Assembly (NCBI RefSeq): GCF_000317635.1
Contig: NC_019779.1
Coordinates: 2,542,001-2,606,000 of the forward strand
Source: Halothece sp. PCC 7418
GTDB taxonomy: Bacteria; Cyanobacteriota; Cyanobacteriia; Cyanobacteriales; Rubidibacteraceae
Length of the DNA: 64,000 nt
Direction: 5' to 3'
The notes under the pieces are model-generated. The model saw only the letters and a list, made by a program, of their open reading frames with translations. It did no database searches and was not told the DNA's origin. Positions within the stretch are counted from its first letter, which is position 1; each line of letters starts with the position of its first letter. The position numbers and the translations under genes were made by a program. Of this stretch, positions 1 through 64,000 are shown piece by piece.

Positions 1-33
1 ATGAATCCTCGGTCTGTTGTCTAGGAGGTTGAC

Positions 34-759
34 ATGACATCTTTTGCCACTGCTTCTGCCAGAGCCGAAATGAACGAACTGCGACGCTTAAAAACGTTAC
101 TACCGCCTGAGTTACAAAGCTGGGTGATCGTTGAGGCAACGACAGAAGTCAATCCCCCCATTATTCGCAGCGAAGAAATTGGTCGGGATGAGGTAGAAAT
201 TCAAATTGATCTTGGCAAATGGGAAAATCTCTCTTTAGACCAACGTAATTTAATGTTTTGGCACGAGGTTGCTCGCATCCAGAATGACACCATCCCCAAA
301 GAAGGCTGGGAAATGGCAGCCCTTGCCATTGGTTTAGGGGGTGCAGTAGGTGAGCTCTGGGTACAAGATGGTTTACTGTTAATCTTAGCCTTAGGCTTGT
401 GCGGTGTTTCGGGCTATCGACTCTGGCAAAAAAACAATGGTGAAAAAACAACTCAAGCCTTGATCGATGCCGATGAAAAAGCGATCGCGCTGGCGACCCG
501 TTTTGGTTACAGTGTTCCCAATGCTTATAAAAGCCTCGGCAGTGCCTTAAAAACACTGATTGAACAAACCCCAAATCGTCGTCACCGCAAAACTTATGAA
601 ACTCGCTTACAAGCCCTCCGTCGGAGTGCCTCCAAAGCGAAAGCCAAAATGCAAACTGACAAAAAAGGGAAAGCAGAAGCACCAGAACCACAACCAGAAT
701 CCCGCCAACGCGCCCCTAGAGCATCGAGAAGCCAAGCAAAACGTAAAAATTTGCAGTAA
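34..759 (+). CDS. DUF3318 family membrane protein
   Basis: 241-residue protein that I recognise as the cyanobacterial DUF3318 family; its function is unknown. The N-terminal half is soluble and mixed in charge. A hydrophobic stretch at about residues 93-128 could form one or two membrane segments. The last 50 residues are very basic and low in complexity (K, R, A, P), which suggests a flexible tail that may bind nucleic acid or acidic membrane. The start is supported by a strong ribosome binding site, AGGAGGT, about 5 bases upstream. It is a single gene, convergent with the ATPase gene downstream, and the two share a bidirectional terminator. Family assignment is fairly sure; role is unknown. 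Confidence 0.8.
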   Translation: MTSFATASARAEMNELRRLKTLLPPELQSWVIVEATTEVNPPIIRSEEIGRDEVEIQIDLGKWENLSLDQRNLMFWHEVARIQNDTIPKEGWEMAALAIGLGGAVGELWVQDGLLLILALGLCGVSGYRLWQKNNGEKTTQALIDADEKAIALATRFGYSVPNAYKSLGSALKTLIEQTPNRRHRKTYETRLQALRRSASKAKAKMQTDKKGKAEAPEPQPESRQRAPRASRSQAKRKNLQ

Positions 760-780
760 ATCAGATGAATTTTTAAAAAA

Positions 781-817
781 TTAAGTGCCTTCCCTGAGGG
801 AAGGCTTAACTTTTAAA
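781..817. terminator. bidirectional rho-independent terminator
   Basis: GCCTTCCC and GGGAAGGC form a perfect 8-bp stem around a TGA loop. The stem lies between the convergent genes at 34-759 and 828-2627. T-rich sequence follows on the + strand and A-rich sequence precedes it, so it can stop transcription from both sides. Confidence 0.8.
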
Positions 818-827
818 TTTTTAAACT

Positions 828-2627
828 CTAAGCGGGATAAATTCGTAAGCGTCGGTTCGGTTCTTCTCCGAAACTGTTGGATTGCAAACGATAATGTTCT
901 GCCAGTTCATGCTGCATTTTCCGCACTTTAGCAGGACGAGGAAGTAACTCCACAGGTTGTCCCTTCGGAATGACAATCTGTTCCACAGCTAATCGGGCTT
1001 CTTCTAACGCTTCCAGTTCATCTTGATTACTACTTTCCGTAAACATCCGCAAGTCCATCCCTTCTGGAGTTGTGGGATCTAAATCGAGTAAACGCTGGAG
1101 AGTCCGACTAATTTGCGGTAGAGTGTTGGATTTAACGATATGAATCGGCACTTCTTTCGTTTTTGCCAACTGGCGTAACTTAGAATGATGTTTGACCTGC
1201 GATCGCAGCGCGATCACCGCATCTGCCGAATCAATATCTTTAGTCAGCACCACAGGTAATTTAGACAATTCCAGCACCTGATCCAATAAGTTGCGACTAA
1301 TGCCATAAGGATAGACATACACAGGCCAATCTTCGCCATTGGGGCCTGGAGTGCGGACTTTTTCCGTATGTTCTTCTGCTTGTTGCCAAGACTGATCCAG
1401 CATTTGCTCAAAATCTGGATTACGAGGCGGTGAGGGCTCAACTGGGGTCATTTGTCCCGAAGCACGCCAACCTGTCGGACGAGGCAAAATCGGATTTTGT
1501 AAACGACTCTTACCATTCATCTTTTGAGATTGACCGCCAGAAGAAGAGATTTCTACCTCTCCTTGCTCATTTGCCGATCTCACTTCTGTTAATGGATCAT
1601 GCCCCCGTAACAGTTGGTCAATGGTAACTGAGACATCTTGATGCACCACCCAACGCCGTCTTTCCAGCATTTCCACCGCAATATCAAACGTGGGAAGGGC
1701 TTTCCGTTCTAAAACCGTTTTTTGTGAACCGCGTCGCCGTGCTTCTTCATCCCCTAAAGTCACTGCTTGAATTCCCCCAATCAGATCCGAGAGAGTCGGG
1801 TTTTTAATTAAATTATCCAGTTGATTCCCATGGGCCGTACCCACTAACTGTACTCCTCGTTCCGCGATCGTACGGGTAGCTAGAGCCTCCAATTCCGTGC
1901 CAATTTCATCAATGACAATCACTTCGGGCATATGATTCTCGACCGCTTCGATCATCACTTGATGTTGCAGTTCTGGACTTGCCACTTGCATCCGTCGCGC
2001 CCGTCCAATAGAAGGGTGAGGAATATCGCCATCGCCAGCAATTTCATTCGAGGTATCAATAATCACCACGCGCTTGTTTAAATCATCAGCTAAAACCCGC
2101 GCAATTTCCCGCAGGGCAGTTGTTTTACCGACCCCAGGACGACCGAGCATTAAGATCGAACGCCCCGTTTCCACTAAATCTCGAATCATGCCAATCGTGC
2201 CATAAACGGCGCGTCCAATGCGACAGGTTAAACCAACAATTTCTCCAGTTCGGTTACGCATGGCACTGATGCGGTGTAATGTCCGTTCAATCCCCGCACG
2301 ATTATCACCACTGAACATCCCCACGCGATCGCTGCAAAACTGAAGATCGTCTCGGGTAACCGTTGCCTCACTCAAATATTCCCAATGATTCGCAAAACGG
2401 GCTTCTGGTTTTCGTCCGAGATCAATCACAACTTCAATCAGTTCTCCCCGTTGTTCGTGATCAGTTAAGTGACTGGCAATTTCTGGTGGCAGAGTGGCGA
2501 GTAACGCATCCAAGTCATCAGTCACCTGCATCCGTTGAAATAAAGGTTTTTCCTTTTCCGTATTGTTTACAGCATCATGATCAAATTGATTTTGCTGATC
2601 CGATTGGCGTTGATTTTGGCTCACCAT
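828..2627 (-). CDS. AAA ATPase with C-terminal R3H domain (Ycf45-like)
   Basis: 599 residues. A SpoIIIAA/Ycf45-like P-loop ATPase occupies roughly residues 40-340, with Walker A GRPGVGKTT at 162-170 and a Walker B of the form VIVIDEIG near 235. A charged linker follows (about 340-415). The C-terminal third ends in an R3H-like single-stranded nucleic acid binding segment (the QHELAEHY region near the end). Related proteins are encoded in red-algal plastids as ycf45. The cellular role is not established; an ATP-driven function on nucleic acid is inferred from the domains. It lies 21 bp downstream of ldpA on the same strand, so the two may be co-transcribed. Confidence 0.85.
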   Translation of the reverse strand: MVSQNQRQSDQQNQFDHDAVNNTEKEKPLFQRMQVTDDLDALLATLPPEIASHLTDHEQRGELIEVVIDLGRKPEARFANHWEYLSEATVTRDDLQFCSDRVGMFSGDNRAGIERTLHRISAMRNRTGEIVGLTCRIGRAVYGTIGMIRDLVETGRSILMLGRPGVGKTTALREIARVLADDLNKRVVIIDTSNEIAGDGDIPHPSIGRARRMQVASPELQHQVMIEAVENHMPEVIVIDEIGTELEALATRTIAERGVQLVGTAHGNQLDNLIKNPTLSDLIGGIQAVTLGDEEARRRGSQKTVLERKALPTFDIAVEMLERRRWVVHQDVSVTIDQLLRGHDPLTEVRSANEQGEVEISSSGGQSQKMNGKSRLQNPILPRPTGWRASGQMTPVEPSPPRNPDFEQMLDQSWQQAEEHTEKVRTPGPNGEDWPVYVYPYGISRNLLDQVLELSKLPVVLTKDIDSADAVIALRSQVKHHSKLRQLAKTKEVPIHIVKSNTLPQISRTLQRLLDLDPTTPEGMDLRMFTESSNQDELEALEEARLAVEQIVIPKGQPVELLPRPAKVRKMQHELAEHYRLQSNSFGEEPNRRLRIYPA

Positions 2628-2648
2628 AAACGTTTTTAACAGGTTAAT

Positions 2649-3764
2649 TCAGTTGGATTCACTTGTTGCAAGTGCATTAGCCCTTGCTTGCTGTCGATTG
2701 CGTTTCAATTGTGATACTAAACCATCCGCTTGGCTGACAGCCTGCCACAATAAGTCGGGATGGTTTTCTAATTGCAGGGAAGATTCTTGCTTGGGGTCAT
2801 ACAACTCCTCTAGTGACTCTAGAAATGAGCTTAACTGAGAACGAGCAAAGCTGCCATAGGCAACTCCCGCAACATAGGATGGAGGACAATCAGGGGGAGA
2901 ATTAAGCATTTGAGCAGACTGCAATTTGGGGACGGTCTGTTGATTGGTTCCTCCTGCAAGTTGAACATAACCAGGCAAGTTAGCTCTCAGCACTTTTTGT
3001 GCTAGTTTAACGGTAGCGCGAGTTGTCCCTTTGCCTAAATCTCCACTCATTGGTCGTCCGTCTGTTTGCCAGATTAGGGGACAGGGTAAGGGTGAAATTT
3101 TTTCATAGAGTGTTTTTAAGTAGTCAATTAAATTGGGCGCATCAGCACAACTAATCGCCATCACTTTCAGTTGCGGTAAGATCGGTTGTAGAGTATTCCA
3201 CAATTGCTGAAACTCAGTTTCCCGTCCCGCTTGGGTGTGAATTTCGATCGCGTCAACCTTAAACTCAAGCAACTGTTCCACAACTTGACTCAGGGATAAC
3301 TGGTGTGATTCGGTGGTAATCAGTTCCGAAGGACACACTGGTAAACAACGTCCGCAACCATAGCAGCGATCGGCGATGACCCCTGAAAAATTAATGGCAT
3401 CTGCGGGACAAACCGCTTCACAAGGACGATGACAAGCCGTTGGACACAAGTTGGGATTAAACTCTGCTTTCCGAAAATGAGGATCTTCCCCATCATTCAG
3501 GCTCACCATCAACCAAGGACGATCTTGCATGAGAAAGCCTTGCGCGATCGCGCGTTGCCGTAATTTTTCCGCAACCGCTAACCCTTCCTTAGCTGCTGCC
3601 ACCACTGCTGCATCTGCTGCCACATCAATACAGTCCGCCCCAGCTAAGGCATAGACCAGACTCAGGCTTCTCACGGCGGGAAGATGTTGGTAACTCGCCC
3701 CGCAAATGAGCTTAAACCAGTGACCTTTTTGTAAAGATTGTAAAGGCAAGTACATATTATTCAC
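2649..3764 (-). CDS. ldpA: LdpA, iron-sulfur protein of the circadian clock input
   Basis: 371 residues. Two ferredoxin-like cysteine groups are visible: C107, C111, C115, C119, and C134, C137, C140, C144 (CYGCGRCLPVCP pattern). Together they can bind two Fe-S clusters. This layout and the C-terminal LdpA domain match light dependent period protein A. In Synechococcus elongatus LdpA senses cellular redox state and adjusts clock period to light intensity. The protein is probably cytoplasmic. It is upstream of the R3H ATPase gene on the same strand. Identity is good; the clock role here is carried over from the family. Confidence 0.85.
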   Translation of the reverse strand: MNNMYLPLQSLQKGHWFKLICGASYQHLPAVRSLSLVYALAGADCIDVAADAAVVAAAKEGLAVAEKLRQRAIAQGFLMQDRPWLMVSLNDGEDPHFRKAEFNPNLCPTACHRPCEAVCPADAINFSGVIADRCYGCGRCLPVCPSELITTESHQLSLSQVVEQLLEFKVDAIEIHTQAGRETEFQQLWNTLQPILPQLKVMAISCADAPNLIDYLKTLYEKISPLPCPLIWQTDGRPMSGDLGKGTTRATVKLAQKVLRANLPGYVQLAGGTNQQTVPKLQSAQMLNSPPDCPPSYVAGVAYGSFARSQLSSFLESLEELYDPKQESSLQLENHPDLLWQAVSQADGLVSQLKRNRQQARANALATSESN

Positions 3765-3870
3765 ATTTCCTATGTTAGTGCGATTCAGCGCAATTGGGGA
3801 GGGGGATTAATCTAGATTGTTCCCCTTCCTTTGCTAAACTGAAGGCAATTCAAGGAAAAAGAGGTCGATT

Positions 3871-4449
3871 ATGGGTATTTCCTTAAAAAAAGGAGAACGA
3901 GTCTCCCTAGAAAAAGTCTCTCCTGGACTAGAAGCCGTTTTTGTTGGTTTAGGTTGGGATGTGAATCAAACCGACTCCGGAGCGGATTTTGATTTGGATG
4001 CTTCCGTTTTTATGTTAGGAAGTAATGAAAAATTAGTTTCCGACAATCATTTAATTTTCTACAATAATCTTAAAAGTCCTGATCCTGACCATGCTGTTGA
4101 ACACATGGGCGATAACCTCACTGGTGCTGGAGAGGGAGATGATGAGGTCGTTATTGTCAACTTAAAAAAAGTACCAGATAATGTGACAAAATTAGTTTTT
4201 GTGGTCACCATTTACGAAGCGGATCAAAGAAAGCAAAACTTTGGACAAGTGGAAAATGCTTTTGTGCGCTTAGTTGATGTCAAAACCAAGGAAGAAGTGT
4301 TACGTTATGACCTCACTGAAGACTATTCTGTCGAAACGGCTCTGATTATGGCAGAACTCTATAAAAAAGACGGACAATGGCGCATGAGTGCGGTTGGGTC
4401 TGGCTACGAAGGAGGTTTACAAGCAATTTTGAACCGTTATTATCATTAA
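3871..4449 (+). CDS. TerD family stress protein, copy 1
   Basis: 192 residues covering one complete TerD domain. The family hallmarks are present: GLGWDVN followed by a DFDLDASVFML motif, and GDNLTGAGEGDDE in the middle, which supply the acidic calcium-binding sites. TerD proteins are linked to tellurite resistance, general stress and calcium binding; the exact role in cyanobacteria is not settled. The start has a RBS-like AAAGAGG about 9 bases upstream. It is followed after 5 bp by a second TerD gene, so the pair is one transcription unit. No other ter genes are present in this window. Confidence 0.9.
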   Translation: MGISLKKGERVSLEKVSPGLEAVFVGLGWDVNQTDSGADFDLDASVFMLGSNEKLVSDNHLIFYNNLKSPDPDHAVEHMGDNLTGAGEGDDEVVIVNLKKVPDNVTKLVFVVTIYEADQRKQNFGQVENAFVRLVDVKTKEEVLRYDLTEDYSVETALIMAELYKKDGQWRMSAVGSGYEGGLQAILNRYYH

Positions 4450-4454
4450 AAAAT

Positions 4455-5048
4455 ATGGCTATCAATTTACAAAAAGGACAACGAATTTCACTCAAAAAAG
4501 AAGCACCCAGTTTAACGCGATTAATGTGCGGTTTAGGTTGGGATGTCGTTGATCGCTCCCGAGGTTTAAACTCCATGTTTAAAGCCGATTATGACCTCGA
4601 TGCTTCGGTTTTATGTTTGGATGAAAATGAGAAACTCAAAGGTAACTCAAATGTGGTTTATTTTGGCAACTTAAGTCATCAATCGGGTGCGATTACGCAT
4701 TTAGGAGATAACTTAACTGGTGCTGGAGAAGGAGATGACGAACAAATTATTGTTGATCTACCGAAGATTCCTCCAGAGATTGCCAAGTTGATTTTTGTGG
4801 TCAATCTCTATGATGCTGTCAAGCGTAAACATGATTTTGGACAAGTCGAAAATGCCTTTGTGCGTCTAGTTAACCTTGATAATAATCAAGAAATTGCCCG
4901 TTATACCCTTTCGGGGAATGACTATCAAGGGAAGACTAGTATGATTCTTGCTGAAGTCTATCGACACAATGACGAGTGGAAAATGGCTGCTGTCGGGAAT
5001 GGGGTAGAATTAAATGGCTTACAAGAAGTGGTTAATTATTACTTGTAA
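4455..5048 (+). CDS. TerD family stress protein, copy 2
   Basis: 197 residues from the ATG at 4455. An in-frame upstream start exists but lies inside the preceding gene, and the protein from 4455 aligns end to end with copy 1 (MAINLQKGQRISLKK against MGISLKKGERVSLEK). It has the same motifs, GLGWDV, DYDLDASV and GDNLTGAGEGDDE, so the calcium-binding acidic residues are kept. It carries a short insertion after GLGWDV (residues around 35-45, RSRGLNSMF) not seen in copy 1. It lies 5 bp after copy 1 and arose by tandem duplication. Confidence 0.88.
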   Translation: MAINLQKGQRISLKKEAPSLTRLMCGLGWDVVDRSRGLNSMFKADYDLDASVLCLDENEKLKGNSNVVYFGNLSHQSGAITHLGDNLTGAGEGDDEQIIVDLPKIPPEIAKLIFVVNLYDAVKRKHDFGQVENAFVRLVNLDNNQEIARYTLSGNDYQGKTSMILAEVYRHNDEWKMAAVGNGVELNGLQEVVNYYL

Positions 5049-5083
5049 GGCTTTGGTCTTGATGTAACACGAAAACCCGTAGT

Positions 5084-5845
5084 ATGATTTCAGTTCGTCG
5101 GTGGTGGAGTCAGTATGGTTCACAAATTATCTTAGTCGGATTACTGTTGCTCATTGCAGGAATGATTCGACAAACGCGAGCTGTCCCCATTTACGAGTTA
5201 TATTATTGGCTAACACGCCCCATCGAAACAGCGCAAACCCATCAAAAACAAGAACTGACTAATGCTCGGATTCGAGAACTCGAACAGCGAGTAGAGGAAT
5301 TAGAACAACAAAACCAGCGCTTACAAGAACTTTCTGGGTATGTTGAAAATCATCCTCGCTCCTTAAAAACGGCTCCGATTATTGGTCGCAGTGCTGATCA
5401 TTGGTGGCAACAAATTACCATTGGTCTTGGCAGCAATGAGGGGGTAAAGGAAGGAGATATTGTCACCGCTCTCGGCGGATTAGTGGGTCGTGTGCAAACC
5501 GTTACCCCTCACTCTAGCCTCGTGTTACTTATTAGTGACCCCAACAGTCGAGTAGGGGTGATTATTAGTCGAAGCCGAGATATGGGGTTTATTCGTGGGG
5601 AAGGAGAACGGAAAGTGGTGATGCGTTTTTTTGAAAAGTTGCCGGATGTGAAAGTGGGAGATGCCGTCATGACTTCTCCCGCGAGTCGTTTATTTCCACC
5701 CGGCATTCCTGTGGGAACAATTACTGCTCTCAATTTAGATCAAGCCCCAGCACCAGAAGCAACCATCACCTTAAACGTTCCCATGGAAGAGTTGGAATGG
5801 GTGTTTGTCCAGTCCAAAACCACTCATCAACAAGAGAAGCGTTAG
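5084..5845 (+). CDS. mreC: rod shape-determining protein MreC
   Basis: 253 residues. One membrane segment lies at about 13-28, then a coiled coil at about 57-85 rich in E, L and Q, then the MreC beta-barrel domains, including the GLGSNEGVKEGD and LLISDPNSRVGVII regions. MreC links the cytoplasmic MreB filament to the periplasmic wall-building enzymes. The start ATG at 5084 fits the family. The usual neighbours are absent: no mreB precedes it and no mreD follows. The gene downstream is convergent and its stop is only 1 bp away, so mreC ends its transcription unit here. Confidence 0.9.
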   Translation: MISVRRWWSQYGSQIILVGLLLLIAGMIRQTRAVPIYELYYWLTRPIETAQTHQKQELTNARIRELEQRVEELEQQNQRLQELSGYVENHPRSLKTAPIIGRSADHWWQQITIGLGSNEGVKEGDIVTALGGLVGRVQTVTPHSSLVLLISDPNSRVGVIISRSRDMGFIRGEGERKVVMRFFEKLPDVKVGDAVMTSPASRLFPPGIPVGTITALNLDQAPAPEATITLNVPMEELEWVFVQSKTTHQQEKR

Positions 5846-5846
5846 A

Positions 5847-6344
5847 TTAATTATTATTTCCCTGAATCATTTGTTGGACTTCCTTTCTCAGTTGTGGATC
5901 TTGACGAACTGCACTTAAAATTTGCTGAAAGCGAGTGACTTCTAGACCTTGCGCTTCTACAGCTTCTTTCATTTGAGATTGCGTATCGCGCTGGATCTGA
6001 GCCAGTTGTTGCGTTGCACTCTTAAACTTTTCCATCTCTGCTTCTGAGGCATCACTTTCAATTTCGGGATTGCGTTGGGCTTGTAAGATTTCTCGGAATC
6101 TCTGTTTGCTTAATCCTTCTCCATCAATGGCTGCACTAATTTCATCTCTTGATTCTATTTGAATTGATCGCATTTCTGACATGGCAGCAGCAAACTTTTC
6201 CAGTTCTTGCTGATTCACTTCCAGATCGGAAGATTGCTTGACTTCAACAGGGGCTGCTTGCGCGGGAGAAGCAGCTAAAGCGGGAGTGGATAAACTTAAG
6301 AACAGAGCAAGACTAGCGCTACTAAGGCATAAGGATTTTAGCAT
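5847..6344 (-). CDS. DUF4168 domain secreted protein
   Basis: 165 residues. A clear Sec signal peptide ends near residue 24 (the hydrophobic stretch CLSSASLALFLSLSTPALA, then A-S). The mature part is helical and rich in E, Q and R. It contains two related segments, each with an F-AAMSEMRSIQ or F-SATQQLAQIQ pattern followed by RF--IL-A, which suggests an internal duplication typical of DUF4168. Function is unknown; the protein should be periplasmic. It is monocistronic and convergent with mreC. Confidence 0.82.
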   Translation of the reverse strand: MLKSLCLSSASLALFLSLSTPALAASPAQAAPVEVKQSSDLEVNQQELEKFAAAMSEMRSIQIESRDEISAAIDGEGLSKQRFREILQAQRNPEIESDASEAEMEKFKSATQQLAQIQRDTQSQMKEAVEAQGLEVTRFQQILSAVRQDPQLRKEVQQMIQGNNN

Positions 6345-6440
6345 TGAGGTTTCTCCTGATTGAGTGTTTAAATGGCGGATTGAAACCCTTCTAACGGAAT
6401 TTCAGTTCCAATTTTGTCCCTATCCTAACAGCAACACTTT

Positions 6441-7547
6441 TTAACGCAGACGTTGGTAACGCATTCCAGGGGCTTGGCTGATTAAACCCAATAATTCCAG
6501 TTGTAAAAGTCCAGCCGAGACTTGGTTTGCTTCTTTTTGCACCGTTTGCACGATGACATCAAAGGCTGTGGGTTCGGGCGCGATCGCGCTTAATAATTCT
6601 TTTAAATCTGGGGCAATATCGGGTAGAGGTGCTGGCGTTTCTTCAAATAAATCCAGTTGAGGCATTGTTCCCAGCATTTCTAATAAATGCCCTTCACCCA
6701 AAATAACATTTGCCCCATGATTCAATAAGCCTAAACACCCGATCGCGTTTTGATTTTCTAACGACCCTGGTAAGACATAAACATCGCGCCCAAACTCATT
6801 GGCATATTTCGCGGTAATCAAAGCACCTGATTTTTCTGGGGCTTCTGTGACAATCACAGCACGAGATAAACCAGCAACAATGCGATTGCGGGCGGGAAAG
6901 TTTCCGCGATCAGGCTTGGTCCCAATGGGATATTCTGTTAGTATGATTCCTTGTTGTTCAATTTTTTGATACAGTTGACGGTTTTCTTGGGGATAGGTGA
7001 TATCTAAGCCTGTTCCTAACACCGCGAGAGTACGTCCCTTTGCATCTAAACAACTCTGATGCGCGATCGCGTCAATGCCCGCAGCTAATCCTGAAACAAT
7101 TGTATAACCGTGTTTAACTAAAGCGGTTGTCAGTTTTTTCGTCCATTTGCGCCCGTAATCGCTCGGCGATCGCGTGCCGACAATACTGATTAACGGTTGT
7201 GTTCCCTGCATTTCCGCAGCGTTAATTTTCCCCCGATAATAAAGGATCGCTGGTGGCGTGGGGGTTTCTAGCAGTAAACGGGGATAGTCACTATCGGCTG
7301 GAGTTAAGAAAGGGGGATGATTTGCCTCATGTTCAGCAAGGATTTTTTCTGGGGTAATGCGCGATCGCTGCTCAAGAATTTGCTGCAGGTTTTTCTTACC
7401 AATCCCCGCAACCGTTTGCAGTTCACTCGGACTCGCCTTCCAAGCGGTTTCTAAATTGGAAAACTGCTGTCGCAAGCGTTGGAGTGTCACCGCACCCACC
7501 CCTGAAATCTGCGACCAAGCCAACCAATACGCCCGTTCTGATGTCAT
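6441..7547 (-). CDS. dprA: DNA-processing protein DprA
   Basis: 368 residues. An N-terminal helix-hairpin-helix-like region (LQTVAGIGKKNLQQIL) is followed by the Rossmann SMF/DprA domain with SIVGTRSPSDYGR, VSGLAAGIDAIAHQ and PARNRIVAGLS. A small winged-helix-like C-terminus ends at MRYQRLR. DprA loads RecA on incoming single-stranded DNA during natural transformation. The length matches the family. It lies 11 bp after the conserved small gene at 7559-7888 on the same strand and is probably co-transcribed with it. Confidence 0.92.
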   Translation of the reverse strand: MTSERAYWLAWSQISGVGAVTLQRLRQQFSNLETAWKASPSELQTVAGIGKKNLQQILEQRSRITPEKILAEHEANHPPFLTPADSDYPRLLLETPTPPAILYYRGKINAAEMQGTQPLISIVGTRSPSDYGRKWTKKLTTALVKHGYTIVSGLAAGIDAIAHQSCLDAKGRTLAVLGTGLDITYPQENRQLYQKIEQQGIILTEYPIGTKPDRGNFPARNRIVAGLSRAVIVTEAPEKSGALITAKYANEFGRDVYVLPGSLENQNAIGCLGLLNHGANVILGEGHLLEMLGTMPQLDLFEETPAPLPDIAPDLKELLSAIAPEPTAFDVIVQTVQKEANQVSAGLLQLELLGLISQAPGMRYQRLR

Positions 7548-7558
7548 TTTGATCCCAA

Positions 7559-7888
7559 CTACTGACCACAGCAGCGATCGTAACCCAGACTATCCAGAAT
7601 TAGGTCACTGACTGCATTAGCAATGGCAAACTCCCCATAAAAACTCTTACTAAAATCAAAGGCTTGCATTTCAGTAATAATTGCTACCACCAAAGACCCT
7701 AAGTCATTTTCTCCTTCTAGGCGTTGGCGGACAAAAATCTGCGCTGCTTGTTGGGCAATATCATCATTAACCCGTTCGGGGATAAATTCTTCATCCAACC
7801 ATTTTTTGAGGGCAACTTGGAGCCATTCGCGCTCCTGTTCTGGGTTTTCCATAGCAGGGAGGGTAATGGGTTTAACGGGATCACTCAT
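7559..7888 (-). CDS. conserved hypothetical protein
   Basis: 109 residues, soluble, acidic and mostly helical. I do not recognise a named domain. It has a W-L-V-A-LKKWLDEEFIPE segment near residues 22-38 and a C-terminal AIANAVSDLILDSLGYD-RC segment. The likely ATG is followed by a normal reading frame with no low-complexity sequence, and it lies 11 bp upstream of dprA in the same direction. That spacing makes it probably real and expressed. Any link to DNA uptake is only by neighbourhood. Confidence 0.65.
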   Translation of the reverse strand: MSDPVKPITLPAMENPEQEREWLQVALKKWLDEEFIPERVNDDIAQQAAQIFVRQRLEGENDLGSLVVAIITEMQAFDFSKSFYGEFAIANAVSDLILDSLGYDRCCGQ

Positions 7889-7950
7889 AGTTACTGGCTC
7901 TAGAAAAATAGTTTAATGATATTTTAAAGGTTTGATCTGAAAATTGTCTG

Positions 7951-9300
7951 TTACTCGCGAGAGAATAAGGTGAAACCAAGGGCAACTGGAATCATCATAC
8001 AACAAGCATAGAGTCCCGATTGATAAGAGCCAAAGGTTTCTTTAAATAACGCTAATAAGGAAGGTCCGATCGCGCTGCCAATCACTAAACTGGTCATCTG
8101 CATCCCGCCGATCGCACCTAAATAAGCCCGTCCAAACAAACGCGGTAAAGCAATTGTGGTTAACGTCGCAAAGAAACCACCACTCGCCCCTAACCCCAGA
8201 ATGCCAATAATTCGCCAAGGGAGAAGGTTTAAGTGAGCCATTCCCACAAAGCCTAACAATTGCAGCAGCAATAACGTCACAACCAGCCACTTTAAACGGA
8301 CGCGATCTGAAATCACCCCAACTAAAAAACCTGTAATCGTCGCTAAAATGCCAATGGGTAGGAATAAACTCACCGCTTGCTGTTCTGTGAGTCCGCCTTG
8401 TGTGCCTAAATCCACTAAGTTAAACGTAATTCCAGTGACGGTTAAAGAATGAATAGAAAGAGCAAGGGTAACACTCCAAAATTCAAGGGTTTTAATCGCC
8501 TGTGACGCATTGAGTTCCCCCACTTTTGCCACATTGGGCGTTGATGCTTGCTGATTAGAACTTTCTTTGCTTTCAGGAGGTGTTCCATCCATGGTCAGCC
8601 CACAGACCTCGGGATGATCCCGATAGAAAAGCCACCCGAGCAAGGTCATCCCCAAGCCAACCGTCACCGCTAAACCCAACCAACCCCCACGCCAACCTAA
8701 ACCTCGAATCCAAAAACTGAGGAGTAACGGTGCAGCAGAAAAGCCAAAAGAAATAAACACATTTGCTATCCCAGAGACGAATCCGCGACGACGGTCAAAC
8801 CATTTGCCTAACATCGTCCGACTGACGAGGGTGAGAATCCCTTGTCCTGTGAAACGGAGGGCAATAAATCCCACTGCCATCACCCCTAAGCCAATGAGAG
8901 ACCGATCAATTGCTGGTAGGGAATCATTGAGGAGCGCGATCGTATAGTCACAGAGGCTTAAATAAACTAAGGTCAGTCCTAACCCGATTGAGGCTAACAT
9001 CACCGTCAATCGCGCCCCAAAACGGTCAATGAGCCTTCCGCCGAGGGGAAGTAAGAAGCCACTGCCTAACGTGCCAATGAGATACGCTGAACTCAGTTGA
9101 ACCCGAGATAGCCCTGTTGCTTCTATAACAGGATCGGTAAAGACACTAACCCCTGCAGTTTGTCCAGGAATGCTGAATAATGTCCCAACAGTGGCAAAAA
9201 CAGCAATCACCCAGCCATAAAAGAAGGGAAAGCGCTTTGGTGAAATCGGAAAATTGGGATCAAAGGCGGTTTTGAGAAACGGAAAACGAGATAATTTCAA
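7951..9300 (-). CDS. MFS transporter, monocarboxylate/OFA-like
   Basis: 449 residues with about 12 hydrophobic segments and a hydrophilic loop near residues 220-255 between the two halves. The N-terminal half has the MFS-type motif GGRLIDRFGARLTV between segments 2 and 3. FPFFYGWVIAVFA at the start is typical of the oxalate/formate antiporter-like and monocarboxylate branch. The substrate cannot be read from sequence. The start ATG at 9300 is followed by a short cytoplasmic N-terminus. The gene stands alone, with repeat-rich sequence upstream. Confidence 0.85.
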   Translation of the reverse strand: MKLSRFPFLKTAFDPNFPISPKRFPFFYGWVIAVFATVGTLFSIPGQTAGVSVFTDPVIEATGLSRVQLSSAYLIGTLGSGFLLPLGGRLIDRFGARLTVMLASIGLGLTLVYLSLCDYTIALLNDSLPAIDRSLIGLGVMAVGFIALRFTGQGILTLVSRTMLGKWFDRRRGFVSGIANVFISFGFSAAPLLLSFWIRGLGWRGGWLGLAVTVGLGMTLLGWLFYRDHPEVCGLTMDGTPPESKESSNQQASTPNVAKVGELNASQAIKTLEFWSVTLALSIHSLTVTGITFNLVDLGTQGGLTEQQAVSLFLPIGILATITGFLVGVISDRVRLKWLVVTLLLLQLLGFVGMAHLNLLPWRIIGILGLGASGGFFATLTTIALPRLFGRAYLGAIGGMQMTSLVIGSAIGPSLLALFKETFGSYQSGLYACCMMIPVALGFTLFSRE

Positions 9301-9353
9301 TGAGTTATTGGTTCTTGGTTTTTAGTTCGTTGTTGTTTGGTCACTGGTCAAGG

Positions 9354-9905
9354 TTACTCCCCATATTCTTGGAGAAACGCAAGAAAATCGGTTAAGGCTC
9401 TTCCGTTGGATTCACTGGCTTCGAGTTGATACCGTATTTGGAGAATATACCATCGATTTTGGATTCGAGCACGGCGAGCTGCTCGTTCTCTTTCTTCAGC
9501 TGCTCGTTCTCTTTCTTCAGCTGCTCGGTTTCTTTCTCGATCTGCTGCGCGATTGAGCTTCGCTCACCGCCGAAGGCGATCGCGCTGTATTTCTCGGTAT
9601 CTTCTTTCAACTCTTTCATTCTCTGCTCGTGTTTCTTCTTCGCTTCTTCTTCTTTCTTCTGCGCTTCTTCTCGCTTCATCTTCAGCCAAGCGATTTGTTT
9701 CTCGGTTTCGACGGTTCCACTCAACGCCGAAATTAACCACTGCCACCATGAGGGCTGCCACGGTGAGTCGGTTACTCCAGAGTCTGGGTTCGGTGATTTG
9801 TCCGAGGATTGTGAAATCTTGTTCATCATAAAAACGTAAAAAGGCAACGGCAATGGTCAGGAGAGTTAACAGGGTTCCGGGAAGGAGAGAAAGAAAGTTA
9901 ATCAA
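9354..9905 (-). pseudogene. coiled-coil membrane protein interrupted by in-frame TGA
   Basis: Read on the minus strand from the ATG at 9905, the frame is open for 113 codons, meets TGA at 9564-9566, and continues for 69 sense codons to TAA at 9354-9356. The N-terminus has two membrane segments (about 1-23 and 45-62). A long R/E-rich coiled coil then crosses the TGA without a break: RRYREIQRDRLRR before, AKLNRAADRERNRAAEERE after. It ends in an ordered tail, RALTDFLAFLQEYGE. The continuous character on both sides suggests one ancestral protein of about 183 residues, with CGA to TGA the simplest change. A 21-bp tandem repeat (9485-9526) encodes the coil. It could also be a sequencing error. Confidence 0.7.
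9485..9547. repeat. 21-bp tandem repeat inside coiled-coil gene
   Basis: Two exact copies of a 21-base unit (9485-9505 and 9506-9526) are followed by a diverged third copy (9527-9547). The unit is seven codons, so each copy adds one coiled-coil heptad. It also keeps a second minus-strand frame open, where it reads QLKKENE. Confidence 0.85.
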
Positions 9906-9939
9906 TATAGAAACGTATCTTTGTTATTGCTTATTAGTT

Positions 9940-10031
9940 ATTCGTTATTTGGAAAGTCATCAAAGAACAAGGAACAAAGAACAAAGAACAAAAATTAAGA
10001 ATGTACCTCATGAGAGTAAACACTGCTATGG
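9940..10031. repeat. MITE-like repeat end with AACAAAG run
   Basis: A run of AACAAAG-type units (about 9963-9992) is followed by GAATGTACCTCATGAGA at 9999-10015 and ends in CTGCTAT at 10023-10029. The 17-mer is identical to 57532-57548 in the complete 160-bp element, and the A-rich run has the same layout. It lies just beyond the end of mnmA. Confidence 0.7.
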
Positions 10032-11096
10032 TCAAGACTCAAACCGTTCAATCACTCCCCCCCCAAGGACAACATCGCCATCATAAAGGACAGCAGCTTG
10101 ACCAGGTGTTACACCAAATTGAGGGTCTTCAAAAATCAGTTTGACACGCCCAGTTTCTAAAGGAACAATGCTCACTGTCGCAGGACGAGAGCGATAGCGA
10201 ATTTGCACTTCTGCTTGAATGGGGGCTTCTGGCTCTGGAATGGATAACCAGTTGATATGTCCCACTGTGCATTCTTTTTGAGTTCCACTGTCACGATTCC
10301 CCACCACTACTTGATTCATCACTGGATCAAGTTTAATCACATAGAGGGGTTCTGGTGCAGAAATGCCTAAACCTTTTCGTTGTCCGATGGTGTAATGATG
10401 AATGCCATCATGATGCCCTAAAACTTTTCCCGCTTCGTTGACAATTTCTCCTTGTTTTTGGTTGATATGTTGGTCTAAAAACTGACGCATAGAACCATGG
10501 GCTTCTACTAAACATAAATCTTGGCTTTCGGGTTTCGCAGCCGTTTTTAAGTTGTATTCTTGGGCAATTTGGCGAGTTTCCGATTTTTCTTTTTCACCAA
10601 GGGGGAAAATGGTGTGCGCTAATAAATCTTGGGGTAAATCGTAGAGGAAATAAGATTGATCTTTTGCGCGATCGCGCGCCCGCAGTAATTGATAATGCCC
10701 CGATTCAGAATTATATTCAATCCGTGCATAATGTCCAGTAGCAACACAATCAATGCCTAAATTTTCTCGCGCATAAGTCAACATCGGCGAGAATTTCACT
10801 GTTTTATTGCACTGGGAGCAGGGTAAGGGGGTAATTCCAGATTCATAGCCTGACACCAGATAATTGAGAACATTATTTTCAAACTGTTCCCGACTATCGA
10901 CAATATGATGAGGAATGCCTAACTGTTCACAAATAAACGCAGCATCCACCATCCCTTCTGAACAGCATTGACCTTTTCCTTTCATAAGCCACAGCGTTAA
11001 TCCTTCCACCGCATATCCTTGGTGGTGCAAGATTGCAGCAGCAGTTGAACTATCAACGCCTCCTGATAAACCAACAACAACTTTTTTTGTCATCAT
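10032..11096 (-). CDS. mnmA: tRNA-specific 2-thiouridylase MnmA
   Basis: 354 residues. It makes the 2-thiouridine at position 34 of tRNAs for Lys, Glu and Gln, using ATP and a persulfide sulfur donor. The PP-loop SGGVDSS is at 11-17. The two catalytic cysteines can be placed as C96 (in [10 protein letters not shown]) and C195 (in ESQDLCLVE). The tRNA-contact region [11 protein letters not shown] is also present. The length is normal. Two ATGs are adjacent at the start (MMTKK). It is a single gene with structured sequence upstream and a MITE-like end right after the stop. Confidence 0.95.
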
Positions 11097-11125
11097 TCAA
11101 TCACGGGTTTGAAATCCTGTTGTTT

Positions 11126-11200
11126 ACGACGTTAAGGACAGGGGTGGAAATCCCTGTGGTGTAAGGATTACACAATTTTAACCGACCAGTTCAGGTCGCA
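11126..11200. other. cluster of three small hairpins
   Basis: Three inverted repeats stand in a row between mnmA and the divergent gene at 11321: ACAGGG/CCCTGT (11138-11157), GTGTAA/TTACAC (11159-11173) and CGACC/GGTCG (11183-11198). Sequence at 11108-11126 (GAAATCCTGTTGTTTAC) resembles 11146-11164 (GAAATCCCTGTGGTGTAA), an imperfect direct repeat. This could be a leader structure of mnmA or a decayed repeat element; I cannot name it. Confidence 0.4.
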
Positions 11201-11320
11201 CTTCTAGCCACTTCCTTACCCCCTAGGCTAGCACTGTTACTTGCCAATTGTTATCATTCCGAAAGATGCTCTCCTCACCCCCCCCCTGTCCATTTTGCAA
11301 ATGCCGATTCTGAACTCGCT

Positions 11321-12079
11321 ATGCTAAAAGCACTCAACTGTTTTGGACGTTCTTTGCTGGTTTTCAATTCTCTCTTACTGCTCAGTACTAGCAGTACAAC
11401 AGCACAAACTTTACCGCCCCCACCGACCGCACAAGACGTTTATCAATTCAACGCCCCTAATCATCCTAACAGTCAGACCCTATTTCGGGTACAAATTTAT
11501 GGAAACAGTGAACAATTATTATCCTTAGTGCGTCGCGTAGAGCCCGACGCATTTGTTCCCGAAGGAAAAAACATTATTCAAGCGGGACTCTTTTCCGATG
11601 CCATCAATGCCCGAGAATTAGTCCAATCTTTATCAGAACAAGGTATTACTGCTGATATTATTGAAGTGGCAAAACCTCGAAATGTCTCTTCTCAAGCTAA
11701 CCCCTCCTCGCGAGAATACATTTCTCTTTCTACTCCCACAGAAACTGAAACTTCTGTTAGAGATCATCAAAATTCTGTCCCTGAAAAACCCGAGTTTATT
11801 CCCCTCGCCGTAGAAACGACACCTCCAACTCCCGAAGCAGAGAGGAAAACAAGCACCCGAAGCTATTATGTCGTTATTCCCACTCGTGAGAAAAACTTAT
11901 CGGAAACCGCCCAAGCCGTAGCAGCAGCAGGGGTCAATCAAGACCTGATTTGGGAACGGAATGCACCGCGAGGGACTCATGTTGCAGTGGGACCGTTTTC
12001 TCATCGGGCGCAAGCGAGTCGCTGGAGTAGTCAACTGGAAACTGAAGGTTTAAATGCAAGAGTGTATTTTGGTCCATGA
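11321..12079 (+). CDS. secreted SPOR-like domain protein
   Basis: 252 residues with an N-terminal signal peptide (about 1-28, ending near TTAQ). Two regions have SPOR-like character: residues about 50-120 (FRVQIYG, then IIQAGLFSDAINARELVQSLSEQGI) and 180-252 (SYYVVIPTR, then HVAVGPFSHRAQASRWSSQLETEG). Each pairs a beta strand with the G-F-S-A helix found in repeats of this fold. A proline, serine and threonine-rich linker of about 60 residues separates them. SPOR domains bind peptidoglycan, so a periplasmic wall-associated role is inferred. The stop overlaps the next gene by 4 bp (ATGA). Confidence 0.7.
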   Translation: MLKALNCFGRSLLVFNSLLLLSTSSTTAQTLPPPPTAQDVYQFNAPNHPNSQTLFRVQIYGNSEQLLSLVRRVEPDAFVPEGKNIIQAGLFSDAINARELVQSLSEQGITADIIEVAKPRNVSSQANPSSREYISLSTPTETETSVRDHQNSVPEKPEFIPLAVETTPPTPEAERKTSTRSYYVVIPTREKNLSETAQAVAAAGVNQDLIWERNAPRGTHVAVGPFSHRAQASRWSSQLETEGLNARVYFGP

Positions 12080-12687
12080 GTGAAAAACAATTTGCCCCCG
12101 CGACACAGCGCAATCGCGATCCCATCCTAGAGCTTTTACAGCAAGTGTTACCCCCACAAGGGACAGTCTTAGAAATTGCCAGTGGAACGGGAGAACACGC
12201 CGTTTATTTTGCCCCTCAGTTGCGTCCGCGTCAGTGGCTCCCCTCAGAACCGAATCCGATCTTGCAAGAGAGTATTCGGGCTTGGCAAGAAGAATTTCCC
12301 TGTGATGTTCTTTCACCTCCGATCACGATTGATGTGATGGAAAAAGATTGGGTCCAAGACTTGTCTGGGCAACAGTTTTGCGCTTTGGTTGCCATTAATT
12401 TAATTCATATTGCCCCTTGGCAAGCCTGTGTAGGCTTAATGGCAGGAGGAGAACAGTTGCTGCCCAGTGGGGGAATTTTATATCTATATGGTCCATTTAA
12501 GCAGGGTGGTGAACACACTGCCGACAGTAATGCTGCTTTTGATCAAAGTTTGCAACAACAAAATCCCCAGTGGGGAGTTCGGAATTTAGAAACTGTGGTT
12601 TCTCTGGCTCAGAAACATAAACTAGAATTACAAGAAGTTGTTGCGATGCCGACAAATAATTTGTCCCTTGTCTTTCGACACTTGTAA
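12076..12687 (+). CDS. DUF938 SAM-dependent methyltransferase-like protein
   Basis: 203 residues matching the DUF938 family. It has a methyltransferase motif I (VLEIASGTGEHA near residues 32-43) and the family's N-terminal FAPATQRNRDPIL. The conserved INLIHIAPW and LYGPFKQGGEHTADSN segments follow. The substrate is unknown. The start overlaps the stop of the SPOR-like gene by 4 bp, so translation is probably coupled. lgt follows after 50 bp on the same strand. Confidence 0.85.
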   Translation: MSEKQFAPATQRNRDPILELLQQVLPPQGTVLEIASGTGEHAVYFAPQLRPRQWLPSEPNPILQESIRAWQEEFPCDVLSPPITIDVMEKDWVQDLSGQQFCALVAINLIHIAPWQACVGLMAGGEQLLPSGGILYLYGPFKQGGEHTADSNAAFDQSLQQQNPQWGVRNLETVVSLAQKHKLELQEVVAMPTNNLSLVFRHL

Positions 12688-12737
12688 TTGTTCGGATTTC
12701 TTGTTAAGTTAGCTTTTGCTTGTTGGTTCTAGTTCCT

Positions 12738-13592
12738 ATGCTTTCTCTTCTTGCCTTTCAATTTCAATCTCCAGGGCCGATTCTTGTTGAGTTAGGGCCG
12801 ATTACGATTCGCTGGTATGGTTTACTGATTGCCAGTGCGGTTATTATTGGCGTTTTTTTATCTCAATATTTAGCGCAAAAACGGAATATTAATCCTGACT
12901 TGTTAGGAGATCTATCAATTTGGCTGGTGTTAGCAGCAATTCCTGGGGCAAGACTTTATTATGTTGCTTTTGAATGGGAAAAATATGCTCAACGTCCAGA
13001 GGCGATTATTGCCATTTGGCAAGGGGGAATTGCAATTCATGGGGCAATTATTGGCGGCGCGATCGCTGCTTTAATTTTTGCCAGAATTAATCGGATTTCT
13101 TTTTGGCAATTAGCCGATTTAGTCAGTCCGTCTTTAATTTTAGGGCAAGCCATTGGACGCTGGGGGAATTTCTTTAATTCGGAAGCGTTTGGGACACCCA
13201 CTGCTCTGCCTTGGAAACTATATATTCCTCCTGCTAATCGTCCCCCTCAATATGCAGAGGAAGCCTTTTTTCATCCCACTTTTCTCTATGAATCAATGTG
13301 GAATTTAGGGGTGTTTGCTTTGTTGATTTATCTCTTTTTCTGGGGATTGAAACACCCCAATCGCTATCGCGTCGGAACCCTTGCATTTGTTTATATGGCA
13401 GCGTATAGCTGCGGTCGAATTTGGATTGAAGGCTTACGAACCGATAGTTTAATGTTAGGCTCAATTCAAGTTGCCCAACTGATTAGTTTGTTTGGAATTA
13501 TCGTTGGGATTTTTGGCTTAATCTGGCTCTATCAAATGAGACATTCTCTGCCAGATGTTGTCTCTAAACAAAAAACAATCAATAACGAATAA
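12738..13592 (+). CDS. lgt: prolipoprotein diacylglyceryl transferase
   Basis: 284 residues from the ATG at 12738. An in-frame TTG at 12720 would add six residues with no benefit. Lgt moves diacylglycerol from phosphatidylglycerol to the lipobox cysteine of prelipoproteins at the inner membrane. About seven membrane segments are visible. The signature regions [14 protein letters not shown] and [13 protein letters not shown] are intact, as is [11 protein letters not shown]. Candidate substrates in this window are Psb27, the cyclophilin and the 48-residue lipoprotein at 18671. Confidence 0.93.
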
Positions 13593-13605
13593 ATCAAGAT
13601 CAATT

Positions 13606-14403
13606 ATGCTCAAACCTGCGGTTTATATTGTTGGGGCTGGTCCAGGTGACCCTGAGTTACTGACGATTAAAGCAAAGAAAATTTTAGATCAAGCGGATGT
13701 TATTTTATATGCCAATTCTTTAGTGCCCAAGCAAGTATTAAAGGATGTTCGCGCTGATGCAAAATTAATCCCGACGGGAAGTAAAACCTTAGAAGATATT
13801 GTTCCGTTGATGATTGAAAAAGTTCGGAACAATCAATCAGTGGTGCGTCTTCATTCGGGAGATTTAACGCTTTATAGTGCCATCCATGAACAAATGCAAG
13901 CGTTAGCAGAAGCAAATGTTCCTGTGGAATTAATCCCTGGAATTAGTGCCTTTCAGGATGCAGCAGCGAAGTTGGGAGTCGAATTAACGGTTCCAGGGCT
14001 GGTGCAGACCATTATTTTAGCGCGAATTAGCGGACGGGCCTCCTCGGTACCAGAAGCGGAAGAATTAGCCTCTCTGGCTGCTCATAAGGCGAGTTTAGCT
14101 CTCTATTTAGCAGCCCGTCATGTGGAAAATGCACAAGCCAAGTTATTAGAATATTATCCCGAAGATACGCCTGTTGCCATTTGCTATCGTCTGGGTTGGG
14201 AAGATGAGAAAATTCGGGTTGTTCCCCTGAAGGAAATGGCAGAAATCTCTCGCAAGGAAGATTTAATTCGGACAACTATGTATCTAATCAGTCCGGCTTT
14301 AGCTGGAAAACAAGTGGCAGCGCGATCTCAACTCTATCATCCAGAACACTCCCATCTGTTCCGACAAAGCAAACAATCGAGGAGCGACCTTCATTCAGTA
14401 TAA
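13606..14403 (+). CDS. cobM: precorrin-4 C11-methyltransferase
   Basis: 265 residues from the ATG at 13606. An upstream in-frame start at 13555 lies inside lgt and adds residues unlike the family. The enzyme methylates C11 of the corrin precursor with SAM during cobalamin synthesis. The SAM-binding motif VGAGPGDPELLTIKAKK is at residues 6-22. The family's LHSGDLTLYSAIHEQ and LIPGISAFQDAAAKLGVELT follow. It lies 13 bp after lgt on the same strand. A related methylase (cobA) is at 39900 in the siroheme pair. Confidence 0.93.
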   Translation: MLKPAVYIVGAGPGDPELLTIKAKKILDQADVILYANSLVPKQVLKDVRADAKLIPTGSKTLEDIVPLMIEKVRNNQSVVRLHSGDLTLYSAIHEQMQALAEANVPVELIPGISAFQDAAAKLGVELTVPGLVQTIILARISGRASSVPEAEELASLAAHKASLALYLAARHVENAQAKLLEYYPEDTPVAICYRLGWEDEKIRVVPLKEMAEISRKEDLIRTTMYLISPALAGKQVAARSQLYHPEHSHLFRQSKQSRSDLHSV

Positions 14404-14645
14404 GATTGAGGTCATTCCAGAGGGATCAAAATTGGAAAAATCTTGACTTTCAAACTCCCTTGGGGCGAAAGGGATAGCTTGAGCAGAGAAGGCTGCTGTT
14501 GCTAAAAGGATTTTTGTGACTAGGAAGCCTCTAGCTTGATGGGGATAAAAAATACATAAAAAGACTATTTCGTATAATTTTTGTCATAAATCTTAGCATT
14601 CATAGACCTAGAATTGAAGCATAATCGCCATCAGGAGGATGAATA

Positions 14646-15068
14646 ATGAGTTTAGTCAGTGGTGTTGAGATTTATGCTCTAGACTCCATCCAAGGGGGAA
14701 TGTCTCAATTTTATACTCCGCAAGCCAGCAATGAAACCATGCTGGTGGAGATTCCTGCCAATAGCGTTGATGATTTATTTGTGCATCATTTCCAAACGGA
14801 TCAGTTATTAGTGGTACGGGGTGCGTTTATTCTGGTGGTCTTACAAAACCGTCAATATCAATATATTCATTTGCGCGATCGCTGCCCGCAAGTGGTCAAG
14901 ATTCCCCCCGGAATTCCCCATACTGCTATTAATCCCTACTCGGAAAAGTGTGTTTTAGTGAACGCCGTCTTGAGGCACGGTCAACCGCACCCGAAAGACT
15001 ATCAGCCCTTACCCCCCCCATTTCCCTATAACCTTGATTGGGTGCAAAAAGAAGTTTGCAGAGCCTAG
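14646..15068 (+). CDS. cupin-fold protein, sugar-epimerase-like
   Basis: 140 residues with a single cupin-type barrel. Features are FVHHFQTDQLLVVRGAFILVVL in the middle and VKIPPGIPHTAINPYSEKCVLVNAVLRHG near the end, the latter containing the PPG-PH turn of RmlC-like cupins. It resembles dTDP-4-dehydrorhamnose 3,5-epimerase relatives but is shorter, so catalysis is doubtful. The start has an excellent RBS (AGGAGG at 14633-14638). The 240 bp upstream, back to cobM, hold no gene that I can see. Confidence 0.7.
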   Translation: MSLVSGVEIYALDSIQGGMSQFYTPQASNETMLVEIPANSVDDLFVHHFQTDQLLVVRGAFILVVLQNRQYQYIHLRDRCPQVVKIPPGIPHTAINPYSEKCVLVNAVLRHGQPHPKDYQPLPPPFPYNLDWVQKEVCRA

Positions 15069-15146
15069 TTGAAATTAGACACTTGATCAAAATGCCTTAA
15101 AATTAAAGCACCAAGGACAAGTGGTGTCTTAATTTAACAGGTGACT

Positions 15147-15785
15147 ATGCCCTTACTGATTTTGGTTGCGGAGGATGATCCCGGAATTCAACTTGCCGTA
15201 CAAGACTATTTAGAACTTTTAGGTTACAGTGTGATCACTGCTAAAAATGGTGATGAAGCACTCGAGCAACTCGAAAAATATCATCCTCATTTGATTGTCG
15301 CGGATATCAAAATGCCAAAAAAGGATGGGTTTGAATTGATTCAAACGGTGAGAGAGCGTCCCGAGTTCCGCCTTTTACCCGTCATTTTTCTAACCGAACG
15401 AGGGACAACTGCCGATCGCGTGCGAGGTTATCAAGCAGGCTGTGATGTCTATCTGCCTAAGCCCTTTGAAATGGAGGAGTTGGGGGCGGTGATTCAGAAT
15501 CTGTTAGCGCGATCGCAGATGGCTCAATCCGAACAAGCCTTTCACTCTCCCTCCCATCCAGCGTCATTACCAGAAGAAGACCAAGAGGATTTCCATTTTA
15601 CCCAACGGGAAACCGATGTTTTAGAACTTTTAACCCAAGGGCTATCTAATACGGAAATGGGACACCAGTTACATTTGAGTCCCCGAACTGTGGAAAAATA
15701 TGTCAGTAGCCTTTTAAGGAAGACTGAAACCAATAATCGCGCGGAATTGGTCAGTTTTGCTTTGAAACACCACCTAATCCCCTAA
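15147..15785 (+). CDS. NarL/LuxR-type response regulator (Ycf29-like)
   Basis: 212 residues from the ATG at 15147; a GTG two codons upstream (15141) is the alternative. The receiver domain has the acidic pocket AEDD, phospho-acceptor D53 (VADIKMP) and the conserved lysine K105 (YLPKPFE). After a linker, a LuxR-type helix-turn-helix occupies the last 65 residues (FTQRETDVLELLTQGLSNTEMG, SPRTVEKYVSSLLRKT). The sequence resembles the plastid-encoded ycf29 regulator. Its partner kinase is not adjacent. sfsA starts immediately after the stop, so the two are co-transcribed. Confidence 0.88.
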   Translation: MPLLILVAEDDPGIQLAVQDYLELLGYSVITAKNGDEALEQLEKYHPHLIVADIKMPKKDGFELIQTVRERPEFRLLPVIFLTERGTTADRVRGYQAGCDVYLPKPFEMEELGAVIQNLLARSQMAQSEQAFHSPSHPASLPEEDQEDFHFTQRETDVLELLTQGLSNTEMGHQLHLSPRTVEKYVSSLLRKTETNNRAELVSFALKHHLIP

Positions 15786-16520
15786 ATGATTGCAGACCTA
15801 ATTTATTCTTACTCTCCCCGCCAAGCTGGAACGCTAATTAAACGTTATAAACGCTTTCTCGCTGATATTAAACTGTCATCAGGAGAAGTGATTACCGCCC
15901 ATTGTCCCAATACTGGCCCCATGATAGGGGTTTCTACCCCGGGTAGCCCTGTGCTTGTCTCTTACAGCGATAATCCTAAGCGCAAACACGCCTATACTTG
16001 GGAAGCCATTCAAGTGAATGATACTGTTCCCACTTGGGTCGGGATTAATACTAGCTTACCGAATCGGGTGATTAAATCAGCTTTAGAGAATCATCTTTTA
16101 CCAGATCTCGCCCATCGTTATGAAACAGTTCGTCCAGAAGTGCGCTATGGGAAAGATCACAAAAGTCGGATTGATTTTTTATTAACGGGAAAAGAAGATC
16201 GACCGATTTATTTAGAGGTAAAAAATGTCACTTGGGCAAAAGAAACAAACGCTCTTTTTCCAGATACAGTGACCACTCGCGGTCAAAAACATTTGCGAGA
16301 GTTGATGGCTTTATTACCAGAAGCGCATCCCATTATGTTGTACTTTATTAATCGCGGTGACTGTACTCATTTTAGTGTAGGGGAAACGGCTGATCCAAAA
16401 TATGCGGAACTTTTAGCAGCAGCCATCGAAAAAGGGGTAGAAGTTCTTCCCTATCGCTTTGAAAATGCAACGGAAGGGATTAGGTTTTTAGGGAAAGCAG
16501 AATTAGTCAGTAGTCATTAG
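15786..16520 (+). CDS. sfsA: SfsA family protein
   Basis: 244 residues. N-terminal OB-like region (IKRYKRFLADIKLSSGEVITAHCPNTGPM) and a nuclease-like core with YGKDHKSRIDFLL and YLEVKNVTW, matching SfsA. In E. coli the protein affects sugar fermentation and has been described as a DNA/RNA nuclease; the residues for a PD-(D/E)xK-like site (D, E-x-K) are present. It begins at the base after the response regulator stop. The final codons run into an AGTCATT tandem repeat (16506-16531), so the C-terminal end may have been altered by repeat growth. Confidence 0.9.
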   Translation: MIADLIYSYSPRQAGTLIKRYKRFLADIKLSSGEVITAHCPNTGPMIGVSTPGSPVLVSYSDNPKRKHAYTWEAIQVNDTVPTWVGINTSLPNRVIKSALENHLLPDLAHRYETVRPEVRYGKDHKSRIDFLLTGKEDRPIYLEVKNVTWAKETNALFPDTVTTRGQKHLRELMALLPEAHPIMLYFINRGDCTHFSVGETADPKYAELLAAAIEKGVEVLPYRFENATEGIRFLGKAELVSSH

Positions 16521-16531
16521 TCATTAGTCAT
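16503..16531. repeat. AGTCATT heptanucleotide tandem repeat
   Basis: AGTCATT is repeated three times with one diverged unit before it (AGTCAGT). It overlaps the last codons of sfsA and its stop. The same short units recur in other spacers of this window, for example 36205-36240. Confidence 0.7.
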
Positions 16532-16579
16532 TGATAAAAAATGGTAAAATCTGGCTACAGAAATTTTGAGACTTAACTG

Positions 16580-16999
16580 ATGTTTATAAAATCAATGCTT
16601 AAACGATTGCTTACTTTAACCCTTGTCGTGATGATTAGTGTGGTGGGCTTAGCTGGCTGTAGCGGTGCTGATACGGGTTTAACAGGAAATTATCGTCAAG
16701 ATACTCTCACTGTATTGGAAACCCTACGGACAACCTTAGAAATTTCAGTAGATGATCCCAATCGGGAAGAAATCCGTGCCAAAGCCCGTGAGCAACTTAA
16801 TGATTATGCAGCCCGTTATCGTCGCGATGAAGAAGTTGCTGGACTGCGCTCTTTTACCACCATGCAAACGGCTCTTAATGCCTTAGCTAACTATTATACG
16901 TCCGCTTATGCCACACGCCCCATTCCGCAAAGAGTGAAGGATCGGGTGTCTCAGGAGTTTGCACAAGTGGAACGGGCGTTACGACGAGAAGAAGCCTAG
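16580..16999 (+). CDS. psb27: photosystem II assembly lipoprotein Psb27
   Basis: 139 residues. A lipoprotein signal peptide ends at lipobox LAGC (C27). The mature four-helix protein has the Psb27 pattern GNYRQDTLTVLETLR, DYAARYRRD and FTTMQTALNALANYY. Psb27 binds CP43 on the lumen side during photosystem II assembly and repair, before the oxygen-evolving cluster is built. An internal ATG at codon 6 is possible as start. It is a single gene, and its partner CP43 (psbC) is in this window at 60391. Confidence 0.93.
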   Translation: MFIKSMLKRLLTLTLVVMISVVGLAGCSGADTGLTGNYRQDTLTVLETLRTTLEISVDDPNREEIRAKAREQLNDYAARYRRDEEVAGLRSFTTMQTALNALANYYTSAYATRPIPQRVKDRVSQEFAQVERALRREEA

Positions 17000-17000
17000 T

Positions 17001-17106
17001 GCAGCACTTCTGGGATTGTTGAAGTAGATTCTTAATTTTTGTTATTGGTTATTGGTTCTTGGGGACACGAGTGATAGTCAAACTATGAACCAAGAACCAA
17101 TTATAG
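17001..17106. repeat. decayed MITE-like repeat with 12-bp inverted arms
   Basis: GCAGCACTTCTGGGATTGTT and AGATTCTTAATTTTTGTTA resemble the end of the 57405-57564 element. ATTGGTTCTTGG (17051-17062) then pairs exactly with CCAAGAACCAAT (17090-17101) around a 27-base loop. It lies right after psb27 and could act as a weak transcription stop, but there is no T run. Confidence 0.6.
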
Positions 17107-17148
17107 AAGTCGCCGTAAAACCAAACGGATATAAAAAGGATTGCTTTC

Positions 17149-18657
17149 ATGTACAACCAATCGCATTCGTTCATCTCCCCGTATAGTCTATTGCGACTGC
17201 TTTTATTGGTAATTTTGACGGCGAGTTTAGTCATAGGTACTCATTCTTTCTTACCCGTTCGTGCTGCACAAAGCAATAATTATTGTCGATTTGACGATCG
17301 CGCGATCGCGCAAAAAGATCAACTCCGTAACCAAGCCTTTAAGGGCAATGGGAATGCAGAAACACAATATCAACAGTTAATTCAACGCCACGGCGAACAA
17401 CTGATCAACTGTCGAGATCAAGCTTGGCCCTCTACACAAGCGATTTGGTTAAGACTTTATCCCTGCGATACTTTACCAGGAAGAGTCGAAGAAATCTTAG
17501 ACCACATTGTTGATTCTGGATATAACGAGGTCTATTTAGAAGTTTTTTATAGTGGACAGGTGTTATTACCCGCCAGTGAAAATAGGACGGCTTGGGATTC
17601 TGTTTTGCGTTCGCCTTCGGTCAGAGATCGGGATTTACTGGCGGAGGCGATTGCCAAAGGGCATGAACGAAACTTAAAAGTTTATGCTTGGCTATTTAGT
17701 CTCAATTTCGGCTATACTTATGCCCAACGCAGCGATCGCGCTGAGGTGTTGGCTCGTAATGGTTATGGGGAAACCAATCTTTCTAATGAAAGTGAAGACG
17801 AAAAAGCATTTGTCGATCCCTACAACCCACAAGCCAGACGGGACTATCTGCAAATGTTATCAGAAGTCTTAAAGCGTCAACCCGACGGGGTGCTATTTGA
17901 CTATATTCGTTATCCCCGTAGCACAGGGACTGAATCGGTGGTATCAGGAGTTAAAAACCTTTGGATCTATAGCGATGCAGCTTTGAATACTCTCTTCAAT
18001 CGCGCCTTGAATGACAAAGGACAGTTTTTGATTCAACAGTTTGTCAAACAAGGCTATATCACCGCCAATGATGTGAGAACCGTCGATGGGATTGAACCCA
18101 AAGAAACCCCCCCTTTATGGCAAGGACGGAATGTTGATCCAGCAGAAAGTGAGATGAGTTTAGAGGCGCGTCAAACCTTACTCCAAGAACAATTATGGTA
18201 TTTAAGTGTGGCTCATGCAGCGCAAGGGGTGATTGATTTTCTGACGTTAGTAACCGATCAAGTGCAAACCCAAGGGATTCCCAGTGGTGCGGTATTTTTC
18301 CCGGATGCGAATCGCGTTGTCGGACAACAAGGGTTTGATTCGAGGTTACAACCGTGGACAAGATTTAATCAATTAGAACAATGGCATCCCATGTCCTATG
18401 CGGTGTGTGGTCGAGCAAATTGTATTGTGGATTTAGTTCGGCGGACGATCAGTGTTGCGGATTCAGAGTTGGAAGTTGTCCCTGCTTTAGCTGGAATATG
18501 GGGAAGGGTTTATAAAGACCGTCCCCCATTAGAAGTGCAAATGGAAGCGATTCGGCGCAGAGTGCCACAAATTAAAGGGGTAAGTCATTTTGCTTACTCT
18601 TGGCAGTTTCCCCAGCGCGATCGCGATCGTAAATTCTGTTCTTTAGGTAATAATTAA
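17149..18657 (+). CDS. secreted GHL10-type (family 10-like) glycosidase
   Basis: 502 residues. An N-terminal hydrophobic segment (about 16-41) acts as signal peptide or anchor. A TIM-barrel GHL10/DUF187-like domain follows, with AIWLRLYPCDTLPGRVEEIL, YNEVYLEVFYSGQVLLP, LKVYAWLFSLNFGYTY and QPDGVLFDYIRYPR. The FDYIRYP motif is characteristic of this family. Related proteins cut or modify cell-wall glycans; the true substrate here is unknown. The residues from about 330 on contain the second half of the barrel (QWHPMSYAVCG). Probably exported. Confidence 0.8.
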   Translation: MYNQSHSFISPYSLLRLLLLVILTASLVIGTHSFLPVRAAQSNNYCRFDDRAIAQKDQLRNQAFKGNGNAETQYQQLIQRHGEQLINCRDQAWPSTQAIWLRLYPCDTLPGRVEEILDHIVDSGYNEVYLEVFYSGQVLLPASENRTAWDSVLRSPSVRDRDLLAEAIAKGHERNLKVYAWLFSLNFGYTYAQRSDRAEVLARNGYGETNLSNESEDEKAFVDPYNPQARRDYLQMLSEVLKRQPDGVLFDYIRYPRSTGTESVVSGVKNLWIYSDAALNTLFNRALNDKGQFLIQQFVKQGYITANDVRTVDGIEPKETPPLWQGRNVDPAESEMSLEARQTLLQEQLWYLSVAHAAQGVIDFLTLVTDQVQTQGIPSGAVFFPDANRVVGQQGFDSRLQPWTRFNQLEQWHPMSYAVCGRANCIVDLVRRTISVADSELEVVPALAGIWGRVYKDRPPLEVQMEAIRRRVPQIKGVSHFAYSWQFPQRDRDRKFCSLGNN

Positions 18658-18670
18658 TTTGGTTTTCTCT

Positions 18671-18817
18671 ATGAAACGACCGCTTGCGATCGTGTTTGCA
18701 GGATTCGTCACGGGTTGCAATCCCTTGGCTCAACAGAACCAATCTCAAGGTAAAAAGGGAAAGGTAAGGGATGACTTGGTTTTGGAATTTCGATCTGTCA
18801 AACACCTGAATGAGTAG
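18671..18817 (+). CDS. small putative lipoprotein (48 aa)
   Basis: A short open frame starting MKRPLAIVFAGFVTGC and ending in a stop at 18815-18817. The N-terminus has two positive charges, a hydrophobic stretch and a lipobox VTGC with the cysteine at residue 16. The mature part is short, polar and basic (NQSQGKKGKVRDD). The lipobox fits the consensus, so it may be a real lipoprotein, but the RBS is weak and no homologue is known to me. It lies between the glycosidase (13 bp upstream) and queD on the same strand. Confidence 0.5.
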   Translation: MKRPLAIVFAGFVTGCNPLAQQNQSQGKKGKVRDDLVLEFRSVKHLNE

Positions 18818-18846
18818 CACTATAGATCAAACTCAGCGAATCAATT

Positions 18847-19230
18847 ATGGATGAGTGGATTATTTACAAAGAGTTTTCTTTTGAAGCAGCCCATCAATTA
18901 TTTCATCATGAGGGAAAATGTCGTCGTTTACATGGACATAGCTGGGTGGGGAGAGTTTATCTCAAAGCACAGCATCTCATCACAGAAGGGTCACAACAAG
19001 GAATGTTGATGGACTATGGTGAAATTAAAAAGTATATTCAGCCTTTATTAGACGAATATCTAGATCATTACTATCTCAATGAAAGCACTGGCTTAACGAA
19101 CCCCACCAGTGAAGAAATTGCAAAATGGATTTTTGAAAAATTAGAAGCAGCGGGTCTTCCTCATCTCTATGCAGTAGAAATTCAAGAAACCTGCACCTCA
19201 GGATGTCGATATACAAAATCTCATGATTGA
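18847..19230 (+). CDS. queD: 6-carboxy-tetrahydropterin synthase QueD
   Basis: 127 residues. It converts dihydroneopterin triphosphate to 6-carboxytetrahydropterin in queuosine synthesis (or a related pterin in cyanobacteria). The zinc ligands H16, H29 and H31 and the catalytic C25 (GKCRRLHGH) are present. PTSEEIAKWIFEKL and the C-terminal VEIQETCTSGCRY carry the substrate-binding glutamate. The length is normal for QueD. It is followed by tRNA-Asn on the opposite strand; tRNA-Asn(GTT) is one of the tRNAs that receives queuosine. Confidence 0.92.
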   Translation: MDEWIIYKEFSFEAAHQLFHHEGKCRRLHGHSWVGRVYLKAQHLITEGSQQGMLMDYGEIKKYIQPLLDEYLDHYYLNESTGLTNPTSEEIAKWIFEKLEAAGLPHLYAVEIQETCTSGCRYTKSHD

Positions 19231-19242
19231 ATTCATTAAAAA

Positions 19243-19314
19243 CTCCCCAGGCAGGATTCGAACCTGCGACTAATCGGTTAACAGCCGACCGCTCTACCGC
19301 TGAGCTACTGAGGA
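19243..19314 (-). tRNA. trnN: tRNA-Asn (GTT)
   Basis: The minus strand reads a complete 72-base cloverleaf without encoded CCA. The 7-bp acceptor stem pairs TCCTCAG with CTGGGGA (one G-T pair), with G as discriminator. D loop AGCGGTAGAG, anticodon loop CTGTTAA (GTT), and T loop GGTTCGAATCC are all present. It lies between queD and glyS. Confidence 0.97.
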
Positions 19315-19459
19315 TTGTGTGTTTCGCTTTTTCAGCAACAGTTATACATTATAAACATAGCTTTCTAGACTTGGCAAGGGGTTACTGAAATTTTTTTTCT
19401 CACCGCAATGAACCCACAACTTGCTAGACTGTTGTAACGGACTTTTGGACGGCTCTCTC

Positions 19460-21613
19460 ATGGTAAGTTTTCTTTTAGAAGTTGGCACGGAAGAACTCCC
19501 CGCAGATTTTGTTGAAAGCGCGATCGCGCAATGGGAAACCAAGATTCCCAAGACGCTACAAGAACAGTTTTTAACCCCCGAAACGATTAACGTTTACGGG
19601 ACACCCCGCCGTTTAGCAGTGGTCATCACAGGCTTACCCGACAAACAAGCCGATCGCGAGGAAGAAATCAAAGGCCCCCCCGCCAGCGCAGCCTTCAAAG
19701 ATGGAGAACCCACGAAAGCAGCCCAAGGTTTCGCCAAAAAACAAGGGGTCGCCCTCGAAGACCTAGAAATTCGCCCAACGGAGAAGGGAGACTTCGTTTT
19801 TATCAAAAAAGTCATCACAGGTCGCAAAACTGCCGAGATTTTGCAGGAATTGACCCCAGATTGGATTTTTAACCTTGAAGGAAAACGGTTTATGCGCTGG
19901 GGTGACGGCGATTTGCGCTTTCCCCGTCCGATTCGCTGGTTAGTCACCCGATTAGATGAACAAGTGCTACCCGTAGCCCTAGAAAATGGATCAGAGACGA
20001 TTCAAGGGAGTAACTTATCTTGGGGTCATCGGGTGTTATCTCCCCGAGAAATTGCCATTCCCCATCCAGAAAAGTATGTGGAGACTTTAGCCGAGGCCAA
20101 AATTACCGTTGACCCCGAAGTCAGAAAACGCGCGATCGCGCAACAAGTCCAAACTGAAGCCCAGGCAAAAGGTGGATACGCAGATTTAAATCAAGACTTA
20201 CTCAGTGAAGTAACAAACTTAGTCGAGTTTCCCTTTGTCGTCACTGGCAAATTTGATGACGAGTTTCTCGATCTTCCCCCAGAAGTCATCACCACCGAAA
20301 TGATTAGCCACCAGCGCTACTTCCCCGTCTGGAAAGATGAAACCGCCCGAGAATTGCTGCCTTACTTTATTACCGCAGCCAATGGCGACCCCAATAAAGC
20401 CGAGATCATTACTCGCGGAAATGAACGAGTGATTCGCGCCCGTTTAGCCGATGGTCAATTCTTCTACAACGCCGATCTCAGTAAACCCCTTGCGGACTAT
20501 GTTCCCCAACTCGATACTGTAACCTTCCAAGAAAAACTCGGATCAGTGGGCGACAAAGCCAAACGCATTCAAGAGTATGCCAGTTGGGTATCACAACAGC
20601 TACAGGTATCAGAAACCGAACAAACACAAATTCAAAGGGCTGCACAACTGTGCAAAGCTGACCTTGTCACCCAAATGGTCGGTGAATTTCCTGAATTACA
20701 GGGAATTATGGGAGAAAAATATGCCCGTGCTAGCCATGAAGACGAAGCTGTTGCAACTGCAATTTCTCAACATTATCTTCCAAAAGGGGCAGATGATGAT
20801 CTTCCTGATCACAGTGTTGCTCAAGTCGTTGCCATCAGCGATCGCGCGGACACTCTCGTCAGTATTTTTGGCTTAGGAATGATTCCCAGTGGCTCATCGG
20901 ATCCCTTTGCCCTTCGTCGCGCAGCCAATGGTATCGTGAGTATTATTTGGGGTCATAATCTTCCTTTAAATCTCCAGCAACTCATCAAACAAGGCGTTGA
21001 TCACTTTATTCAAACCTTTGGGGAAAGTGAACACACTAAAACTTTACTCTCCCAACTCCAAGACTTCTTCTTGCAGCGGATACGTACCCTCTTAGCCGAG
21101 AAAAATATTGATTATGACCTGATCAATGCTGTTTTAGGCGAAAACGATGAAGAATACACTCAACGGGCGCTAACTGCTGTTTTAGATGTCCAAGCGAGGG
21201 CACAATTCCTGCAAGAGATTCGAGATAATCAAGTCTTAGACACAATTTACGAAACCGTCAACCGTTCCACTCGTTTAGCAGAAAAAGGAAACCTTGACAC
21301 GCAAACCCTTAATCCTGAAGGAGTGGTTAATCCTGACTTATTTGAACAAAACTCAGAAAAAGCCTTTTATGAAGCATTAATCAAACTACTTCCCAAAACC
21401 CAAGCGAGTTTTGAAAACCGCAACTATCAGCAGTTAGTCGATGGTTTAGCCGCAATTACACCCACCGTCAGCACCTTCTTTGATGGGGAAGATAGCGTGC
21501 TAGTGATGGCAGAAGATCCAGCCATTCAGCAAAATCGTCTTTCCTTATTGGGATTATTGCGAAATCATGCCCGAGTTTTAGCCGACTTTGGACAAATTGT
21601 TAAATCAAATTAA
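19460..21613 (+). CDS. glyS: glycyl-tRNA synthetase beta subunit
   Basis: 717 residues from the ATG at 19460. An in-frame start 13 codons upstream adds residues unlike the family. The beta subunit of the bacterial alpha2-beta2 enzyme binds tRNA-Gly. It starts with the family hallmark [18 protein letters not shown]. Other recognisable parts are [21 protein letters not shown], the [12 protein letters not shown] region, the HD-like segment ([17 protein letters not shown]) and the anticodon-binding C-terminal helices. The alpha subunit gene (glyQ) is not adjacent, which is usual in cyanobacteria. Full length. Confidence 0.95.
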
Positions 21614-21668
21614 AGTAATTCCTGGACTAGCGAGGGACATTCTCAACCAATGACGAATGACTAACCCA

Positions 21669-22007
21669 TCAAGACCCTAAAACAAAGGCTTGGATATATA
21701 AACTGTAAACCAAGCCAATTTTAAACGTATTCATGACTTCAATTAACCCCGATCTTTGTTCATTCTGTTCCAAATTTTGCCGATAGACAAACCAACTCAG
21801 CACCTCAGTTAAAATCAGCAAGAGTGCAGCAACAATAATATCTAAACGTCCATTTTGACCAGCACTGGTAACAATGGCAATTCCCATAAAAATTCCGAGG
21901 AGTAAACTAATTAATAAAGAAGTAATTTTGCGCCAAGGATTAACAAAAAACTGGCGCACTTGACTGGATAAGTTGCTGAATAATAAATTTAAGCGGGTCT
22001 TCTGCAT
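21669..22007 (-). CDS. DUF565/Ycf20 family membrane protein
   Basis: 112 residues. It has the Ycf20 layout: a basic N-terminus (TRLNLLFSNL), the motif NPWRKITSLLISLLLGIFMG entering a membrane segment, then a second and third hydrophobic stretch. In algae Ycf20 proteins have been linked to non-photochemical quenching; the cyanobacterial role is unclear. It is divergent from the ABC permease gene, with 92 bp between starts and a TATAAT box at 22031. Confidence 0.85.
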   Translation of the reverse strand: MQKTRLNLLFSNLSSQVRQFFVNPWRKITSLLISLLLGIFMGIAIVTSAGQNGRLDIIVAALLLILTEVLSWFVYRQNLEQNEQRSGLIEVMNTFKIGLVYSLYIQAFVLGS

Positions 22008-22030
22008 CGTTAAATTTAAAGACTTTTATC

Positions 22031-22036
22031 TATAAT
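22031..22036 (+). promoter_or_regulatory. candidate -10 box for the MacB-type permease gene
   Basis: TATAAT lies 64 bases before the permease start in the short divergent spacer. No good -35 is seen at the right distance (best is TTAAAT with a 15-base spacer), so only the -10 is supported. Confidence 0.35.
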
Positions 22037-22099
22037 AGTATCGGGTTAGGAATGATACTTTCTCTAACCGTCAATTTAATTTTAATCCGATCAATCACC

Positions 22100-23317
22100 A
22101 TGCAACTAATTGAAACCATCCGCATGGCAACTGCGACCCTCACCGCCAATAAACTCCGTAGTAGCCTGACAATGCTAGGAATTATTATTGGCAATGCCTC
22201 TGTTATTGCTATGGTAGGTATTGGACAGGGCGCACAAGAACTGGCAAAAAGTGAGTTTCAATCCTTGGGTCCTAATACATTATTTGTGACACCAGGGTCT
22301 CGGGAAGAACGCCAAACCACCTTTGATGCACCGAAAACACTGGTTTATGAAGATGCCAAGGCGATCGCGGAACAAGTTCCGACGGTTGAAGCAGTTGCCC
22401 CTCAAATTACCAGTAATGAAGTGATTACCTATCGAGATAAAAACAGTAGTGATTCGGTGTTTGGAGTGACACCAGAATTTCTAGGTGTACGCAGTTTTGA
22501 GGTGGCAAAAGGTCGTTTCATCCGCGAGACAGATTTGGCAAAAAATAGTCGGGTGGTTGCCTTAGGGGCTGATATTGCCAATCAATTTTTTGGTTTAGAG
22601 AATCCAATTGGTAAGCAAATTCGGATTAAAAACTCTAGCTTTAAAGTCATTGGGGTCATGAAACCCAAAGGTGCTTTTTTAGGCAATAACCAAGATGATA
22701 CGGTTTATATTCCCCTCACAACAATGGCGAATCAAATTGTTGGCAGTCGCTCCGTTTATGGGATTAACTTAACCTTTATTTCCGTTTCAGCAAAAGATGA
22801 AAGTAGTATTCGGGCTGCTCAATTTCAAATCCAAAACTTACTACGACTGCGACATAAAATTACTGGCGAGGACGACTTTAGCGTACAAACTCAACAAGAT
22901 GTTCTGAATATTGTCGGAACCGTCACTGGTGGCTTAACAGCGATGCTGGCAGCGATCGCGGGAATTTCACTTTTAGTAGGGGGGATTGGGGTCATGAATA
23001 TTATGCTCGTTTCTGTATCTGAACGCACCCAAGAAATTGGACTCCGTAAAGCTCTAGGCGCACGAGAAAAAGATATCCTCACGCAATTTTTAATTGAAGC
23101 CACAATTCTTGCTGTCTTAGGAGGTTTTTTTGGGACAATCGTTGGTGGAGGAATTGTCATCCTAGCGGGAATGACCTCACCCTTACCTGCTCAAATTTCT
23201 GTTGCTGCGGTAATTGTTGCTGTGAGTGTTTCTGCTGGTATTGGCTTATCCTTTGGGGTAATTCCCGCTCGTCAAGCGGCTAAGCTAGATCCCATTGTTG
23301 CTCTCAGAAGTGCTTAA
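22100..23317 (+). CDS. ABC transporter permease, MacB/FtsX type
   Basis: 405 residues from the ATG at 22100, which is the start that fits the family (MQLIETIRMATATLTANKLRSSLTMLGIIIG). It has an N-terminal membrane segment, a large periplasmic MacB-PCD domain (about 45-270), and three C-terminal membrane helices of the FtsX type with LVGGIGVMNIMLVSVSERTQEIGLRKALGA. Such proteins use mechanotransmission to work on lipoproteins, peptides or drugs in the envelope. The ATPase and adaptor genes are not adjacent. A DevC-like exporter role is an alternative. Confidence 0.85.
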   Translation: MQLIETIRMATATLTANKLRSSLTMLGIIIGNASVIAMVGIGQGAQELAKSEFQSLGPNTLFVTPGSREERQTTFDAPKTLVYEDAKAIAEQVPTVEAVAPQITSNEVITYRDKNSSDSVFGVTPEFLGVRSFEVAKGRFIRETDLAKNSRVVALGADIANQFFGLENPIGKQIRIKNSSFKVIGVMKPKGAFLGNNQDDTVYIPLTTMANQIVGSRSVYGINLTFISVSAKDESSIRAAQFQIQNLLRLRHKITGEDDFSVQTQQDVLNIVGTVTGGLTAMLAAIAGISLLVGGIGVMNIMLVSVSERTQEIGLRKALGAREKDILTQFLIEATILAVLGGFFGTIVGGGIVILAGMTSPLPAQISVAAVIVAVSVSAGIGLSFGVIPARQAAKLDPIVALRSA

Positions 23318-23330
23318 AAGTCATAAATCA

Positions 23331-24416
23331 TTAACAATTCGATGTCGAAATAGTTATTCCCTCTTGAACCTGACTTTCCCAAGGCTGACCATCCATTGCC
23401 ATTTTTTCTACTGAACTGGCTAAACGAAGGGCTTTCAGGGCTTGTTCGCCACCAACAGAGGGCTGGTTTCCTCCTCGCACACAACTCACAAAATGCTCTA
23501 ATTCGGCGTGGAGGGGTTCAATCTTGCTAGTATAAACTTTTTCAATCAGTCCATCTTGACGATATAACACTTGTCCGTAATTGGTCGTATAATCGGCAGT
23601 GGTTTGGCGATGAATGAGAATTTCATTATTTAAGAAATCTGCTTCAATTAAGGCATTTTTACAATGGGCAGAAATATTCCTGATTTTACGGTGAGTAATT
23701 TTGCTTGCAGTTAACGTCGCGATCGCGCCATTGGCAAACCCGAGAGTAGCAGTAACATAATCTAAATAACCCGAGTCTTCTGCTTTGGTTCCACTGGCGG
23801 TTAAATTAACCACTGGACTTGCTGTTAACTCTAACAATAAATCAATGTCGTGAATCATCAAATCGAGAACAACTGAGACATCGTTGCCTCGCTGGGAATA
23901 AGGACTCATGCGATGGGCTTCTACTGCCAATAACGCCTCAGTTTTCAAAACATTACTCAATTCTTGAAACGCAGGATTGAAGCGTTCAATATGTCCCACT
24001 TGTAAAATGCAGTTATTTTCTGCTGCTGCATTCACGAGCGATTCCGCTTCTTCAATACTCGCCGCGATCGGTTTTTCAATTAAAACATGAACTCCAGCCT
24101 TTAAGCACTGCAACCCCACTTGATAATGTAATCGTGTGGGAACCGCAATGCAAACCGCATCGACGCAAGCAAGCAAATCTTGATAATCTTCAAAAAAGCG
24201 TACCCGATACTTACTGGCGATATCCAAGCCACGGGTAACATTAATATCTGCAACCCCATACAACTCGACATCCTTCAGCAAACCCAAAACACGGGTATGA
24301 TGCTGTCCCATATTCCCAACACCAATCACTCCCACTCGCAAGGCTTGATGATTTCCATTGCGAGACAAGTGGTTTGCCTCTAGTTCTCCTTGCGAAAACC
24401 CATTTTGATGACTCAC
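23331..24416 (-). CDS. Gfo/Idh/MocA family oxidoreductase
   Basis: 361 residues with a GTG start at 24414-24416, chosen because GGAGGA lies 9 bases upstream. A TTG 8 codons earlier (24440) is possible but has no RBS. The Rossmann motif VGVIGVGNMGQHH is near residue 28. The catalytic EKP (VLIEKPIA) and the HDIDLLLEL histidine segment follow. The family uses NAD(P) on sugars or related polyols, and the substrate cannot be told from sequence. The gene stands alone. Confidence 0.85.
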   Translation of the reverse strand: MSHQNGFSQGELEANHLSRNGNHQALRVGVIGVGNMGQHHTRVLGLLKDVELYGVADINVTRGLDIASKYRVRFFEDYQDLLACVDAVCIAVPTRLHYQVGLQCLKAGVHVLIEKPIAASIEEAESLVNAAAENNCILQVGHIERFNPAFQELSNVLKTEALLAVEAHRMSPYSQRGNDVSVVLDLMIHDIDLLLELTASPVVNLTASGTKAEDSGYLDYVTATLGFANGAIATLTASKITHRKIRNISAHCKNALIEADFLNNEILIHRQTTADYTTNYGQVLYRQDGLIEKVYTSKIEPLHAELEHFVSCVRGGNQPSVGGEQALKALRLASSVEKMAMDGQPWESQVQEGITISTSNC

Positions 24417-24639
24417 GAGAAAAAATCCTCCACCACACAAATAACAAAAAACCTTCGTTTCTCTAGCAGAATAAACGGTTTACCCCAAATTAAGCAAAAA
24501 TTCCGCCAAAAATGTAAAAAAATCTGCCAGAGGCATTATCCGTAAAGAAGATTAACGAATGTAAATAACCTGTGTCAGTTTTTTTGCCGTCCATTAATTG
24601 CGTATTCAACAGCGATCATAGATAATTGAAGGGACAAAA

Positions 24640-24682
24640 CGGTGACCAGTGACCAGTTACCAGTGACCAAATAACAAATAAC
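24640..24682. repeat. short GTGACCAGT/AAATAAC direct repeats
   Basis: GTGACCAGT recurs three times with variation, followed by two AAATAAC units, immediately before ychF. Similar GTGACCAGTGACCAGTTACC blocks occur at 55678-55696 and 36178-36206, so this is a dispersed short repeat in spacers. Confidence 0.6.
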
Positions 24683-24686
24683 AAAA

Positions 24687-25778
24687 ATGCTCAGAGCAGG
24701 AATTGTCGGACTCCCCAACGTCGGTAAATCAACCCTTTTTAACGCCCTTGTTGCCAATGCTAAGGCAGAAGCAGCTAATTTCCCTTTTTGTACGATTGAA
24801 CCGAATGTGGGCGTAGTTGCAGTTCCTGATGAACGTTTAGAAGTCCTTGCTAAAATCTCTAATTCTCAGCGTATTGTTCCCACTCGTATCGAATTTGTGG
24901 ACATTGCGGGGTTAGTGCAAGGAGCAAGTCAAGGAGAAGGGCTTGGTAACCAATTTCTGGCTAATATTCGGGAAGTGGATGCGATTGTTCATGTAGTCCG
25001 TTGTTTTGAAAATGACGATATTGTCCATGTTTCGGGTTCAGTTGATCCCGTTCGTGATATTGAAGTGATTAATTTAGAATTAGCGTTAGCGGACTTAGCC
25101 CAAATTGAAAAACGCATCGCTCGCACCCGTAAAGAAGCGAAGAAAAACAAAGACGCACAAGTAGAATTAGAACTATTAGAAAAACTGGCAGCAGCGATTA
25201 ATGAAGGGAAAACGGCTCGTCAAGTAGAACTTACTGAAGATGAAGAAGACCTCATCAAACCCTTGGGTTTATTGACCAAAAAACCAATTATTTATGCCAC
25301 AAATGTTTCAGAAGATGATCTCGCCACTGGTAATCAAGCCGTTGAACAAGTGCGAGAATTAGCAGCGAAAGAAAACTCGTCTGTGGTCGTCATTTCGGCA
25401 CAAGTGGAGTCAGAATTAATTGAACTTTCTGATGAAGAAAAAGCAGACTTTTTAGAATCTTTAGGAGTAGAAGAAGGGGGGTTACAATCTCTAATTCGAG
25501 CCACCTATGATTTATTAGGACTTCGCACCTATCTCACCACAGGAGAAACCGAAACTCGGGCTTGGACGATTCGTGCTGGTATGAAAGCCCCCCAAGCTGC
25601 GGGTGTCATTCACTCAGATTTTGAACGCGGTTTTATTCGTGCTGAAACTATTAGTTATGAGAAATTAGCGGAAATCCAATCTTATGCAGCAGCGAGAGAA
25701 AAAGGTTTAATCCGTTCGGAAGGAAAAGATTATGTGGTGCAAGAAGGGGATGTGATTGAGTTTCGCTTTAATGTTTAA
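24687..25778 (+). CDS. ychF: redox-regulated ATPase YchF (Obg family)
   Basis: 363 residues. The P-loop GLPNVGKST is at 8-16 and the G3-like DIAGLVQGASQGEGLGNQFL near 71-90. The NKxD position is replaced by NVSE (YATNVSEDDL), as expected for YchF, which prefers ATP. A helical insert is followed by the C-terminal TGS-like domain with AGMKAPQAAGVIHSDFERGFI. YchF associates with ribosomes and with oxidative stress response. Full length. It is a single gene following repeat-rich sequence. Confidence 0.95.
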   Translation: MLRAGIVGLPNVGKSTLFNALVANAKAEAANFPFCTIEPNVGVVAVPDERLEVLAKISNSQRIVPTRIEFVDIAGLVQGASQGEGLGNQFLANIREVDAIVHVVRCFENDDIVHVSGSVDPVRDIEVINLELALADLAQIEKRIARTRKEAKKNKDAQVELELLEKLAAAINEGKTARQVELTEDEEDLIKPLGLLTKKPIIYATNVSEDDLATGNQAVEQVRELAAKENSSVVVISAQVESELIELSDEEKADFLESLGVEEGGLQSLIRATYDLLGLRTYLTTGETETRAWTIRAGMKAPQAAGVIHSDFERGFIRAETISYEKLAEIQSYAAAREKGLIRSEGKDYVVQEGDVIEFRFNV

Positions 25779-25827
25779 AAAATCATCACTCAAATGAAAA
25801 TATAATCTTGCAAAAGTGCTGTTTCCT

Positions 25828-26481
25828 ATGAAAATTTCGACTCCCATTCTCGAAAACGGTGATCGACTTTCCCGTCAGGAATTTGAGGAACGTTATCAGA
25901 AAATGCCTCACCTCAAAAAGGCAGAATTAATTGAAGGAAAAGTCTATATGGCATCCCCGCTTAGATTTGAACCTCATGCTGAACCGCACGCCAATTTAAT
26001 CGGATGGCTTTGGAACTATAAAATTGCAACACCTGGGGTTCGTTTAGGGGATAATGCAACGATTAAGCTCGATTTAGATAATGAGCCTCAACCTGATGCC
26101 GTTTTACTTCTTGATTCTAACCGTGGCGGTCAAACTTCCATTGATGAAGCGGGTTACATTGTTGGTGCGCCAGAGATGGTTATTGAAATTGCAGCTAGTA
26201 GTGCTTCTATTGATCTCTATGAGAAAAAACAAGTTTATTGTCGTAATGGGGTTAAAGAATACCTAGTGTGGCGAGTAATGGAACAACAGTTGGATTGGTT
26301 TTACTTGCAACAAGGAAATTATCTATCTCTGACTCCCAATGAAAAGGGAATCATTGACAGCCAAGTTTTTCCAGGGCTACGGTTAAATCAAGTTGCCTTA
26401 ATTGCTGGGGAAATGCAATCAGTCATGATGACGCTACAAGAGGGATTAACCAGCAGAGAACATCAAGACTTTTTGCAATGA
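25828..26481 (+). CDS. Uma2 family endonuclease-like protein
   Basis: 217 residues from the ATG at 25828. A GTG four codons earlier is less likely. It is a Uma2 (DUF820) restriction-endonuclease-fold protein. The core motif is visible as ELIEGKVYMASP, QPDAVLLLD and MVIEIAASSASIDLYEKKQVYCRNGVKEYLVW, giving D-E-x-K-type acidic residues. Such genes are greatly expanded in cyanobacteria and their function is unknown. A second copy is at 46255. They are not close paralogues by eye. Confidence 0.85.
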   Translation: MKISTPILENGDRLSRQEFEERYQKMPHLKKAELIEGKVYMASPLRFEPHAEPHANLIGWLWNYKIATPGVRLGDNATIKLDLDNEPQPDAVLLLDSNRGGQTSIDEAGYIVGAPEMVIEIAASSASIDLYEKKQVYCRNGVKEYLVWRVMEQQLDWFYLQQGNYLSLTPNEKGIIDSQVFPGLRLNQVALIAGEMQSVMMTLQEGLTSREHQDFLQ

Positions 26482-26530
26482 TCTGAAAACAAAGATGATC
26501 TAGTACAAAGAAGCAACTAATTCATTTGAA

Positions 26531-26568
26531 AATCCCCCAACCCCCGCGATTTCGGGGGCTTTGGTGGA
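26531..26568. terminator. GC-rich hairpin after the Uma2 gene
   Basis: CCCCCG (26541-26546) pairs with CGGGGG (26553-26558) around a CGATTT loop. CCAA and TTGG extend the stem beyond a small bulge. There is no T run. It resembles the C-rich/G-rich hairpins common in cyanobacterial spacers and may end transcription weakly. Confidence 0.5.
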
Positions 26569-26666
26569 TCTGTTCGGGGAGCAGAGTTTTTGGTTTTCAT
26601 ATAATAATGGTGATTCGGTCTTGATTCCGAATTCGGTTTTCTCTTTTGTGAATCACCAATGACACC

Positions 26667-28040
26667 ATGACTTCCGAGAAGTTTCGTCAACAATTAAAAA
26701 AAGAAGCAGAAACATGGGAAGCAGAGGGGTTAATTGACTCCTCTGTTTTTCAACAATTAGCGCAACGTTATCAATTCCAGACTTTAGAAACAGATAGTCA
26801 AAGTCGTTTTGTTGTCATTTTATTTGCTGTCGGTGGAATTTTACTCGGCTTAGGTGTGATCACATTAGTGGCAGCAAACTGGCAAGGGTGGTCAAAAGGG
26901 CTGCGGGTAGCGTTACTCTTAACGCTGTTTATTGGGGTGAATAGTGCGGGCTATTGGGGATGGCAGTCATCGCAACCAAAATGGCAACGATTGGGAAAGG
27001 GACTCCTTTTATTAGGGGCGTTGATTCTGGGGGCAAATTTAGGCTTAATGTCGCAAATGTTCCATCAAAGTGGGGCAATTTATGAACTGTATCTAGTTTG
27101 GGGAATTGGCGTTTTGGCGATGGCTTATGGCTTGCAGTTCACTTGGCTTGCTATTTTCGCGATCGCGCTGATTGGACTGGGCTACTGGTGGGGCTTACCC
27201 AGCATTTTTGATCCTGCTGCAAGTGGCAATGCGTCCCTATTAATGCGATATATGCCTCTAGTGGCGATCGCGCTTTACATCCCCCTCGCAGAATTTTGTC
27301 GGTCACGATGGGTTTTGATTTGGGGAGTGGTCGCAGTTGTTTCGGCGTTAGAAGTGAGCGTAATCCAAGAGTTATCTTTGATTGATTCTTCATTACTGGT
27401 GGGAGGAATGCTTACAGGCGCGATCGCGCTTCCTCCTTTATTATTATGGGCATATTATCCCCTCCGATCAGACATCCGCTTACAATTTCACAATGTTACT
27501 TCTCGTCTCTCTGTTTTATTTCTTGGGGGAGTCTGTTACTTCTTTTCCTTTCACTATATCTGGGAGGACGCAACAGTTAACCGCACTAATGAAGTCGCAA
27601 TGCAACATCCCGCAGCGTTAGTACAACTGCTGATTTTTGCCAGTCTTACGGTTTATTATTGGTGGCGTTTGGGGAATCAAAGCCATCGACCATGGCGTTT
27701 AAGAGTTGACAGTACCCTATTTGCGGGGACAACCCTTTTCACGGGATTCGTGGCGGGTGGCGCAGTGGCTGGCTTGCCTTTTCTTAATCTGATCTGGTTA
27801 CCCACTGTTATTTATAATCTGATTCTCTTTTTCCTCGCGATCGCGCTGATTAAACAAGGACTCAATCAAGGGATTCGACTGAACTTTTGGGCGGGTTTAT
27901 TATTTCTCAGCCTCCAAATCTTCTCCCGAATGTTGGAGTATCAAACCGATTTACTCTTAAAGTCGATTATCTTTTTCCTCTGTGGTCTTGCCATTGTCAT
28001 CGCTGGCTTATGGTTTGAAGGTTATTTGCGACAGGAATGA
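26667..28040 (+). CDS. DUF2157 family multi-spanning membrane protein
   Basis: 457 residues. The N-terminal soluble region (about 1-47: FRQQLKKEAETWEAEGLIDSSVFQQLAQRY) is the DUF2157 signature. After it come about 13 hydrophobic segments. Function is unknown; the architecture suggests a membrane enzyme or transporter-like protein. HIP1 sites (GCGATCGC) encode several AIA or AIAL turns in the membrane part. It is a single gene, convergent with the small membrane protein downstream. Confidence 0.8.
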   Translation: MTSEKFRQQLKKEAETWEAEGLIDSSVFQQLAQRYQFQTLETDSQSRFVVILFAVGGILLGLGVITLVAANWQGWSKGLRVALLLTLFIGVNSAGYWGWQSSQPKWQRLGKGLLLLGALILGANLGLMSQMFHQSGAIYELYLVWGIGVLAMAYGLQFTWLAIFAIALIGLGYWWGLPSIFDPAASGNASLLMRYMPLVAIALYIPLAEFCRSRWVLIWGVVAVVSALEVSVIQELSLIDSSLLVGGMLTGAIALPPLLLWAYYPLRSDIRLQFHNVTSRLSVLFLGGVCYFFSFHYIWEDATVNRTNEVAMQHPAALVQLLIFASLTVYYWWRLGNQSHRPWRLRVDSTLFAGTTLFTGFVAGGAVAGLPFLNLIWLPTVIYNLILFFLAIALIKQGLNQGIRLNFWAGLLFLSLQIFSRMLEYQTDLLLKSIIFFLCGLAIVIAGLWFEGYLRQE

Positions 28041-28068
28041 TCATCGAAATTGGTTCTTTATTCACTGA

Positions 28069-28371
28069 TCACTGACGACGGGAAGAACGTTGCATTTTAG
28101 TCAGAGGAGGTAAGGGACGGGGACGGGAAGTCTCAGACGGTTTGAGATAGCGAGTTGTCGTTTTACGCTGAGAAATCGGGCGATATTGATAATTTTGCCA
28201 CCATCGTAGCGCGATCGCGCTTGTGCCTACTAATAAACCAAGGGTCAGTAGAGTCCAACGTTCTTCTACTCCCCCAATAACAGCATTCACCAATCCCATG
28301 GTCAAAATAAAAGCGGAAATCGGTTCTTTGCGATAAGCACGATTAATAAAGTGTGGTAACAAACGATTCAT
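28069..28371 (-). CDS. small hypothetical membrane protein
   Basis: 100 residues from the ATG at 28371, which has GAGGA five bases upstream. A TTG four codons earlier is less likely. It has an N-terminal amphipathic segment (NRLLPHFINRAYRKEPISAF) then two hydrophobic stretches (about 22-57), and a basic, proline-rich tail that ends in SSRRQ. I do not recognise a family. It lies 56 bp downstream of the hli gene on the same strand, so it may belong to that unit. Confidence 0.6.
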   Translation of the reverse strand: MNRLLPHFINRAYRKEPISAFILTMGLVNAVIGGVEERWTLLTLGLLVGTSAIALRWWQNYQYRPISQRKTTTRYLKPSETSRPRPLPPLTKMQRSSRRQ

Positions 28372-28427
28372 GCTTGTCCTCAAGCGTTAGATTTTATGTG
28401 TAAAGCTAATTCTACGATAACGAACAA

Positions 28428-28592
28428 TCAAACTAATCCTAACCAAGCGAGTAAGCCTTTTCCGCTAAAAAATTCAATGAGTAACAATGCGATAAAGCCA
28501 ATCATTGCAGCGCGACCGTTGAGGCGTTCTGCATATTTATTAAAACCAAACTTCGGTTCTTGGGTATTAGGGGTAACACTGGGTTGAGTCAT
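28428..28592 (-). CDS. hli: high-light-inducible protein (Hlip, one-helix)
   Basis: 54 residues. The motif FGFNKYAERLNGRAAMIGF at residues 15-33 is the chlorophyll a/b-binding signature of Hlips, including E22, N25 and R27 (ExxNGR). One membrane helix follows (to about residue 41) and a short tail ends in WLGLV. Hlips bind chlorophyll and carotenoid and protect new or damaged photosystem proteins in strong light. The gene is shorter than a usual ORF cutoff. It is 29 bp downstream of the HtrA gene on the same strand. Confidence 0.93.
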   Translation of the reverse strand: MTQPSVTPNTQEPKFGFNKYAERLNGRAAMIGFIALLLIEFFSGKGLLAWLGLV

Positions 28593-28621
28593 CGTTTTTT
28601 CTTTGTTTATTATACTGAAGT

Positions 28622-29803
28622 TTAATTATCAACGGGAAACTTACCAGGGCGAACCGTTAGGGTTTTCTCTTCACCATCACGGTTGACCTTTACGGCTAAA
28701 TCTTCACCGATCGCGCTCAGTTCTACCGCTTGCTGGACATCTGTACCTGTTTGGACAGCATTGCCACCAACGTTCAAAATGATATCACCTTCCTGAAACC
28801 CAGCGCGATCGGCAGGAGAATTATTCACCACTTCCACTACTAGCACGCCCTGTTTGGCTTCAACCGACAAGTCAAAGCGACTGGAATTATTAATTTCCTT
28901 ACGAAGATCTGGGGTCAGGGTAATCATACGAATCCCGAGATAGGGATGGGCTGCTTCTCCTTCCGTTACCAGTTGATTGGCAATGCGAGAAGCCAGTTCA
29001 ATGGGAATGGCAAAACCTAACCCTTCTGCATTGGCGCGGATGGCTGTATTGACTCCAATGACCTCTCCTTGGGCATTTAAAAGGGGACCGCCAGAATTCC
29101 CAGGATTAATCGCAGCATCGGTTTGAATAAAACTCACCCGCTTGTCTGGAATCCCGACTTGGGAACTCGACCGACCGATCGCGCTGATAATCCCAACAGT
29201 CACCGTGTTATTCAAGCCTAGCGGATTGCCAATCGCGATCGCCCAATCCCCTGGAATAATGGCTTCTGAACTGCCCAAAGTCACCGTCGGCAAATTATTC
29301 GTCGGAAGTTTAATCACCGCCACATCCGTCACTGGATCAGCCCCGACAACCACCCCATCAAATTTGCGTCCATCTTTCAAGGTTACTTTCACCTCATCCG
29401 CATCTTCAACCACGTGAGCATTGGTTAATACTAAACCATCGGAACTAAAAATAAACCCTGATCCCGTTCCTTCTCGCACCCGCCGACGATCTGGGGGAGA
29501 TTCCTCACCAAAAAACCGTCGATAAAAAGGCTCTTGTTCCTTTTGTGATACAATTCGAGCCGAGTCAAGGCGAACCACAGCAGGGCCAACGGTTTGCGCT
29601 GCTCTAGCAATAAAACTAGAATTTTCCAGAGGGGGATTAGTCGGTCTTGAGGAAGCGTCTGGAAGCTGGATCGGCTGCACTGGGGAAAGATTAACCTTCG
29701 GTCGTGAGTCGTCTTGAAAATATTCACCTGCTGATAATCCAGCAACGCCTCCTAAGGCAAGTAAACCCAAATAAAGTCCTAATTGCTTACTGGCTCGGCT
29801 CAT
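28622..29803 (-). CDS. HtrA/Deg-type serine protease with PDZ domain
   Basis: 393 residues. An N-terminal hydrophobic segment (about 8-26) acts as signal anchor. The trypsin-like domain has the triad H130 (TNAHVV), D160 (TDVAVI) and S237 (GNSGGPLL). A single PDZ domain follows (about 285-385). In Synechocystis the three Deg proteases HtrA, HhoA and HhoB handle damaged periplasmic and lumen proteins; I cannot say which one this is. It is upstream of the hli gene on the same strand, a plausible photoprotection pairing. Confidence 0.9.
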   Translation of the reverse strand: MSRASKQLGLYLGLLALGGVAGLSAGEYFQDDSRPKVNLSPVQPIQLPDASSRPTNPPLENSSFIARAAQTVGPAVVRLDSARIVSQKEQEPFYRRFFGEESPPDRRRVREGTGSGFIFSSDGLVLTNAHVVEDADEVKVTLKDGRKFDGVVVGADPVTDVAVIKLPTNNLPTVTLGSSEAIIPGDWAIAIGNPLGLNNTVTVGIISAIGRSSSQVGIPDKRVSFIQTDAAINPGNSGGPLLNAQGEVIGVNTAIRANAEGLGFAIPIELASRIANQLVTEGEAAHPYLGIRMITLTPDLRKEINNSSRFDLSVEAKQGVLVVEVVNNSPADRAGFQEGDIILNVGGNAVQTGTDVQQAVELSAIGEDLAVKVNRDGEEKTLTVRPGKFPVDN

Positions 29804-29860
29804 GGGATTGCTTTTAACATTTATTTATTCTAGTGTAAGTAATTTTTTGGAAAGTCGCAG

Positions 29861-31285
29861 ATGACCCAAACCTCTCGGCAATGGAAAAAGCTGTTTATTT
29901 TTAATTTGCGCTGGCGAGGTGGGATTATGATTGCCCTACCTGTGCTTTGTTTCCTAACCGCAATTTTAATGATTGCTGGTTTACGATCTCAAACTGCTAA
30001 TGCTCGCACTCAAGAACAAAAAAGCCAAAATATTCTCAATGCTACTAATGGTTTACTGATGGGACTACAACAAGCGGAAGCCGAAGTGCGGGGCTATAGT
30101 GTCACCCAAAACCAGAAATTTTTGCAGAATTATCAGCAAGCGAAAATAACGATTGAAAATCAAAGTCAGCAGTTACGACAGTTAGCCCAAGAAAGCTCGA
30201 TTCAAGAAACCCAAGTGCAAACAATTCAACAACTGGCTCAACAACAGTTGCATCATTTAAAAACAACAATTGAGATTAGTCAAGAAGCAACATTGCTCGG
30301 AAAAAGTTCGTCTAAACTGGATCAGCAACTGCTTAAAAATGAGCGTCAGTTTCAGCAATTAGAAAGCGCGATCGCGCAGTTTATTGAACAACAAGAAACG
30401 GCTCAAGCACAACGAGAAAGCAAAGTAGAAGACTGGAAAAATTTAACCACACAAGTGCAATGGCTTGCTTTAATGGTTGGTTTAGGGGCAACAGGAGGGG
30501 CAATTTATTTGTTTATTAGTTTAGATCATCAGTTGTCTCAATATACGGATCGCATTGAAGAAAGTAATTCTTTTTTAGCCCGCACAACTCGAACTTTAGA
30601 AAAAAGAAATCAAGAATTAGACCAATTTGCTTATATTGTTTCTCACGATTTGAAAGCTCCCTTACGCGCGATCGCGAATCTTTCTAGTTGGATTGAAGAA
30701 GATTTAGACGGAAAATTAGAGCCAGAAATCCAACATCAGATGGACTTATTAAGAGGAAGAGTTCATCGGATGGAAGCCTTTATTAATGGCATTTTAGAAT
30801 ACTCCCGCGTCGGTCGAATGCGGTCACAAGTAGAAACCGTGAATGTGGAATCATTACTAACAGAAATTATTGATTCTCTTGCCCCACCCGCCGAATTTAA
30901 AATTGAAATTTATTCCCCCATGCCGAGTTTAGTCACCGATCCTCTACCGCTACAACAAATCTTTACAAATTTAATGAGTAATGCCATTAAACATCATCAT
31001 CGTTCAGATGGAAAAGTGGTGATTACAGCCGAAGAATTAGAAAACGCCTATGAATTTAGCATTCGTGACGATGGACCAGGGATTGATCCGAAATTTCATG
31101 AGAAAATCTTTGTCATGTTCCAAACTTTACAAGCGCGAGACACGGTAGAAAATACAGGGGTTGGCTTAGCAATTATTAAAAAAATTCTTGACGATCAGGG
31201 CGGAACAATTAAAGTGGAATCGGAATCCGAAAACGGAACAACGTTTCGCTTTACATGGCCCAAGCAATACGTAAAGGGTGAATAG
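29861..31285 (+). CDS. CHASE3 sensor histidine kinase
   Basis: 474 residues. TM1 is at about 21-41, a CHASE3 sensory domain fills 42-195 (helical, Q-rich), and TM2 is at about 200-220. A coiled segment precedes HisKA with phospho-accepting H262 (IVSHDLKAPLRAI). The HATPase domain has N, G1 (DDGPGIDP) and G2 (GVGLAIIKKIL). The H-box form SHDLKAPLR is the type used by cyanobacterial kinases paired with Rcp1-like regulators. Exactly that type of gene follows at 31371. The ligand of the CHASE3 domain is unknown. Confidence 0.92.
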   Translation: MTQTSRQWKKLFIFNLRWRGGIMIALPVLCFLTAILMIAGLRSQTANARTQEQKSQNILNATNGLLMGLQQAEAEVRGYSVTQNQKFLQNYQQAKITIENQSQQLRQLAQESSIQETQVQTIQQLAQQQLHHLKTTIEISQEATLLGKSSSKLDQQLLKNERQFQQLESAIAQFIEQQETAQAQRESKVEDWKNLTTQVQWLALMVGLGATGGAIYLFISLDHQLSQYTDRIEESNSFLARTTRTLEKRNQELDQFAYIVSHDLKAPLRAIANLSSWIEEDLDGKLEPEIQHQMDLLRGRVHRMEAFINGILEYSRVGRMRSQVETVNVESLLTEIIDSLAPPAEFKIEIYSPMPSLVTDPLPLQQIFTNLMSNAIKHHHRSDGKVVITAEELENAYEFSIRDDGPGIDPKFHEKIFVMFQTLQARDTVENTGVGLAIIKKILDDQGGTIKVESESENGTTFRFTWPKQYVKGE

Positions 31286-31370
31286 CTGCAAACTCTATGT
31301 TTGAGTAGAGGGAGGGAAACGGTAGTCCTTGTTACACTAAAGAGCCACGACGTTAATTGTTGCAACAAAA

Positions 31371-31823
31371 ATGTCAAAAAAACAACTCAATATTTTATTA
31401 GTAGAAGATGATGAAGTCGATGTTATGACGGTGCAACGTGCGTTTAAGAAAAATAATCTTTTAGAAGATCATCAATTATTTATCGCTAATGATGGCATGC
31501 AAGCGTTGCAGTTATTACGAGGGGAGGGAGCGCGAAAAATTCCCCCAAACAACCGTTTAGTCTTACTCGATTTGAATATGCCCAAAATGGGCGGGATTGA
31601 ATTTCTCCATGAACTGCGTTCAGATCAATCCTTAAAAACAACTTCTGTCATTGTCCTGACCACATCGGATGAGGACAGAGATAAAGTAGAAGCGTATAAG
31701 TTCAATGTGGCTGGCTATATTCTCAAACCCGTAACTTTTGATAAATTTGTGGAAACGATCGCGGTGATTGATGAATACTGGCAGTTAAGCCAACTCCCGA
31801 CAATGTACCCCGATGATGAATAG
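31371..31823 (+). CDS. Rcp1-like single-domain response regulator
   Basis: 150 residues, receiver domain only. Acidic pocket EDDE (12-15), phospho-acceptor D67 (LLDLNMPKMGG) and K119 (YILKPV) are in place. The layout resembles Rcp1, the partner of phytochrome Cph1. It lies 85 bp after the CHASE3 kinase and 2 bp before the next gene, so the three genes likely form one operon. It probably takes phosphate from the upstream kinase, or passes it between this kinase and the hybrid protein downstream. Confidence 0.92.
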   Translation: MSKKQLNILLVEDDEVDVMTVQRAFKKNNLLEDHQLFIANDGMQALQLLRGEGARKIPPNNRLVLLDLNMPKMGGIEFLHELRSDQSLKTTSVIVLTTSDEDRDKVEAYKFNVAGYILKPVTFDKFVETIAVIDEYWQLSQLPTMYPDDE

Positions 31824-31825
31824 TT

Positions 31826-34573
31826 ATGGTAAAAGTTTTGCTGGTAGAAGATGATGAAGTGGATCGCATGGCGGTGCAACGCGCTCTGAAAAAGGGCGTG
31901 GAAGAGGATTTGACAATTATTTCCGCAGATGATTGTACCAGCGCGATCAATAACTTAAACACTTATGATGATCTCGAATGTGTCTTTCTCGATTATCGTC
32001 TCCCCGATGGGGATGGTTTGAGTTTAATTCAACAGATTCGTAGTCAGTATAGTAAACTGCCATTAGTGGTCTTGACGGGACAGGGCGATCATCAAGTTGC
32101 GGTTGATTTGATGAAAGCGGGCGCGATCGATTATTTATCCAAGGATGAGATCTCCCCCGAAAACCTCTCGCAAAGCCTACACCGCGCGATTCGGGTTTAT
32201 CGTGCTGAAAGAGAAGCCGAAGCTGCTAACGCGCGTCTTAGGGAAAGTGAAGAGCGGTATCGGCTCGTTTTAGAAGGATCAAATGAGGGGATCTGGGATT
32301 GGAATGTTGAATCACAGGTGGTCTATTGCAATGATCGTCTTCTGGAAATGATTGGCTTAGCCAAAGGAGAACGAGAAATCGACAAAGATCGGTTTTATGA
32401 TCAGATTCATCCCCAAGATTGTCCAACGGTGAAAAAGACGATTGAAGACTGTGTATTAGGGAAAACCAGTCAACTAGAAGTTGAGTTTCGCGTCCGTCAT
32501 AGCTCGGGGGAATATCGCTACTGTATCGCTAGAGGGAAAGCTCAACCAACCCATCGCGGAGAAGCCCGCCGTCTGTCTGGGGTTTTGATTGATATTACCG
32601 AACGGAAACGCAATGAAGTCCGCAGTCAGTTTCTCGCTGAAGCCAGTCAACTGTTGTCTTCTTCTCTGGATTATCGCACGACTTTGGAAAATTTAGCCTG
32701 TTTGGCTGTGCCTCGTTTAGCAGACTGGTGCGCGATCGATGTGGTGGATGGGGAAGGGGTCTATGGGAATCCTCCCAGCTTGAAACGGATTGCGGTGGCG
32801 CACGTTGACCCGAATAAAGCAAACCTCGTTTGGCAATTACAATCGTATCTCAATAATCAGGAAAAGGCTCATTATCATTGTGGCGCGATCGTCTTGCGGA
32901 GTCACCATTCTGATGCCTGTTTTTATGTCAATGCTGCAAAAAATCATGAGATGGCGGTGGATCAAGAACATCTCCGCATTTTAGAAGAATTAGATTGTCG
33001 CTCTTATATTTGTGTTCCCCTTGCGGTTGGAGAAGAAATCCTAGGGACGCTGTTATTTGCAACCAGTGAATCAGGGCGACATTATACCCAAGCAGATTTA
33101 TCCTTAGCCGAAGATTTGGCGCAACGAGCAGCGTTAGCCATTGAAAACGCTCGTTTGTATCAAGAAGCCCAAGAAGCTACAAATAATTTACGCACGACTT
33201 TTCAAATTTTACAGGAGCAAGAACAACAACTGCGTACTTTACAACAGTTAACGAATTTATTAAATCAACGACTGAGTAATTTACCCGAATTATTAAAAGT
33301 AATGGCGCAAGCGACTTATAAAACGATCGCGCAAGCAGAAGTCTGTTTAATTGCTTTGTATAATTCTCATCGGGAAGTGATGTTAACTGTTGCTGCGGGA
33401 GAACAAACGGAAAAGGTTGATTTAAAGCAAGTTTTTTCTTTAGAAAAAGGCGTTTTGCAATCCGTTTTTACTGACGGGAATCCAGAAATTTATCAGAACC
33501 ATCAAAACCTTGACAATTTACCTCATTTAATGTACGGAGTTGCCATTGAGTCTGCAAAATCGGGGCGTTTAGGGGTTTTAGCCGTTGGACGTTGGAAAAA
33601 AAATGCGAGTGATGCTTTAGAAACAACGTTTAATAAAGAAGATCAGAAATTATTAAAAGCAGTGGGAGAACAAGCCGCGATCGCGATCGATAATGCCAGA
33701 CTGATTAAAAGTTTAGAAGAAGGAGAAGAACGGCTCGAACAACAGAATAAAATTCTTGCTCAACAAAATCAAGAGTTAGAAAAACAGCAACGACATATTA
33801 AATTACAAAATATCAAACTGTTAGAAGCAGCCCGTTTAAAATCCCAATTTATCGCCACCATGTCCCATGAGTTACGCACCCCCATGAATGCAATTATTGG
33901 TTTTTCTCAGTTACTGCTGCGACAAGTAAAAGAGAGTTTAAAACCCCAACATACTCAAATGTTAGAGCGAATTTTGAGTAATGGGAAAACACTACTGGCT
34001 CTCATTAATGATATTCTTGATTTATCAAAAATGGAAGCAGGACGCTTAGAATTACGTCTGGAACGGTGTAACCTAAAAACAGTTATTTCTGATACGGTAG
34101 AAGAACTGCGATCACTTGCCGATGAAAAACAAATTGCTTTGACCTTTCAGTATGAACTAAACAATCCTTGGGTAACCAATGATAGCAATCGGATTCGTCA
34201 AGTGATTATTAATTTGCTCTCCAACGCGATTAAATTTACCGAAGAAGGATCAGTGACGGTTATTGCTACAGAATTGCCCGATAATTGGATTAAAATTATG
34301 GTTCAAGATACAGGAATTGGAATGACAGAAGAAGAAAAAAACCAGATTTTTGAAGCCTTTCGACAAGTTGATCAAACCCTAACCCGCAAATATCCAGGGA
34401 CTGGTTTAGGACTCGCCATTACTGATTCCTTAGTGGAATTAATGGGCGGAGAAATTACCGTTCATAGTGTTCTCAACCAAGGCTCTTCTTTTGAAATTCA
34501 ACTTCCTCGTCATGTCAAAGAAGATGAAAATGTCAAATCTCAATCCTCTTGTCACTCTGGTCATTTATATTAA
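31826..34573 (+). CDS. hybrid receiver-PAS-GAF-GAF histidine kinase
   Basis: 915 residues. Domain order: receiver (1-125, D56 in FLDYRLPDG), PAS/PAC (about 145-265), two GAF domains (about 275-450 and 490-630), a coiled coil (about 635-675), HisKA with H681 (MSHELRTPMNAI), and HATPase with DTGIGM and GTGLGLAI. No bilin-binding cysteine motif stands out in the GAFs. With the receiver first, it can act as a phospho-acceptor of the upstream kinase and then as a kinase itself. The stop of the previous gene is 2 bp upstream. The downstream target gene is not identified. Confidence 0.9.
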   Translation: MVKVLLVEDDEVDRMAVQRALKKGVEEDLTIISADDCTSAINNLNTYDDLECVFLDYRLPDGDGLSLIQQIRSQYSKLPLVVLTGQGDHQVAVDLMKAGAIDYLSKDEISPENLSQSLHRAIRVYRAEREAEAANARLRESEERYRLVLEGSNEGIWDWNVESQVVYCNDRLLEMIGLAKGEREIDKDRFYDQIHPQDCPTVKKTIEDCVLGKTSQLEVEFRVRHSSGEYRYCIARGKAQPTHRGEARRLSGVLIDITERKRNEVRSQFLAEASQLLSSSLDYRTTLENLACLAVPRLADWCAIDVVDGEGVYGNPPSLKRIAVAHVDPNKANLVWQLQSYLNNQEKAHYHCGAIVLRSHHSDACFYVNAAKNHEMAVDQEHLRILEELDCRSYICVPLAVGEEILGTLLFATSESGRHYTQADLSLAEDLAQRAALAIENARLYQEAQEATNNLRTTFQILQEQEQQLRTLQQLTNLLNQRLSNLPELLKVMAQATYKTIAQAEVCLIALYNSHREVMLTVAAGEQTEKVDLKQVFSLEKGVLQSVFTDGNPEIYQNHQNLDNLPHLMYGVAIESAKSGRLGVLAVGRWKKNASDALETTFNKEDQKLLKAVGEQAAIAIDNARLIKSLEEGEERLEQQNKILAQQNQELEKQQRHIKLQNIKLLEAARLKSQFIATMSHELRTPMNAIIGFSQLLLRQVKESLKPQHTQMLERILSNGKTLLALINDILDLSKMEAGRLELRLERCNLKTVISDTVEELRSLADEKQIALTFQYELNNPWVTNDSNRIRQVIINLLSNAIKFTEEGSVTVIATELPDNWIKIMVQDTGIGMTEEEKNQIFEAFRQVDQTLTRKYPGTGLGLAITDSLVELMGGEITVHSVLNQGSSFEIQLPRHVKEDENVKSQSSCHSGHLY

Positions 34574-34676
34574 GTTCTTAAGAACCATCAACAAATAGCA
34601 TCCACCCACTGACCCTGATTCTGGTTAACAAGTCTCGATCGCGCTCCTGCCAAGACGCTAAATTAGATAGAGATCC

Positions 34677-34682
34677 TATAAT
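34677..34682 (+). promoter_or_regulatory. candidate -10 box for ffh
   Basis: TATAAT lies 44 bases before the ffh start. No convincing -35 was found. It is the best match to a promoter element in the 150-bp spacer after the hybrid kinase. Confidence 0.3.
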
Positions 34683-34725
34683 CATAAGTCCAGATTAGAC
34701 ATTTTCATATTAAGTTACCTGTTCT

Positions 34726-36177
34726 ATGTTTGACGCGCTATCGGAAAGTTTAGAATCTGCCTGGAAAAAGCTCCGGGGTCAAGATAAAATCACCAGCAAC
34801 AATATTAAACCCGCCCTGCAAGAAGTGCGACGCGCCCTCCTGTCTGCCGATGTGAACCTGCAAGTGGTGAAAGGCTTCATTGCAGATGTAGAAAAAGCAG
34901 CAGAAGGGGCAGAAGTCCTGTCTGGGGTTCGTCCTGACCAACAGTTTGTCAAGATTGTCAATGATGAATTGGTCAAGGTAATGGGGGAAAGTAATGTTCC
35001 CCTCGCCGAAGCAGAAACCGCACCGACTGTGATTTTGATGGCAGGGTTACAAGGAACGGGGAAAACCACCGCCACCGCAAAACTGGCTTTGCATCTACGT
35101 AAACAAAACCGCAGCGCCTTAATGGTGGGAACCGACGTTTATCGTCCCGCAGCGATTGACCAGTTAAAAACACTAGGCGAACAAATCGACGTTCCCGTCT
35201 TTGAAATGGGAACGGAAGCCAATCCCGTAGATGTGGCGAAACAAGGGATTGAAAAAGCGAAAGCAGAAGGCATTGATACCGTCTTGGTTGACACCGCAGG
35301 ACGCTTGCAAATTGACCAAGACATGATGCAAGAGTTAATTGCCATTAAAAATGAAATCTCGCCTCATGAAGTCTTGCTGGTGGTTGATGCGATGACTGGA
35401 CAAGAAGCAGCCAGTCTGACAGATACCTTCCACCAACAAGTGGGCGTGACTGGTGCAATTTTAACCAAGTTAGATGGGGATACTCGGGGCGGTGCAGCTT
35501 TATCTGTGCGTCAAGTTTCGGGACAACCAATTAAATTTATTGGGGTTGGGGAAAAAGTGGAAGCGCTACAGCCGTTTTACCCCGAACGGATGGCATCTCG
35601 AATTTTAGGCATGGGCGATGTGGTTTCCTTGGTGGAAAAAGCCCAAGAAGAAATCGACATGGCAGATGCAGAAGCCATGCAAGCCAAGATGTTGGAAGCG
35701 CGATTTGATTTTAATGACTTCCTGAAACAGATGCGCTTGCTGAAAAATATGGGATCATTCGGCAGTGTGATGAAAATGATTCCAGGGATGAACAAACTCA
35801 GTGGATCAGACATTGAGAAAGGGGAAACCCAACTCAAGCGCACAGAAGCCATGATCAACTCCATGACCAAGCAAGAACGGGAAGAACCGGAATTATTAGC
35901 CAAATCTCCCAGTCGTCGCCGTCGCGTGGGGAAAGGTTCGGGACATCAAGAGAAAGATGTGGTCAAACTCGTCAATGACTTCACCAAAATGCGTTCTATG
36001 ATGCAGCAAATGGGACAAGGTCAAATGGGAATGCCCGGTATGGGTGGTGGACTTGGTGGAATGTTTGGCGGTGGCGGTGGTATGGGCGGTCAACCCCAAC
36101 CCGGTTTCCGTCAAGCCCCCGGTGGTGGTAAGAAGAAGAAGAAGAAGAAGAAAAAGAAAGGCTTTGGTGATCTTTAA
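34726..36177 (+). CDS. ffh: signal recognition particle protein Ffh (SRP54)
   Basis: 483 residues. The N domain begins MFDALSESLESAWKKLRGQ. The G domain has the P-loop GLQGTGKTT and the DTAGR motif (VDTAGRLQIDQ), plus TKLDGDTRGGAALS. The M domain is methionine-rich (MRLLKNMGSFGSVMKMIPGM) and binds 4.5S RNA and signal sequences. The C-terminus is unusual in a glycine-rich stretch followed by about ten lysines, encoded by AAG/AAA runs at 36128-36160. Ffh targets membrane proteins to the translocon. Single gene. Confidence 0.95.
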   Translation: MFDALSESLESAWKKLRGQDKITSNNIKPALQEVRRALLSADVNLQVVKGFIADVEKAAEGAEVLSGVRPDQQFVKIVNDELVKVMGESNVPLAEAETAPTVILMAGLQGTGKTTATAKLALHLRKQNRSALMVGTDVYRPAAIDQLKTLGEQIDVPVFEMGTEANPVDVAKQGIEKAKAEGIDTVLVDTAGRLQIDQDMMQELIAIKNEISPHEVLLVVDAMTGQEAASLTDTFHQQVGVTGAILTKLDGDTRGGAALSVRQVSGQPIKFIGVGEKVEALQPFYPERMASRILGMGDVVSLVEKAQEEIDMADAEAMQAKMLEARFDFNDFLKQMRLLKNMGSFGSVMKMIPGMNKLSGSDIEKGETQLKRTEAMINSMTKQEREEPELLAKSPSRRRRVGKGSGHQEKDVVKLVNDFTKMRSMMQQMGQGQMGMPGMGGGLGGMFGGGGGMGGQPQPGFRQAPGGGKKKKKKKKKKGFGDL

Positions 36178-36246
36178 GCAGTGATCAGTGATCAGTTACC
36201 AGTTACCAATGACAAATGACTAATGACAAATGACTAATGACAAGTT
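36178..36246. repeat. short direct repeats (GTGATCA, TACCAGT, AATGACAAATGACT)
   Basis: The spacer between ffh and the Nudix gene consists of tandem short units, GTGATCA twice, AGTTACC twice and AATGACAAATGACT-type units, similar to those at 24640, 55678 and 16503. It is a dispersed spacer repeat. Confidence 0.65.
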
Positions 36247-36675
36247 ATGCACAAACCTGATGAGATTCGCTTTTTAGTCCTTGGTTTAATTAAAGATCGC
36301 GATCGCGCTTTTTTATCCGAAGGCTATGATTCCACAAAAGAAGAATATTTCTATCGCGCTTTAGGGGGTGGCGTTGAATTTGGCGAAACCAGTTACGAAG
36401 CCCTCAAGCGAGAGTTTCAAGAAGAATTGGATACTGAAGTCACCAATATCCGATATTTAACTTGTCTCGAAAGTCTCTTTTCTTTTAATGGTCAACCAGG
36501 ACATGAGGTGATTCAGGTTTATCAATGTGATTTTGCTGACCCTGAATTTTATACCATTGAAGAAATCACTTTTAATGAGGGGAAACGCCAAAAAGTTGCT
36601 CGTTGGGTCGATTTAGAAAAATGTCGATCTGGGGAATTAAAAGTCGTTCCTGAACCAATGGTTGAGTATCTTTAA
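36247..36675 (+). CDS. Nudix hydrolase
   Basis: 142 residues with a Nudix box GGGVEFGETSYEALKREF then QEELDTEV at about residues 39-64. The consensus is GX5EX7REUXEEXGU. The glutamates that bind metal are all present, but the usual glycine after EEL is aspartate. The substrate cannot be read; close relatives hydrolyse nucleoside diphosphate derivatives. The start ATG follows the repeat-rich spacer. It is convergent with the large membrane glycosyltransferase-like gene. Confidence 0.85.
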   Translation: MHKPDEIRFLVLGLIKDRDRAFLSEGYDSTKEEYFYRALGGGVEFGETSYEALKREFQEELDTEVTNIRYLTCLESLFSFNGQPGHEVIQVYQCDFADPEFYTIEEITFNEGKRQKVARWVDLEKCRSGELKVVPEPMVEYL

Positions 36676-36694
36676 AGCAACAGTGAACAGTCAA

Positions 36695-38287
36695 TTATTC
36701 TGTGCTGTTCACTGTTTCGACTTGCCAGAGTTTGCCTTTTTCATGACGAACTGTAACTGAATAATCTTGAGTCTTTAAACCGTCTAACAAGGACTGAAGG
36801 GGACGAAAAACATAGATATCTGGATAATTTTCTGGCAGTTTGATCTGAGTTGTTTCATTAAAAAAGATAAATTGTGTTTGTGGTTTCAAGTCATGACTTA
36901 AAGACAGCGTTCTGGCAATTCTAGAAATATCCCCAACCACAAGAGATTGTTCTGATTGATTAATAATCTCCGCAACTTCATGATTATAGTAACTGCTATA
37001 TTTATTCCACCATGTTGCAGCATTGTGCAGAACCAAGCTAGAAATCAGGCTGAGGGTAAAGGTGGCGACAAAAATAATTTTCCAGAGATTTTTACGGTTA
37101 TTTTTAACTGAAAATTTGAGATAGCTTCCTAAACAATAAGCGAGAGTTAATTCTACTCCAATATGACACGCGATCGCGTAACGACTAATCGTTGACCGTT
37201 GTCCTCCTGTTACGAAATCAGGAACGGCTAACCCCAAACCAGTGACTCCAATTAAAGTTAGAATAAACCACCATTGCGCTGGCGTTCCTTGGCGATAAAG
37301 AAAATAAAAACTATAACTCATTAAAATGAAAATAGCCAGTAATAAATAAACCCAAACCTGAGTTAAACTTAACGATATATCTTGAAAGTTTTCGATATCA
37401 AATAACCGTTCTGTGTAACCCATTTGTAAATCATAAACTGATCCGACGATATGAATTAGCCACCGTTGTAAGAAAAGAGGAAAAGGAAGATTCTGCAACA
37501 TCCAATCCGCCATCTGATTCTCACGAAAAATCAAAATGAAGAGCCAAGGCATAAAAAGAATCAAACCTAAACCTGCATATAAAATATAAATTAAAATCAC
37601 TTGATTTAAACGCCATCTCTGCGAAAATAACGCATAAATGCCATGTCCAAAAGAGACTAAACCTGCTAACGGATGGGCATATAATCCTACAGCAACTGTC
37701 CCACTATAAGCGAACCAAGTGGAAGGAGTCGGACGACGCATCGCCCATAAAAAAACCGCACTCATCAAAATAATTGTTACTGTCAGTAAACTATATTCTG
37801 TTGCTTCTTGGCTGTAGAGAATATGGAAAGGAGAAATAGCAACTAATCCCAGAGAAACTTCAGCAATTAAAGTGGAAGCAAACACTTCTAAACTCAACCA
37901 ATAAATCGCAGGTAAACTCCCCAAACTGATCACTGCGGAAAGTCCTCTAGTAATCTTAATTTCACTCCCCAATGTCTCCATACTGAAACGAGTGAGAAAA
38001 TAGTAAAGGGGAGAAGGTTCATTAGTAGTAATCGCTTTTGTCGTTTGCCAAAGTGAGGTTTCTGAATCAAGGTTTTGATAATTTTCTAAAAATCTTACAT
38101 CTAGAACCTTCCCAACGGGTGTTTCTTCACTTAACTCGGTTTCTGTATATCCAGCAGAGTACAGCGACGTTTTTACTTCCTCCACCCAATACACTTTTTC
38201 TTCAAGGTTGGTCAACCGTAAATAAATCCCTAAAATAATTAAAATGACTAAACTGATCCGCCACCAATTCAGTTGCTGAAAAATCAT
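36695..38287 (-). CDS. GT39/ArnT-like membrane glycosyltransferase
   Basis: 530 residues with about 10-12 membrane segments and an N-terminal periplasmic loop after the first helix (RLTNLEEKVYWVEEVKTS), the acidic loop position typical of GT-C enzymes that use lipid-linked sugars. TTNEPSPLYYFLTRF and ISPFHILYSQEATEYSLL are also of the GT39 type. The donor and acceptor are unknown; it may glycosylate proteins or wall polymers. The start ATG at 38287 precedes MIFQQLNWWRISLVILIILG. Single gene. Confidence 0.75.
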   Translation of the reverse strand: MIFQQLNWWRISLVILIILGIYLRLTNLEEKVYWVEEVKTSLYSAGYTETELSEETPVGKVLDVRFLENYQNLDSETSLWQTTKAITTNEPSPLYYFLTRFSMETLGSEIKITRGLSAVISLGSLPAIYWLSLEVFASTLIAEVSLGLVAISPFHILYSQEATEYSLLTVTIILMSAVFLWAMRRPTPSTWFAYSGTVAVGLYAHPLAGLVSFGHGIYALFSQRWRLNQVILIYILYAGLGLILFMPWLFILIFRENQMADWMLQNLPFPLFLQRWLIHIVGSVYDLQMGYTERLFDIENFQDISLSLTQVWVYLLLAIFILMSYSFYFLYRQGTPAQWWFILTLIGVTGLGLAVPDFVTGGQRSTISRYAIACHIGVELTLAYCLGSYLKFSVKNNRKNLWKIIFVATFTLSLISSLVLHNAATWWNKYSSYYNHEVAEIINQSEQSLVVGDISRIARTLSLSHDLKPQTQFIFFNETTQIKLPENYPDIYVFRPLQSLLDGLKTQDYSVTVRHEKGKLWQVETVNSTE

Positions 38288-38394
38288 AAAAAATCAATTA
38301 AAAAGAAAATATAAATTTTTGCGATTCACGCACAAATAAAATCAATAACAGCTTATCATTGGTAGAGGAAAGAAAAAAAAGAAATGTTATTGCA

Positions 38395-39048
38395 ATGAAT
38401 GCTACGTCAAATGTTGCTGAGTTACGTCGCAACTATACCCGTGCGGGATTGAACGAAACAGACGCGGATCCCAACCCTTTTACACAGTTTCAAACTTGGT
38501 TTGACCAGGCTCTATCTGCTGAGTTACCCGAACCCAACGCAATGACCCTCGCCACCGCAACCCCAGAGGGAAAACCGTCAGCCCGTATTGTTCTCTTAAA
38601 AGGCTTTGATGAAATAGGGTTTGTTTTCTATACAAATTATGCCAGCCGAAAAGGACAACAATTAGCTGATAATCCTTGGGCTTCGTTAGTATTCTGGTGG
38701 GCGGAATTAGAACGACAAGTGCGTATTGAAGGGAGAGTAGAAAAAGTTTCTCAAGATGAGTCAGAAGCGTATTTTGCCAGTCGTCCTTTTGGATCAAGAT
38801 TAGGGGCTTGGGCTTCTCCCCAAAGTGAAGTGATTTCTTCGCGAGGAATTTTAGAAGAAAAAGTCACTCATTTAGAAACTCAATATAGTGAGGAAGACAG
38901 TGTTCCTAAACCGCCAAATTGGGGCGGATATCGTCTGAAACCTACAGAAATTGAATTTTGGCAAGGTCGTCCTAGTCGCCTCCATGATCGGTTACGATAT
39001 CGTCAGCAAGCGGATGGCACTTGGTTACGAGAACGGTTAGCCCCCTAG
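38395..39048 (+). CDS. pdxH: pyridoxamine 5'-phosphate oxidase
   Basis: 217 residues from the ATG at 38395. An upstream in-frame start at 38359 adds basic residues not conserved in the family. PdxH oxidises pyridoxamine or pyridoxine 5'-phosphate to pyridoxal 5'-phosphate with FMN. Family motifs are [40 protein letters not shown] and the C-terminal [18 protein letters not shown]. Length is normal. Single gene, divergent from the GT39-like gene. Confidence 0.95.
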
Positions 39049-39129
39049 AAGATGCAAACTATACAAAAGGGTGATGAATAACTCGTTATGATGAAACTAG
39101 ACGTTAAGTTTAGTTGCAATTTATAGCCG

Positions 39130-39903
39130 TTGTTAGAAAAAACTGCTTATCTTTTGGTCTATCACGGAAGCCGTGACCCGCGCCCCCAGCAAGAAATGGA
39201 TCGCTTGGCAAAAGAGATTCAAACTCAACTTGCTGAAGAGTTCGTTGTTTCAGCACAGCCAGGAAGGAGAACAGCGGTTTTAACCAAACCTCCCGAGCCT
39301 CTGGTTTATACAGCAGCCTTAGAACTTGCCCCACTCCCTCTAGAACGCGCGATCGCGCAACTGAGTCAAGACTTAGCCCCAAAAGGAATCATGGAATTAC
39401 AAATCCTGCCCCTCTTTCTCCTGCCTGGGGTTCATGTGCGAGAAGATATCCCAGAAGCCGTCAAAATTGCCCAGCAAGCGGTGGGAACTGACATGAGGAT
39501 TACCCTTAAACCTTACCTCGGACAATCCCCTTTAATGGCGAAAAAATTGCAGGCTGCCTTCTCAGATGTAACCCACTCCGCTAGAATAATAATTTCCCAT
39601 GGGAGTCGTCGTCCAGGAGGCAATCAACCTCTAGAAACCTTGGCGCAACAAGTGGGAGTTAAACCTGCTTATTGGTCGGTTTCTCCGACGCTGACGGAAC
39701 AAGTAGCGGGCTTAGTAGAAGCAGGAACATCGGCAATTGAAATTATGCCCTATTTTCTGTTTCCTGGTGGCATTACTGACGCGATCGCGCGGGAAGTGCA
39801 AACCCTACAAGCCCAGTTTCCAAGTGTGCATTTGCAGTTTGGACAGCCCTTAAGCCGTCATTTCTCCCTGGCTGATCTCATTATTCAAGATATGATTCTA
39901 TGA
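39130..39903 (+). CDS. sirohydrochlorin ferrochelatase (CbiX/SirB type)
   Basis: 257 residues starting at TTG 39130; an in-frame TAG directly upstream limits the choice. It inserts iron (or cobalt) into sirohydrochlorin. It is the long, two-domain CbiX form: the first domain starts with VYHGSRDPRPQQEM (H12) and the second with ISHGSRRPGGNQPL. A second HxGSR copy plus PLFLLPGVHVREDIP are typical. The stop overlaps the next gene (cobA) by 4 bp, so both make siroheme together. Confidence 0.9.
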   Translation: MLEKTAYLLVYHGSRDPRPQQEMDRLAKEIQTQLAEEFVVSAQPGRRTAVLTKPPEPLVYTAALELAPLPLERAIAQLSQDLAPKGIMELQILPLFLLPGVHVREDIPEAVKIAQQAVGTDMRITLKPYLGQSPLMAKKLQAAFSDVTHSARIIISHGSRRPGGNQPLETLAQQVGVKPAYWSVSPTLTEQVAGLVEAGTSAIEIMPYFLFPGGITDAIAREVQTLQAQFPSVHLQFGQPLSRHFSLADLIIQDMIL

Positions 39904-40652
39904 CCGATCAAAAAACCCTTGGTAAAGTTTATCTCGTTGGTGCTGGACCCGGTGATCCTGGCTTATTTACCCTGAAAGGGAAAACCCTTCTCGAACACGC
40001 CGATATTGTGATTTATGATGCTTTGGTCAGCAGTGCCATTTTAGCGATGATTAACCCCCAAGCGGAAAAGATTAATGCAGGGAAACGACGCGGGCGACAT
40101 TCTAAGTTACAGTCCGAAACCACTGAACTTATGATTGAAAAAGCGCAGACCAATGCAGTGGTAGTCCGTCTTAAAGGGGGAGATCCCTTTGTCTTTGGGC
40201 GCGGTGGCGAAGAAATGGGCGATTTAGTTAATGCAGGTGTTCCTGTGGAAGTGGTTCCTGGAATTACTTCTGGTGTTGCAGCCCCCGCCTATGCAGGGAT
40301 TCCCTTAACTCATCGTGATATAAGCTCCTCAGTCACATTTGTTACGGGACATGAATCGGTTGGCAAGTATCGTCCCCAAGTCAATTGGAGCGCGATCGCG
40401 CACGGGTCAGAAACAATTGTCATTTATATGGGCGTGCAGAATCTTAGCCATATTATTGAACAACTCAAGGGTGCTGGGTTAAGCGGTGCAACTCCCATTG
40501 CTTTGATTCGCTGGGGAACTTGCGCCGAACAACAAGACTTGATTGGGTCGCTTGATACCATTATTGAACAGAAAGAAAAAGAAGATTTTTCCGCACCCGC
40601 GATCGCTGTCATAGGAAAAGTTGTTGATCTGCATGAGGCTTTGCAACAGTGA
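39900..40652 (+). CDS. cobA: uroporphyrinogen-III C-methyltransferase
   Basis: 250 residues. It methylates uroporphyrinogen III twice to give precorrin-2, the branch point to siroheme and cobalamin. SAM-binding motif VGAGPGDPGLFTLKGK at 13-28, then DIVIYDALVS and the conserved RLKGGDPFVFGRGGEE. VPGITSGVAAPAYAGIPLTHRD and VIYMG are also present. It overlaps the ferrochelatase gene by 4 bp. It is only the CobA domain, without the CysG dehydrogenase part, so a separate enzyme makes sirohydrochlorin. Confidence 0.95.
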   Translation: MTDQKTLGKVYLVGAGPGDPGLFTLKGKTLLEHADIVIYDALVSSAILAMINPQAEKINAGKRRGRHSKLQSETTELMIEKAQTNAVVVRLKGGDPFVFGRGGEEMGDLVNAGVPVEVVPGITSGVAAPAYAGIPLTHRDISSSVTFVTGHESVGKYRPQVNWSAIAHGSETIVIYMGVQNLSHIIEQLKGAGLSGATPIALIRWGTCAEQQDLIGSLDTIIEQKEKEDFSAPAIAVIGKVVDLHEALQQ

Positions 40653-40756
40653 TGAAACTTGTGGGAATGAAGAATCAAGAAGCCTTGAAAGCATTGAATT
40701 TAGTGAGCAAGCATCAAGAGTTTTTACTGAAAAAATGGGAGGAAATACATGAGTAA
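40652..40756 (+). pseudogene. DUF4160 C-terminal remnant (34 codons)
   Basis: A short frame that overlaps the cobA stop and encodes MKNQEALKALNLVSKHQEF then LLKKWEEIHE. This looks like the C-terminal third of DUF4160 proteins, which end with an A-L-V-HQE-L---W pattern and lie just upstream of DUF2442 genes. The N-terminal two thirds are missing, replaced by cobA. It is 8 bp overlapping with the next frame. Probably a remnant; a real tiny protein cannot be excluded. Confidence 0.55.
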
Positions 40757-41095
40757 TCAACTAGAAGATGACCAAACCATACTAGCAAAAATTGAAAAAG
40801 CAAGACTAGAAACAGAACAAGATCAAAGTCCTCACGCTATTAACGCTTGGTATGATGAAACTTCAAAAAAATTATAATTAGCTTTGATAATGGTGCTGAA
40901 TTTGCTTTTCCAGCTTCCTTAGCAGAAGGATTACAAAATGCAACTTCTGATGAGTTAGCAGCAGTAGAAGTTACCCCCTTAGGTGAAGGATTACATTGGG
41001 AATTATTGGATGTTGATTTAAGTATTCCTCATCTTTTAGATCAAGTGTATGGATCTAAAAAGTGGATGCAACAATTGTCTTTGAAAACTTTCTGA
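40749..41095 (+). pseudogene. DUF2442 gene, frameshifted at an A7 run
   Basis: The frame from ATG 40749 stops after 42 codons (MSNQLEDDQTIL up to ETSKKL). The DUF2442 core continues in another frame right after a run of seven A at 40865-40871: IIISFDNGAEFAFPASLAE, VTPLGEGLHWELLDVDLSIP and a stop at 41093-41095. One added A restores the whole protein of about 115 residues. So a single-base deletion in a homopolymer has broken it, or the run is misread or is read by slippage. The DUF4160-like partner upstream is also truncated. Confidence 0.75.
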
Positions 41096-41108
41096 GGAAT
41101 CCAACCAA

Positions 41109-42476
41109 TCACTCCTCATCAGCAGCATCAATTTGCGGATAATAACTAGCCACTAAAGCCACCATTAACCACCAAAGGGTACTAATTTCAGGACGATACC
41201 ACACGGTATCGACTAAGCCGTGGGTTAGCATTCCCACAATCGCAGCGATCGCGCCAATAATCCAAAAACCTTCTCGTTCCCCTATCTCTCGTAATATAGT
41301 CATTTTCCGCCAACCGTGATACGCAATGCTTCCCAGTAAGCCAAGGAAGGCGATAAACCCAATCGCGCCCATTTCAACCAAATGTTCTAAATAAATCGAA
41401 TAGGCACTTAATGCGGTATAGTTGGGACGTTGATAGAGGGGATACACGGCGTTAAATGCGGAATGACCTGGACCAATCCCCGACCAAGGGCGATCGCGAA
41501 TCATTTCAAAAACCGCATACCACACATTCAGGCGAAAGTTATTACTACTGTCTTCACGTCCTGCAAAAATGCTCATCACGCGCAATCGTAACGGCTCGAC
41601 AAAGGTAATGGCGGTTAAGATTAATCCTGCAAAAAACGCAAACACTAACGGGAGTAACCAGATCCGCCAAAACTGCGGTAACGCATCCCGATACCAATAG
41701 TAAAGAAGTAAGAAATAGATTGCTAATAATCCCACCAAAGCAATCCAACCGCCACGGGAATCTGTCGCATAGAGACAGTAAGTATTGACGAGTAAAGCGG
41801 TGAAAGCAAGCCCTTTTTGTAGCCAAGTGCGCCACACCCAAAGTGCAGAAATCGAAAGCGCGATCGCGCTAATTAAATAACCCGCCAGTAAGTTAGGATT
41901 TCCTAAATAACTATATGCTCGTGTGGATTCCGCTAATTCCGATTCTGGGTCATTCCATGTCGCCAGTTGATCCACGCCAAAAATCTCTTGACGAATCCCA
42001 TAGACGCTGATGACAAGGGAAACCAGCAGATACAGCGCGATCGTCCAATTGCGAAGGGAAGGCGATCTTAAGACTCGTGCTGACAATGCAAACCATAACA
42101 AATAAAGCGTTAATGTGATCCAACCTCGAAACGCCTCTGCTTTCACTGGCGAAAACGCAACCGCGATCGTTGCAACGCCCCAATATAATAAAACCAGCAG
42201 ATGAATGGGAGTTAAACCAATAAGATTACGTTCCGATAGGGTTAAAATGCCCCAATAGCCCGCCCCAGCAATCAGTAACACTCCCACCAGCGTTGAAGAG
42301 ACAAAGGGTGTTAAAGCAACGACTAACCCCATTAAAGCCATTCCCAACGGTTCCGCCCATTGCAATAGATAACTTCCTTCACGCCAAGGAGAAAATAGCC
42401 CCACAAGCCGATAAATAAAACTTCCACCACGCCAACGAGAGAGCGATAATTCAGAACTGGTTTTTTCAGAAGTCAT
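41109..42476 (-). CDS. ictB: IctB family putative bicarbonate transporter / O-antigen ligase-like
   Basis: 455 residues with about 10-11 membrane segments. It is a Wzy/O-antigen-ligase-fold protein of the cyanobacterial IctB type; the tail with VEPLRLRVMSIFAGREDSSN, then FRLNVWYAVFEMIRDRPWSGIGPG, is characteristic. IctB was reported to affect inorganic carbon accumulation, although direct transport has been questioned. The start MTSEKTSSELSLSRWRGGSF is typical. Single gene; the 292 bp upstream to the dynamin gene are AT-rich and I see no gene there. Confidence 0.85.
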   Translation of the reverse strand: MTSEKTSSELSLSRWRGGSFIYRLVGLFSPWREGSYLLQWAEPLGMALMGLVVALTPFVSSTLVGVLLIAGAGYWGILTLSERNLIGLTPIHLLVLLYWGVATIAVAFSPVKAEAFRGWITLTLYLLWFALSARVLRSPSLRNWTIALYLLVSLVISVYGIRQEIFGVDQLATWNDPESELAESTRAYSYLGNPNLLAGYLISAIALSISALWVWRTWLQKGLAFTALLVNTYCLYATDSRGGWIALVGLLAIYFLLLYYWYRDALPQFWRIWLLPLVFAFFAGLILTAITFVEPLRLRVMSIFAGREDSSNNFRLNVWYAVFEMIRDRPWSGIGPGHSAFNAVYPLYQRPNYTALSAYSIYLEHLVEMGAIGFIAFLGLLGSIAYHGWRKMTILREIGEREGFWIIGAIAAIVGMLTHGLVDTVWYRPEISTLWWLMVALVASYYPQIDAADEE

Positions 42477-42768
42477 AAGTTTGTTATTTATTCTTAGTTC
42501 TTTGTTAACAGGACATCATGAATTGGATGAGTTGACAATCAAAACAGTCTTGTCTAGCAATCCTAGATGAATCAGAAAGATTATAAACGTTTACCTAAAA
42601 AACTCATATTGCCATTTATTTGTATATTTAGAAAATAATTTATATTGTTCCCAATCACTTTTTGGTCACGTTTCAGAAATAGTAATCTAATTTGTGTCAT
42701 CTTGATCGACGTTTTTGGCAAAGCAAGGTATTAATAGACTTATAGAGTGATTTACTACAACCAAGTCC

Positions 42769-45159
42769 ATGACACAACTCCCTCAGCAATGTTCAGGATT
42801 ATCTGATCAAGTCAACACGATTTTAGAGTTACTGCGAGAGGAAAGCAGTCTCACGCCAAAACCGAAAACAGTAATTGTCGAGGCGGATTTAAAGAAAGCG
42901 ATCGCGCCCAAGTTTTATATTGTCTTTGCGGGTGCATTTAGTGCGGGAAAATCCATGTTGATTAATGCGCTATTAGAGCGAGAATTATTATATAGTGCAG
43001 AAGGACACGCCACAGGAACGGAATGTTCTATTGAGTACGCCGAAGCAGGAGAAGAAAGAGTTATTTTAACTTTTCTCTCACAAGCCGAGATTTTAGAACA
43101 AGTGAATATTCTTTGTTCTCACTTAGAGTTTGATCCCTTAACAGAAGTAGAAATTAATCAGTCAGAAGCGGTAGCAACTTACCAAGAAGATTGCAAATAT
43201 GTCATTCAAGCTGAAGGCGGAGAAGGACGTTCTGAACTGGCTAAAAAAGCAAGAGCATTATCTTTATTATTAGAAGGCTATCAGAAAAATCCTGATCGGA
43301 TTGGGGAGAAAGAAAATAAAACTTACTCCATGGGAGAATTAAATTTTTATAACCTCACTGAAGCTGCAACTTATGCGCGTCGCGGAAGTAATAGTGCGGT
43401 GTTAAAACGGTTGCAATATTATTGTCATCATCCCCTATTAGCGGATGGAAATGTCATTATTGATACCCCTGGAATTGATGCGCCTGTCGAGCGCGATCGC
43501 GCTTTAACTTATGATAAGATTAAAAGCCCTGATACCTCAGCAGTGGTTTGTGTTTTAAAGCCAGCTTCTGCGGGAGAAATGACAACAGAAGAAACGGAAC
43601 TTTTAGAACTGATTAAAGAAAATCCAGGCGTACGCGATCGTGTTTTTTATGTCTTTAATCGCATTGATGAAACTTGGTATAATGCTCAATTGAGGCAACG
43701 GTTAGAAGGGTTAGTTTCAGAACAGTTTTACAGCAGCGATCGCGTTTATCAAACCAGTGCTTTACTAGGGTTTTATGGAAGTCAAATTAAACAAACCAGT
43801 GAGCGCGATCGGTTTGGCTTAGACTCCATTTTTTCTGATAGTGTGAGAACCCTAGGCGGTGAAGAAGAAACCCCACAATTTGTCAGTGAATTTAATAATT
43901 ATTGTGGTAATTCTGGCAAACTGGCAAATAGCATTTTTCGGGTGTCTGTTCACGGTTATGAAACCCCAAATCAAAACTATATCCGAATCTTGAGCGAATG
44001 GGGTAATCCTCTGATTAATCAACTCATTGAAGATAGTGGAATTGAAACTTTTCGCAGCGCGATCGCGCGTTATTTAACTGAAGAAAAACGTCCTCAACTC
44101 TTTGTTACCCTTGCGGATGATTTAGAAGAACTTTGTATTCCTCTCGTTGAACATTGGAAAGCAGTCTATCGTGACTTAATCAGCCAACCGCAAGAAATTG
44201 ATGCAATGAAACAACAAGAATTGCAACAACTGAATCAGCAATTAAAATCGGTTGCAAAGGAATTTGAGGAACATCTTTCTCAAGAAGTCAATGATCTGAT
44301 TGTGAATGGAGATAGTGCATTTGAAGCCGACTTCAATAAATTACAAGCGCGAATGGTAAGTCGCCTCGATGAATTATTACAAACTTTTTCTGTCCGCGAT
44401 GCGTATAGTCGCGCCACGGCGAGTCATCCGAATAATTCTACTGCGCCTTTGATTGCAGTTTTAGTAGAGGCGTTATATTATCTTGCTAACGAATTAGAAA
44501 AAGTGCTAGAAGAAAGTGCAGAAGTTGTCATTGAAAACTACTTTCAACGTTTGCAAGAAAAATTACGCCATCAAGACTATTATCGTCGCCTTTATCGTTT
44601 ATTAGGAGACGATGGTGGAATTGAAGATCAACTAAAAACTCTTAAAGAAACCTTACTCATCGCGATCAAAAATGCAGCGCATACAGAATGTGATCGCTAC
44701 GTGCGAGAAAGTCCTCGTTTTTATGATGAGGGAACCTTTTCCATCTATCAATTTCGCCAAACCTTACAACAAACCTCCCAAAGTTATGATGCAGAAAGTA
44801 TGGTAGAAGCTGAACCTTCAATTCGTCAGTTATTGAAGCTAGACTTTGAACCTAAAGTGGATAAAACGATTCGTAGTAACTTTCGACAAACTATCAATAA
44901 TACCTTGAAAAAAAATTTGCTACCGATGGCGAAAGAACAAGAAGAAGCGATTCTTCAACAATACGAAAAAGCACGAACCAATTTAGAGCAAACCCTCGCA
45001 GAAGAAGCAGAAGGAAAGATTGCTAAAAATCTACAAATGCAGACAGAAATCTTAGCAAAAGTCAAGCGATATAACGAGGCTGTACAAGGGATTAATTCTT
45101 GTTTACAGCAGTTAGAGTTATACGAAAGCCAACTGAGTGAAATCAGTTTACCGCACTAA
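42769..45159 (+). CDS. bacterial dynamin-like GTPase
   Basis: 796 residues. The GTPase domain has P-loop GAFSAGKS at 55-62, a G2 threonine region (ATGTECSIEY), G3 DTPGID near 232 and a G4-type NRID (VFNRIDET), where the usual NKxD lysine is arginine. From about residue 450 the protein is mostly long helices (stalk and trunk), ending in coiled coil rich in E, Q and K. No clear membrane segment is seen. Bacterial dynamins remodel membranes and some help against phage; the role here is unknown. It is the first of four same-strand genes. Confidence 0.85.
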   Translation: MTQLPQQCSGLSDQVNTILELLREESSLTPKPKTVIVEADLKKAIAPKFYIVFAGAFSAGKSMLINALLERELLYSAEGHATGTECSIEYAEAGEERVILTFLSQAEILEQVNILCSHLEFDPLTEVEINQSEAVATYQEDCKYVIQAEGGEGRSELAKKARALSLLLEGYQKNPDRIGEKENKTYSMGELNFYNLTEAATYARRGSNSAVLKRLQYYCHHPLLADGNVIIDTPGIDAPVERDRALTYDKIKSPDTSAVVCVLKPASAGEMTTEETELLELIKENPGVRDRVFYVFNRIDETWYNAQLRQRLEGLVSEQFYSSDRVYQTSALLGFYGSQIKQTSERDRFGLDSIFSDSVRTLGGEEETPQFVSEFNNYCGNSGKLANSIFRVSVHGYETPNQNYIRILSEWGNPLINQLIEDSGIETFRSAIARYLTEEKRPQLFVTLADDLEELCIPLVEHWKAVYRDLISQPQEIDAMKQQELQQLNQQLKSVAKEFEEHLSQEVNDLIVNGDSAFEADFNKLQARMVSRLDELLQTFSVRDAYSRATASHPNNSTAPLIAVLVEALYYLANELEKVLEESAEVVIENYFQRLQEKLRHQDYYRRLYRLLGDDGGIEDQLKTLKETLLIAIKNAAHTECDRYVRESPRFYDEGTFSIYQFRQTLQQTSQSYDAESMVEAEPSIRQLLKLDFEPKVDKTIRSNFRQTINNTLKKNLLPMAKEQEEAILQQYEKARTNLEQTLAEEAEGKIAKNLQMQTEILAKVKRYNEAVQGINSCLQQLELYESQLSEISLPH

Positions 45160-45165
45160 AAATCT

Positions 45166-45190
45166 AGGGTGGGTATTTGTTGCCCACCTT
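45166..45190. terminator. GGTGGG/CCCACC hairpin after the dynamin gene
   Basis: GGTGGG (45168-45173) pairs with CCCACC (45183-45188) around a 9-base loop. It is the same hairpin type found at 57586 and 63661. There is no proper T run, so it may only partly reduce read-through into the small genes downstream. Confidence 0.45.
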
Positions 45191-45232
45191 CTCTCTGTGT
45201 TAAATTTTAAGCATTATACTTTGGAGGAAGTA

Positions 45233-45538
45233 ATGACTAATAATAAGAACTTTTTGGATGATAAAGATGTTGTATCTATTTTGTCCTATCCTTTTAATTT
45301 TGAAAGAACAATGAAAATCGAAGAAATTAAAAAAATAATGAATGAATGGGCAGCAGAAAAATTTAGACAAGGTTTATTTCCAGAATTTATTAAAAACTGT
45401 GAAGTTTTGAAGCAAGATGGGAAAGGCTGGAAGAAAGGACAAGTTAAAATTAAATTTGAGTTTATCCCTGATGAACCTAATCCAGAAGAAGAAAACAAGA
45501 CAACAGAAAATCAATCCTTAAATGACTTTCGGAATTAA
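45233..45538 (+). CDS. KGK-domain small protein, copy 1
   Basis: 101 residues from the ATG at 45233, which has a very strong RBS (GGAGGAAG) 5 bases upstream. It resembles the KGK family of small cyanobacterial proteins: an N-terminal acidic region, a helix (IKKIMNEWAAEKFRQG), then GKGWKKGQVKIKFEFIPDE, where the family has W-KGK. The C-terminus is acidic and disordered. Function is unknown. It lies 73 bp downstream of the dynamin gene and is followed by a related copy. Confidence 0.7.
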   Translation: MTNNKNFLDDKDVVSILSYPFNFERTMKIEEIKKIMNEWAAEKFRQGLFPEFIKNCEVLKQDGKGWKKGQVKIKFEFIPDEPNPEEENKTTENQSLNDFRN

Positions 45539-45547
45539 TATAAAACT

Positions 45548-45582
45548 GTAAGTTGGGTTTTCTTTTATGCGACTCAGCTTAC
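45548..45582. repeat. 11-bp stem hairpin between the KGK genes
   Basis: GTAAGTTGGGT (45548-45558) pairs with ACTCAGCTTAC (45572-45582), with two G-T pairs. The GTAAGTTGGGTTT form is a repeat type seen in many cyanobacterial spacers. It may act as a pause or processing site in the operon. Confidence 0.6.
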
Positions 45583-45618
45583 TTTATTGTCAATTAAATG
45601 CTTAAAGCTAATTGAATT

Positions 45619-45981
45619 ATGGAACAAGAATTTAAAATTAGATTAAACGAAAATGATGCTGTTGAAATCATAGATGAGCGAGAAAATAATCAAGAGCAAG
45701 TTTTTCTTCGCCATCCCATGTTCAAAATTAAAGATTTAATCAAGACAATTCAATGTAGATTATTAAATATTAGTCTCAATCAATTTAATGAAAACGATGA
45801 AAGGATTAACCATCGTAAAAAATGGATTACAGAAGGGATTAATTGTGAACTACTTCAACTAGGAAGTCAGCAATGGAAAAAGGGTAAACTCCGAGTTAAT
45901 GTTACAGTTGAATTTATTCCTGATGAAGTTGAATCCCCTTTAGATGATGTACGTCAAGGAAGCAATCATTATGAATCGTAA
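45619..45981 (+). CDS. KGK-domain small protein, copy 2
   Basis: 120 residues. It shares the C-terminal core of copy 1: QWKKGKLRVNVTVEFIPDEV, with the KGK motif intact and the same I-P-D-E ending. The N-terminal half differs (IRLNENDAVEIIDERENN, then FLRHPMFKIKDLIKTIQ), so the two are distant paralogues. Function is unknown. Its last 11 bases overlap the start of the HNH gene, which indicates coupled translation. Start at 45619 is the only good ATG. Confidence 0.7.
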   Translation: MEQEFKIRLNENDAVEIIDERENNQEQVFLRHPMFKIKDLIKTIQCRLLNISLNQFNENDERINHRKKWITEGINCELLQLGSQQWKKGKLRVNVTVEFIPDEVESPLDDVRQGSNHYES

Positions 45982-46231
45982 TCGCTTCCAGAAGAAAACA
46001 TCGCGCATTTCCATCCCACCAGAAGTGAAAAATTATGTCTTCCAACGGGATAACTATCAATGTCGCAGTTGTGGGAAAACAGAAAAACAAACTACATTAG
46101 AACTGGATCATATTATTCCTATTGCTAATGGTGGATCAAATGATATCAGCAATTTACAAACCTTATGTCGGGGTTGTAATCAAAAGAAAAAACATCATTT
46201 TGATCAACGTTTTCGTCGTCACTTTTCTTAA
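45971..46231 (+). CDS. HNH endonuclease
   Basis: 86 residues from the ATG at 45971, overlapping the KGK gene by 11 bp. An in-frame start nine codons earlier would give a longer overlap. A standalone HNH domain: C31/C34 and C66/C69 form a zinc site (CRSCG, LCRGC), and LDHIIPIANGGSNDISNLQTL holds the catalytic H47 and N61. The last 15 residues are basic and rich in H, R and F. Such small HNH proteins occur as nicking nucleases or defence components. Its role here is unknown. Confidence 0.88.
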   Translation: MNRNRFQKKTSRISIPPEVKNYVFQRDNYQCRSCGKTEKQTTLELDHIIPIANGGSNDISNLQTLCRGCNQKKKHHFDQRFRRHFS

Positions 46232-46254
46232 TTTAATGAAAAAGCATCTCACCT

Positions 46255-46833
46255 TTATTGATTGAGTTCAAGTCCCTCATATAAATCAAATAATTGGAAC
46301 TCAACAGGAACAGACGACAAAGTAATTTTATCTTCTGGATTGGTGTATTCACAAAACAGCCAACGCTGAATATCGACTTTAGAATAGTATTCAAGATGTT
46401 GCTTATACTGATCGATCAGTAAATATTCTTGAAATGTGGAAAGACTACGATAGGCTTCAAATTTCTCATCTTTATCGTAGCTTTTAGTTGATTTGGAGAG
46501 AACTTCCGCAATCATTAAAGGATTCGTTACTGTATCATTGCGACCTTCTTGCAGTTTCACCGGATGAGAAACCACCATCACATCGGGATAAGTATAAATA
46601 TTAAAATTAGGAATCCACAGCCGTTGATCAGCAACAAAAATACTATAAGGTTGACCGCGAAGATTGACTCTTAGTAACGCATTAAGAATGCTTGCAATCT
46701 CATTATGATTTGGTGTTCCCCCAGTCATGGGAATAATTTCCCCATCAAGATACTCATGGCGTTGTTCAGATTGGATTTCCAATTCCAAATAGGCTTCTGG
46801 GGAATAGATTTTTCCTTCTAATTGCGTAATCAT
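46255..46833 (-). CDS. Uma2 family endonuclease-like protein
   Basis: 192 residues. Uma2 (DUF820) fold with YLDGEIIPMTGGTPNHNEI, YPDVMVVSHP and LMIAEVLSKSTKSYDKDEKFEAYRSL, followed by FQEYLLIDQ. The acidic D-E residues and the lysine of the nuclease core are present. Function in the cell is unknown. It is convergent with the HNH gene (stops 23 bp apart) and faces the gun4 unit in the same direction. The other Uma2 copy in this window is at 25828. Confidence 0.88.
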   Translation of the reverse strand: MITQLEGKIYSPEAYLELEIQSEQRHEYLDGEIIPMTGGTPNHNEIASILNALLRVNLRGQPYSIFVADQRLWIPNFNIYTYPDVMVVSHPVKLQEGRNDTVTNPLMIAEVLSKSTKSYDKDEKFEAYRSLSTFQEYLLIDQYKQHLEYYSKVDIQRWLFCEYTNPEDKITLSSVPVEFQLFDLYEGLELNQ

Positions 46834-46877
46834 TTCATTCTTTATCCGTTCTCTGGTCAGTGATTACTGGTCACTGT

Positions 46878-47585
46878 TTAATCTTTCCAAGCAGGATGAT
46901 TCATCAAGGAAGCAAACTCACGCACTCCTCGCAGCTGATTCGATAGGGGAAGATGTCCTAAGGGCGCGCTAAGATCCCAAATAAATTCATTGGGGTAGCG
47001 TGTCCAAAGATTTCCTTTTTTCCAACCAATTTTTGTCCAGAGTTTCGGGAAGTCTTGTCCGAGGGACATCCAAATTTTTCGCTGTACCGAAAAGCCAAAT
47101 TTTCCCTGAGAGTGGACATACCATAACTGATCCATGGTTTTTAAGTCCGTGGTCGGAAAGTTCTCCACTTCGGTAAAATAAATCCATTTCCGTTGCATGG
47201 CTTGTTCACCTGCTAACTCACAGCGTTTGGTCAAGGTTAATCGATCTGCTTCTTGAAAGTCTCGTTGCACTAACGCCAGTTGTATCGGTGAATAGTCAAT
47301 ATTCCGTTCACTTTTAAGCGGAACCACCCCTTCTGGGAACTTCTCTTTTAAAAAGGCTTCCGTTTTCAGTTGTGTGGCAGAATATAGCTCAATATAGGCT
47401 TCTCCTACTGCAGGGGTGGGGTTATGTCCTTCTTTCTCTAAAAAGGTCATTAAAACCTCTAAACCAGCTTCTCCAGCATTCGCCAGTTCGGAGATAATCG
47501 GAAGTTGCTTTTTGACGGGTTGCGAAAAGAGTTTTTCTTGTAATTCAGCAATTTGATCGGTGGAAGGGGAATTCACGTTATCCAT
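46878..47585 (-). CDS. gun4: GUN4 domain protein, Mg-chelatase activator
   Basis: 235 residues from the ATG at 47585, which fits the family N-terminus; ATGs at 47612 and 47615 would add 9-10 residues. Gun4 binds protoporphyrin IX and Mg-protoporphyrin and stimulates Mg-chelatase, the first step of chlorophyll synthesis. The N-terminal helical bundle (about 1-80) is followed by the porphyrin-binding GUN4 core with QRKWIYFTEVENFP, DQLWYVHSQGKFGFSVQRK and WDLSAPLGHLPL then SNQLRGVR. It lies downstream of prmC on the same strand. Confidence 0.93.
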   Translation of the reverse strand: MDNVNSPSTDQIAELQEKLFSQPVKKQLPIISELANAGEAGLEVLMTFLEKEGHNPTPAVGEAYIELYSATQLKTEAFLKEKFPEGVVPLKSERNIDYSPIQLALVQRDFQEADRLTLTKRCELAGEQAMQRKWIYFTEVENFPTTDLKTMDQLWYVHSQGKFGFSVQRKIWMSLGQDFPKLWTKIGWKKGNLWTRYPNEFIWDLSAPLGHLPLSNQLRGVREFASLMNHPAWKD

Positions 47586-47620
47586 TTCAGCTTTATGAAG
47601 ACGACTAGCCATCATCCATC

Positions 47621-48517
47621 TTAATGGTCTGAAACCGATTTCCTCACATAAGCAAGTGCAAACCGTTCAATTCCTGCTAAGTCTTTATGAATCGCAATGG
47701 GGTGATAATGACCGTTCTCAGTGAGTAATGCTTTAACCGCATCGCCTTGTCTGGCTTCCATTTCCACTAGCCACAACCCCCCAGAATGAAGGAATTGTGG
47801 GGCGGTGTTCACTAAATGACGAATTGCATCTAAGCCATCGTTTCCCCCGTCTAAAGCGGTGAGGGGTTCATGCTGTCTCACTTCGGGTTGCAGTTCTGCT
47901 AAGGTTGCAGTGGGAATATACGGGGGATTTGAGACCATGACACTAATTTTCCCTTGCAGGTGGCTGAGGGGAGAAAACCAAGATCCCTGATGGAATTCAA
48001 TTTGATTCACCAAACCAAGATTTTTAGCGTTTTCTTGAGCAATGGCTAAAGCCTCTGGAGAATCATCAACCGCATGAATTTTGGCGTTAGGAAGAGCTTT
48101 AGCTAAAGAGAGCGCGATCGCGCCACTACCTGTTCCCAAATCGACCCAATGTCCTCTTGAAAACAGATCCGCCCCATAATTCAGGGCTAATTCCACCAGG
48201 ATCTCGGTTTCGGGTCTTGGAATCAACACCGCCGGAGAGACTTTCAACATTAAATCTCGCCAGGGGGTTTCCCCAACGAGATATTGCACTGGAATTCGGT
48301 CTTGCAGCCGTTTTTCCCACAGTTGTTTCAGTTCAGAAAAAGGAATCGGCAGGGGAATTTCCGCATCGGTTTTATAGCTTTCTAAGCGTAAACTGAGGGA
48401 ACTCAACCCTGCGAGACTTTGTAATAACCAATCGACTTCTTGGGGAGGAATAGACAGCGCGATCGCGCGATCGATGCTTTCCTCTCGCCAACGGGCTAAC
48501 TCCAGACCAGAAACCAT
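47621..48517 (-). CDS. prmC: peptide chain release factor N5-glutamine methyltransferase
   Basis: 298 residues. It methylates the GGQ glutamine of release factors RF1 and RF2. The SAM-binding motif is LGTGSGAIALSLAKALP. The substrate-binding NPPY (VSNPPYIP) is intact. The N-terminal helical domain of about 80 residues is present, as is RIPVQYLVGETPWRDL. The stop is a few bases before the gun4 start, so they form one unit. It starts 11 bp after the tic22 stop, on the same strand. Confidence 0.92.
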   Translation of the reverse strand: MVSGLELARWREESIDRAIALSIPPQEVDWLLQSLAGLSSLSLRLESYKTDAEIPLPIPFSELKQLWEKRLQDRIPVQYLVGETPWRDLMLKVSPAVLIPRPETEILVELALNYGADLFSRGHWVDLGTGSGAIALSLAKALPNAKIHAVDDSPEALAIAQENAKNLGLVNQIEFHQGSWFSPLSHLQGKISVMVSNPPYIPTATLAELQPEVRQHEPLTALDGGNDGLDAIRHLVNTAPQFLHSGGLWLVEMEARQGDAVKALLTENGHYHPIAIHKDLAGIERFALAYVRKSVSDH

Positions 48518-48528
48518 TGCTTTTCGCT

Positions 48529-49281
48529 TTACTGTCCTTGTTGCAGATTTTGTTCAGACACAGACTGCAAGAACTGTAAAGACTCTTGAGAGGGCACTAA
48601 AACCACTTGTTTGAGTTGTTCATCATTTTTCTCTTCTAAAGTCTGAATCATGCTTTGCAAAGTCACCACATCAATCTGCACTGATTGTGCTTGCTCAGGC
48701 TGGCTTTCTTTAAACTTCTCGACCATTTGTTGCAGTTGATCTTTTTCAAAGAACATAGGAATCATTTGTTGACCCTCACGTTCTACCATTAAGTAGCCTT
48801 CATTTTCACCGCCACGGGCAATAAACAGGGGAACACCAGCGAAATTCTCTACTTGTTGACCCTGTGACTGTAACAGAGACATCGCAGATTCCACTTCCTC
48901 TTCCATGGGAACAAAAGCAAAATCTAAACCATCTGGTTTACTTTCATTCTGCTGATCCAGTTCATACACTCGTCCTAAAGAAAGGGCGACGACTTGCACT
49001 TGTTGTCCTAATTCTGGGTTTTCCTTTTTCAAACGACCAATAAATTCTTGGGCATCCTGTTGACTAATAAAAACACCAGCAACACGACTATTATTTTCTC
49101 CCGAAGCAACAAGGGGAGACCCGTTTTCATTGGCAACTGTAAAGACAGGGACTTGCTGTAATTTTTGAATAATTTGAGCTTGTGGTAAGGCAAGGCTGTC
49201 AGGCATCAGGCTCAACCAAACACCAACCATAGCACCACTGCATAATCCTAGACGAATTCCCCAGTTCTTTAAAAAATTCAT
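48529..49281 (-). CDS. Tic22 family protein
   Basis: 250 residues. An N-terminal hydrophobic segment (about 10-32) is a signal peptide. The mature part has the Tic22 repeats: VPVFTVANENGSPLVAS, VAGVFISQQDAQEFI, then FAGVPLFIARGG and IPMFFEKDQLQQMV. It continues to a glutamine-rich tail. Cyanobacterial Tic22 is periplasmic and associated with outer membrane biogenesis; the plastid form helps protein import. It is upstream of prmC and gun4 on the same strand. Confidence 0.9.
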   Translation of the reverse strand: MNFLKNWGIRLGLCSGAMVGVWLSLMPDSLALPQAQIIQKLQQVPVFTVANENGSPLVASGENNSRVAGVFISQQDAQEFIGRLKKENPELGQQVQVVALSLGRVYELDQQNESKPDGLDFAFVPMEEEVESAMSLLQSQGQQVENFAGVPLFIARGGENEGYLMVEREGQQMIPMFFEKDQLQQMVEKFKESQPEQAQSVQIDVVTLQSMIQTLEEKNDEQLKQVVLVPSQESLQFLQSVSEQNLQQGQ

Positions 49282-49429
49282 TATGATTTCAACCTAATTC
49301 ATTGCAAGTGTTATCTTACATTCTGACGAATTAATTGCCCTTTGTGTATAGTGTTTCGTGATAGTTTCTCAAGTGTCACTTATAAATTCGTTTTTGATTA
49401 CTTATTATTTGTTATTCCTTCTTTAATCA

Positions 49430-50782
49430 TCACTGGTTGACTAACATGACACCACCTGAAGGAACAATTGTAATTCCTCTTCGTACAGGCTTAATCGCTG
49501 GTTGTGACGCTAATTTTAGCCTTAAATTAGCAAAAATTGTCCCAAAAATCAGTTTCATTTCATATAGAGAAAAAGCTGCACCAATACAAGCTCGGTTTCC
49601 GCCCCCAAAAGGAAAATATTGATAAGCACTAAACTGATTTTCTAGAAATCGCTCGGGTCGAAAACAATGATGATCCAGAAAGGTTTCTTCCCGATGATGG
49701 GCTAAATAAATACAGGGGACTAAAATGGTTTCTGGTGAAAATGACTGATGATGAAGCTGAATTGTTTCTTTAACTACTCTCGGTTGCGAAATCAAGGCAA
49801 TGGGATACAATCTTAATGTTTCTTTACAAATTGCCTCTAAATAGGGCAAATCAATTAAGGCTTGGGGAGAAGGAGACGATCCTAACGGTTGCATTTCCGC
49901 ACTTAATTTTGTCCACACTTGCGGGGAAGAATACACCCAATAAAACATCCAAGCGAGAGAAGAAGCTGTCGTTTCATGACCTAAAAATAATAGGGTAATC
50001 AGTTGATCGCGCAACTCTTGATCGCTCATCCCATTGCCATTTTCATCTTCAGCGGATAGAAGTAAACTTAAAATATCCGTTTGCTGGGAATAGTCTTGTT
50101 GGCGACGGTCTTGAATTTCAGCATAAATTAAATTATCGATCGCGCTTTGCTTGCGAACAAAATGTCCCCAAGGGCTATACTTTCCCCAATCAATTTGTAA
50201 CGGCGGGAAGAAAAATAAACTGGAATAAAAAGGATTTGTAATTGCGTCTAACAGTTCAGAAATTAATTGTTCTAACTTTTGAAATCGACTCCCTTCTTTC
50301 AGACCGAACACAACCCGCAAAATTACTTTTAATGTAATTTGAGCCATTAATTTTCGGCTGGAAAAAGGCTGATTTTTAGGGAGAGTGGGTAAAACTTCTT
50401 CTGTTAACTCACAAATCACATTTTGATAAAAAGACATCCGTTTCCCATGGAGAGGCGGAATTAATAACTTGCGCTGTCGTAAATGATCTTCTCCATCCAA
50501 CATAATCAGGGATTGATCCCCTGTAAAGGGACGGAAGACATGAGTGATTTTTCCCAGTTGAAATGTTCCAGAAGGAGCGGTAAAAATCGTTTCAAGGGCT
50601 TGAGGTTCACCAATAAAAAAGACATCTGGCGAGTTATTCCCTAAAATCCTAGCGGAAAAGATATCCCCATAACGATGTTGGTACTTAGCAAAAAAACGAA
50701 TGGGGTTTGCAATCAGTTCTAAAGTTTGCAAGAGGGGAGGGGTTTCTAAACTCGGAATGGTCTGCTTCATAGCGTTATACAA
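49430..50782 (-). CDS. cytochrome P450, CYP110-like, copy 1
   Basis: 450 residues. The heme-binding loop is FPFGGGNRACIG, with the cysteine that ligates iron. The I helix has LLFLGHETTASSLAW, with the proton-delivery threonine, and the K helix has ETLRLYP. PERFLENQF is the Arg of the ERR triad. The best family fit is CYP110, soluble P450s of cyanobacteria that hydroxylate fatty acids, alkanes or terpenes; the substrate is unknown. A related P450 is at 51182-52543 with a small repeat protein between. Confidence 0.93.
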   Translation of the reverse strand: MYNAMKQTIPSLETPPLLQTLELIANPIRFFAKYQHRYGDIFSARILGNNSPDVFFIGEPQALETIFTAPSGTFQLGKITHVFRPFTGDQSLIMLDGEDHLRQRKLLIPPLHGKRMSFYQNVICELTEEVLPTLPKNQPFSSRKLMAQITLKVILRVVFGLKEGSRFQKLEQLISELLDAITNPFYSSLFFFPPLQIDWGKYSPWGHFVRKQSAIDNLIYAEIQDRRQQDYSQQTDILSLLLSAEDENGNGMSDQELRDQLITLLFLGHETTASSLAWMFYWVYSSPQVWTKLSAEMQPLGSSPSPQALIDLPYLEAICKETLRLYPIALISQPRVVKETIQLHHQSFSPETILVPCIYLAHHREETFLDHHCFRPERFLENQFSAYQYFPFGGGNRACIGAAFSLYEMKLIFGTIFANLRLKLASQPAIKPVRRGITIVPSGGVMLVNQ

Positions 50783-50836
50783 TCAAAGTTCGACAAGCTG
50801 TCTTTTGACGAAGGGACAAGCAATCACTTATGCTCT

Positions 50837-50852
50837 TATAGCACTTCTCATC
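50837..50852. repeat. single MITE-like end upstream of the pentad-repeat gene
   Basis: TTATAGCACTTCTCAT matches the terminal sequence of the complete 57405-57564 element (right end in reverse complement). It lies 15 bases before the start of the small gene at 50868. The other end is not seen. Confidence 0.55.
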
Positions 50853-50867
50853 TAAAAAACAGAAGCA

Positions 50868-51185
50868 ATGGCACTGTCCCTAAAAAATCGCAAACTACTG
50901 AATATTGGAATCGCCCCCCACGATGGAATCTTTTGCATTGGTATTTCTCCTCATGGTTTAATTTCCATTGGTGCAATTCCTCATGGTTTAATCTCTATTG
51001 GTTTAGTGCCTATGGGGCTTTTTTCAGTAGGTTTGGTTTCGATGGGAATTTTTTCCATGGGTCAAATTACCATGGGTGTTTTTAGTGTGGGACAACAAAA
51101 TATGTCTATTATGGAATTGAATGTGGGTGACGTTTCTTCGGATGAATTATCGGAAGACCATGAGATGGACGGTCATCATCATTAG
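50868..51185 (+). CDS. glycine-periodic pentad-repeat protein
   Basis: 105 residues. From residue 12 to 80 the sequence repeats about every five residues with glycine in position 2: IGISP, HGLIS, IGAIP, HGLIS, IGLVP, MGLFS, VGLVS, MGIFS, MGQIT, MGVFS, VGQQN. This should fold as a small hydrophobic solenoid or insert in a membrane. It differs from classical A(D/N)LXX pentapeptide repeats. The tail is acidic and ends in DGHHH, a possible metal site. Its stop overlaps the stop of the P450 gene at 51182 by 4 bp. Function is unknown. Confidence 0.72.
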   Translation: MALSLKNRKLLNIGIAPHDGIFCIGISPHGLISIGAIPHGLISIGLVPMGLFSVGLVSMGIFSMGQITMGVFSVGQQNMSIMELNVGDVSSDELSEDHEMDGHHH

Positions 51186-52543
51186 TAATTTTCTAAAGCC
51201 ATTTTAATGCCCCCTTTTGGTGCAATAGTAACCCCTCTTCTTACTGGCTTAACCGCTCTCTTTTCCAAGAGTTTTAATGAATATTGTTTTAAGATTGTCG
51301 CAATAACAATTTTCATTTCCATCATGGCAAAAACATCACCAACACAACGACGAATTCCGCCACCAAAAGGCATGAATTCATAAGGACTAAATTCTTTTTC
51401 TAAAAACCGTTCCGGTTGAAATTGATTGGGGTTGGGATAAATGTCTTCTCGGTGATGTAAGAGATAAATACAGGGCGCAAGAAACATTTCTGGTGGATAT
51501 TCATAATTCCCGACTGTCACAACAGATTTAGTAATCCGAGGAAAGGTAATAATTGCAACAGGATAAATGCGTAAGGTTTCTTTGCAAACTGCATCTAAAT
51601 AAGGGAGTTGATTCAGGGCTTTAATATCACTGCTATCAGAAATCGTTTCTAATTCAGCTAAGAGTTTCTCCCGCACTTCTGGGAATTTATGAATCCAATA
51701 AAAAGCCCAAGCTAAAGCAGTTGCGGTTGTTTCATGTCCAGCAAAAAGAAGGGTAATGAGTTGATCTCCTAATTCGGTATCACTCATGGGGTTTCCGTCT
51801 TCATCTTCTGCTGACATGAGTAAACTTAAAATATCGTTCCCCGTGGTTTGCTGATTATTTCGTCGTTCTTCAATTTCCCCTTGCAATAACTTATTAATTC
51901 CTTGCTGACGATTCAGAAAATTACGCCAAGGACTCCCTGGAAAATCTTGTTGAAAAATCGGGAAAAAGAGTAAACTAGAGCGCAAAACTGATCCCCCTGT
52001 TAATTCTAATAGCTTCACAAGAGGGGCTTTTAATTCTTGGTGGCGTTTCCCGTCAGAAATGCCAAAAACCGCTTGCATAATCACTTCTAAGGTGATATCT
52101 TGCATGGATGACCGCATGGTAAACGGTTTATTCGCGTCCCAAGTTTGTGTAACCTGCTGTGTGGTTTCAGCGATAATTTCCCCATAATGACGGATTTTTT
52201 CCCCATGAAAGGGCGGGTAAATTAGTTTCCGTTGACGATTATGATCTTCGCCATCGGTCACTAACATCGAGGTTTCTCCCACAATGGGAATTAAAATGTA
52301 GTTTCCGCGACCACTATCAAAATTGGCGCGATCGTTAGTCAGAATTTCTTGTATCGTTTCTGGGTGGGAGATAAAAACAAATGGTCTTCCTTTGCGAAAC
52401 TCCAGCATAAAGGGATCGCCAAAGGTTTGGGCTGATTTTTCTAAAAGATTCAGAGGATCGGCTGTCCACTGGATGAGTTGGCGAAAATTTGAAGTTTGAG
52501 GTGTGGGGGGAAGTTGTTGGGTGACAGAATTGGTTATTGTCAT
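51182..52543 (-). CDS. cytochrome P450, CYP110-like, copy 2
   Basis: 453 residues from the ATG at 52543; an in-frame TTG five codons earlier (52558) is less likely. Heme loop FMPFGGGIRRCVG, I helix LLFAGHETTATALAW, K helix ETLRIYP, and PERFLEKEF are all intact. It is clearly related to copy 1 along its full length, so the two are paralogues from an old duplication. A soluble oxidase acting on lipids or terpenoids is likely by family. No ferredoxin or reductase gene is adjacent. Convergent with the pentad-repeat gene. Confidence 0.93.
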   Translation of the reverse strand: MTITNSVTQQLPPTPQTSNFRQLIQWTADPLNLLEKSAQTFGDPFMLEFRKGRPFVFISHPETIQEILTNDRANFDSGRGNYILIPIVGETSMLVTDGEDHNRQRKLIYPPFHGEKIRHYGEIIAETTQQVTQTWDANKPFTMRSSMQDITLEVIMQAVFGISDGKRHQELKAPLVKLLELTGGSVLRSSLLFFPIFQQDFPGSPWRNFLNRQQGINKLLQGEIEERRNNQQTTGNDILSLLMSAEDEDGNPMSDTELGDQLITLLFAGHETTATALAWAFYWIHKFPEVREKLLAELETISDSSDIKALNQLPYLDAVCKETLRIYPVAIITFPRITKSVVTVGNYEYPPEMFLAPCIYLLHHREDIYPNPNQFQPERFLEKEFSPYEFMPFGGGIRRCVGDVFAMMEMKIVIATILKQYSLKLLEKRAVKPVRRGVTIAPKGGIKMALENY

Positions 52544-52583
52544 TATTAATTTTTGCAAATATTTAATTCTCTTGCAGTTTAAC

Positions 52584-52612
52584 TTATGGCGTTTCTAGGT
52601 CGGTTGTATAAT
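52584..52612. repeat. MITE-like end with embedded TATAAT before gldG-like gene
   Basis: TTATGGCGTTTCTAGGTCGGTTG resembles the left end of the 57405 element. It is followed by TATAAT (52607-52612), 30 bases before the gldG-like start. A TTATGG 17 bases upstream of TATAAT could serve as a poor -35. Confidence 0.5.
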
Positions 52613-52642
52613 AAGCCCTGTGATGAAATGGACTCCTAATTC

Positions 52643-54412
52643 ATGGCTAAGTATTTATTTTTATTTGGCATTTTTATTGTCATCGTTGGTGTGACTTCTG
52701 GTTATGTTGCAGGTGATTGGACACCGCTCCCTTTAGGATTAATTATAGCGGGTGGTGTGATTGTAATCATTAGCTTTTTTTTGGGGACGCGAAAGTTTTG
52801 GCGAAGGCGTTCCACCCAAGCGAATTTGAATGCTTTGACTGCAACGATCGCGCTGGTTTTTATTTTGGGATGCTTAAATTTTTTAGCAATTCGCTATGAG
52901 AAAACCATTGATTTAACGGAAAATAATATTTATACTCTTGCCCCCCAATCAAAGCAATTAGTATCAGAATTAAAAGAAGAATTAACGGTATGGGTCTTTA
53001 ATAATCCGCCTTCACAAGAAACGAAACAGTTGTTAGAAAATTATCAAAAACAGAGTAACAAATTTAAGGTTAACTTTGTTAATCCACAGCAAAACATTGG
53101 CAAGGCGGAAGAATTTGGCGTGGAATCTTATGGGGAAATTTATATTGAATATGGAGATAACACCCAGTTTGTGCAACAGGTGAGTGAAGTTGAACCGATT
53201 TCAGAAGTTAAATTAACCAGTGCGATTCAAAATATCCAGCGCGATCGCGTTTCTTTTGTTTATATTTTACAAGGACATGGCGAACCGCCATTAGACCCTG
53301 TACAAGGGGGATTATCCCAAGCAGTGGCAAGTTTAAAACAACAAGGGTATCAAGTCCAACCGTTTAATTTTGCCGAAGAAACGAATCTTCCGAACTTAGC
53401 CAATAGTGTTTTAATGATTGCCTCACCAGAAAGAGAATTATTCCCTGGAGAAGTGGATGCAATTGCCAATTATTTAGCCGAAGGAGGCAGTCTTTTATTA
53501 CTTCTTGATCCCGATAGCAATAGTGGTTTAGATCCGATTTTGGAAATGTGGGGAGTGCAACTCGATGATCGGGTCATTGTTGATGCGTCAGGACAAGGAC
53601 AAGTGTTAGGGTTTAATGCTGCTACTGCTTTTGTTACCCGCTACGGCGATCATCCCATTACCAATCCCTTCGGAAACGGGATTTCTGTTTATCCCCTTGC
53701 TCGTCCCGTTGATGCGTTGGAAAAAGAAGGAATAACCGCCACTGCTTTAGCTTATACCAACGAAGCCAGTTGGGCTGAAAGTGACACGACTCAAGAACAA
53801 TTAGAATATAACCCAGAGCGCGATCGCGCTGGCCCTTTAGTGATTAGTTTTGCTTTAGATTCAATAGAAGATTCATCTTCAGACACTTCCGAAGAAGAGA
53901 CGGAAACAACAGAAGAAGAAACATCTGATTCTAATAACTCAGGAGAAACTAATTCTGAGGACAAAGAAACTGCAAATGAATCTTCAGACAATACCGAAGA
54001 AACAATAACTGATTCCGATAATGCAGAAGCAGACAATCAGACAGAAGAAACAACGACTGATTCAGAATCAGAAACGGTGAATGAATCTTCAGACAATACC
54101 GAAGAAACAGACAGTGAAGAAACAACTTTTCCCAAACCGAGTCCAGATGCAAGAATGGTCGTTTTTGGGGATTCCGATTTTGCGACGAATGGTTTATTTA
54201 TTCAACAACTCAATGGGGATATGTTTTTAAATTCGGTTGATTGGTTAGCGAATAGTGATACGCTATCCTTAGCGTTGCGTCCGAAAGAAGAAACCAACCG
54301 ACGCATTAATTTAACTCCCCAGCAAGCAGCCATTTTGAGTCGAAGCGCGATCGGAATTGTTCCCCTATTCGGTTTAATTTTAGCGATGATTAGTTGGTTG
54401 AGAAGACGTTAA
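52643..54412 (+). CDS. GldG-like protein with acidic low-complexity insert
   Basis: 589 residues. Two membrane segments near the start (about 4-25 and 30-48) and a third at 67-85, then a periplasmic GldG/ABC-substrate-type domain (about 95-400; LTENNIYTLAPQSKQLVSEL and EGGSLLLLLDPDSNSGLDP). About 90 residues of E, S, T, D and N follow (410-500). Then come FPKPSPDARMVVFGDSDFATNG and a C-terminal membrane helix. In other genomes GldG works with an ABC ATPase and permease, which are not next to it here. Two identical 30-bp repeats (53975-54004, 54080-54109) built part of the acidic segment. Confidence 0.85.
   Translation: MAKYLFLFGIFIVIVGVTSGYVAGDWTPLPLGLIIAGGVIVIISFFLGTRKFWRRRSTQANLNALTATIALVFILGCLNFLAIRYEKTIDLTENNIYTLAPQSKQLVSELKEELTVWVFNNPPSQETKQLLENYQKQSNKFKVNFVNPQQNIGKAEEFGVESYGEIYIEYGDNTQFVQQVSEVEPISEVKLTSAIQNIQRDRVSFVYILQGHGEPPLDPVQGGLSQAVASLKQQGYQVQPFNFAEETNLPNLANSVLMIASPERELFPGEVDAIANYLAEGGSLLLLLDPDSNSGLDPILEMWGVQLDDRVIVDASGQGQVLGFNAATAFVTRYGDHPITNPFGNGISVYPLARPVDALEKEGITATALAYTNEASWAESDTTQEQLEYNPERDRAGPLVISFALDSIEDSSSDTSEEETETTEEETSDSNNSGETNSEDKETANESSDNTEETITDSDNAEADNQTEETTTDSESETVNESSDNTEETDSEETTFPKPSPDARMVVFGDSDFATNGLFIQQLNGDMFLNSVDWLANSDTLSLALRPKEETNRRINLTPQQAAILSRSAIGIVPLFGLILAMISWLRRR
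53975..54109. repeat. 30-bp direct repeat in the acidic segment
   Basis: The 30 bases at 53975-54004 recur exactly at 54080-54109, 105 bp (35 codons) apart and in the same frame, coding NESSDNTEET twice. It points to slippage or unequal exchange as the origin of the low-complexity segment. Confidence 0.8.
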
Positions 54413-54414
54413 CC

Positions 54415-55074
54415 ATGCAGAAAACAACTCTCGTTTTAGTATTAATTGCTTTCGGATTAGGGGGATATGTTTATTTTTATGAAATGGGTTCTCCCTCTCC
54501 AGAAGAAACAGTCACAGCATCCCAAAAAAGTGTCTTTAATTTTGAAGAAGAGGATGTGCAACGATTAGTCATTGAAAAAGAAAGTGGACAAACTTTAGAG
54601 TTTATTCGCTTAGAAACCACAGCCAGCAATTGGCGAATGAAGCAACCAGAAGGGACTCCCGCAGCAGAATCATCCATTGTTTTCTTATTAGACTTATTAG
54701 TAAAAACCCGTTCTCCTAAAACGTTTAATGTTGAACAAAATCAGTTAGAATCCTATGGCTTAAATAATCCCTTAGCAACCATTGATATTGAATTAAAGGA
54801 TCAGACCAAACATCAAGTTATTTTAGGGAATCCGACCTTTGATAATGAGCAAATTTACGCCCAAATTAATCCCGAAAAAAATGATACCACAGAAATTTTT
54901 ATTCTTCCCATTAACTTTCGAGATGCCATAGAACGCTCATTATCAGAATGGAAGCAATCTCCCCCGACTGAAGAAGAAGAAACCCCAGAAACTGAGTTAC
55001 CCTCTCCTCCTTCCGAAGAAGAAGAAAACCCAGAAACTGATTTACTACCTTTACCCTCAGACGAAGAGGAATAA
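54415..55074 (+). CDS. DUF4340 family protein
   Basis: 219 residues from the ATG at 54415, 2 bp after the GldG-like stop. An N-terminal membrane segment (about 4-22) is followed by one DUF4340 domain (about 40-180: VIEKESGQTLEFIRLE, WRMKQPEG and SYGLNNPLATIDIELKDQTK). DUF4340 genes usually follow gldG and may form part of the same exporter; many are 300-450 residues, so this is short. The tail repeats ETPETELPSPPSEEEE and NPETDLLPLPSDEEE and is strongly acidic, like the insert of its neighbour. Confidence 0.82.
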   Translation: MQKTTLVLVLIAFGLGGYVYFYEMGSPSPEETVTASQKSVFNFEEEDVQRLVIEKESGQTLEFIRLETTASNWRMKQPEGTPAAESSIVFLLDLLVKTRSPKTFNVEQNQLESYGLNNPLATIDIELKDQTKHQVILGNPTFDNEQIYAQINPEKNDTTEIFILPINFRDAIERSLSEWKQSPPTEEEETPETELPSPPSEEEENPETDLLPLPSDEEE

Positions 55075-55135
55075 AAATTAAGACACTTCTACCCACAGAC
55101 AACCCCAGCCTTCACGATCAGCTTAATTTTTCTTA
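55073..55135 (+). terminator. candidate terminator after the DUF4340 gene
   Basis: AAAAATTAAG (55073-55082) pairs with CTTAATTTTT (55122-55131). The arms end in a T run on the + strand. The 39-base loop is long, so the strength is uncertain. Confidence 0.4.
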
Positions 55136-55175
55136 AAATAGCAAACAGATAACAGAAATCATTACAATCTCTATT

Positions 55176-55673
55176 ATGTTTAACCGTCAGCGCATCGAAC
55201 CCAAACCCGGACAAGAATCAGTGTGGGATTATCCCCGCCCTCCCCGTCTCGAAAAATCAGATAAACAGATTCAAGTTGTCTTTAATGGTGAAGTCATTGC
55301 GGACACCAAAAACGCCTTACGGATGCTAGAAACCAGTCATCCACCGGTTTATTACATCCCCGCAGAAGATGTTAAGCAGGAGTATCTGACGCAAACCAAT
55401 CGTCAAACCTTTTGCGAATGGAAAGGGAAAGCCCGTTATTATACCTTGAAAGTAGGCAATCAAGAAGTCGCAAACGCTGTGTGGGATTATCCAAATCCCA
55501 GTTCTCGTTATCCAGATATCGCGAATCACTTTGCTTTTTATCCCGCCCAAATGGAAGCGTGTTACGTGGATGGGGAACAAGTGCAAGCCCAAGAAGGAGA
55601 TTTTTATGGCGGTTGGGTCACTAGTGATATTGTTGGTCCGTTTAAAGGTGCGCCAGGAACGTGGGGTTGGTAA
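55176..55673 (+). CDS. DUF427 domain protein
   Basis: 165 residues with a DUF427 domain of about 95 residues repeated in part: VWDYPRPPRLEKSDKQIQVVF near the start and WDYPNPSSRYPDIANHFAFY near the end. Between them are PPVYYIPAEDV and TFCEWKGKARYYTL, which are family hallmarks. Function is unknown. The start ATG at 55176 is the only good one. Single gene; the next gene is convergent and the spacer carries the dispersed GTGACCAGT repeats. Confidence 0.88.
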   Translation: MFNRQRIEPKPGQESVWDYPRPPRLEKSDKQIQVVFNGEVIADTKNALRMLETSHPPVYYIPAEDVKQEYLTQTNRQTFCEWKGKARYYTLKVGNQEVANAVWDYPNPSSRYPDIANHFAFYPAQMEACYVDGEQVQAQEGDFYGGWVTSDIVGPFKGAPGTWGW

Positions 55674-55675
55674 AT

Positions 55676-55699
55676 CAGTGACCAGTGACCAGTTACCAA
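55676..55699. repeat. CAGTGACCAGTGACC short repeats
   Basis: AGTGACC is repeated twice, followed by AGTTACC, in the 32-bp spacer between the convergent DUF427 and ketoacyl synthase genes. Same type as 24640 and 36178. Confidence 0.6.
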
Positions 55700-55705
55700 G
55701 ACTAC

Positions 55706-56848
55706 CTAATGACTAATCGATCTCCTGATCACCATTGCACCATTTTGTCCGCCAAACCCAAAACTTAAAATAAGAGCATGGTTAATCTTACTTTGCATCG
55801 AGTGTTGAACTAGGTTTAGATCAAATTCAGACTCCCGTAAGCCCACACAAGGGGGTAGCGTTTGGGTTTGTAGCGCCTTGAAAGTAAAAGCAAGCGCGAT
55901 CGCGCCTGAAGCCCCTAAAGTATGCCCAGTTGCGCCTTTTGTCGAACTCACAGCAACATCATCAGGAAACAAGGATTGAATCAACTGTGCTTCCCGCTTA
56001 TCATTCAACTGCGTGCTTGTCCCATGGGCGTGAATAAAATTAATTTCATGGGGAGAAAGCTGACTCATCTCTAAACTTTTCTTAATCGCAAGACTCGCAC
56101 AGTGATAATCAGGATCAGGGGCGCTGACATGATACGCATCGGAGGTGAAGCCAGATCCTGTGATTTCCCCATATATTTGAGCCTTTCTCGCTTGTGCTGA
56201 TTCCAGTGACTCTAAAACAAAAATTGCGCCTCCTTCCCCTAAAACCAGTCCTTCTCGTTGCTTGTCGAAGGGATAGCAACCGGTTTTTGCTAATGCTCCC
56301 ATTTGCTTGAAACCAGTTAGCGTGAGGGGCGTTATAGGGGTTTCCACTGCACCAGCAACAACTTGTTCACATTGTCCTGATCTAATCAGTTGATAGCCTT
56401 GCGCGATCGCGCTGATTCCTGTACTACAAGCAGCCATCGGAGATAAAACAGCACTTTCACTCCCAACAATTTGCGCTGTGATGATCGCGCCTTGATGAGG
56501 AAAAAATTCTAGCCAGTTAACGAACTCTCTCTTTTCTCGAAGCAGTTGTTCAATATCTCCCTGACACCCGCGACTTGACCCAACCACCACGCGGAATTCA
56601 GGTAAAGGTGGAACTAAACTTGCATCCGCTAACGCAGACTTAACCACTTGTGGGGTCAATCGTTGGAGAAACAGTGGTTTTTCTTGAATCAAGGATAAAG
56701 GAAGTGGCGGAAAAGAAAGAAACGGCTGCTGTAAGGAGATGGAAGATTTCCCTTGGCGTAAGTTGTACCAACTTTGGGTTAAGTTTCCTAATCCTGTCCA
56801 ACAACCGATTCCAGTGACAACAACAGTTTTTTTCTGGTCATTTGTCAT
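55706..56848 (-). CDS. beta-ketoacyl-ACP synthase, FabF/KAS II-like
   Basis: 380 residues with the thiolase fold. Catalytic Cys is in ACSTGISAIAQG, and the two histidines are in HAHGTSTQLND and KGATGHTLGASG; all three are intact. It extends acyl chains by condensing malonyl-ACP. At 380 residues it is slightly shorter than typical FabF (about 410) and diverged at the N-terminus, so it may be a second, specialised synthase. Single gene, divergent from the DUF29 gene. Confidence 0.88.
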   Translation of the reverse strand: MTNDQKKTVVVTGIGCWTGLGNLTQSWYNLRQGKSSISLQQPFLSFPPLPLSLIQEKPLFLQRLTPQVVKSALADASLVPPLPEFRVVVGSSRGCQGDIEQLLREKREFVNWLEFFPHQGAIITAQIVGSESAVLSPMAACSTGISAIAQGYQLIRSGQCEQVVAGAVETPITPLTLTGFKQMGALAKTGCYPFDKQREGLVLGEGGAIFVLESLESAQARKAQIYGEITGSGFTSDAYHVSAPDPDYHCASLAIKKSLEMSQLSPHEINFIHAHGTSTQLNDKREAQLIQSLFPDDVAVSSTKGATGHTLGASGAIALAFTFKALQTQTLPPCVGLRESEFDLNLVQHSMQSKINHALILSFGFGGQNGAMVIRRSISH

Positions 56849-56936
56849 TTGAAATTTACCTTACTAGGGCAACTTGCCTCTTGCCTATTGCCTAGTGCTA
56901 TATAATAAGCATGAGTTAGATGTTGCTCAATCAAAG

Positions 56937-57404
56937 ATGGTAAAAATTACACAACAGCAAAAAAAACTATACGATACTGACTATAATCTCTGGGTTTTAG
57001 AAACAGTCAGAAAATTAGAAAATCGGGAGTTTAATTTGCTCGATTTAGAAAATTTGATTGAGGAAGTCTTAGATTTGAGCAAGCGGACAAAACGGAAACT
57101 GCAAAGTCTTTTGATCAAACTAATTGAACATTTATTGAAGTTTTCTTATTGGGAATCGGAACGAGAAAATAACCGAGGTCATTGGTTAGCAGAAATTCGT
57201 AATTTTCGACAGCAAATTAATTTAGAATTAGAAGATAGTCCAAGTCTGAAGACTTACTTATTAGAAATTTTTGAAGATTGTTATCAAAAGGGACGGACAC
57301 TTGCGGTTGATCGTTCACAACTTCCTCCCCATACTTTTCCCAAAGAACCGATTGCAAACTTAGAGCAAATTTTGGATGAAAATTGGCTACCGCATCAGGA
57401 ATAA
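56937..57404 (+). CDS. DUF29 family protein
   Basis: 155 residues from the ATG at 56937. The in-frame start at 56874 is unlikely because the added 21 residues are not conserved. Family hallmarks are YDTDYNLWVLETVRKLENRE, LDLENLIEEVLDLSKRTKRKL then LIEHLLKF, WLAEIRNFRQQI, and TFPKEPIANLEQILDENWLP. It is helical and charged. DUF29 genes are abundant in cyanobacteria and of unknown function. A TATAAT at 56901-56906 next to a MITE-like end (AGTGCTATA) may provide the promoter. Its stop abuts the 160-bp MITE-like element. Confidence 0.85.
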   Translation: MVKITQQQKKLYDTDYNLWVLETVRKLENREFNLLDLENLIEEVLDLSKRTKRKLQSLLIKLIEHLLKFSYWESERENNRGHWLAEIRNFRQQINLELEDSPSLKTYLLEIFEDCYQKGRTLAVDRSQLPPHTFPKEPIANLEQILDENWLPHQE

Positions 57405-57564
57405 TTATAGCGTTTCCTAGTTGGTTGAGGTACGTAATGCGAGTCGGTGGATGTTCATGGTTCATGGTTCATTAATTAACAACCAACAAATAACAAAGAA
57501 CGAAGAACAAAGAACAAAGAACCAAAATTTAGAATGTACCTCATGAGATTGGGAAGTGCTATAA
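57405..57564. mobile_element. MITE-like element with terminal inverted repeats, 160 bp
   Basis: The left end TTATAGCGTTTCCTAGTTGG is followed by TTGAGGTACGT. The right end, read in reverse complement, is TTATAGCACTTCCCAATCTC then ATGAGGTACAT. They form about 30-bp imperfect inverted repeats sharing TTATAGC and TGAGGTAC. The middle holds TTCATGG tandem units and an AACAAAGAACAAAG run. There is no coding frame. TA-rich ends are typical of IS630/Tc1-type nonautonomous elements; that link is inference. Partial copies are at 9940, 17001, 50837, 52584, 56894, 58985 and 63566. Confidence 0.7.
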
Positions 57565-57585
57565 CTCAGTTTTTTAATCATTGAA

Positions 57586-57602
57586 GGTGGGCAGTGCCCA
57601 CC
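57586..57602. repeat. GGTGGGCAGTGCCCACC palindrome
   Basis: An 8-bp arm perfect palindrome with a one-base centre. It is the same motif as 63661-63679 and part of 45168-45188. It is followed by a G-rich tract (57621-57640). Confidence 0.7.
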
Positions 57603-57642
57603 CGACAAATACTGCTTAAGAAAGGGGGGTTTGGGGGGATCA

Positions 57643-58356
57643 CTAATTTTTCACAAGATTATCCAGTCCAGAAAGAACTTTCGCGGATTCAATGCGATCG
57701 CCTTGTTGAATCGTATCTACCACATCCATCCCACTGGTCACTTCACCAAACACAGCATAATCACCATCTAAAAAAGGAAGTTCCGCTAGCGTGATAAAGA
57801 ATTGGGAAGAAGCAGAGTTGGGCATCTGCGATCGCGCCATGGATAACACGCCACGGTCATGCTTTAATTCTGGACTCTTTTCAATTCCCGCTTGTTTGAG
57901 AGTTTTGCCATAAATCGGCTCTTGTTCTCCTGAAGGGACAATTTCTAAAGGAATCGAGCGTTTTTGACCCGTTTCTGGATTGACAAAGCCACCTGTTCCA
58001 TTTCCTTTGGGATCGCCCCCTTGCACAACAAAGGGTTGCGGTTCTTTGACCACCCGATGAAAGGTTAAACCATCATAAAATTTTCGTTGGACTAAATCGA
58101 CAAAGTTCCCCGCCGTAATCGGAGCGAGATCACCATTGAGTTCCATGACAATGGGCGATCCTTTTACCGTAAACTCAACCGTCGCTTTGCCATTTAATTG
58201 GGGTAAATTACTCATCATTACACTATCTTGGGTGGTTTCGGGATTATTTTTGGTACTGTCTGGGCTGGAAATAGCACTACATCCAGTGAGAAAAACAGTG
58301 AAAACAACCATCACTGATAAGACTCGGCGCAGCCACCGTTGTGAAAATTGATTCAT
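57643..58356 (-). CDS. cyclophilin-type peptidyl-prolyl isomerase, lipoprotein
   Basis: 237 residues from the ATG at 58356. Earlier in-frame starts at 58362 and 58395 would overlap ycf4 or leave a long N-terminus. The lipobox is LTGC (C26). The cyclophilin domain spans about 58-235 with [20 protein letters not shown] then [24 protein letters not shown] and [15 protein letters not shown]. It speeds proline isomerisation and should be anchored in the periplasm or lumen. It overlaps no gene but ends transcription from ycf4, whose stop is 17 bp upstream. Confidence 0.9.
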
Positions 58357-58372
58357 GACCATCTGTCTTGTT

Positions 58373-58939
58373 TTAAATTCCTTCAAGGGGGACACCTAAA
58401 AAACGGGCTAATTCTGCACCCTGATTCTCTAATTCGCTCAGAGACAAGGGTTCTCCCACACGAGTGAGAGGAATGTTTTTACGTCCTTTTACGCGCAAAT
58501 AGAGGGCTCGTTTCGGGTTCAAACCTTCTTTAATCTCTGCTTTCACCGCTTCAATATCCTTGAGATTATTCTCTAATTCGATTCGGCGGTTTTTACCAGG
58601 ATACCCCCAGCGAAAAATCTTAACTTTATTCGTGTTTTTATTAAACTCGTTGTAACCCCCGCCAACATCCCAGAGGATCACTAGCCAGAGGTAAAGAGAC
58701 ACTAACGAACCGGCTACCCCGTAGAAGGTAAGAGCGATGCCTTGGGGAATAAATTGTAAATCTGTGGGGTCACTGACAATTAGTAAATTTACTTGCAAAT
58801 AGCTCGACAAACCCGCCAAAAGAAAGCCCACACCGCCAATCATGGCGATGACAGCCCAAAAATAATTGCTGGGACGGCGAGCACCAGTAATTTCTTGTGT
58901 CAAGACTTGACTATCTTTAGCGGTTACAGATGCACTCAT
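58373..58939 (-). CDS. ycf4: photosystem I assembly protein Ycf4
   Basis: 188 residues. Two membrane helices near the N-terminus (about 26-48 and 66-90) are followed by the soluble part with [20 protein letters not shown] then GKNRRIEL and the C-terminal [24 protein letters not shown]. Ycf4 helps assemble photosystem I. Length is normal. It is divergent from psbD with about 400 bp between, an arrangement that places PSI assembly and PSII core genes side by side. Confidence 0.95.
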
Positions 58940-58984
58940 CTAAACTCTCCTTGCATAACGAGGAATCAAGAACGAATCACAGGC

Positions 58985-59029
58985 GCGATCGTACTTGTTA
59001 CTTGAACAGACTAAAAAACGCTATATAAT
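58985..59029 (+). promoter_or_regulatory. promoter-like MITE end upstream of psbD
   Basis: TTGAAC (59002-59007) and TATAAT (59024-59029) are 16 bases apart on the + strand, a good promoter match 317 bases before psbD. In reverse complement the same stretch reads TATAGCGTTTTTTAGTCTGTT, the end of the MITE-like family, so the promoter would be repeat-derived. Confidence 0.5.
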
Positions 59030-59345
59030 AACCCTGTTCTATTCTAGAACCTGCCAGAGACAGTGGAAATCAGGTTAATCCCACAGCATCATCTCACAAT
59101 TCCACTCGAAAAATTAGGAAAACTTGTGCTATTGTTAAAAAAAGTTAAGTTACTATCCCTTTTGAATCTTGCCGAGAATATTCCTGTGTGCGGATTTTCT
59201 GGAGGGTGCAATCATCATTAACTTTTTTCCGTCTCTGGGGAGGCTTTCTTAACATTTTTAGTGCAAGTAGGTTATCCTAAAGAGACAAAAGCACGCAAAA
59301 CTTAGTATTCTTGCAACAATTTATTAAGCAAGAGGATTTGAAACA
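59030..59345. other. psbD upstream region without a gene
   Basis: 316 bases before psbD hold no coding frame. There are runs such as TTAAAAAAAGTTAAG and a T-rich tract. A TTAACA (59249-59254) with TATCCT (59273-59278) 18 bases later is a candidate proximal psbD promoter. AGAGGA at 59331 is the psbD RBS. The long spacer suits a regulated leader for a light-controlled gene. Confidence 0.45.
59249..59278 (+). promoter_or_regulatory. candidate proximal psbD promoter
   Basis: TTAACA and TATCCT with an 18-base spacer, about 68 bases upstream of the psbD start. Moderate match only. Confidence 0.35.
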
Positions 59346-60407
59346 ATGACTATTGCAGTAGGACGCGCCCAACAACAAAGAGGAGTTTTCGACCTCGTCG
59401 ATGACTGGCTCAAGCGCGACAGATTTGTCTTTATCGGCTGGTCTGGTTTACTGCTGTTCCCCTGTGCTTACATGGCAATTGGGGGATGGCTCACCGGAAC
59501 CACCTTTGTTACCTCCTGGTACACTCACGGTTTAGCAAGCTCTTATCTGGAAGGCTGCAACTTCTTAACCGTTGCCGTTTCCACCCCCGCAGATGCTTTC
59601 GGACACTCCCTGCTCTTCTTATGGGGACCCGAAGCGAACTGGGACTTTGTACGCTGGTGTCAAATCGGCGGACTCTGGAGTTTCGTTGCCCTCCACGGGG
59701 CTTTTGGACTGATTGGCTTCATGCTGCGTCAGTTTGAAATTGCCCGTCTGGTCGGTGTACGTCCTTACAACGCGATCGCGTTCTCCGGTCCGATTGCTGT
59801 ATTTGTCAGCGTCTTCTTAATGTATCCTTTAGGACAGTCAAGCTGGTTCTTTGCGCCCAGTTTTGGTGTCGCAGGAATCTTCCGCTTCATTCTGTTCTTC
59901 CAAGGATTCCACAACTGGACCCTCAATCCCTTCCACATGATGGGTGTGGCTGGTATTTTAGGCGGTGCATTACTCTGTGCGATTCATGGCGCAACCGTCG
60001 AAAACACCCTGTTTGATGAAGGGGGCGACAGCAACAACACCTTCCGCGCCTTTGAACCCACTCAGGCGGAAGAAACCTACTCCATGGTGACCGCAAACCG
60101 GTTCTGGAGTCAGATCTTCGGGATTGCGTTCTCTAACAAACGCTGGTTACACTTCTTCATGCTGTTTGTTCCAGTAACAGGACTGTGGATGTCCGCAGTT
60201 GGAGTTGTCGGCTTAGGACTGAACCTGCGTGCCTATGACTTTGTGTCTCAAGAGATTCGCGCCGCAGAAGATCCTGAGTTTGAAACCTTCTATACGAAAA
60301 ATATCTTATTAAACGAAGGTCTCCGCGCCTGGATGGCTCCGGATGACCAACCCCACGAACAGTTTGAATTCCCAGAGGAGGTACTACCCCGTGGTAACGC
60401 TCTCTAA
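59346..60407 (+). CDS. psbD: photosystem II D2 protein
   Basis: 353 residues, the usual length of D2, which with D1 forms the photosystem II reaction centre. Five membrane helices are visible. Recognisable parts are [82 protein letters not shown] and [26 protein letters not shown], which provide ligands to chlorophyll and iron. It starts with a good RBS (AGAGGA). Its last 17 bases overlap psbC. Confidence 0.98.
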
Positions 60408-61773
60408 TACATTTGTCGGCGCTGGTCGTGACCAAGAATCTAGCGGTTACGCCTGGTGGTCTGGTAACGCTCGTTTAATCAACCTTTCCGGAAAATTACT
60501 GGGTGCTCACGTTGCCCACGCTGGTCTCATTGTCTTCTGGGCTGGCGCAATGACCCTCTTTGAAGTCGGTCACTTCGTCCCCGAAAAGCCCATGTATGAG
60601 CAGGGCTTAATCCTTCTCCCTCACCTCGCAACCCTAGGTTGGGGCGTTGGTCCAGGTGGAGAAGTCATTGACACTTTCCCCTACTTCGTCGTTGGGGTAC
60701 TCCACTTAATTTCCTCCGCCGTTCTCGGTCTCGGTGGGATTTACCACGCCGTCCGTGGTCCTGAAACCTTAGAAGAATATTCTTCTTTCTTCGGTTACGA
60801 CTGGAAAGATAAAAACAAAATGACCAGCATCATTGGTTTCCACCTAATTATTTTAGGAATTGGAGCCCTCTTGCTGGTATTCAAAGCCGTCTTCTTCGGC
60901 GGTGTTTATGATACCTGGGCCCCTGGTGGTGGTGATGTCCGTGTCATCAATAATCCGACTCTCAACCCAGCAGCAATCTTTGGTTATCTGCTGAGTTCTC
61001 CCTTCGGTGGTGACGGTTGGATCATTGGTGTTGACAACATGGAAGACATCATCGGTGGTCACATCTGGGTTGGCTTAATCTGCATCGCTGGCGGTGTTTG
61101 GCACATTCTGACCAAGCCCTTTGGTTGGGTTCGCCGTGCCTTTGTCTGGTCTGGTGAAGCCTACCTTTCCTATAGCCTCGGTGCGCTCTCCTTAATGGGT
61201 TTTGTTGCCTCCGCAATGGTTTGGTTCAACAACACTGCCTATCCCAGTGAGTTCTACGGTCCCACCAACGCAGAAGCATCTCAAGCACAAGCGTTCTTGT
61301 TCTTAGCCCGTGACCAACGCTTAGGGGCAAACATTGCCACTTCCCAAGGTCCGACTGGTCTTGGTAAATACTTAATGCGCTCTCCCACTGGTGAAATCAT
61401 TCTCGGTGGTGAAACCATGCGCTTCTGGGACTTCCGTGGTCCTTGGTTAGAGCCGTTACGGGGACCCAATGGTCTTGATGTGGACAAAATCCGCAATGAC
61501 ATTCAGCCCTGGCAACTTCGTCGTGCTGCTGAATACATGACGCACGCTCCCAACGGTTCTATCAACTCTGTGGGTGGAATTATTACCGAACCCAACTCCT
61601 TCAACTACGTTAACCTCCGTCAATGGTTAGCTGGTTCTCACTTTATTCTCGGTTTCTTCTTCTTAATCGGTCACTTATGGCACGCGGGTCGCGCTCGTGC
61701 TGCTGCTGCTGGTTTTGAAAAAGGCATTGTCCGTGAAACTGAACCAGTATTATCTATGCCTGACCTCGACTAG
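60391..61773 (+). CDS. psbC: photosystem II CP43 antenna protein
   Basis: 460 residues starting at GTG 60391, as in other psbC genes, preceded by GAGGAGGT at 60376-60383. A longer in-frame start at 60343 lies inside psbD and does not fit the protein family. CP43 binds chlorophylls next to D1 and supplies a ligand to the manganese cluster. The start is [47 protein letters not shown] and the [14 protein letters not shown] region with the Mn-cluster ligand glutamate are intact. psbD and psbC overlap by 17 bp. A terminator follows. Confidence 0.98.
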
Positions 61774-61797
61774 TTTCGGTTGAAAGGTTAAATCTTT

Positions 61798-61825
61798 AGC
61801 CCTCACCTCAGGTGGGGGTTTTTTA
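61798..61825 (+). terminator. rho-independent terminator after psbC
   Basis: CCCTCACC pairs with GGTGGGGG around TCA (one mismatch-type pair), directly followed by TTTTTT. It lies 25 bases after the psbC stop and overlaps the end of the convergent gene. Confidence 0.8.
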
Positions 61826-62410
61826 TTGGGAAAGTCTTTCCCAGTCTTCGGGGGTATCTATATCAATGATGCCTTGAGGAAAGGGAATTTTGAGCAGGCT
61901 TGAGGAATAACGCCTTAGAATGCCTTTGGCACCAACATCACCTGTCATCGTAGCGAGTTCGGGAAAGAAACTGCGATCAAAGAGGGCGGGAACTCCCACC
62001 GTACCAGCATATTCTGAGACGACAATCGGATAACCTGTCCTGCGATATCCCACGATGAATTGCTGAATCAAATCAGTGGAAACAAAGGGTTGGTCACAGA
62101 GGAGAACCATCATTGCATCAACTTGGGTTGTCATTTCCTCCATTGTTTTGAGTCCACACTGGAGAGAACTTGCCATTCCGGTTGACCATTGTTGATTAAA
62201 AGCGATATGGATGTTGTATTGGCTTAGTTTTGGCGCAATTTGAGACCGATATGCCCCTAAAACCACCACAATGGGCTGACAATGAGAAGCAACAGCAACG
62301 GTGGTGATCTGTTCAATGAGAGGTTTTCCTTGGTAAGGGAGGAGTTGTTTCGGTTGACCGAGGCGGGTGGATGCCCCGGCTGCTAAGATGACGATGCCGA
62401 TTTGACCCAT
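61823..62410 (-). CDS. MobA-like molybdenum cofactor nucleotidyltransferase
   Basis: 195 residues. The NTP-transferase fold has VILAAGASTRLGQPKQLLPYQGKPLIEQ at the start (VLAAGxSxRxGxxK) and VLLCDQPFVSTDL with the metal-binding aspartate. It belongs with MocA/MobA enzymes that add CMP or GMP to molybdopterin. It overlaps the XdhC gene by 28 bp and is placed in a xanthine dehydrogenase cluster, so cofactor supply for that enzyme is likely. Confidence 0.88.
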   Translation of the reverse strand: MGQIGIVILAAGASTRLGQPKQLLPYQGKPLIEQITTVAVASHCQPIVVVLGAYRSQIAPKLSQYNIHIAFNQQWSTGMASSLQCGLKTMEEMTTQVDAMMVLLCDQPFVSTDLIQQFIVGYRRTGYPIVVSEYAGTVGVPALFDRSFFPELATMTGDVGAKGILRRYSSSLLKIPFPQGIIDIDTPEDWERLSQ

Positions 62411-63552
62411 GAGTTTTCTGTGGAATCGTGAATTGAGCCAGCGCGATCGCGCAACGATCCGCCATTGCGTCCACCCAGCACTGATTTGATTTCCGCGATC
62501 AGAGAAAGGGCAATTTCTTCTGGGGTTTCGGCGGCAAGATCTAAGCCCACGGGATTATACACCCGTTGCTGTTGTTCCCAAGTAGGCGTTATGTTTTCCG
62601 CTGCTAAATCTTCCCACAATTGCTTCATGCGGTGTTTGGGCCCTAAAACGCCCAGATAACGAACTGGAGAGGGGATCAGACGTTTCAGGAAAGCGCGATC
62701 GCTGAGATAACGATGGGTCATGACAACAGCAACTGCTTCCGATGTCAGGAGATGCTGATAAGCGTCTGCTGGATCCGGTTTACACTCCAACAGTCGATCC
62801 GCTTCGGGAAAGCGATCGCGCGTCAAATACTCTTCCCGATGATCAATAACGGTCACCTGCCAACCCAGTTGTTTCGCCAACTGCACCACAGGAATGGCAT
62901 CATAGCCCGCCCCAAACACCAGTAATGGCACAGGGGGAGGAATGACTTCAAACAGGACACTGATTTCCCCTTGAGAAAGAGAATAAGACTGGATCTGAGT
63001 GCGTTGGTTAAAAAGTGTCTTTTCTGTTTCAGCTTTCAGCATTGGCGCAATCTCAGCATCTGCAATCTGATTAAGGGTCGTTCCATCTGCTCTCATCATC
63101 ACCCGTGTGCCAACAGCAAGGTTAGAGATTCCTTCTACTGCAAAAACCGTTGCCATCACCGCCACTTGTTGGGAGTTGAAGCACTCTTGGATAAAAGAGA
63201 ATTGTTCCCTTGCCGAGGTTTCGTTTAAGGGTTCAATGAGAACATCCACGATGCCATTACATCCCATCCCAAAGCCGAATAATAGATCCTCCTCATGATT
63301 CATCGTGTCATAGCGGACAACTAGAGGGGAATGGTCTTCTCTTAAAAGGGATTGCGCCCGTGCTAGCACATCCGCTTCCAAACAACCCCCACTAATCGCA
63401 CTAATCATCTCCCCTGCTTCAGTGAGTAGCATCCGCGCCCCTGGACGACGATACACTGAACCACTGGTTTGAACAACGGTGGCTAAAGCAGTCCGTTCTC
63501 CGTTTTGTTGACTTTGGGCAAACGCTTGTAGGATACGCTGTAACTCTTTCAT
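62383..63552 (-). CDS. XdhC/CoxI family molybdenum-enzyme maturation factor
   Basis: 389 residues. XdhC N-terminal domain (ALATVVQTSGSVYRRPGARML, ISGGCLEADVL, FGFGMGCNGIVDVLIEPL) and C-terminal Rossmann-type domain (LLVFGAGYDAIPVVQLAKQLGW, VMTHRYLSDRAFLKRL, RYLGVLGPKHRMKQLW). XdhC carries sulfurated molybdenum cofactor to xanthine dehydrogenase. The start ATG at 63552 precedes MKELQRILQAF. It is upstream of the MobA-like gene with 28 bp overlap and downstream of the large subunit gene. Confidence 0.92.
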   Translation of the reverse strand: MKELQRILQAFAQSQQNGERTALATVVQTSGSVYRRPGARMLLTEAGEMISAISGGCLEADVLARAQSLLREDHSPLVVRYDTMNHEEDLLFGFGMGCNGIVDVLIEPLNETSAREQFSFIQECFNSQQVAVMATVFAVEGISNLAVGTRVMMRADGTTLNQIADAEIAPMLKAETEKTLFNQRTQIQSYSLSQGEISVLFEVIPPPVPLLVFGAGYDAIPVVQLAKQLGWQVTVIDHREEYLTRDRFPEADRLLECKPDPADAYQHLLTSEAVAVVMTHRYLSDRAFLKRLIPSPVRYLGVLGPKHRMKQLWEDLAAENITPTWEQQQRVYNPVGLDLAAETPEEIALSLIAEIKSVLGGRNGGSLRDRAGSIHDSTENSWVKSASSS

Positions 63553-63565
63553 GGGAAACTCTCTG

Positions 63566-63650
63566 ATAGGGTTTCTGGGTCGGTTTAATTACAAAGTGAG
63601 TCGGTGGATGTTATTGGTTCCTTTCCCAAAGAACCAATATTAGCAATGAC
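63566..63650. repeat. decayed MITE-like copy before the XDH gene end
   Basis: ATAGGGTTTCTGGGTCGGTTT at 63566 and GAGTCGGTGGATGTT at 63598-63612 (identical to 57441-57455) match the left part of the complete element. ATTGGTTC and GAACCAAT form an inverted repeat in the middle (63614-63640). Confidence 0.6.
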
Positions 63651-63660
63651 CGTGCTAGTA

Positions 63661-63685
63661 GGGTGGGCAATGCCCACCCTTTTTT
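63661..63685 (+). terminator. GGGTGGGCA hairpin with T run
   Basis: GGGTGGGCA (63661-63669) and TGCCCACCC (63671-63679) form a 9-bp stem with a one-base centre, followed by six T. It has the form of a terminator on the + strand, but no gene is read into it from the left; it is probably a dispersed repeat copy. Confidence 0.5.
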
Positions 63686-63722
63686 GTATTTCATATTCTT
63701 TGTTGTCAATTTGGATATGGCA

Positions 63723-64000
63723 TCAAGCAAGCAACTGATCGGGAGTCAGAGGTAAACTGCGTAATCGTTTGCCTGTGGCATGATAAATCGCATTCGCCAC
63801 CGTCGGTGCAACCCCCGTAATGCCAATTTCGCCCACACCTCGCACCCCTAAGGAATTGAAGTTATAATCGGGTTCTCCTACAAACGTGACATCAATGCGG
63901 GGAATATCCGCGTGACTGGGATAGTGATAGGTTGCCAAATCATAAACCACTGGATAAGCCGTGTTAGGGTCAAAATGACAGGCTTCCATTAAGGCTTCTC
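63723..64000 (-). CDS. molybdopterin-binding subunit of xanthine dehydrogenase family (C-terminal part)
   Basis: About 90 residues of the C-terminus of a large molybdenum hydroxylase subunit, running past the right edge. NSLGVRGVGEIGITGVAPTVANAIYHATGKR then LRSLPLTPD is the typical end of CoxL/XdhB-type proteins, with the catalytic glutamate in GEIG (GVGEIG). The stop is at 63723. Upstream in-frame sequence continues to the edge with no start. XdhC and MobA-like genes follow on the same strand. Confidence 0.88.
   Translation of the reverse strand, partial: EALMEACHFDPNTAYPVVYDLATYHYPSHADIPRIDVTFVGEPDYNFNSLGVRGVGEIGITGVAPTVANAIYHATGKRLRSLPLTPDQLLA

Follow-up and report, generated by a model that had tools for sequence, protein, structure and literature searches.

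A SynDLP-type dynamin-like protein encoded in a row with two KGK-domain proteins and a small HNH protein in Halothece sp. PCC 7418

The locus and its proteins

The window analysed here is a stretch of 64,000 nucleotides from Halothece sp. PCC 7418 (contig NC_019779.1, positions 2,542,001 to 2,606,000). It contains four open reading frames in a row on one strand, encoding a dynamin-like protein (DLP), two KGK-domain proteins and a small HNH protein, as the sequence-only reading had it. The gaps given there are also correct (73 bp between DLP and KGK1, 80 bp between KGK1 and KGK2), as is the 11-bp overlap of KGK2 and HNH, provided that HNH starts at ATG 45971. Coordinates are those of the window.

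42769..45159, + strand: dynamin-like GTPase (DLP), SynDLP type or 'KGK clade', 796 aa; Dynamin_N and full-length match to Slr0869
45166..45191, + strand: hairpin in the DLP-KGK1 gap, a copy of the GGTGGG..CCCACC repeat; not terminator-like
45233..45538, + strand: KGK-domain protein 1 (KGK1), 101 aa; PF08872
45548..45582, + strand: hairpin in the KGK1-KGK2 gap; not terminator-like
45619..45981, + strand: KGK-domain protein 2 (KGK2), 120 aa; PF08872
45971..46231, + strand: small predicted HNH nuclease, 86 aa from ATG 45971 or 95 aa from ATG 45944; HNH_5

The hairpins noted at 45168 and 45548 both exist (-15.9 kcal/mol, z -4.5, and -13.7 kcal/mol, z -3.4). A terminator scan places neither among terminator-like sites, and the repeat to which the first belongs occurs 57 times in the genome, so the suggestion that they separate expression levels finds no support.

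By its sequence, the DLP is homologous to SynDLP (Slr0869) over its full length and belongs to the KGK clade. It scores 57.5 bits against Pfam Dynamin_N (cut-off 27), and phmmer aligns residues 1-787 of its 796 with Slr0869 (PDB 7zw6) at 1084 bits. Five genomes presumed to be Synechocystis held no near-identical copy of SynDLP, the best reaching 73%. SynDLP of Synechocystis PCC 6803 (PDB 7zw6, 9em7-9em9) shares the full-length homology and the KGK genes downstream; the available text of the published accounts names KGK and no HNH partner, whereas here an HNH gene adjoins. SynDLP has membrane-fusing activity in vitro, associates with anionic lipids of the thylakoid and is seemingly non-essential, and its authors anticipated accessory proteins that restrain it (PMC10104851, PMC9950537, available text). 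Among KGK-clade DLPs, membrane fusion and oligomerisation are published for SynDLP only, as far as the accessible parts of the literature go. DynA of Bacillus subtilis is likewise a bacterial DLP and fuses membranes with no need of nucleotide. It is a two-headed fusion, unlike the DLP described here, and we know of no KGK or HNH partners for it. Against the NCBIfam DynA model the DLP scores 41.5 bits, far under the cut-off of 1600 bits.

KGK1 and KGK2 match PF08872 at 45.1 and 75.7 bits (cut-off 25.6). They share 33% identity, in keeping with their description as distant paralogues, and the counterparts of KGK1 at the first KGK position in two genomes of the same genus are 51 and 53% identical to it. 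The function of the family was termed enigmatic in a 2018 paper. The AlphaFold2 model of KGK2 is good (mean pLDDT 85.7); its fold has no PDB match at E <= 0.001 or at Z >= 2, and no match among viral structures at E <= 0.001. An origin of KGK as a viral gene was considered and dropped: phage records gave no matches, and there is one weak plasmid match, from Calothrix.

The HNH protein scores 80.3 bits against HNH_5 (cut-off 27.5). Alignment of 58 orthologues supports the short form, with a methionine at residue 16 of the 95-aa frame (start 45944) in 49 of the 58 and only 12 orthologues reaching the first residues of that frame. In the numbering of the longer form, D55, H56, N70, N79, C40, C43, C75 and C78 are kept in 57-58 of the 58; the catalytic ones among them are assigned as in the HNH family generally. 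The family score and the catalytic and zinc positions fit an HNH_5 nuclease, and DNA cleavage is predicted. Among the nearest solved structures to its structural model are the folds of McrA, Cas9-HNH and CBASS Cap5. The HNH nucleases of the McrA, Gme, CBASS Cap5 and IscB types resemble it in sequence and model across the HNH domain, including the D-H, N and Cys4 positions; in contrast to these, the protein here stands alone at about 80-100 aa with no recognition domain.

Association of the DLP and HNH genes across genomes

Co-occurrence was assessed in 386 genomes, 92 with a DLP (broken genes counted) and 294 without. An HNH orthologue is present in 78 of the 92 and in 2 of the 294, and is thus missing, at the threshold applied, from 14 DLP genomes. 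Within the order the figures are 70/82 and 2/22, an association never attained in 100,000 within-family shuffles. Counting only intact or near-intact DLPs, HNH is found in 73/86 genomes with a DLP and 7/300 without (within the order 65/76 and 7/28; shuffle p 2e-5). A P450 gene taken as a control shows a within-family association with the DLP too (79/82 versus 15/22, p 0.00025), and gene-poor genomes therefore contribute to the signal. DLP and HNH identities are correlated (r = 0.81, 72 genomes, Mantel p 0.001). The DLP phylogeny tracks taxonomy; the HNH tree requires 13 family changes against a minimum of 9, which points to some transfer or poor resolution. These data support an old, mostly vertically inherited pairing of DLP and HNH that tends to be retained or lost jointly.

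The gene order recurs beyond this strain. Among 85 loci with a near-full-length DLP (ORF >1,900 bp), the layout is DLP-KGK-HNH in 40, DLP-KGK in 12, DLP-HNH in 12 and DLP alone in 21. HNH thus lies downstream of the DLP in 52 loci, 12 of them lacking KGK, and at least one KGK gene is also found downstream in 52. HNH overlaps the last KGK gene by 4 bp in 9 of the 40 DLP-KGK-HNH cases, and the KGK-HNH distance extends up to 3.4 kb. No other neighbour family occurs in more than 11 of the 92 DLP regions. Because the two genes co-occur, the layout recurs and no neighbour family is comparably recurrent, the arrangement goes beyond chance, and the comparison supports a real DLP-HNH unit with KGK genes in between. 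The HNH orthologue of 22 DLP genomes lies outside the fetched DLP region. Where HNH is away from a DLP, 15 of 22 fetched loci have no adjoining KGK gene either.

The KGK genes behave as a variable, fast-evolving set between DLP and HNH, a view that the genome comparison supports. Each DLP locus has 0-5 copies, which, unlike DLP and HNH, diverge rapidly and look mosaic. Across four pairs whose counterparts are clear, dN/dS is 0.03-0.14 for DLP, 0.06-0.15 for HNH and 0.08-0.39 for KGK; higher KGK values (0.54-0.74) come from partly aligning copies that are possibly not orthologous. The expectation that KGK genes keep to DLP neighbourhoods holds by genome, a DLP being present in 79 of the 92 KGK-bearing genomes, but fails by gene count. 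The DLP regions of the 92 DLP genomes contain 102 KGK ORFs out of 241 matches overall, counts that are approximate since they come from two search methods, so the majority (about 139 of the 241) is located elsewhere. Some of these adjoin HNH alone and others sit in unrelated operons.

The proposal of an undescribed system stands in part. The linkage of DLP and KGK genes and the 'KGK clade' of DLPs are already published (PMC5827413, PMC10104851, available text); what may be new here is the HNH partner. No such partner of a KGK-clade DLP was found in the literature within reach, and the supplementary gene-cluster list of Jilly 2018 may mention one.

Possible roles of the locus

The reading we favour, tentatively and at less than even chances, is that of a chromosomal operon in which a SynDLP-type DLP, its pair of small KGK partners and an HNH nuclease dedicated to it form a stress-inducible membrane-guarding module. 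The DLP would bind anionic membrane lipids and then fuse or patch damaged membrane. The KGK proteins would serve as accessory factors that restrain or target this self-assembling GTPase; the nuclease may be under the same control. HNH would cut DNA exposed at the site, whether injected phage DNA or leaked or trapped DNA. The oligomer structure of SynDLP, a bacterial dynamin, has been solved, and a nuclease kept or lost alongside this protein would offer a genetic handle on its cellular role. If the pair works jointly it would combine membrane remodelling with DNA cutting, a combination for which the literature searched gave no precedent among bacterial dynamins, and the KGK family would gain the first testable role suggested for it. 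In its favour are the DLP-HNH association and layout set out above, the conserved HNH positions, the published properties of SynDLP and the rise of slr0869-slr0871 in a Synechocystis lexA mutant (below). Points that count against this membrane-guarding reading are the DLP genomes in which HNH is missing (14 of 92), the loci with the DLP alone (21 of 85), the KGK-HNH distances of up to 3.4 kb, the location of most KGK genes elsewhere, the P450 association, the family changes in the HNH tree and upstream regions showing no clear excess of LexA boxes.

A vertically inherited anti-phage immunity is possible and rather improbable. In it, KGK proteins would detect phage factors or be inhibited by them, HNH would cleave DNA of the phage or of the host, and the membrane would be either sealed or sacrificed by the DLP. 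The varying copy number and rapid mosaic divergence of KGK, unlike DLP and HNH, would suit it, as would the modelled closeness of HNH to McrA, Cas9-HNH and CBASS Cap5 and, by analogy, the precedent of DynA, which shields Bacillus populations from phage (PMC8844932, available text). The genomic context, by contrast, lends no support to the earlier suggestion of a defence-type locus. PADLOC models at E <= 1e-10 matched 61 families in the flanks (145 proteins) and 70 in a set of 20 arbitrary loci (141 proteins), with the commonest single family reaching 5 flanking and 2 arbitrary-locus proteins; this is no clear excess. The DLP is missing from 72,556 plasmid and 50,697 phage records, a viral-contig search with a reach limited to close relatives did not find it either, and its tree follows taxonomy. 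Neither a defence-island neighbourhood nor a mobile distribution of the DLP locus was found. The best PADLOC matches to described anti-phage systems are weak and partial (42 bits to LeoA for the DLP and 36 bits to DpdF for HNH); the dynamin GTPases LeoA and LeoBC, which are included in a defence database, match the DLP at just 42 and 31 bits. Positive selection on KGK was also rejected, dN/dS being below 1 in 12 of 12 comparisons. A more specific form, a vertically inherited cyanobacterial innate immunity in which hypervariable mosaic KGK adaptors recognising infection or membrane damage couple the DLP, as an analogue of the antiviral dynamins of Mx type in eukaryotes, to an HNH nuclease dedicated to it, seems unlikely.

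It is doubtful, to a like degree as general anti-phage immunity, that the genes share regulation only, as members of a LexA, salt or redox stress regulon in which HNH serves separate DNA repair or turnover with no mechanism in common with the DLP. In a Synechocystis lexA mutant at OD 0.5, slr0869 is up 8.0-fold and the putative KGK genes slr0870 and slr0871 are up 6.3- and 8.0-fold, and slr0868-slr0871 are de-repressed jointly with salt-stress genes (PMC4759255, available text); ssr1473 is up 6.9-fold in the lexA mutant. HNH genes away from the DLP that also lack KGK (15/22) fit the same view. Co-retention of DLP and HNH even when unlinked suggests joint function over a shared promoter. A conserved LexA box upstream of the DLP was discarded, as 85 upstream regions showed no clear excess, and the lexA effect may therefore be indirect or local to Synechocystis. 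By locus numbering ssr1473 may be the HNH gene, an idea given no weight here. When up to one mismatch is allowed, the LexA-box consensus RGTACNNNDGTWCB occurs in 2 of the 85 regions (5.6 in single-base shuffles); an NtcA-type motif occurs in 43 (34.8 shuffled), no clear excess. TTTTGWTNAC (PMC4759255), again with at most one mismatch, is found in 26 of the 85 regions compared with 19.0 after shuffling.

That KGK and HNH form a toxin-antitoxin-like pair, with KGK as the antitoxin adjoining the DLP by happenstance, is very unlikely. KGK does precede HNH, often with the 4-bp overlap, and such pairs occur apart from the DLP. The putative antitoxin is not constant, however: 12 of the 85 loci have DLP and HNH with no intervening KGK, 11 HNH-bearing genomes lack any KGK match, and KGK is common without HNH, including in unrelated operons. 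Least credible of all is a selfish or homing HNH gene that hitch-hikes at the locus, for although phages and mobile elements commonly carry small HNH genes, these orthologues share 51-79% identity with the protein of the window, often occupy the same place, evolve under purifying selection, diverge in step with the DLP and are nearly confined to genomes that have one.

The four-gene row and its protein families

A dynamin-like GTPase gene (DLP), two KGK genes and an HNH nuclease gene lie on one strand at 42769-46231, as the sequence-only reading had described. The 11-bp overlap that it gave for KGK2 and HNH also holds, with orthologues placing the HNH start near the ATG at 45971. The genes of the row and those beyond it are:

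42769-45159 (+), DLP, a SynDLP-type dynamin-like GTPase
45233-45538 (+), KGK1, a small PF08872 protein
45619-45981 (+), KGK2, a small PF08872 protein
45971-46231 (+), HNH, a small nuclease
46255-46833 (-), Uma2-family gene, directly downstream of the operon
49430-50782, first cytochrome P450 gene
about 50868-51185, 105-aa ORF of short GLISIG-type repeats, between both P450 genes
about 51200-52519, second cytochrome P450 gene

The two P450 genes adjoin and share about 45% identity; the Uma2 family is seen again in 8 of 92 DLP regions.

The window DLP (796 aa) scores 1084 bits against SynDLP (Slr0869 of Synechocystis), covering residues 1-787. The second and third genes encode KGK-domain proteins that exceed the Pfam threshold, and the fourth belongs by sequence to the HNH_5 nuclease family. 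Jilly et al. 2018 sorted 121 cyanobacterial DLPs into six clades, one of which typically has a KGK protein encoded downstream (PMC5827413). SynDLP was assigned to this KGK-linked clade by Gewehr et al. 2023, who solved its structure, demonstrated liposome fusion in vitro and expected accessory proteins (PMC10104851). No description of an HNH nuclease as partner of DLP and KGK was found in a literature mostly outside subscription journals and excluding the Jilly et al. 2018 supplement.

In the HNH protein the D-H, N, N and four cysteine positions are kept in 57-58 of 58 orthologues. The C-terminal tail D-x-R-F-x-R-x-F is conserved as well (50-58 of 58 per position) and, judging from this pattern, may be a docking site. 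The predicted structure, of lower confidence (pLDDT 76), is nearest in fold to McrA, the Cas9 HNH domain and CBASS Cap5.

The same genome carries, outside the window at C1:1622736-1623083 (L126:4737-5084), a 116-residue 3′ piece of a second DLP with 89% identity to the window DLP, followed by a hairpin of the same GGTGGG..CCCACC kind. This piece is the remnant of a duplicate.

Co-occurrence and inheritance of DLP and HNH

Across 386 genomes from the phylum, with each species represented once, 92 carry DLP genes: 86 have an intact or near-intact copy and 6 a broken one. The broken ones counted as present include short fragments in genomes G237 (120 bits) and G328 (55 bits), and G121, whose fragment is shorter still (37 bits), was scored as an absence. 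At a threshold of 82 bits, 80 genomes have an HNH orthologue, 78 of 92 with DLP vs 2 of 294 without; this edge is not sharp, as the next scores below it, 75 bits, come from incomplete or more remote genes in G135, G296 and G095. The corresponding KGK counts are 79/92 vs 13/294, and with whole DLPs alone HNH is found in 73/86 vs 7/300. All three genes are concentrated in one order, and the counts were therefore redone within its 104 genomes, giving 70/82 vs 2/22 for HNH (65/76 vs 7/28 for whole DLPs alone) and 72/82 vs 8/22 for KGK. In 100,000 shuffles within families, based on family labels rather than a species tree, HNH reaches a maximum of 67 vs the observed 70; the observed KGK count of 72 is attained at p 2e-5, and the whole-DLP count for HNH likewise has p 2e-5. 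The neighbouring P450 gene, taken as a control, is also associated with DLP (79/82 vs 15/22, p 0.00025), so gene-poor genomes account for some of any such signal; HNH shows a far larger contrast.

The 92 DLP regions, each up to 12 kb, vary in layout. The 85 with a DLP ORF >1,900 bp comprise 40 DLP-KGK-HNH, 12 DLP-KGK, 12 DLP-HNH and 21 DLP alone, the absences being upper bounds because some regions stop at contig ends. From 0 to 5 KGK copies are present per locus. In 9 of 40 loci the last KGK gene and HNH share 4 bp, and in 3 they share 35-38 bp (first start codon used). Apart from these genes, the most frequent neighbour family is a U32 peptidase, present in 11/92 regions and restricted to genomes of one family. 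A set of named genomes (Spirulina, Microcoleus, Nostoc, Planktothrix, Phormidium, Leptolyngbya and others), several shared with the 386, yielded 36 loci, 3 of them at contig ends without any gene; HNH lies downstream of DLP in 19 of the other 33. In 22 DLP genomes HNH is encoded beyond the DLP region retrieved. At 22 separate HNH loci (20 from DLP genomes, 2 from non-DLP genomes) KGK adjoins HNH in 7 and not in 15, and two more loci hold further KGK-HNH pairs. Since DLP and HNH are retained together though unlinked, joint function is favoured over shared position, and that the pair forms a functional unit is well supported and very probable. Downstream of one DLP-KGK-HNH set, the 498-aa product of L086:4642-6138 contains a single KGK match plus, by eye, additional KGK-like W..G.L repeats.

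A quick-method DLP tree (85 rows) keeps all ten multi-member families apart, one at 75% support, with 9 changes, the minimum; the HNH tree (80 rows, 84 columns) requires 13 vs a minimum of 9. DLP and HNH identities are correlated (r 0.81, 72 genomes). Searches of 72,556 plasmids and 50,697 phages gave no DLP match, nor did one of viral contigs that was sensitive to close relatives only. The trait is therefore chromosomal and mostly vertical. HNH domains are generally common on phages and plasmids, and among the matches listed the window HNH reaches 50% identity on plasmids and 52% on phages, plus one phage record in the 60-80% band; in viral contigs it reaches 55% over part of the query among the 80 matches listed.

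The variable KGK genes

KGK is the variable part of the set. In 12 same-family pairs with DLP identity of at least 0.90, drawn from 44 genomes carrying all three genes, median identity is 0.93 for DLP, 0.92 for HNH and 0.60 for KGK. Four pairs with clear KGK counterparts give dN/dS of 0.08-0.39 for KGK, 0.03-0.14 for DLP and 0.06-0.15 for HNH. In three further pairs KGK reaches 0.54-0.74, and several, not all, of the KGK pairs in this group align well 3′ and poorly 5′, an alignment pattern that suggests mosaic exchange. A W-x-KGK hairpin and a C-terminal SPLDDIR helix form the conserved core, and the predicted KGK model matches no known fold.

The expectation that KGK genes keep dynamin or HNH neighbours was half refuted, because by gene count most lie elsewhere: 102 KGK ORFs in the 92 DLP regions vs 241 matches in 92 KGK-bearing genomes, an approximate comparison of two methods. 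The orphan loci examined (18 fetched and two more) show two recurrent contexts. KGK is flanked by a cytochrome c assembly protein and TilS in L202, L208, L128 and L129, and has just one of these neighbours in L206, L209 and L211 (L208 scanned, the other loci judged from N-termini). It precedes a DUF952-type gene in L194, L197, L199 and L203 (L197 scanned, the others assigned by clustering); the two genes overlap by 4 bp in the first three and are 16 bp apart in L203. A third KGK gene of the Halothece genome, outside the window at C1:2464956-2465300 (L127:4957-5301), stands in a row with AAA ATPase, DUF1257 and LRV-repeat proteins; some of these neighbours presumably correspond to Ycf46 and Ycf35. 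With most copies elsewhere and in these varied contexts, KGK gives the impression of a small adaptor or regulator of general use. The KGK proteins of L128 and L129 (492 and 441 aa) carry a long acidic low-complexity tail.

Defence and stress as possible roles

A defence role, proposed from layout alone, gains no support from genomic context. PADLOC models (E <= 1e-10) matched 61 families among the 145 nearest flanking proteins (of 164 eligible) vs 70 among 141 proteins of 20 arbitrary loci; these are family rather than protein counts, since many models can hit one and the same protein. Related genomes contribute flanks that are not independent, and type III CRISPR proteins are among the control set. 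The commonest families in the flanks are DrmC (5 proteins), GlgB-like (4) and mad3 (4), vs 2 in the control. Rapidly changing KGK genes beside stable partners are compatible with a conflict role, and Bacillus DynA is a precedent for a dynamin that protects a population (PMC8844932). Overall, a DLP-KGK-HNH defence system seems rather unlikely.

Tentatively, the operon could instead be a stress-inducible membrane module in which KGK proteins would act as regulators and HNH as a DNA-cutting arm. LexA boxes show no clear enrichment in 85 upstream regions, and the consulted part of PMC4759255 reports no direct LexA binding to the slr0868-slr0871 promoter and mentions a suggestion that Synechocystis LexA has no role in the SOS response. 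In the Synechocystis lexA mutant at OD 0.5, slr0868, slr0869, slr0870 and slr0871, which from their numbering should adjoin each other, are up 16.1-, 8.0-, 6.3- and 8.0-fold, in a list that also includes salt-stress and motility genes (PMC4759255).
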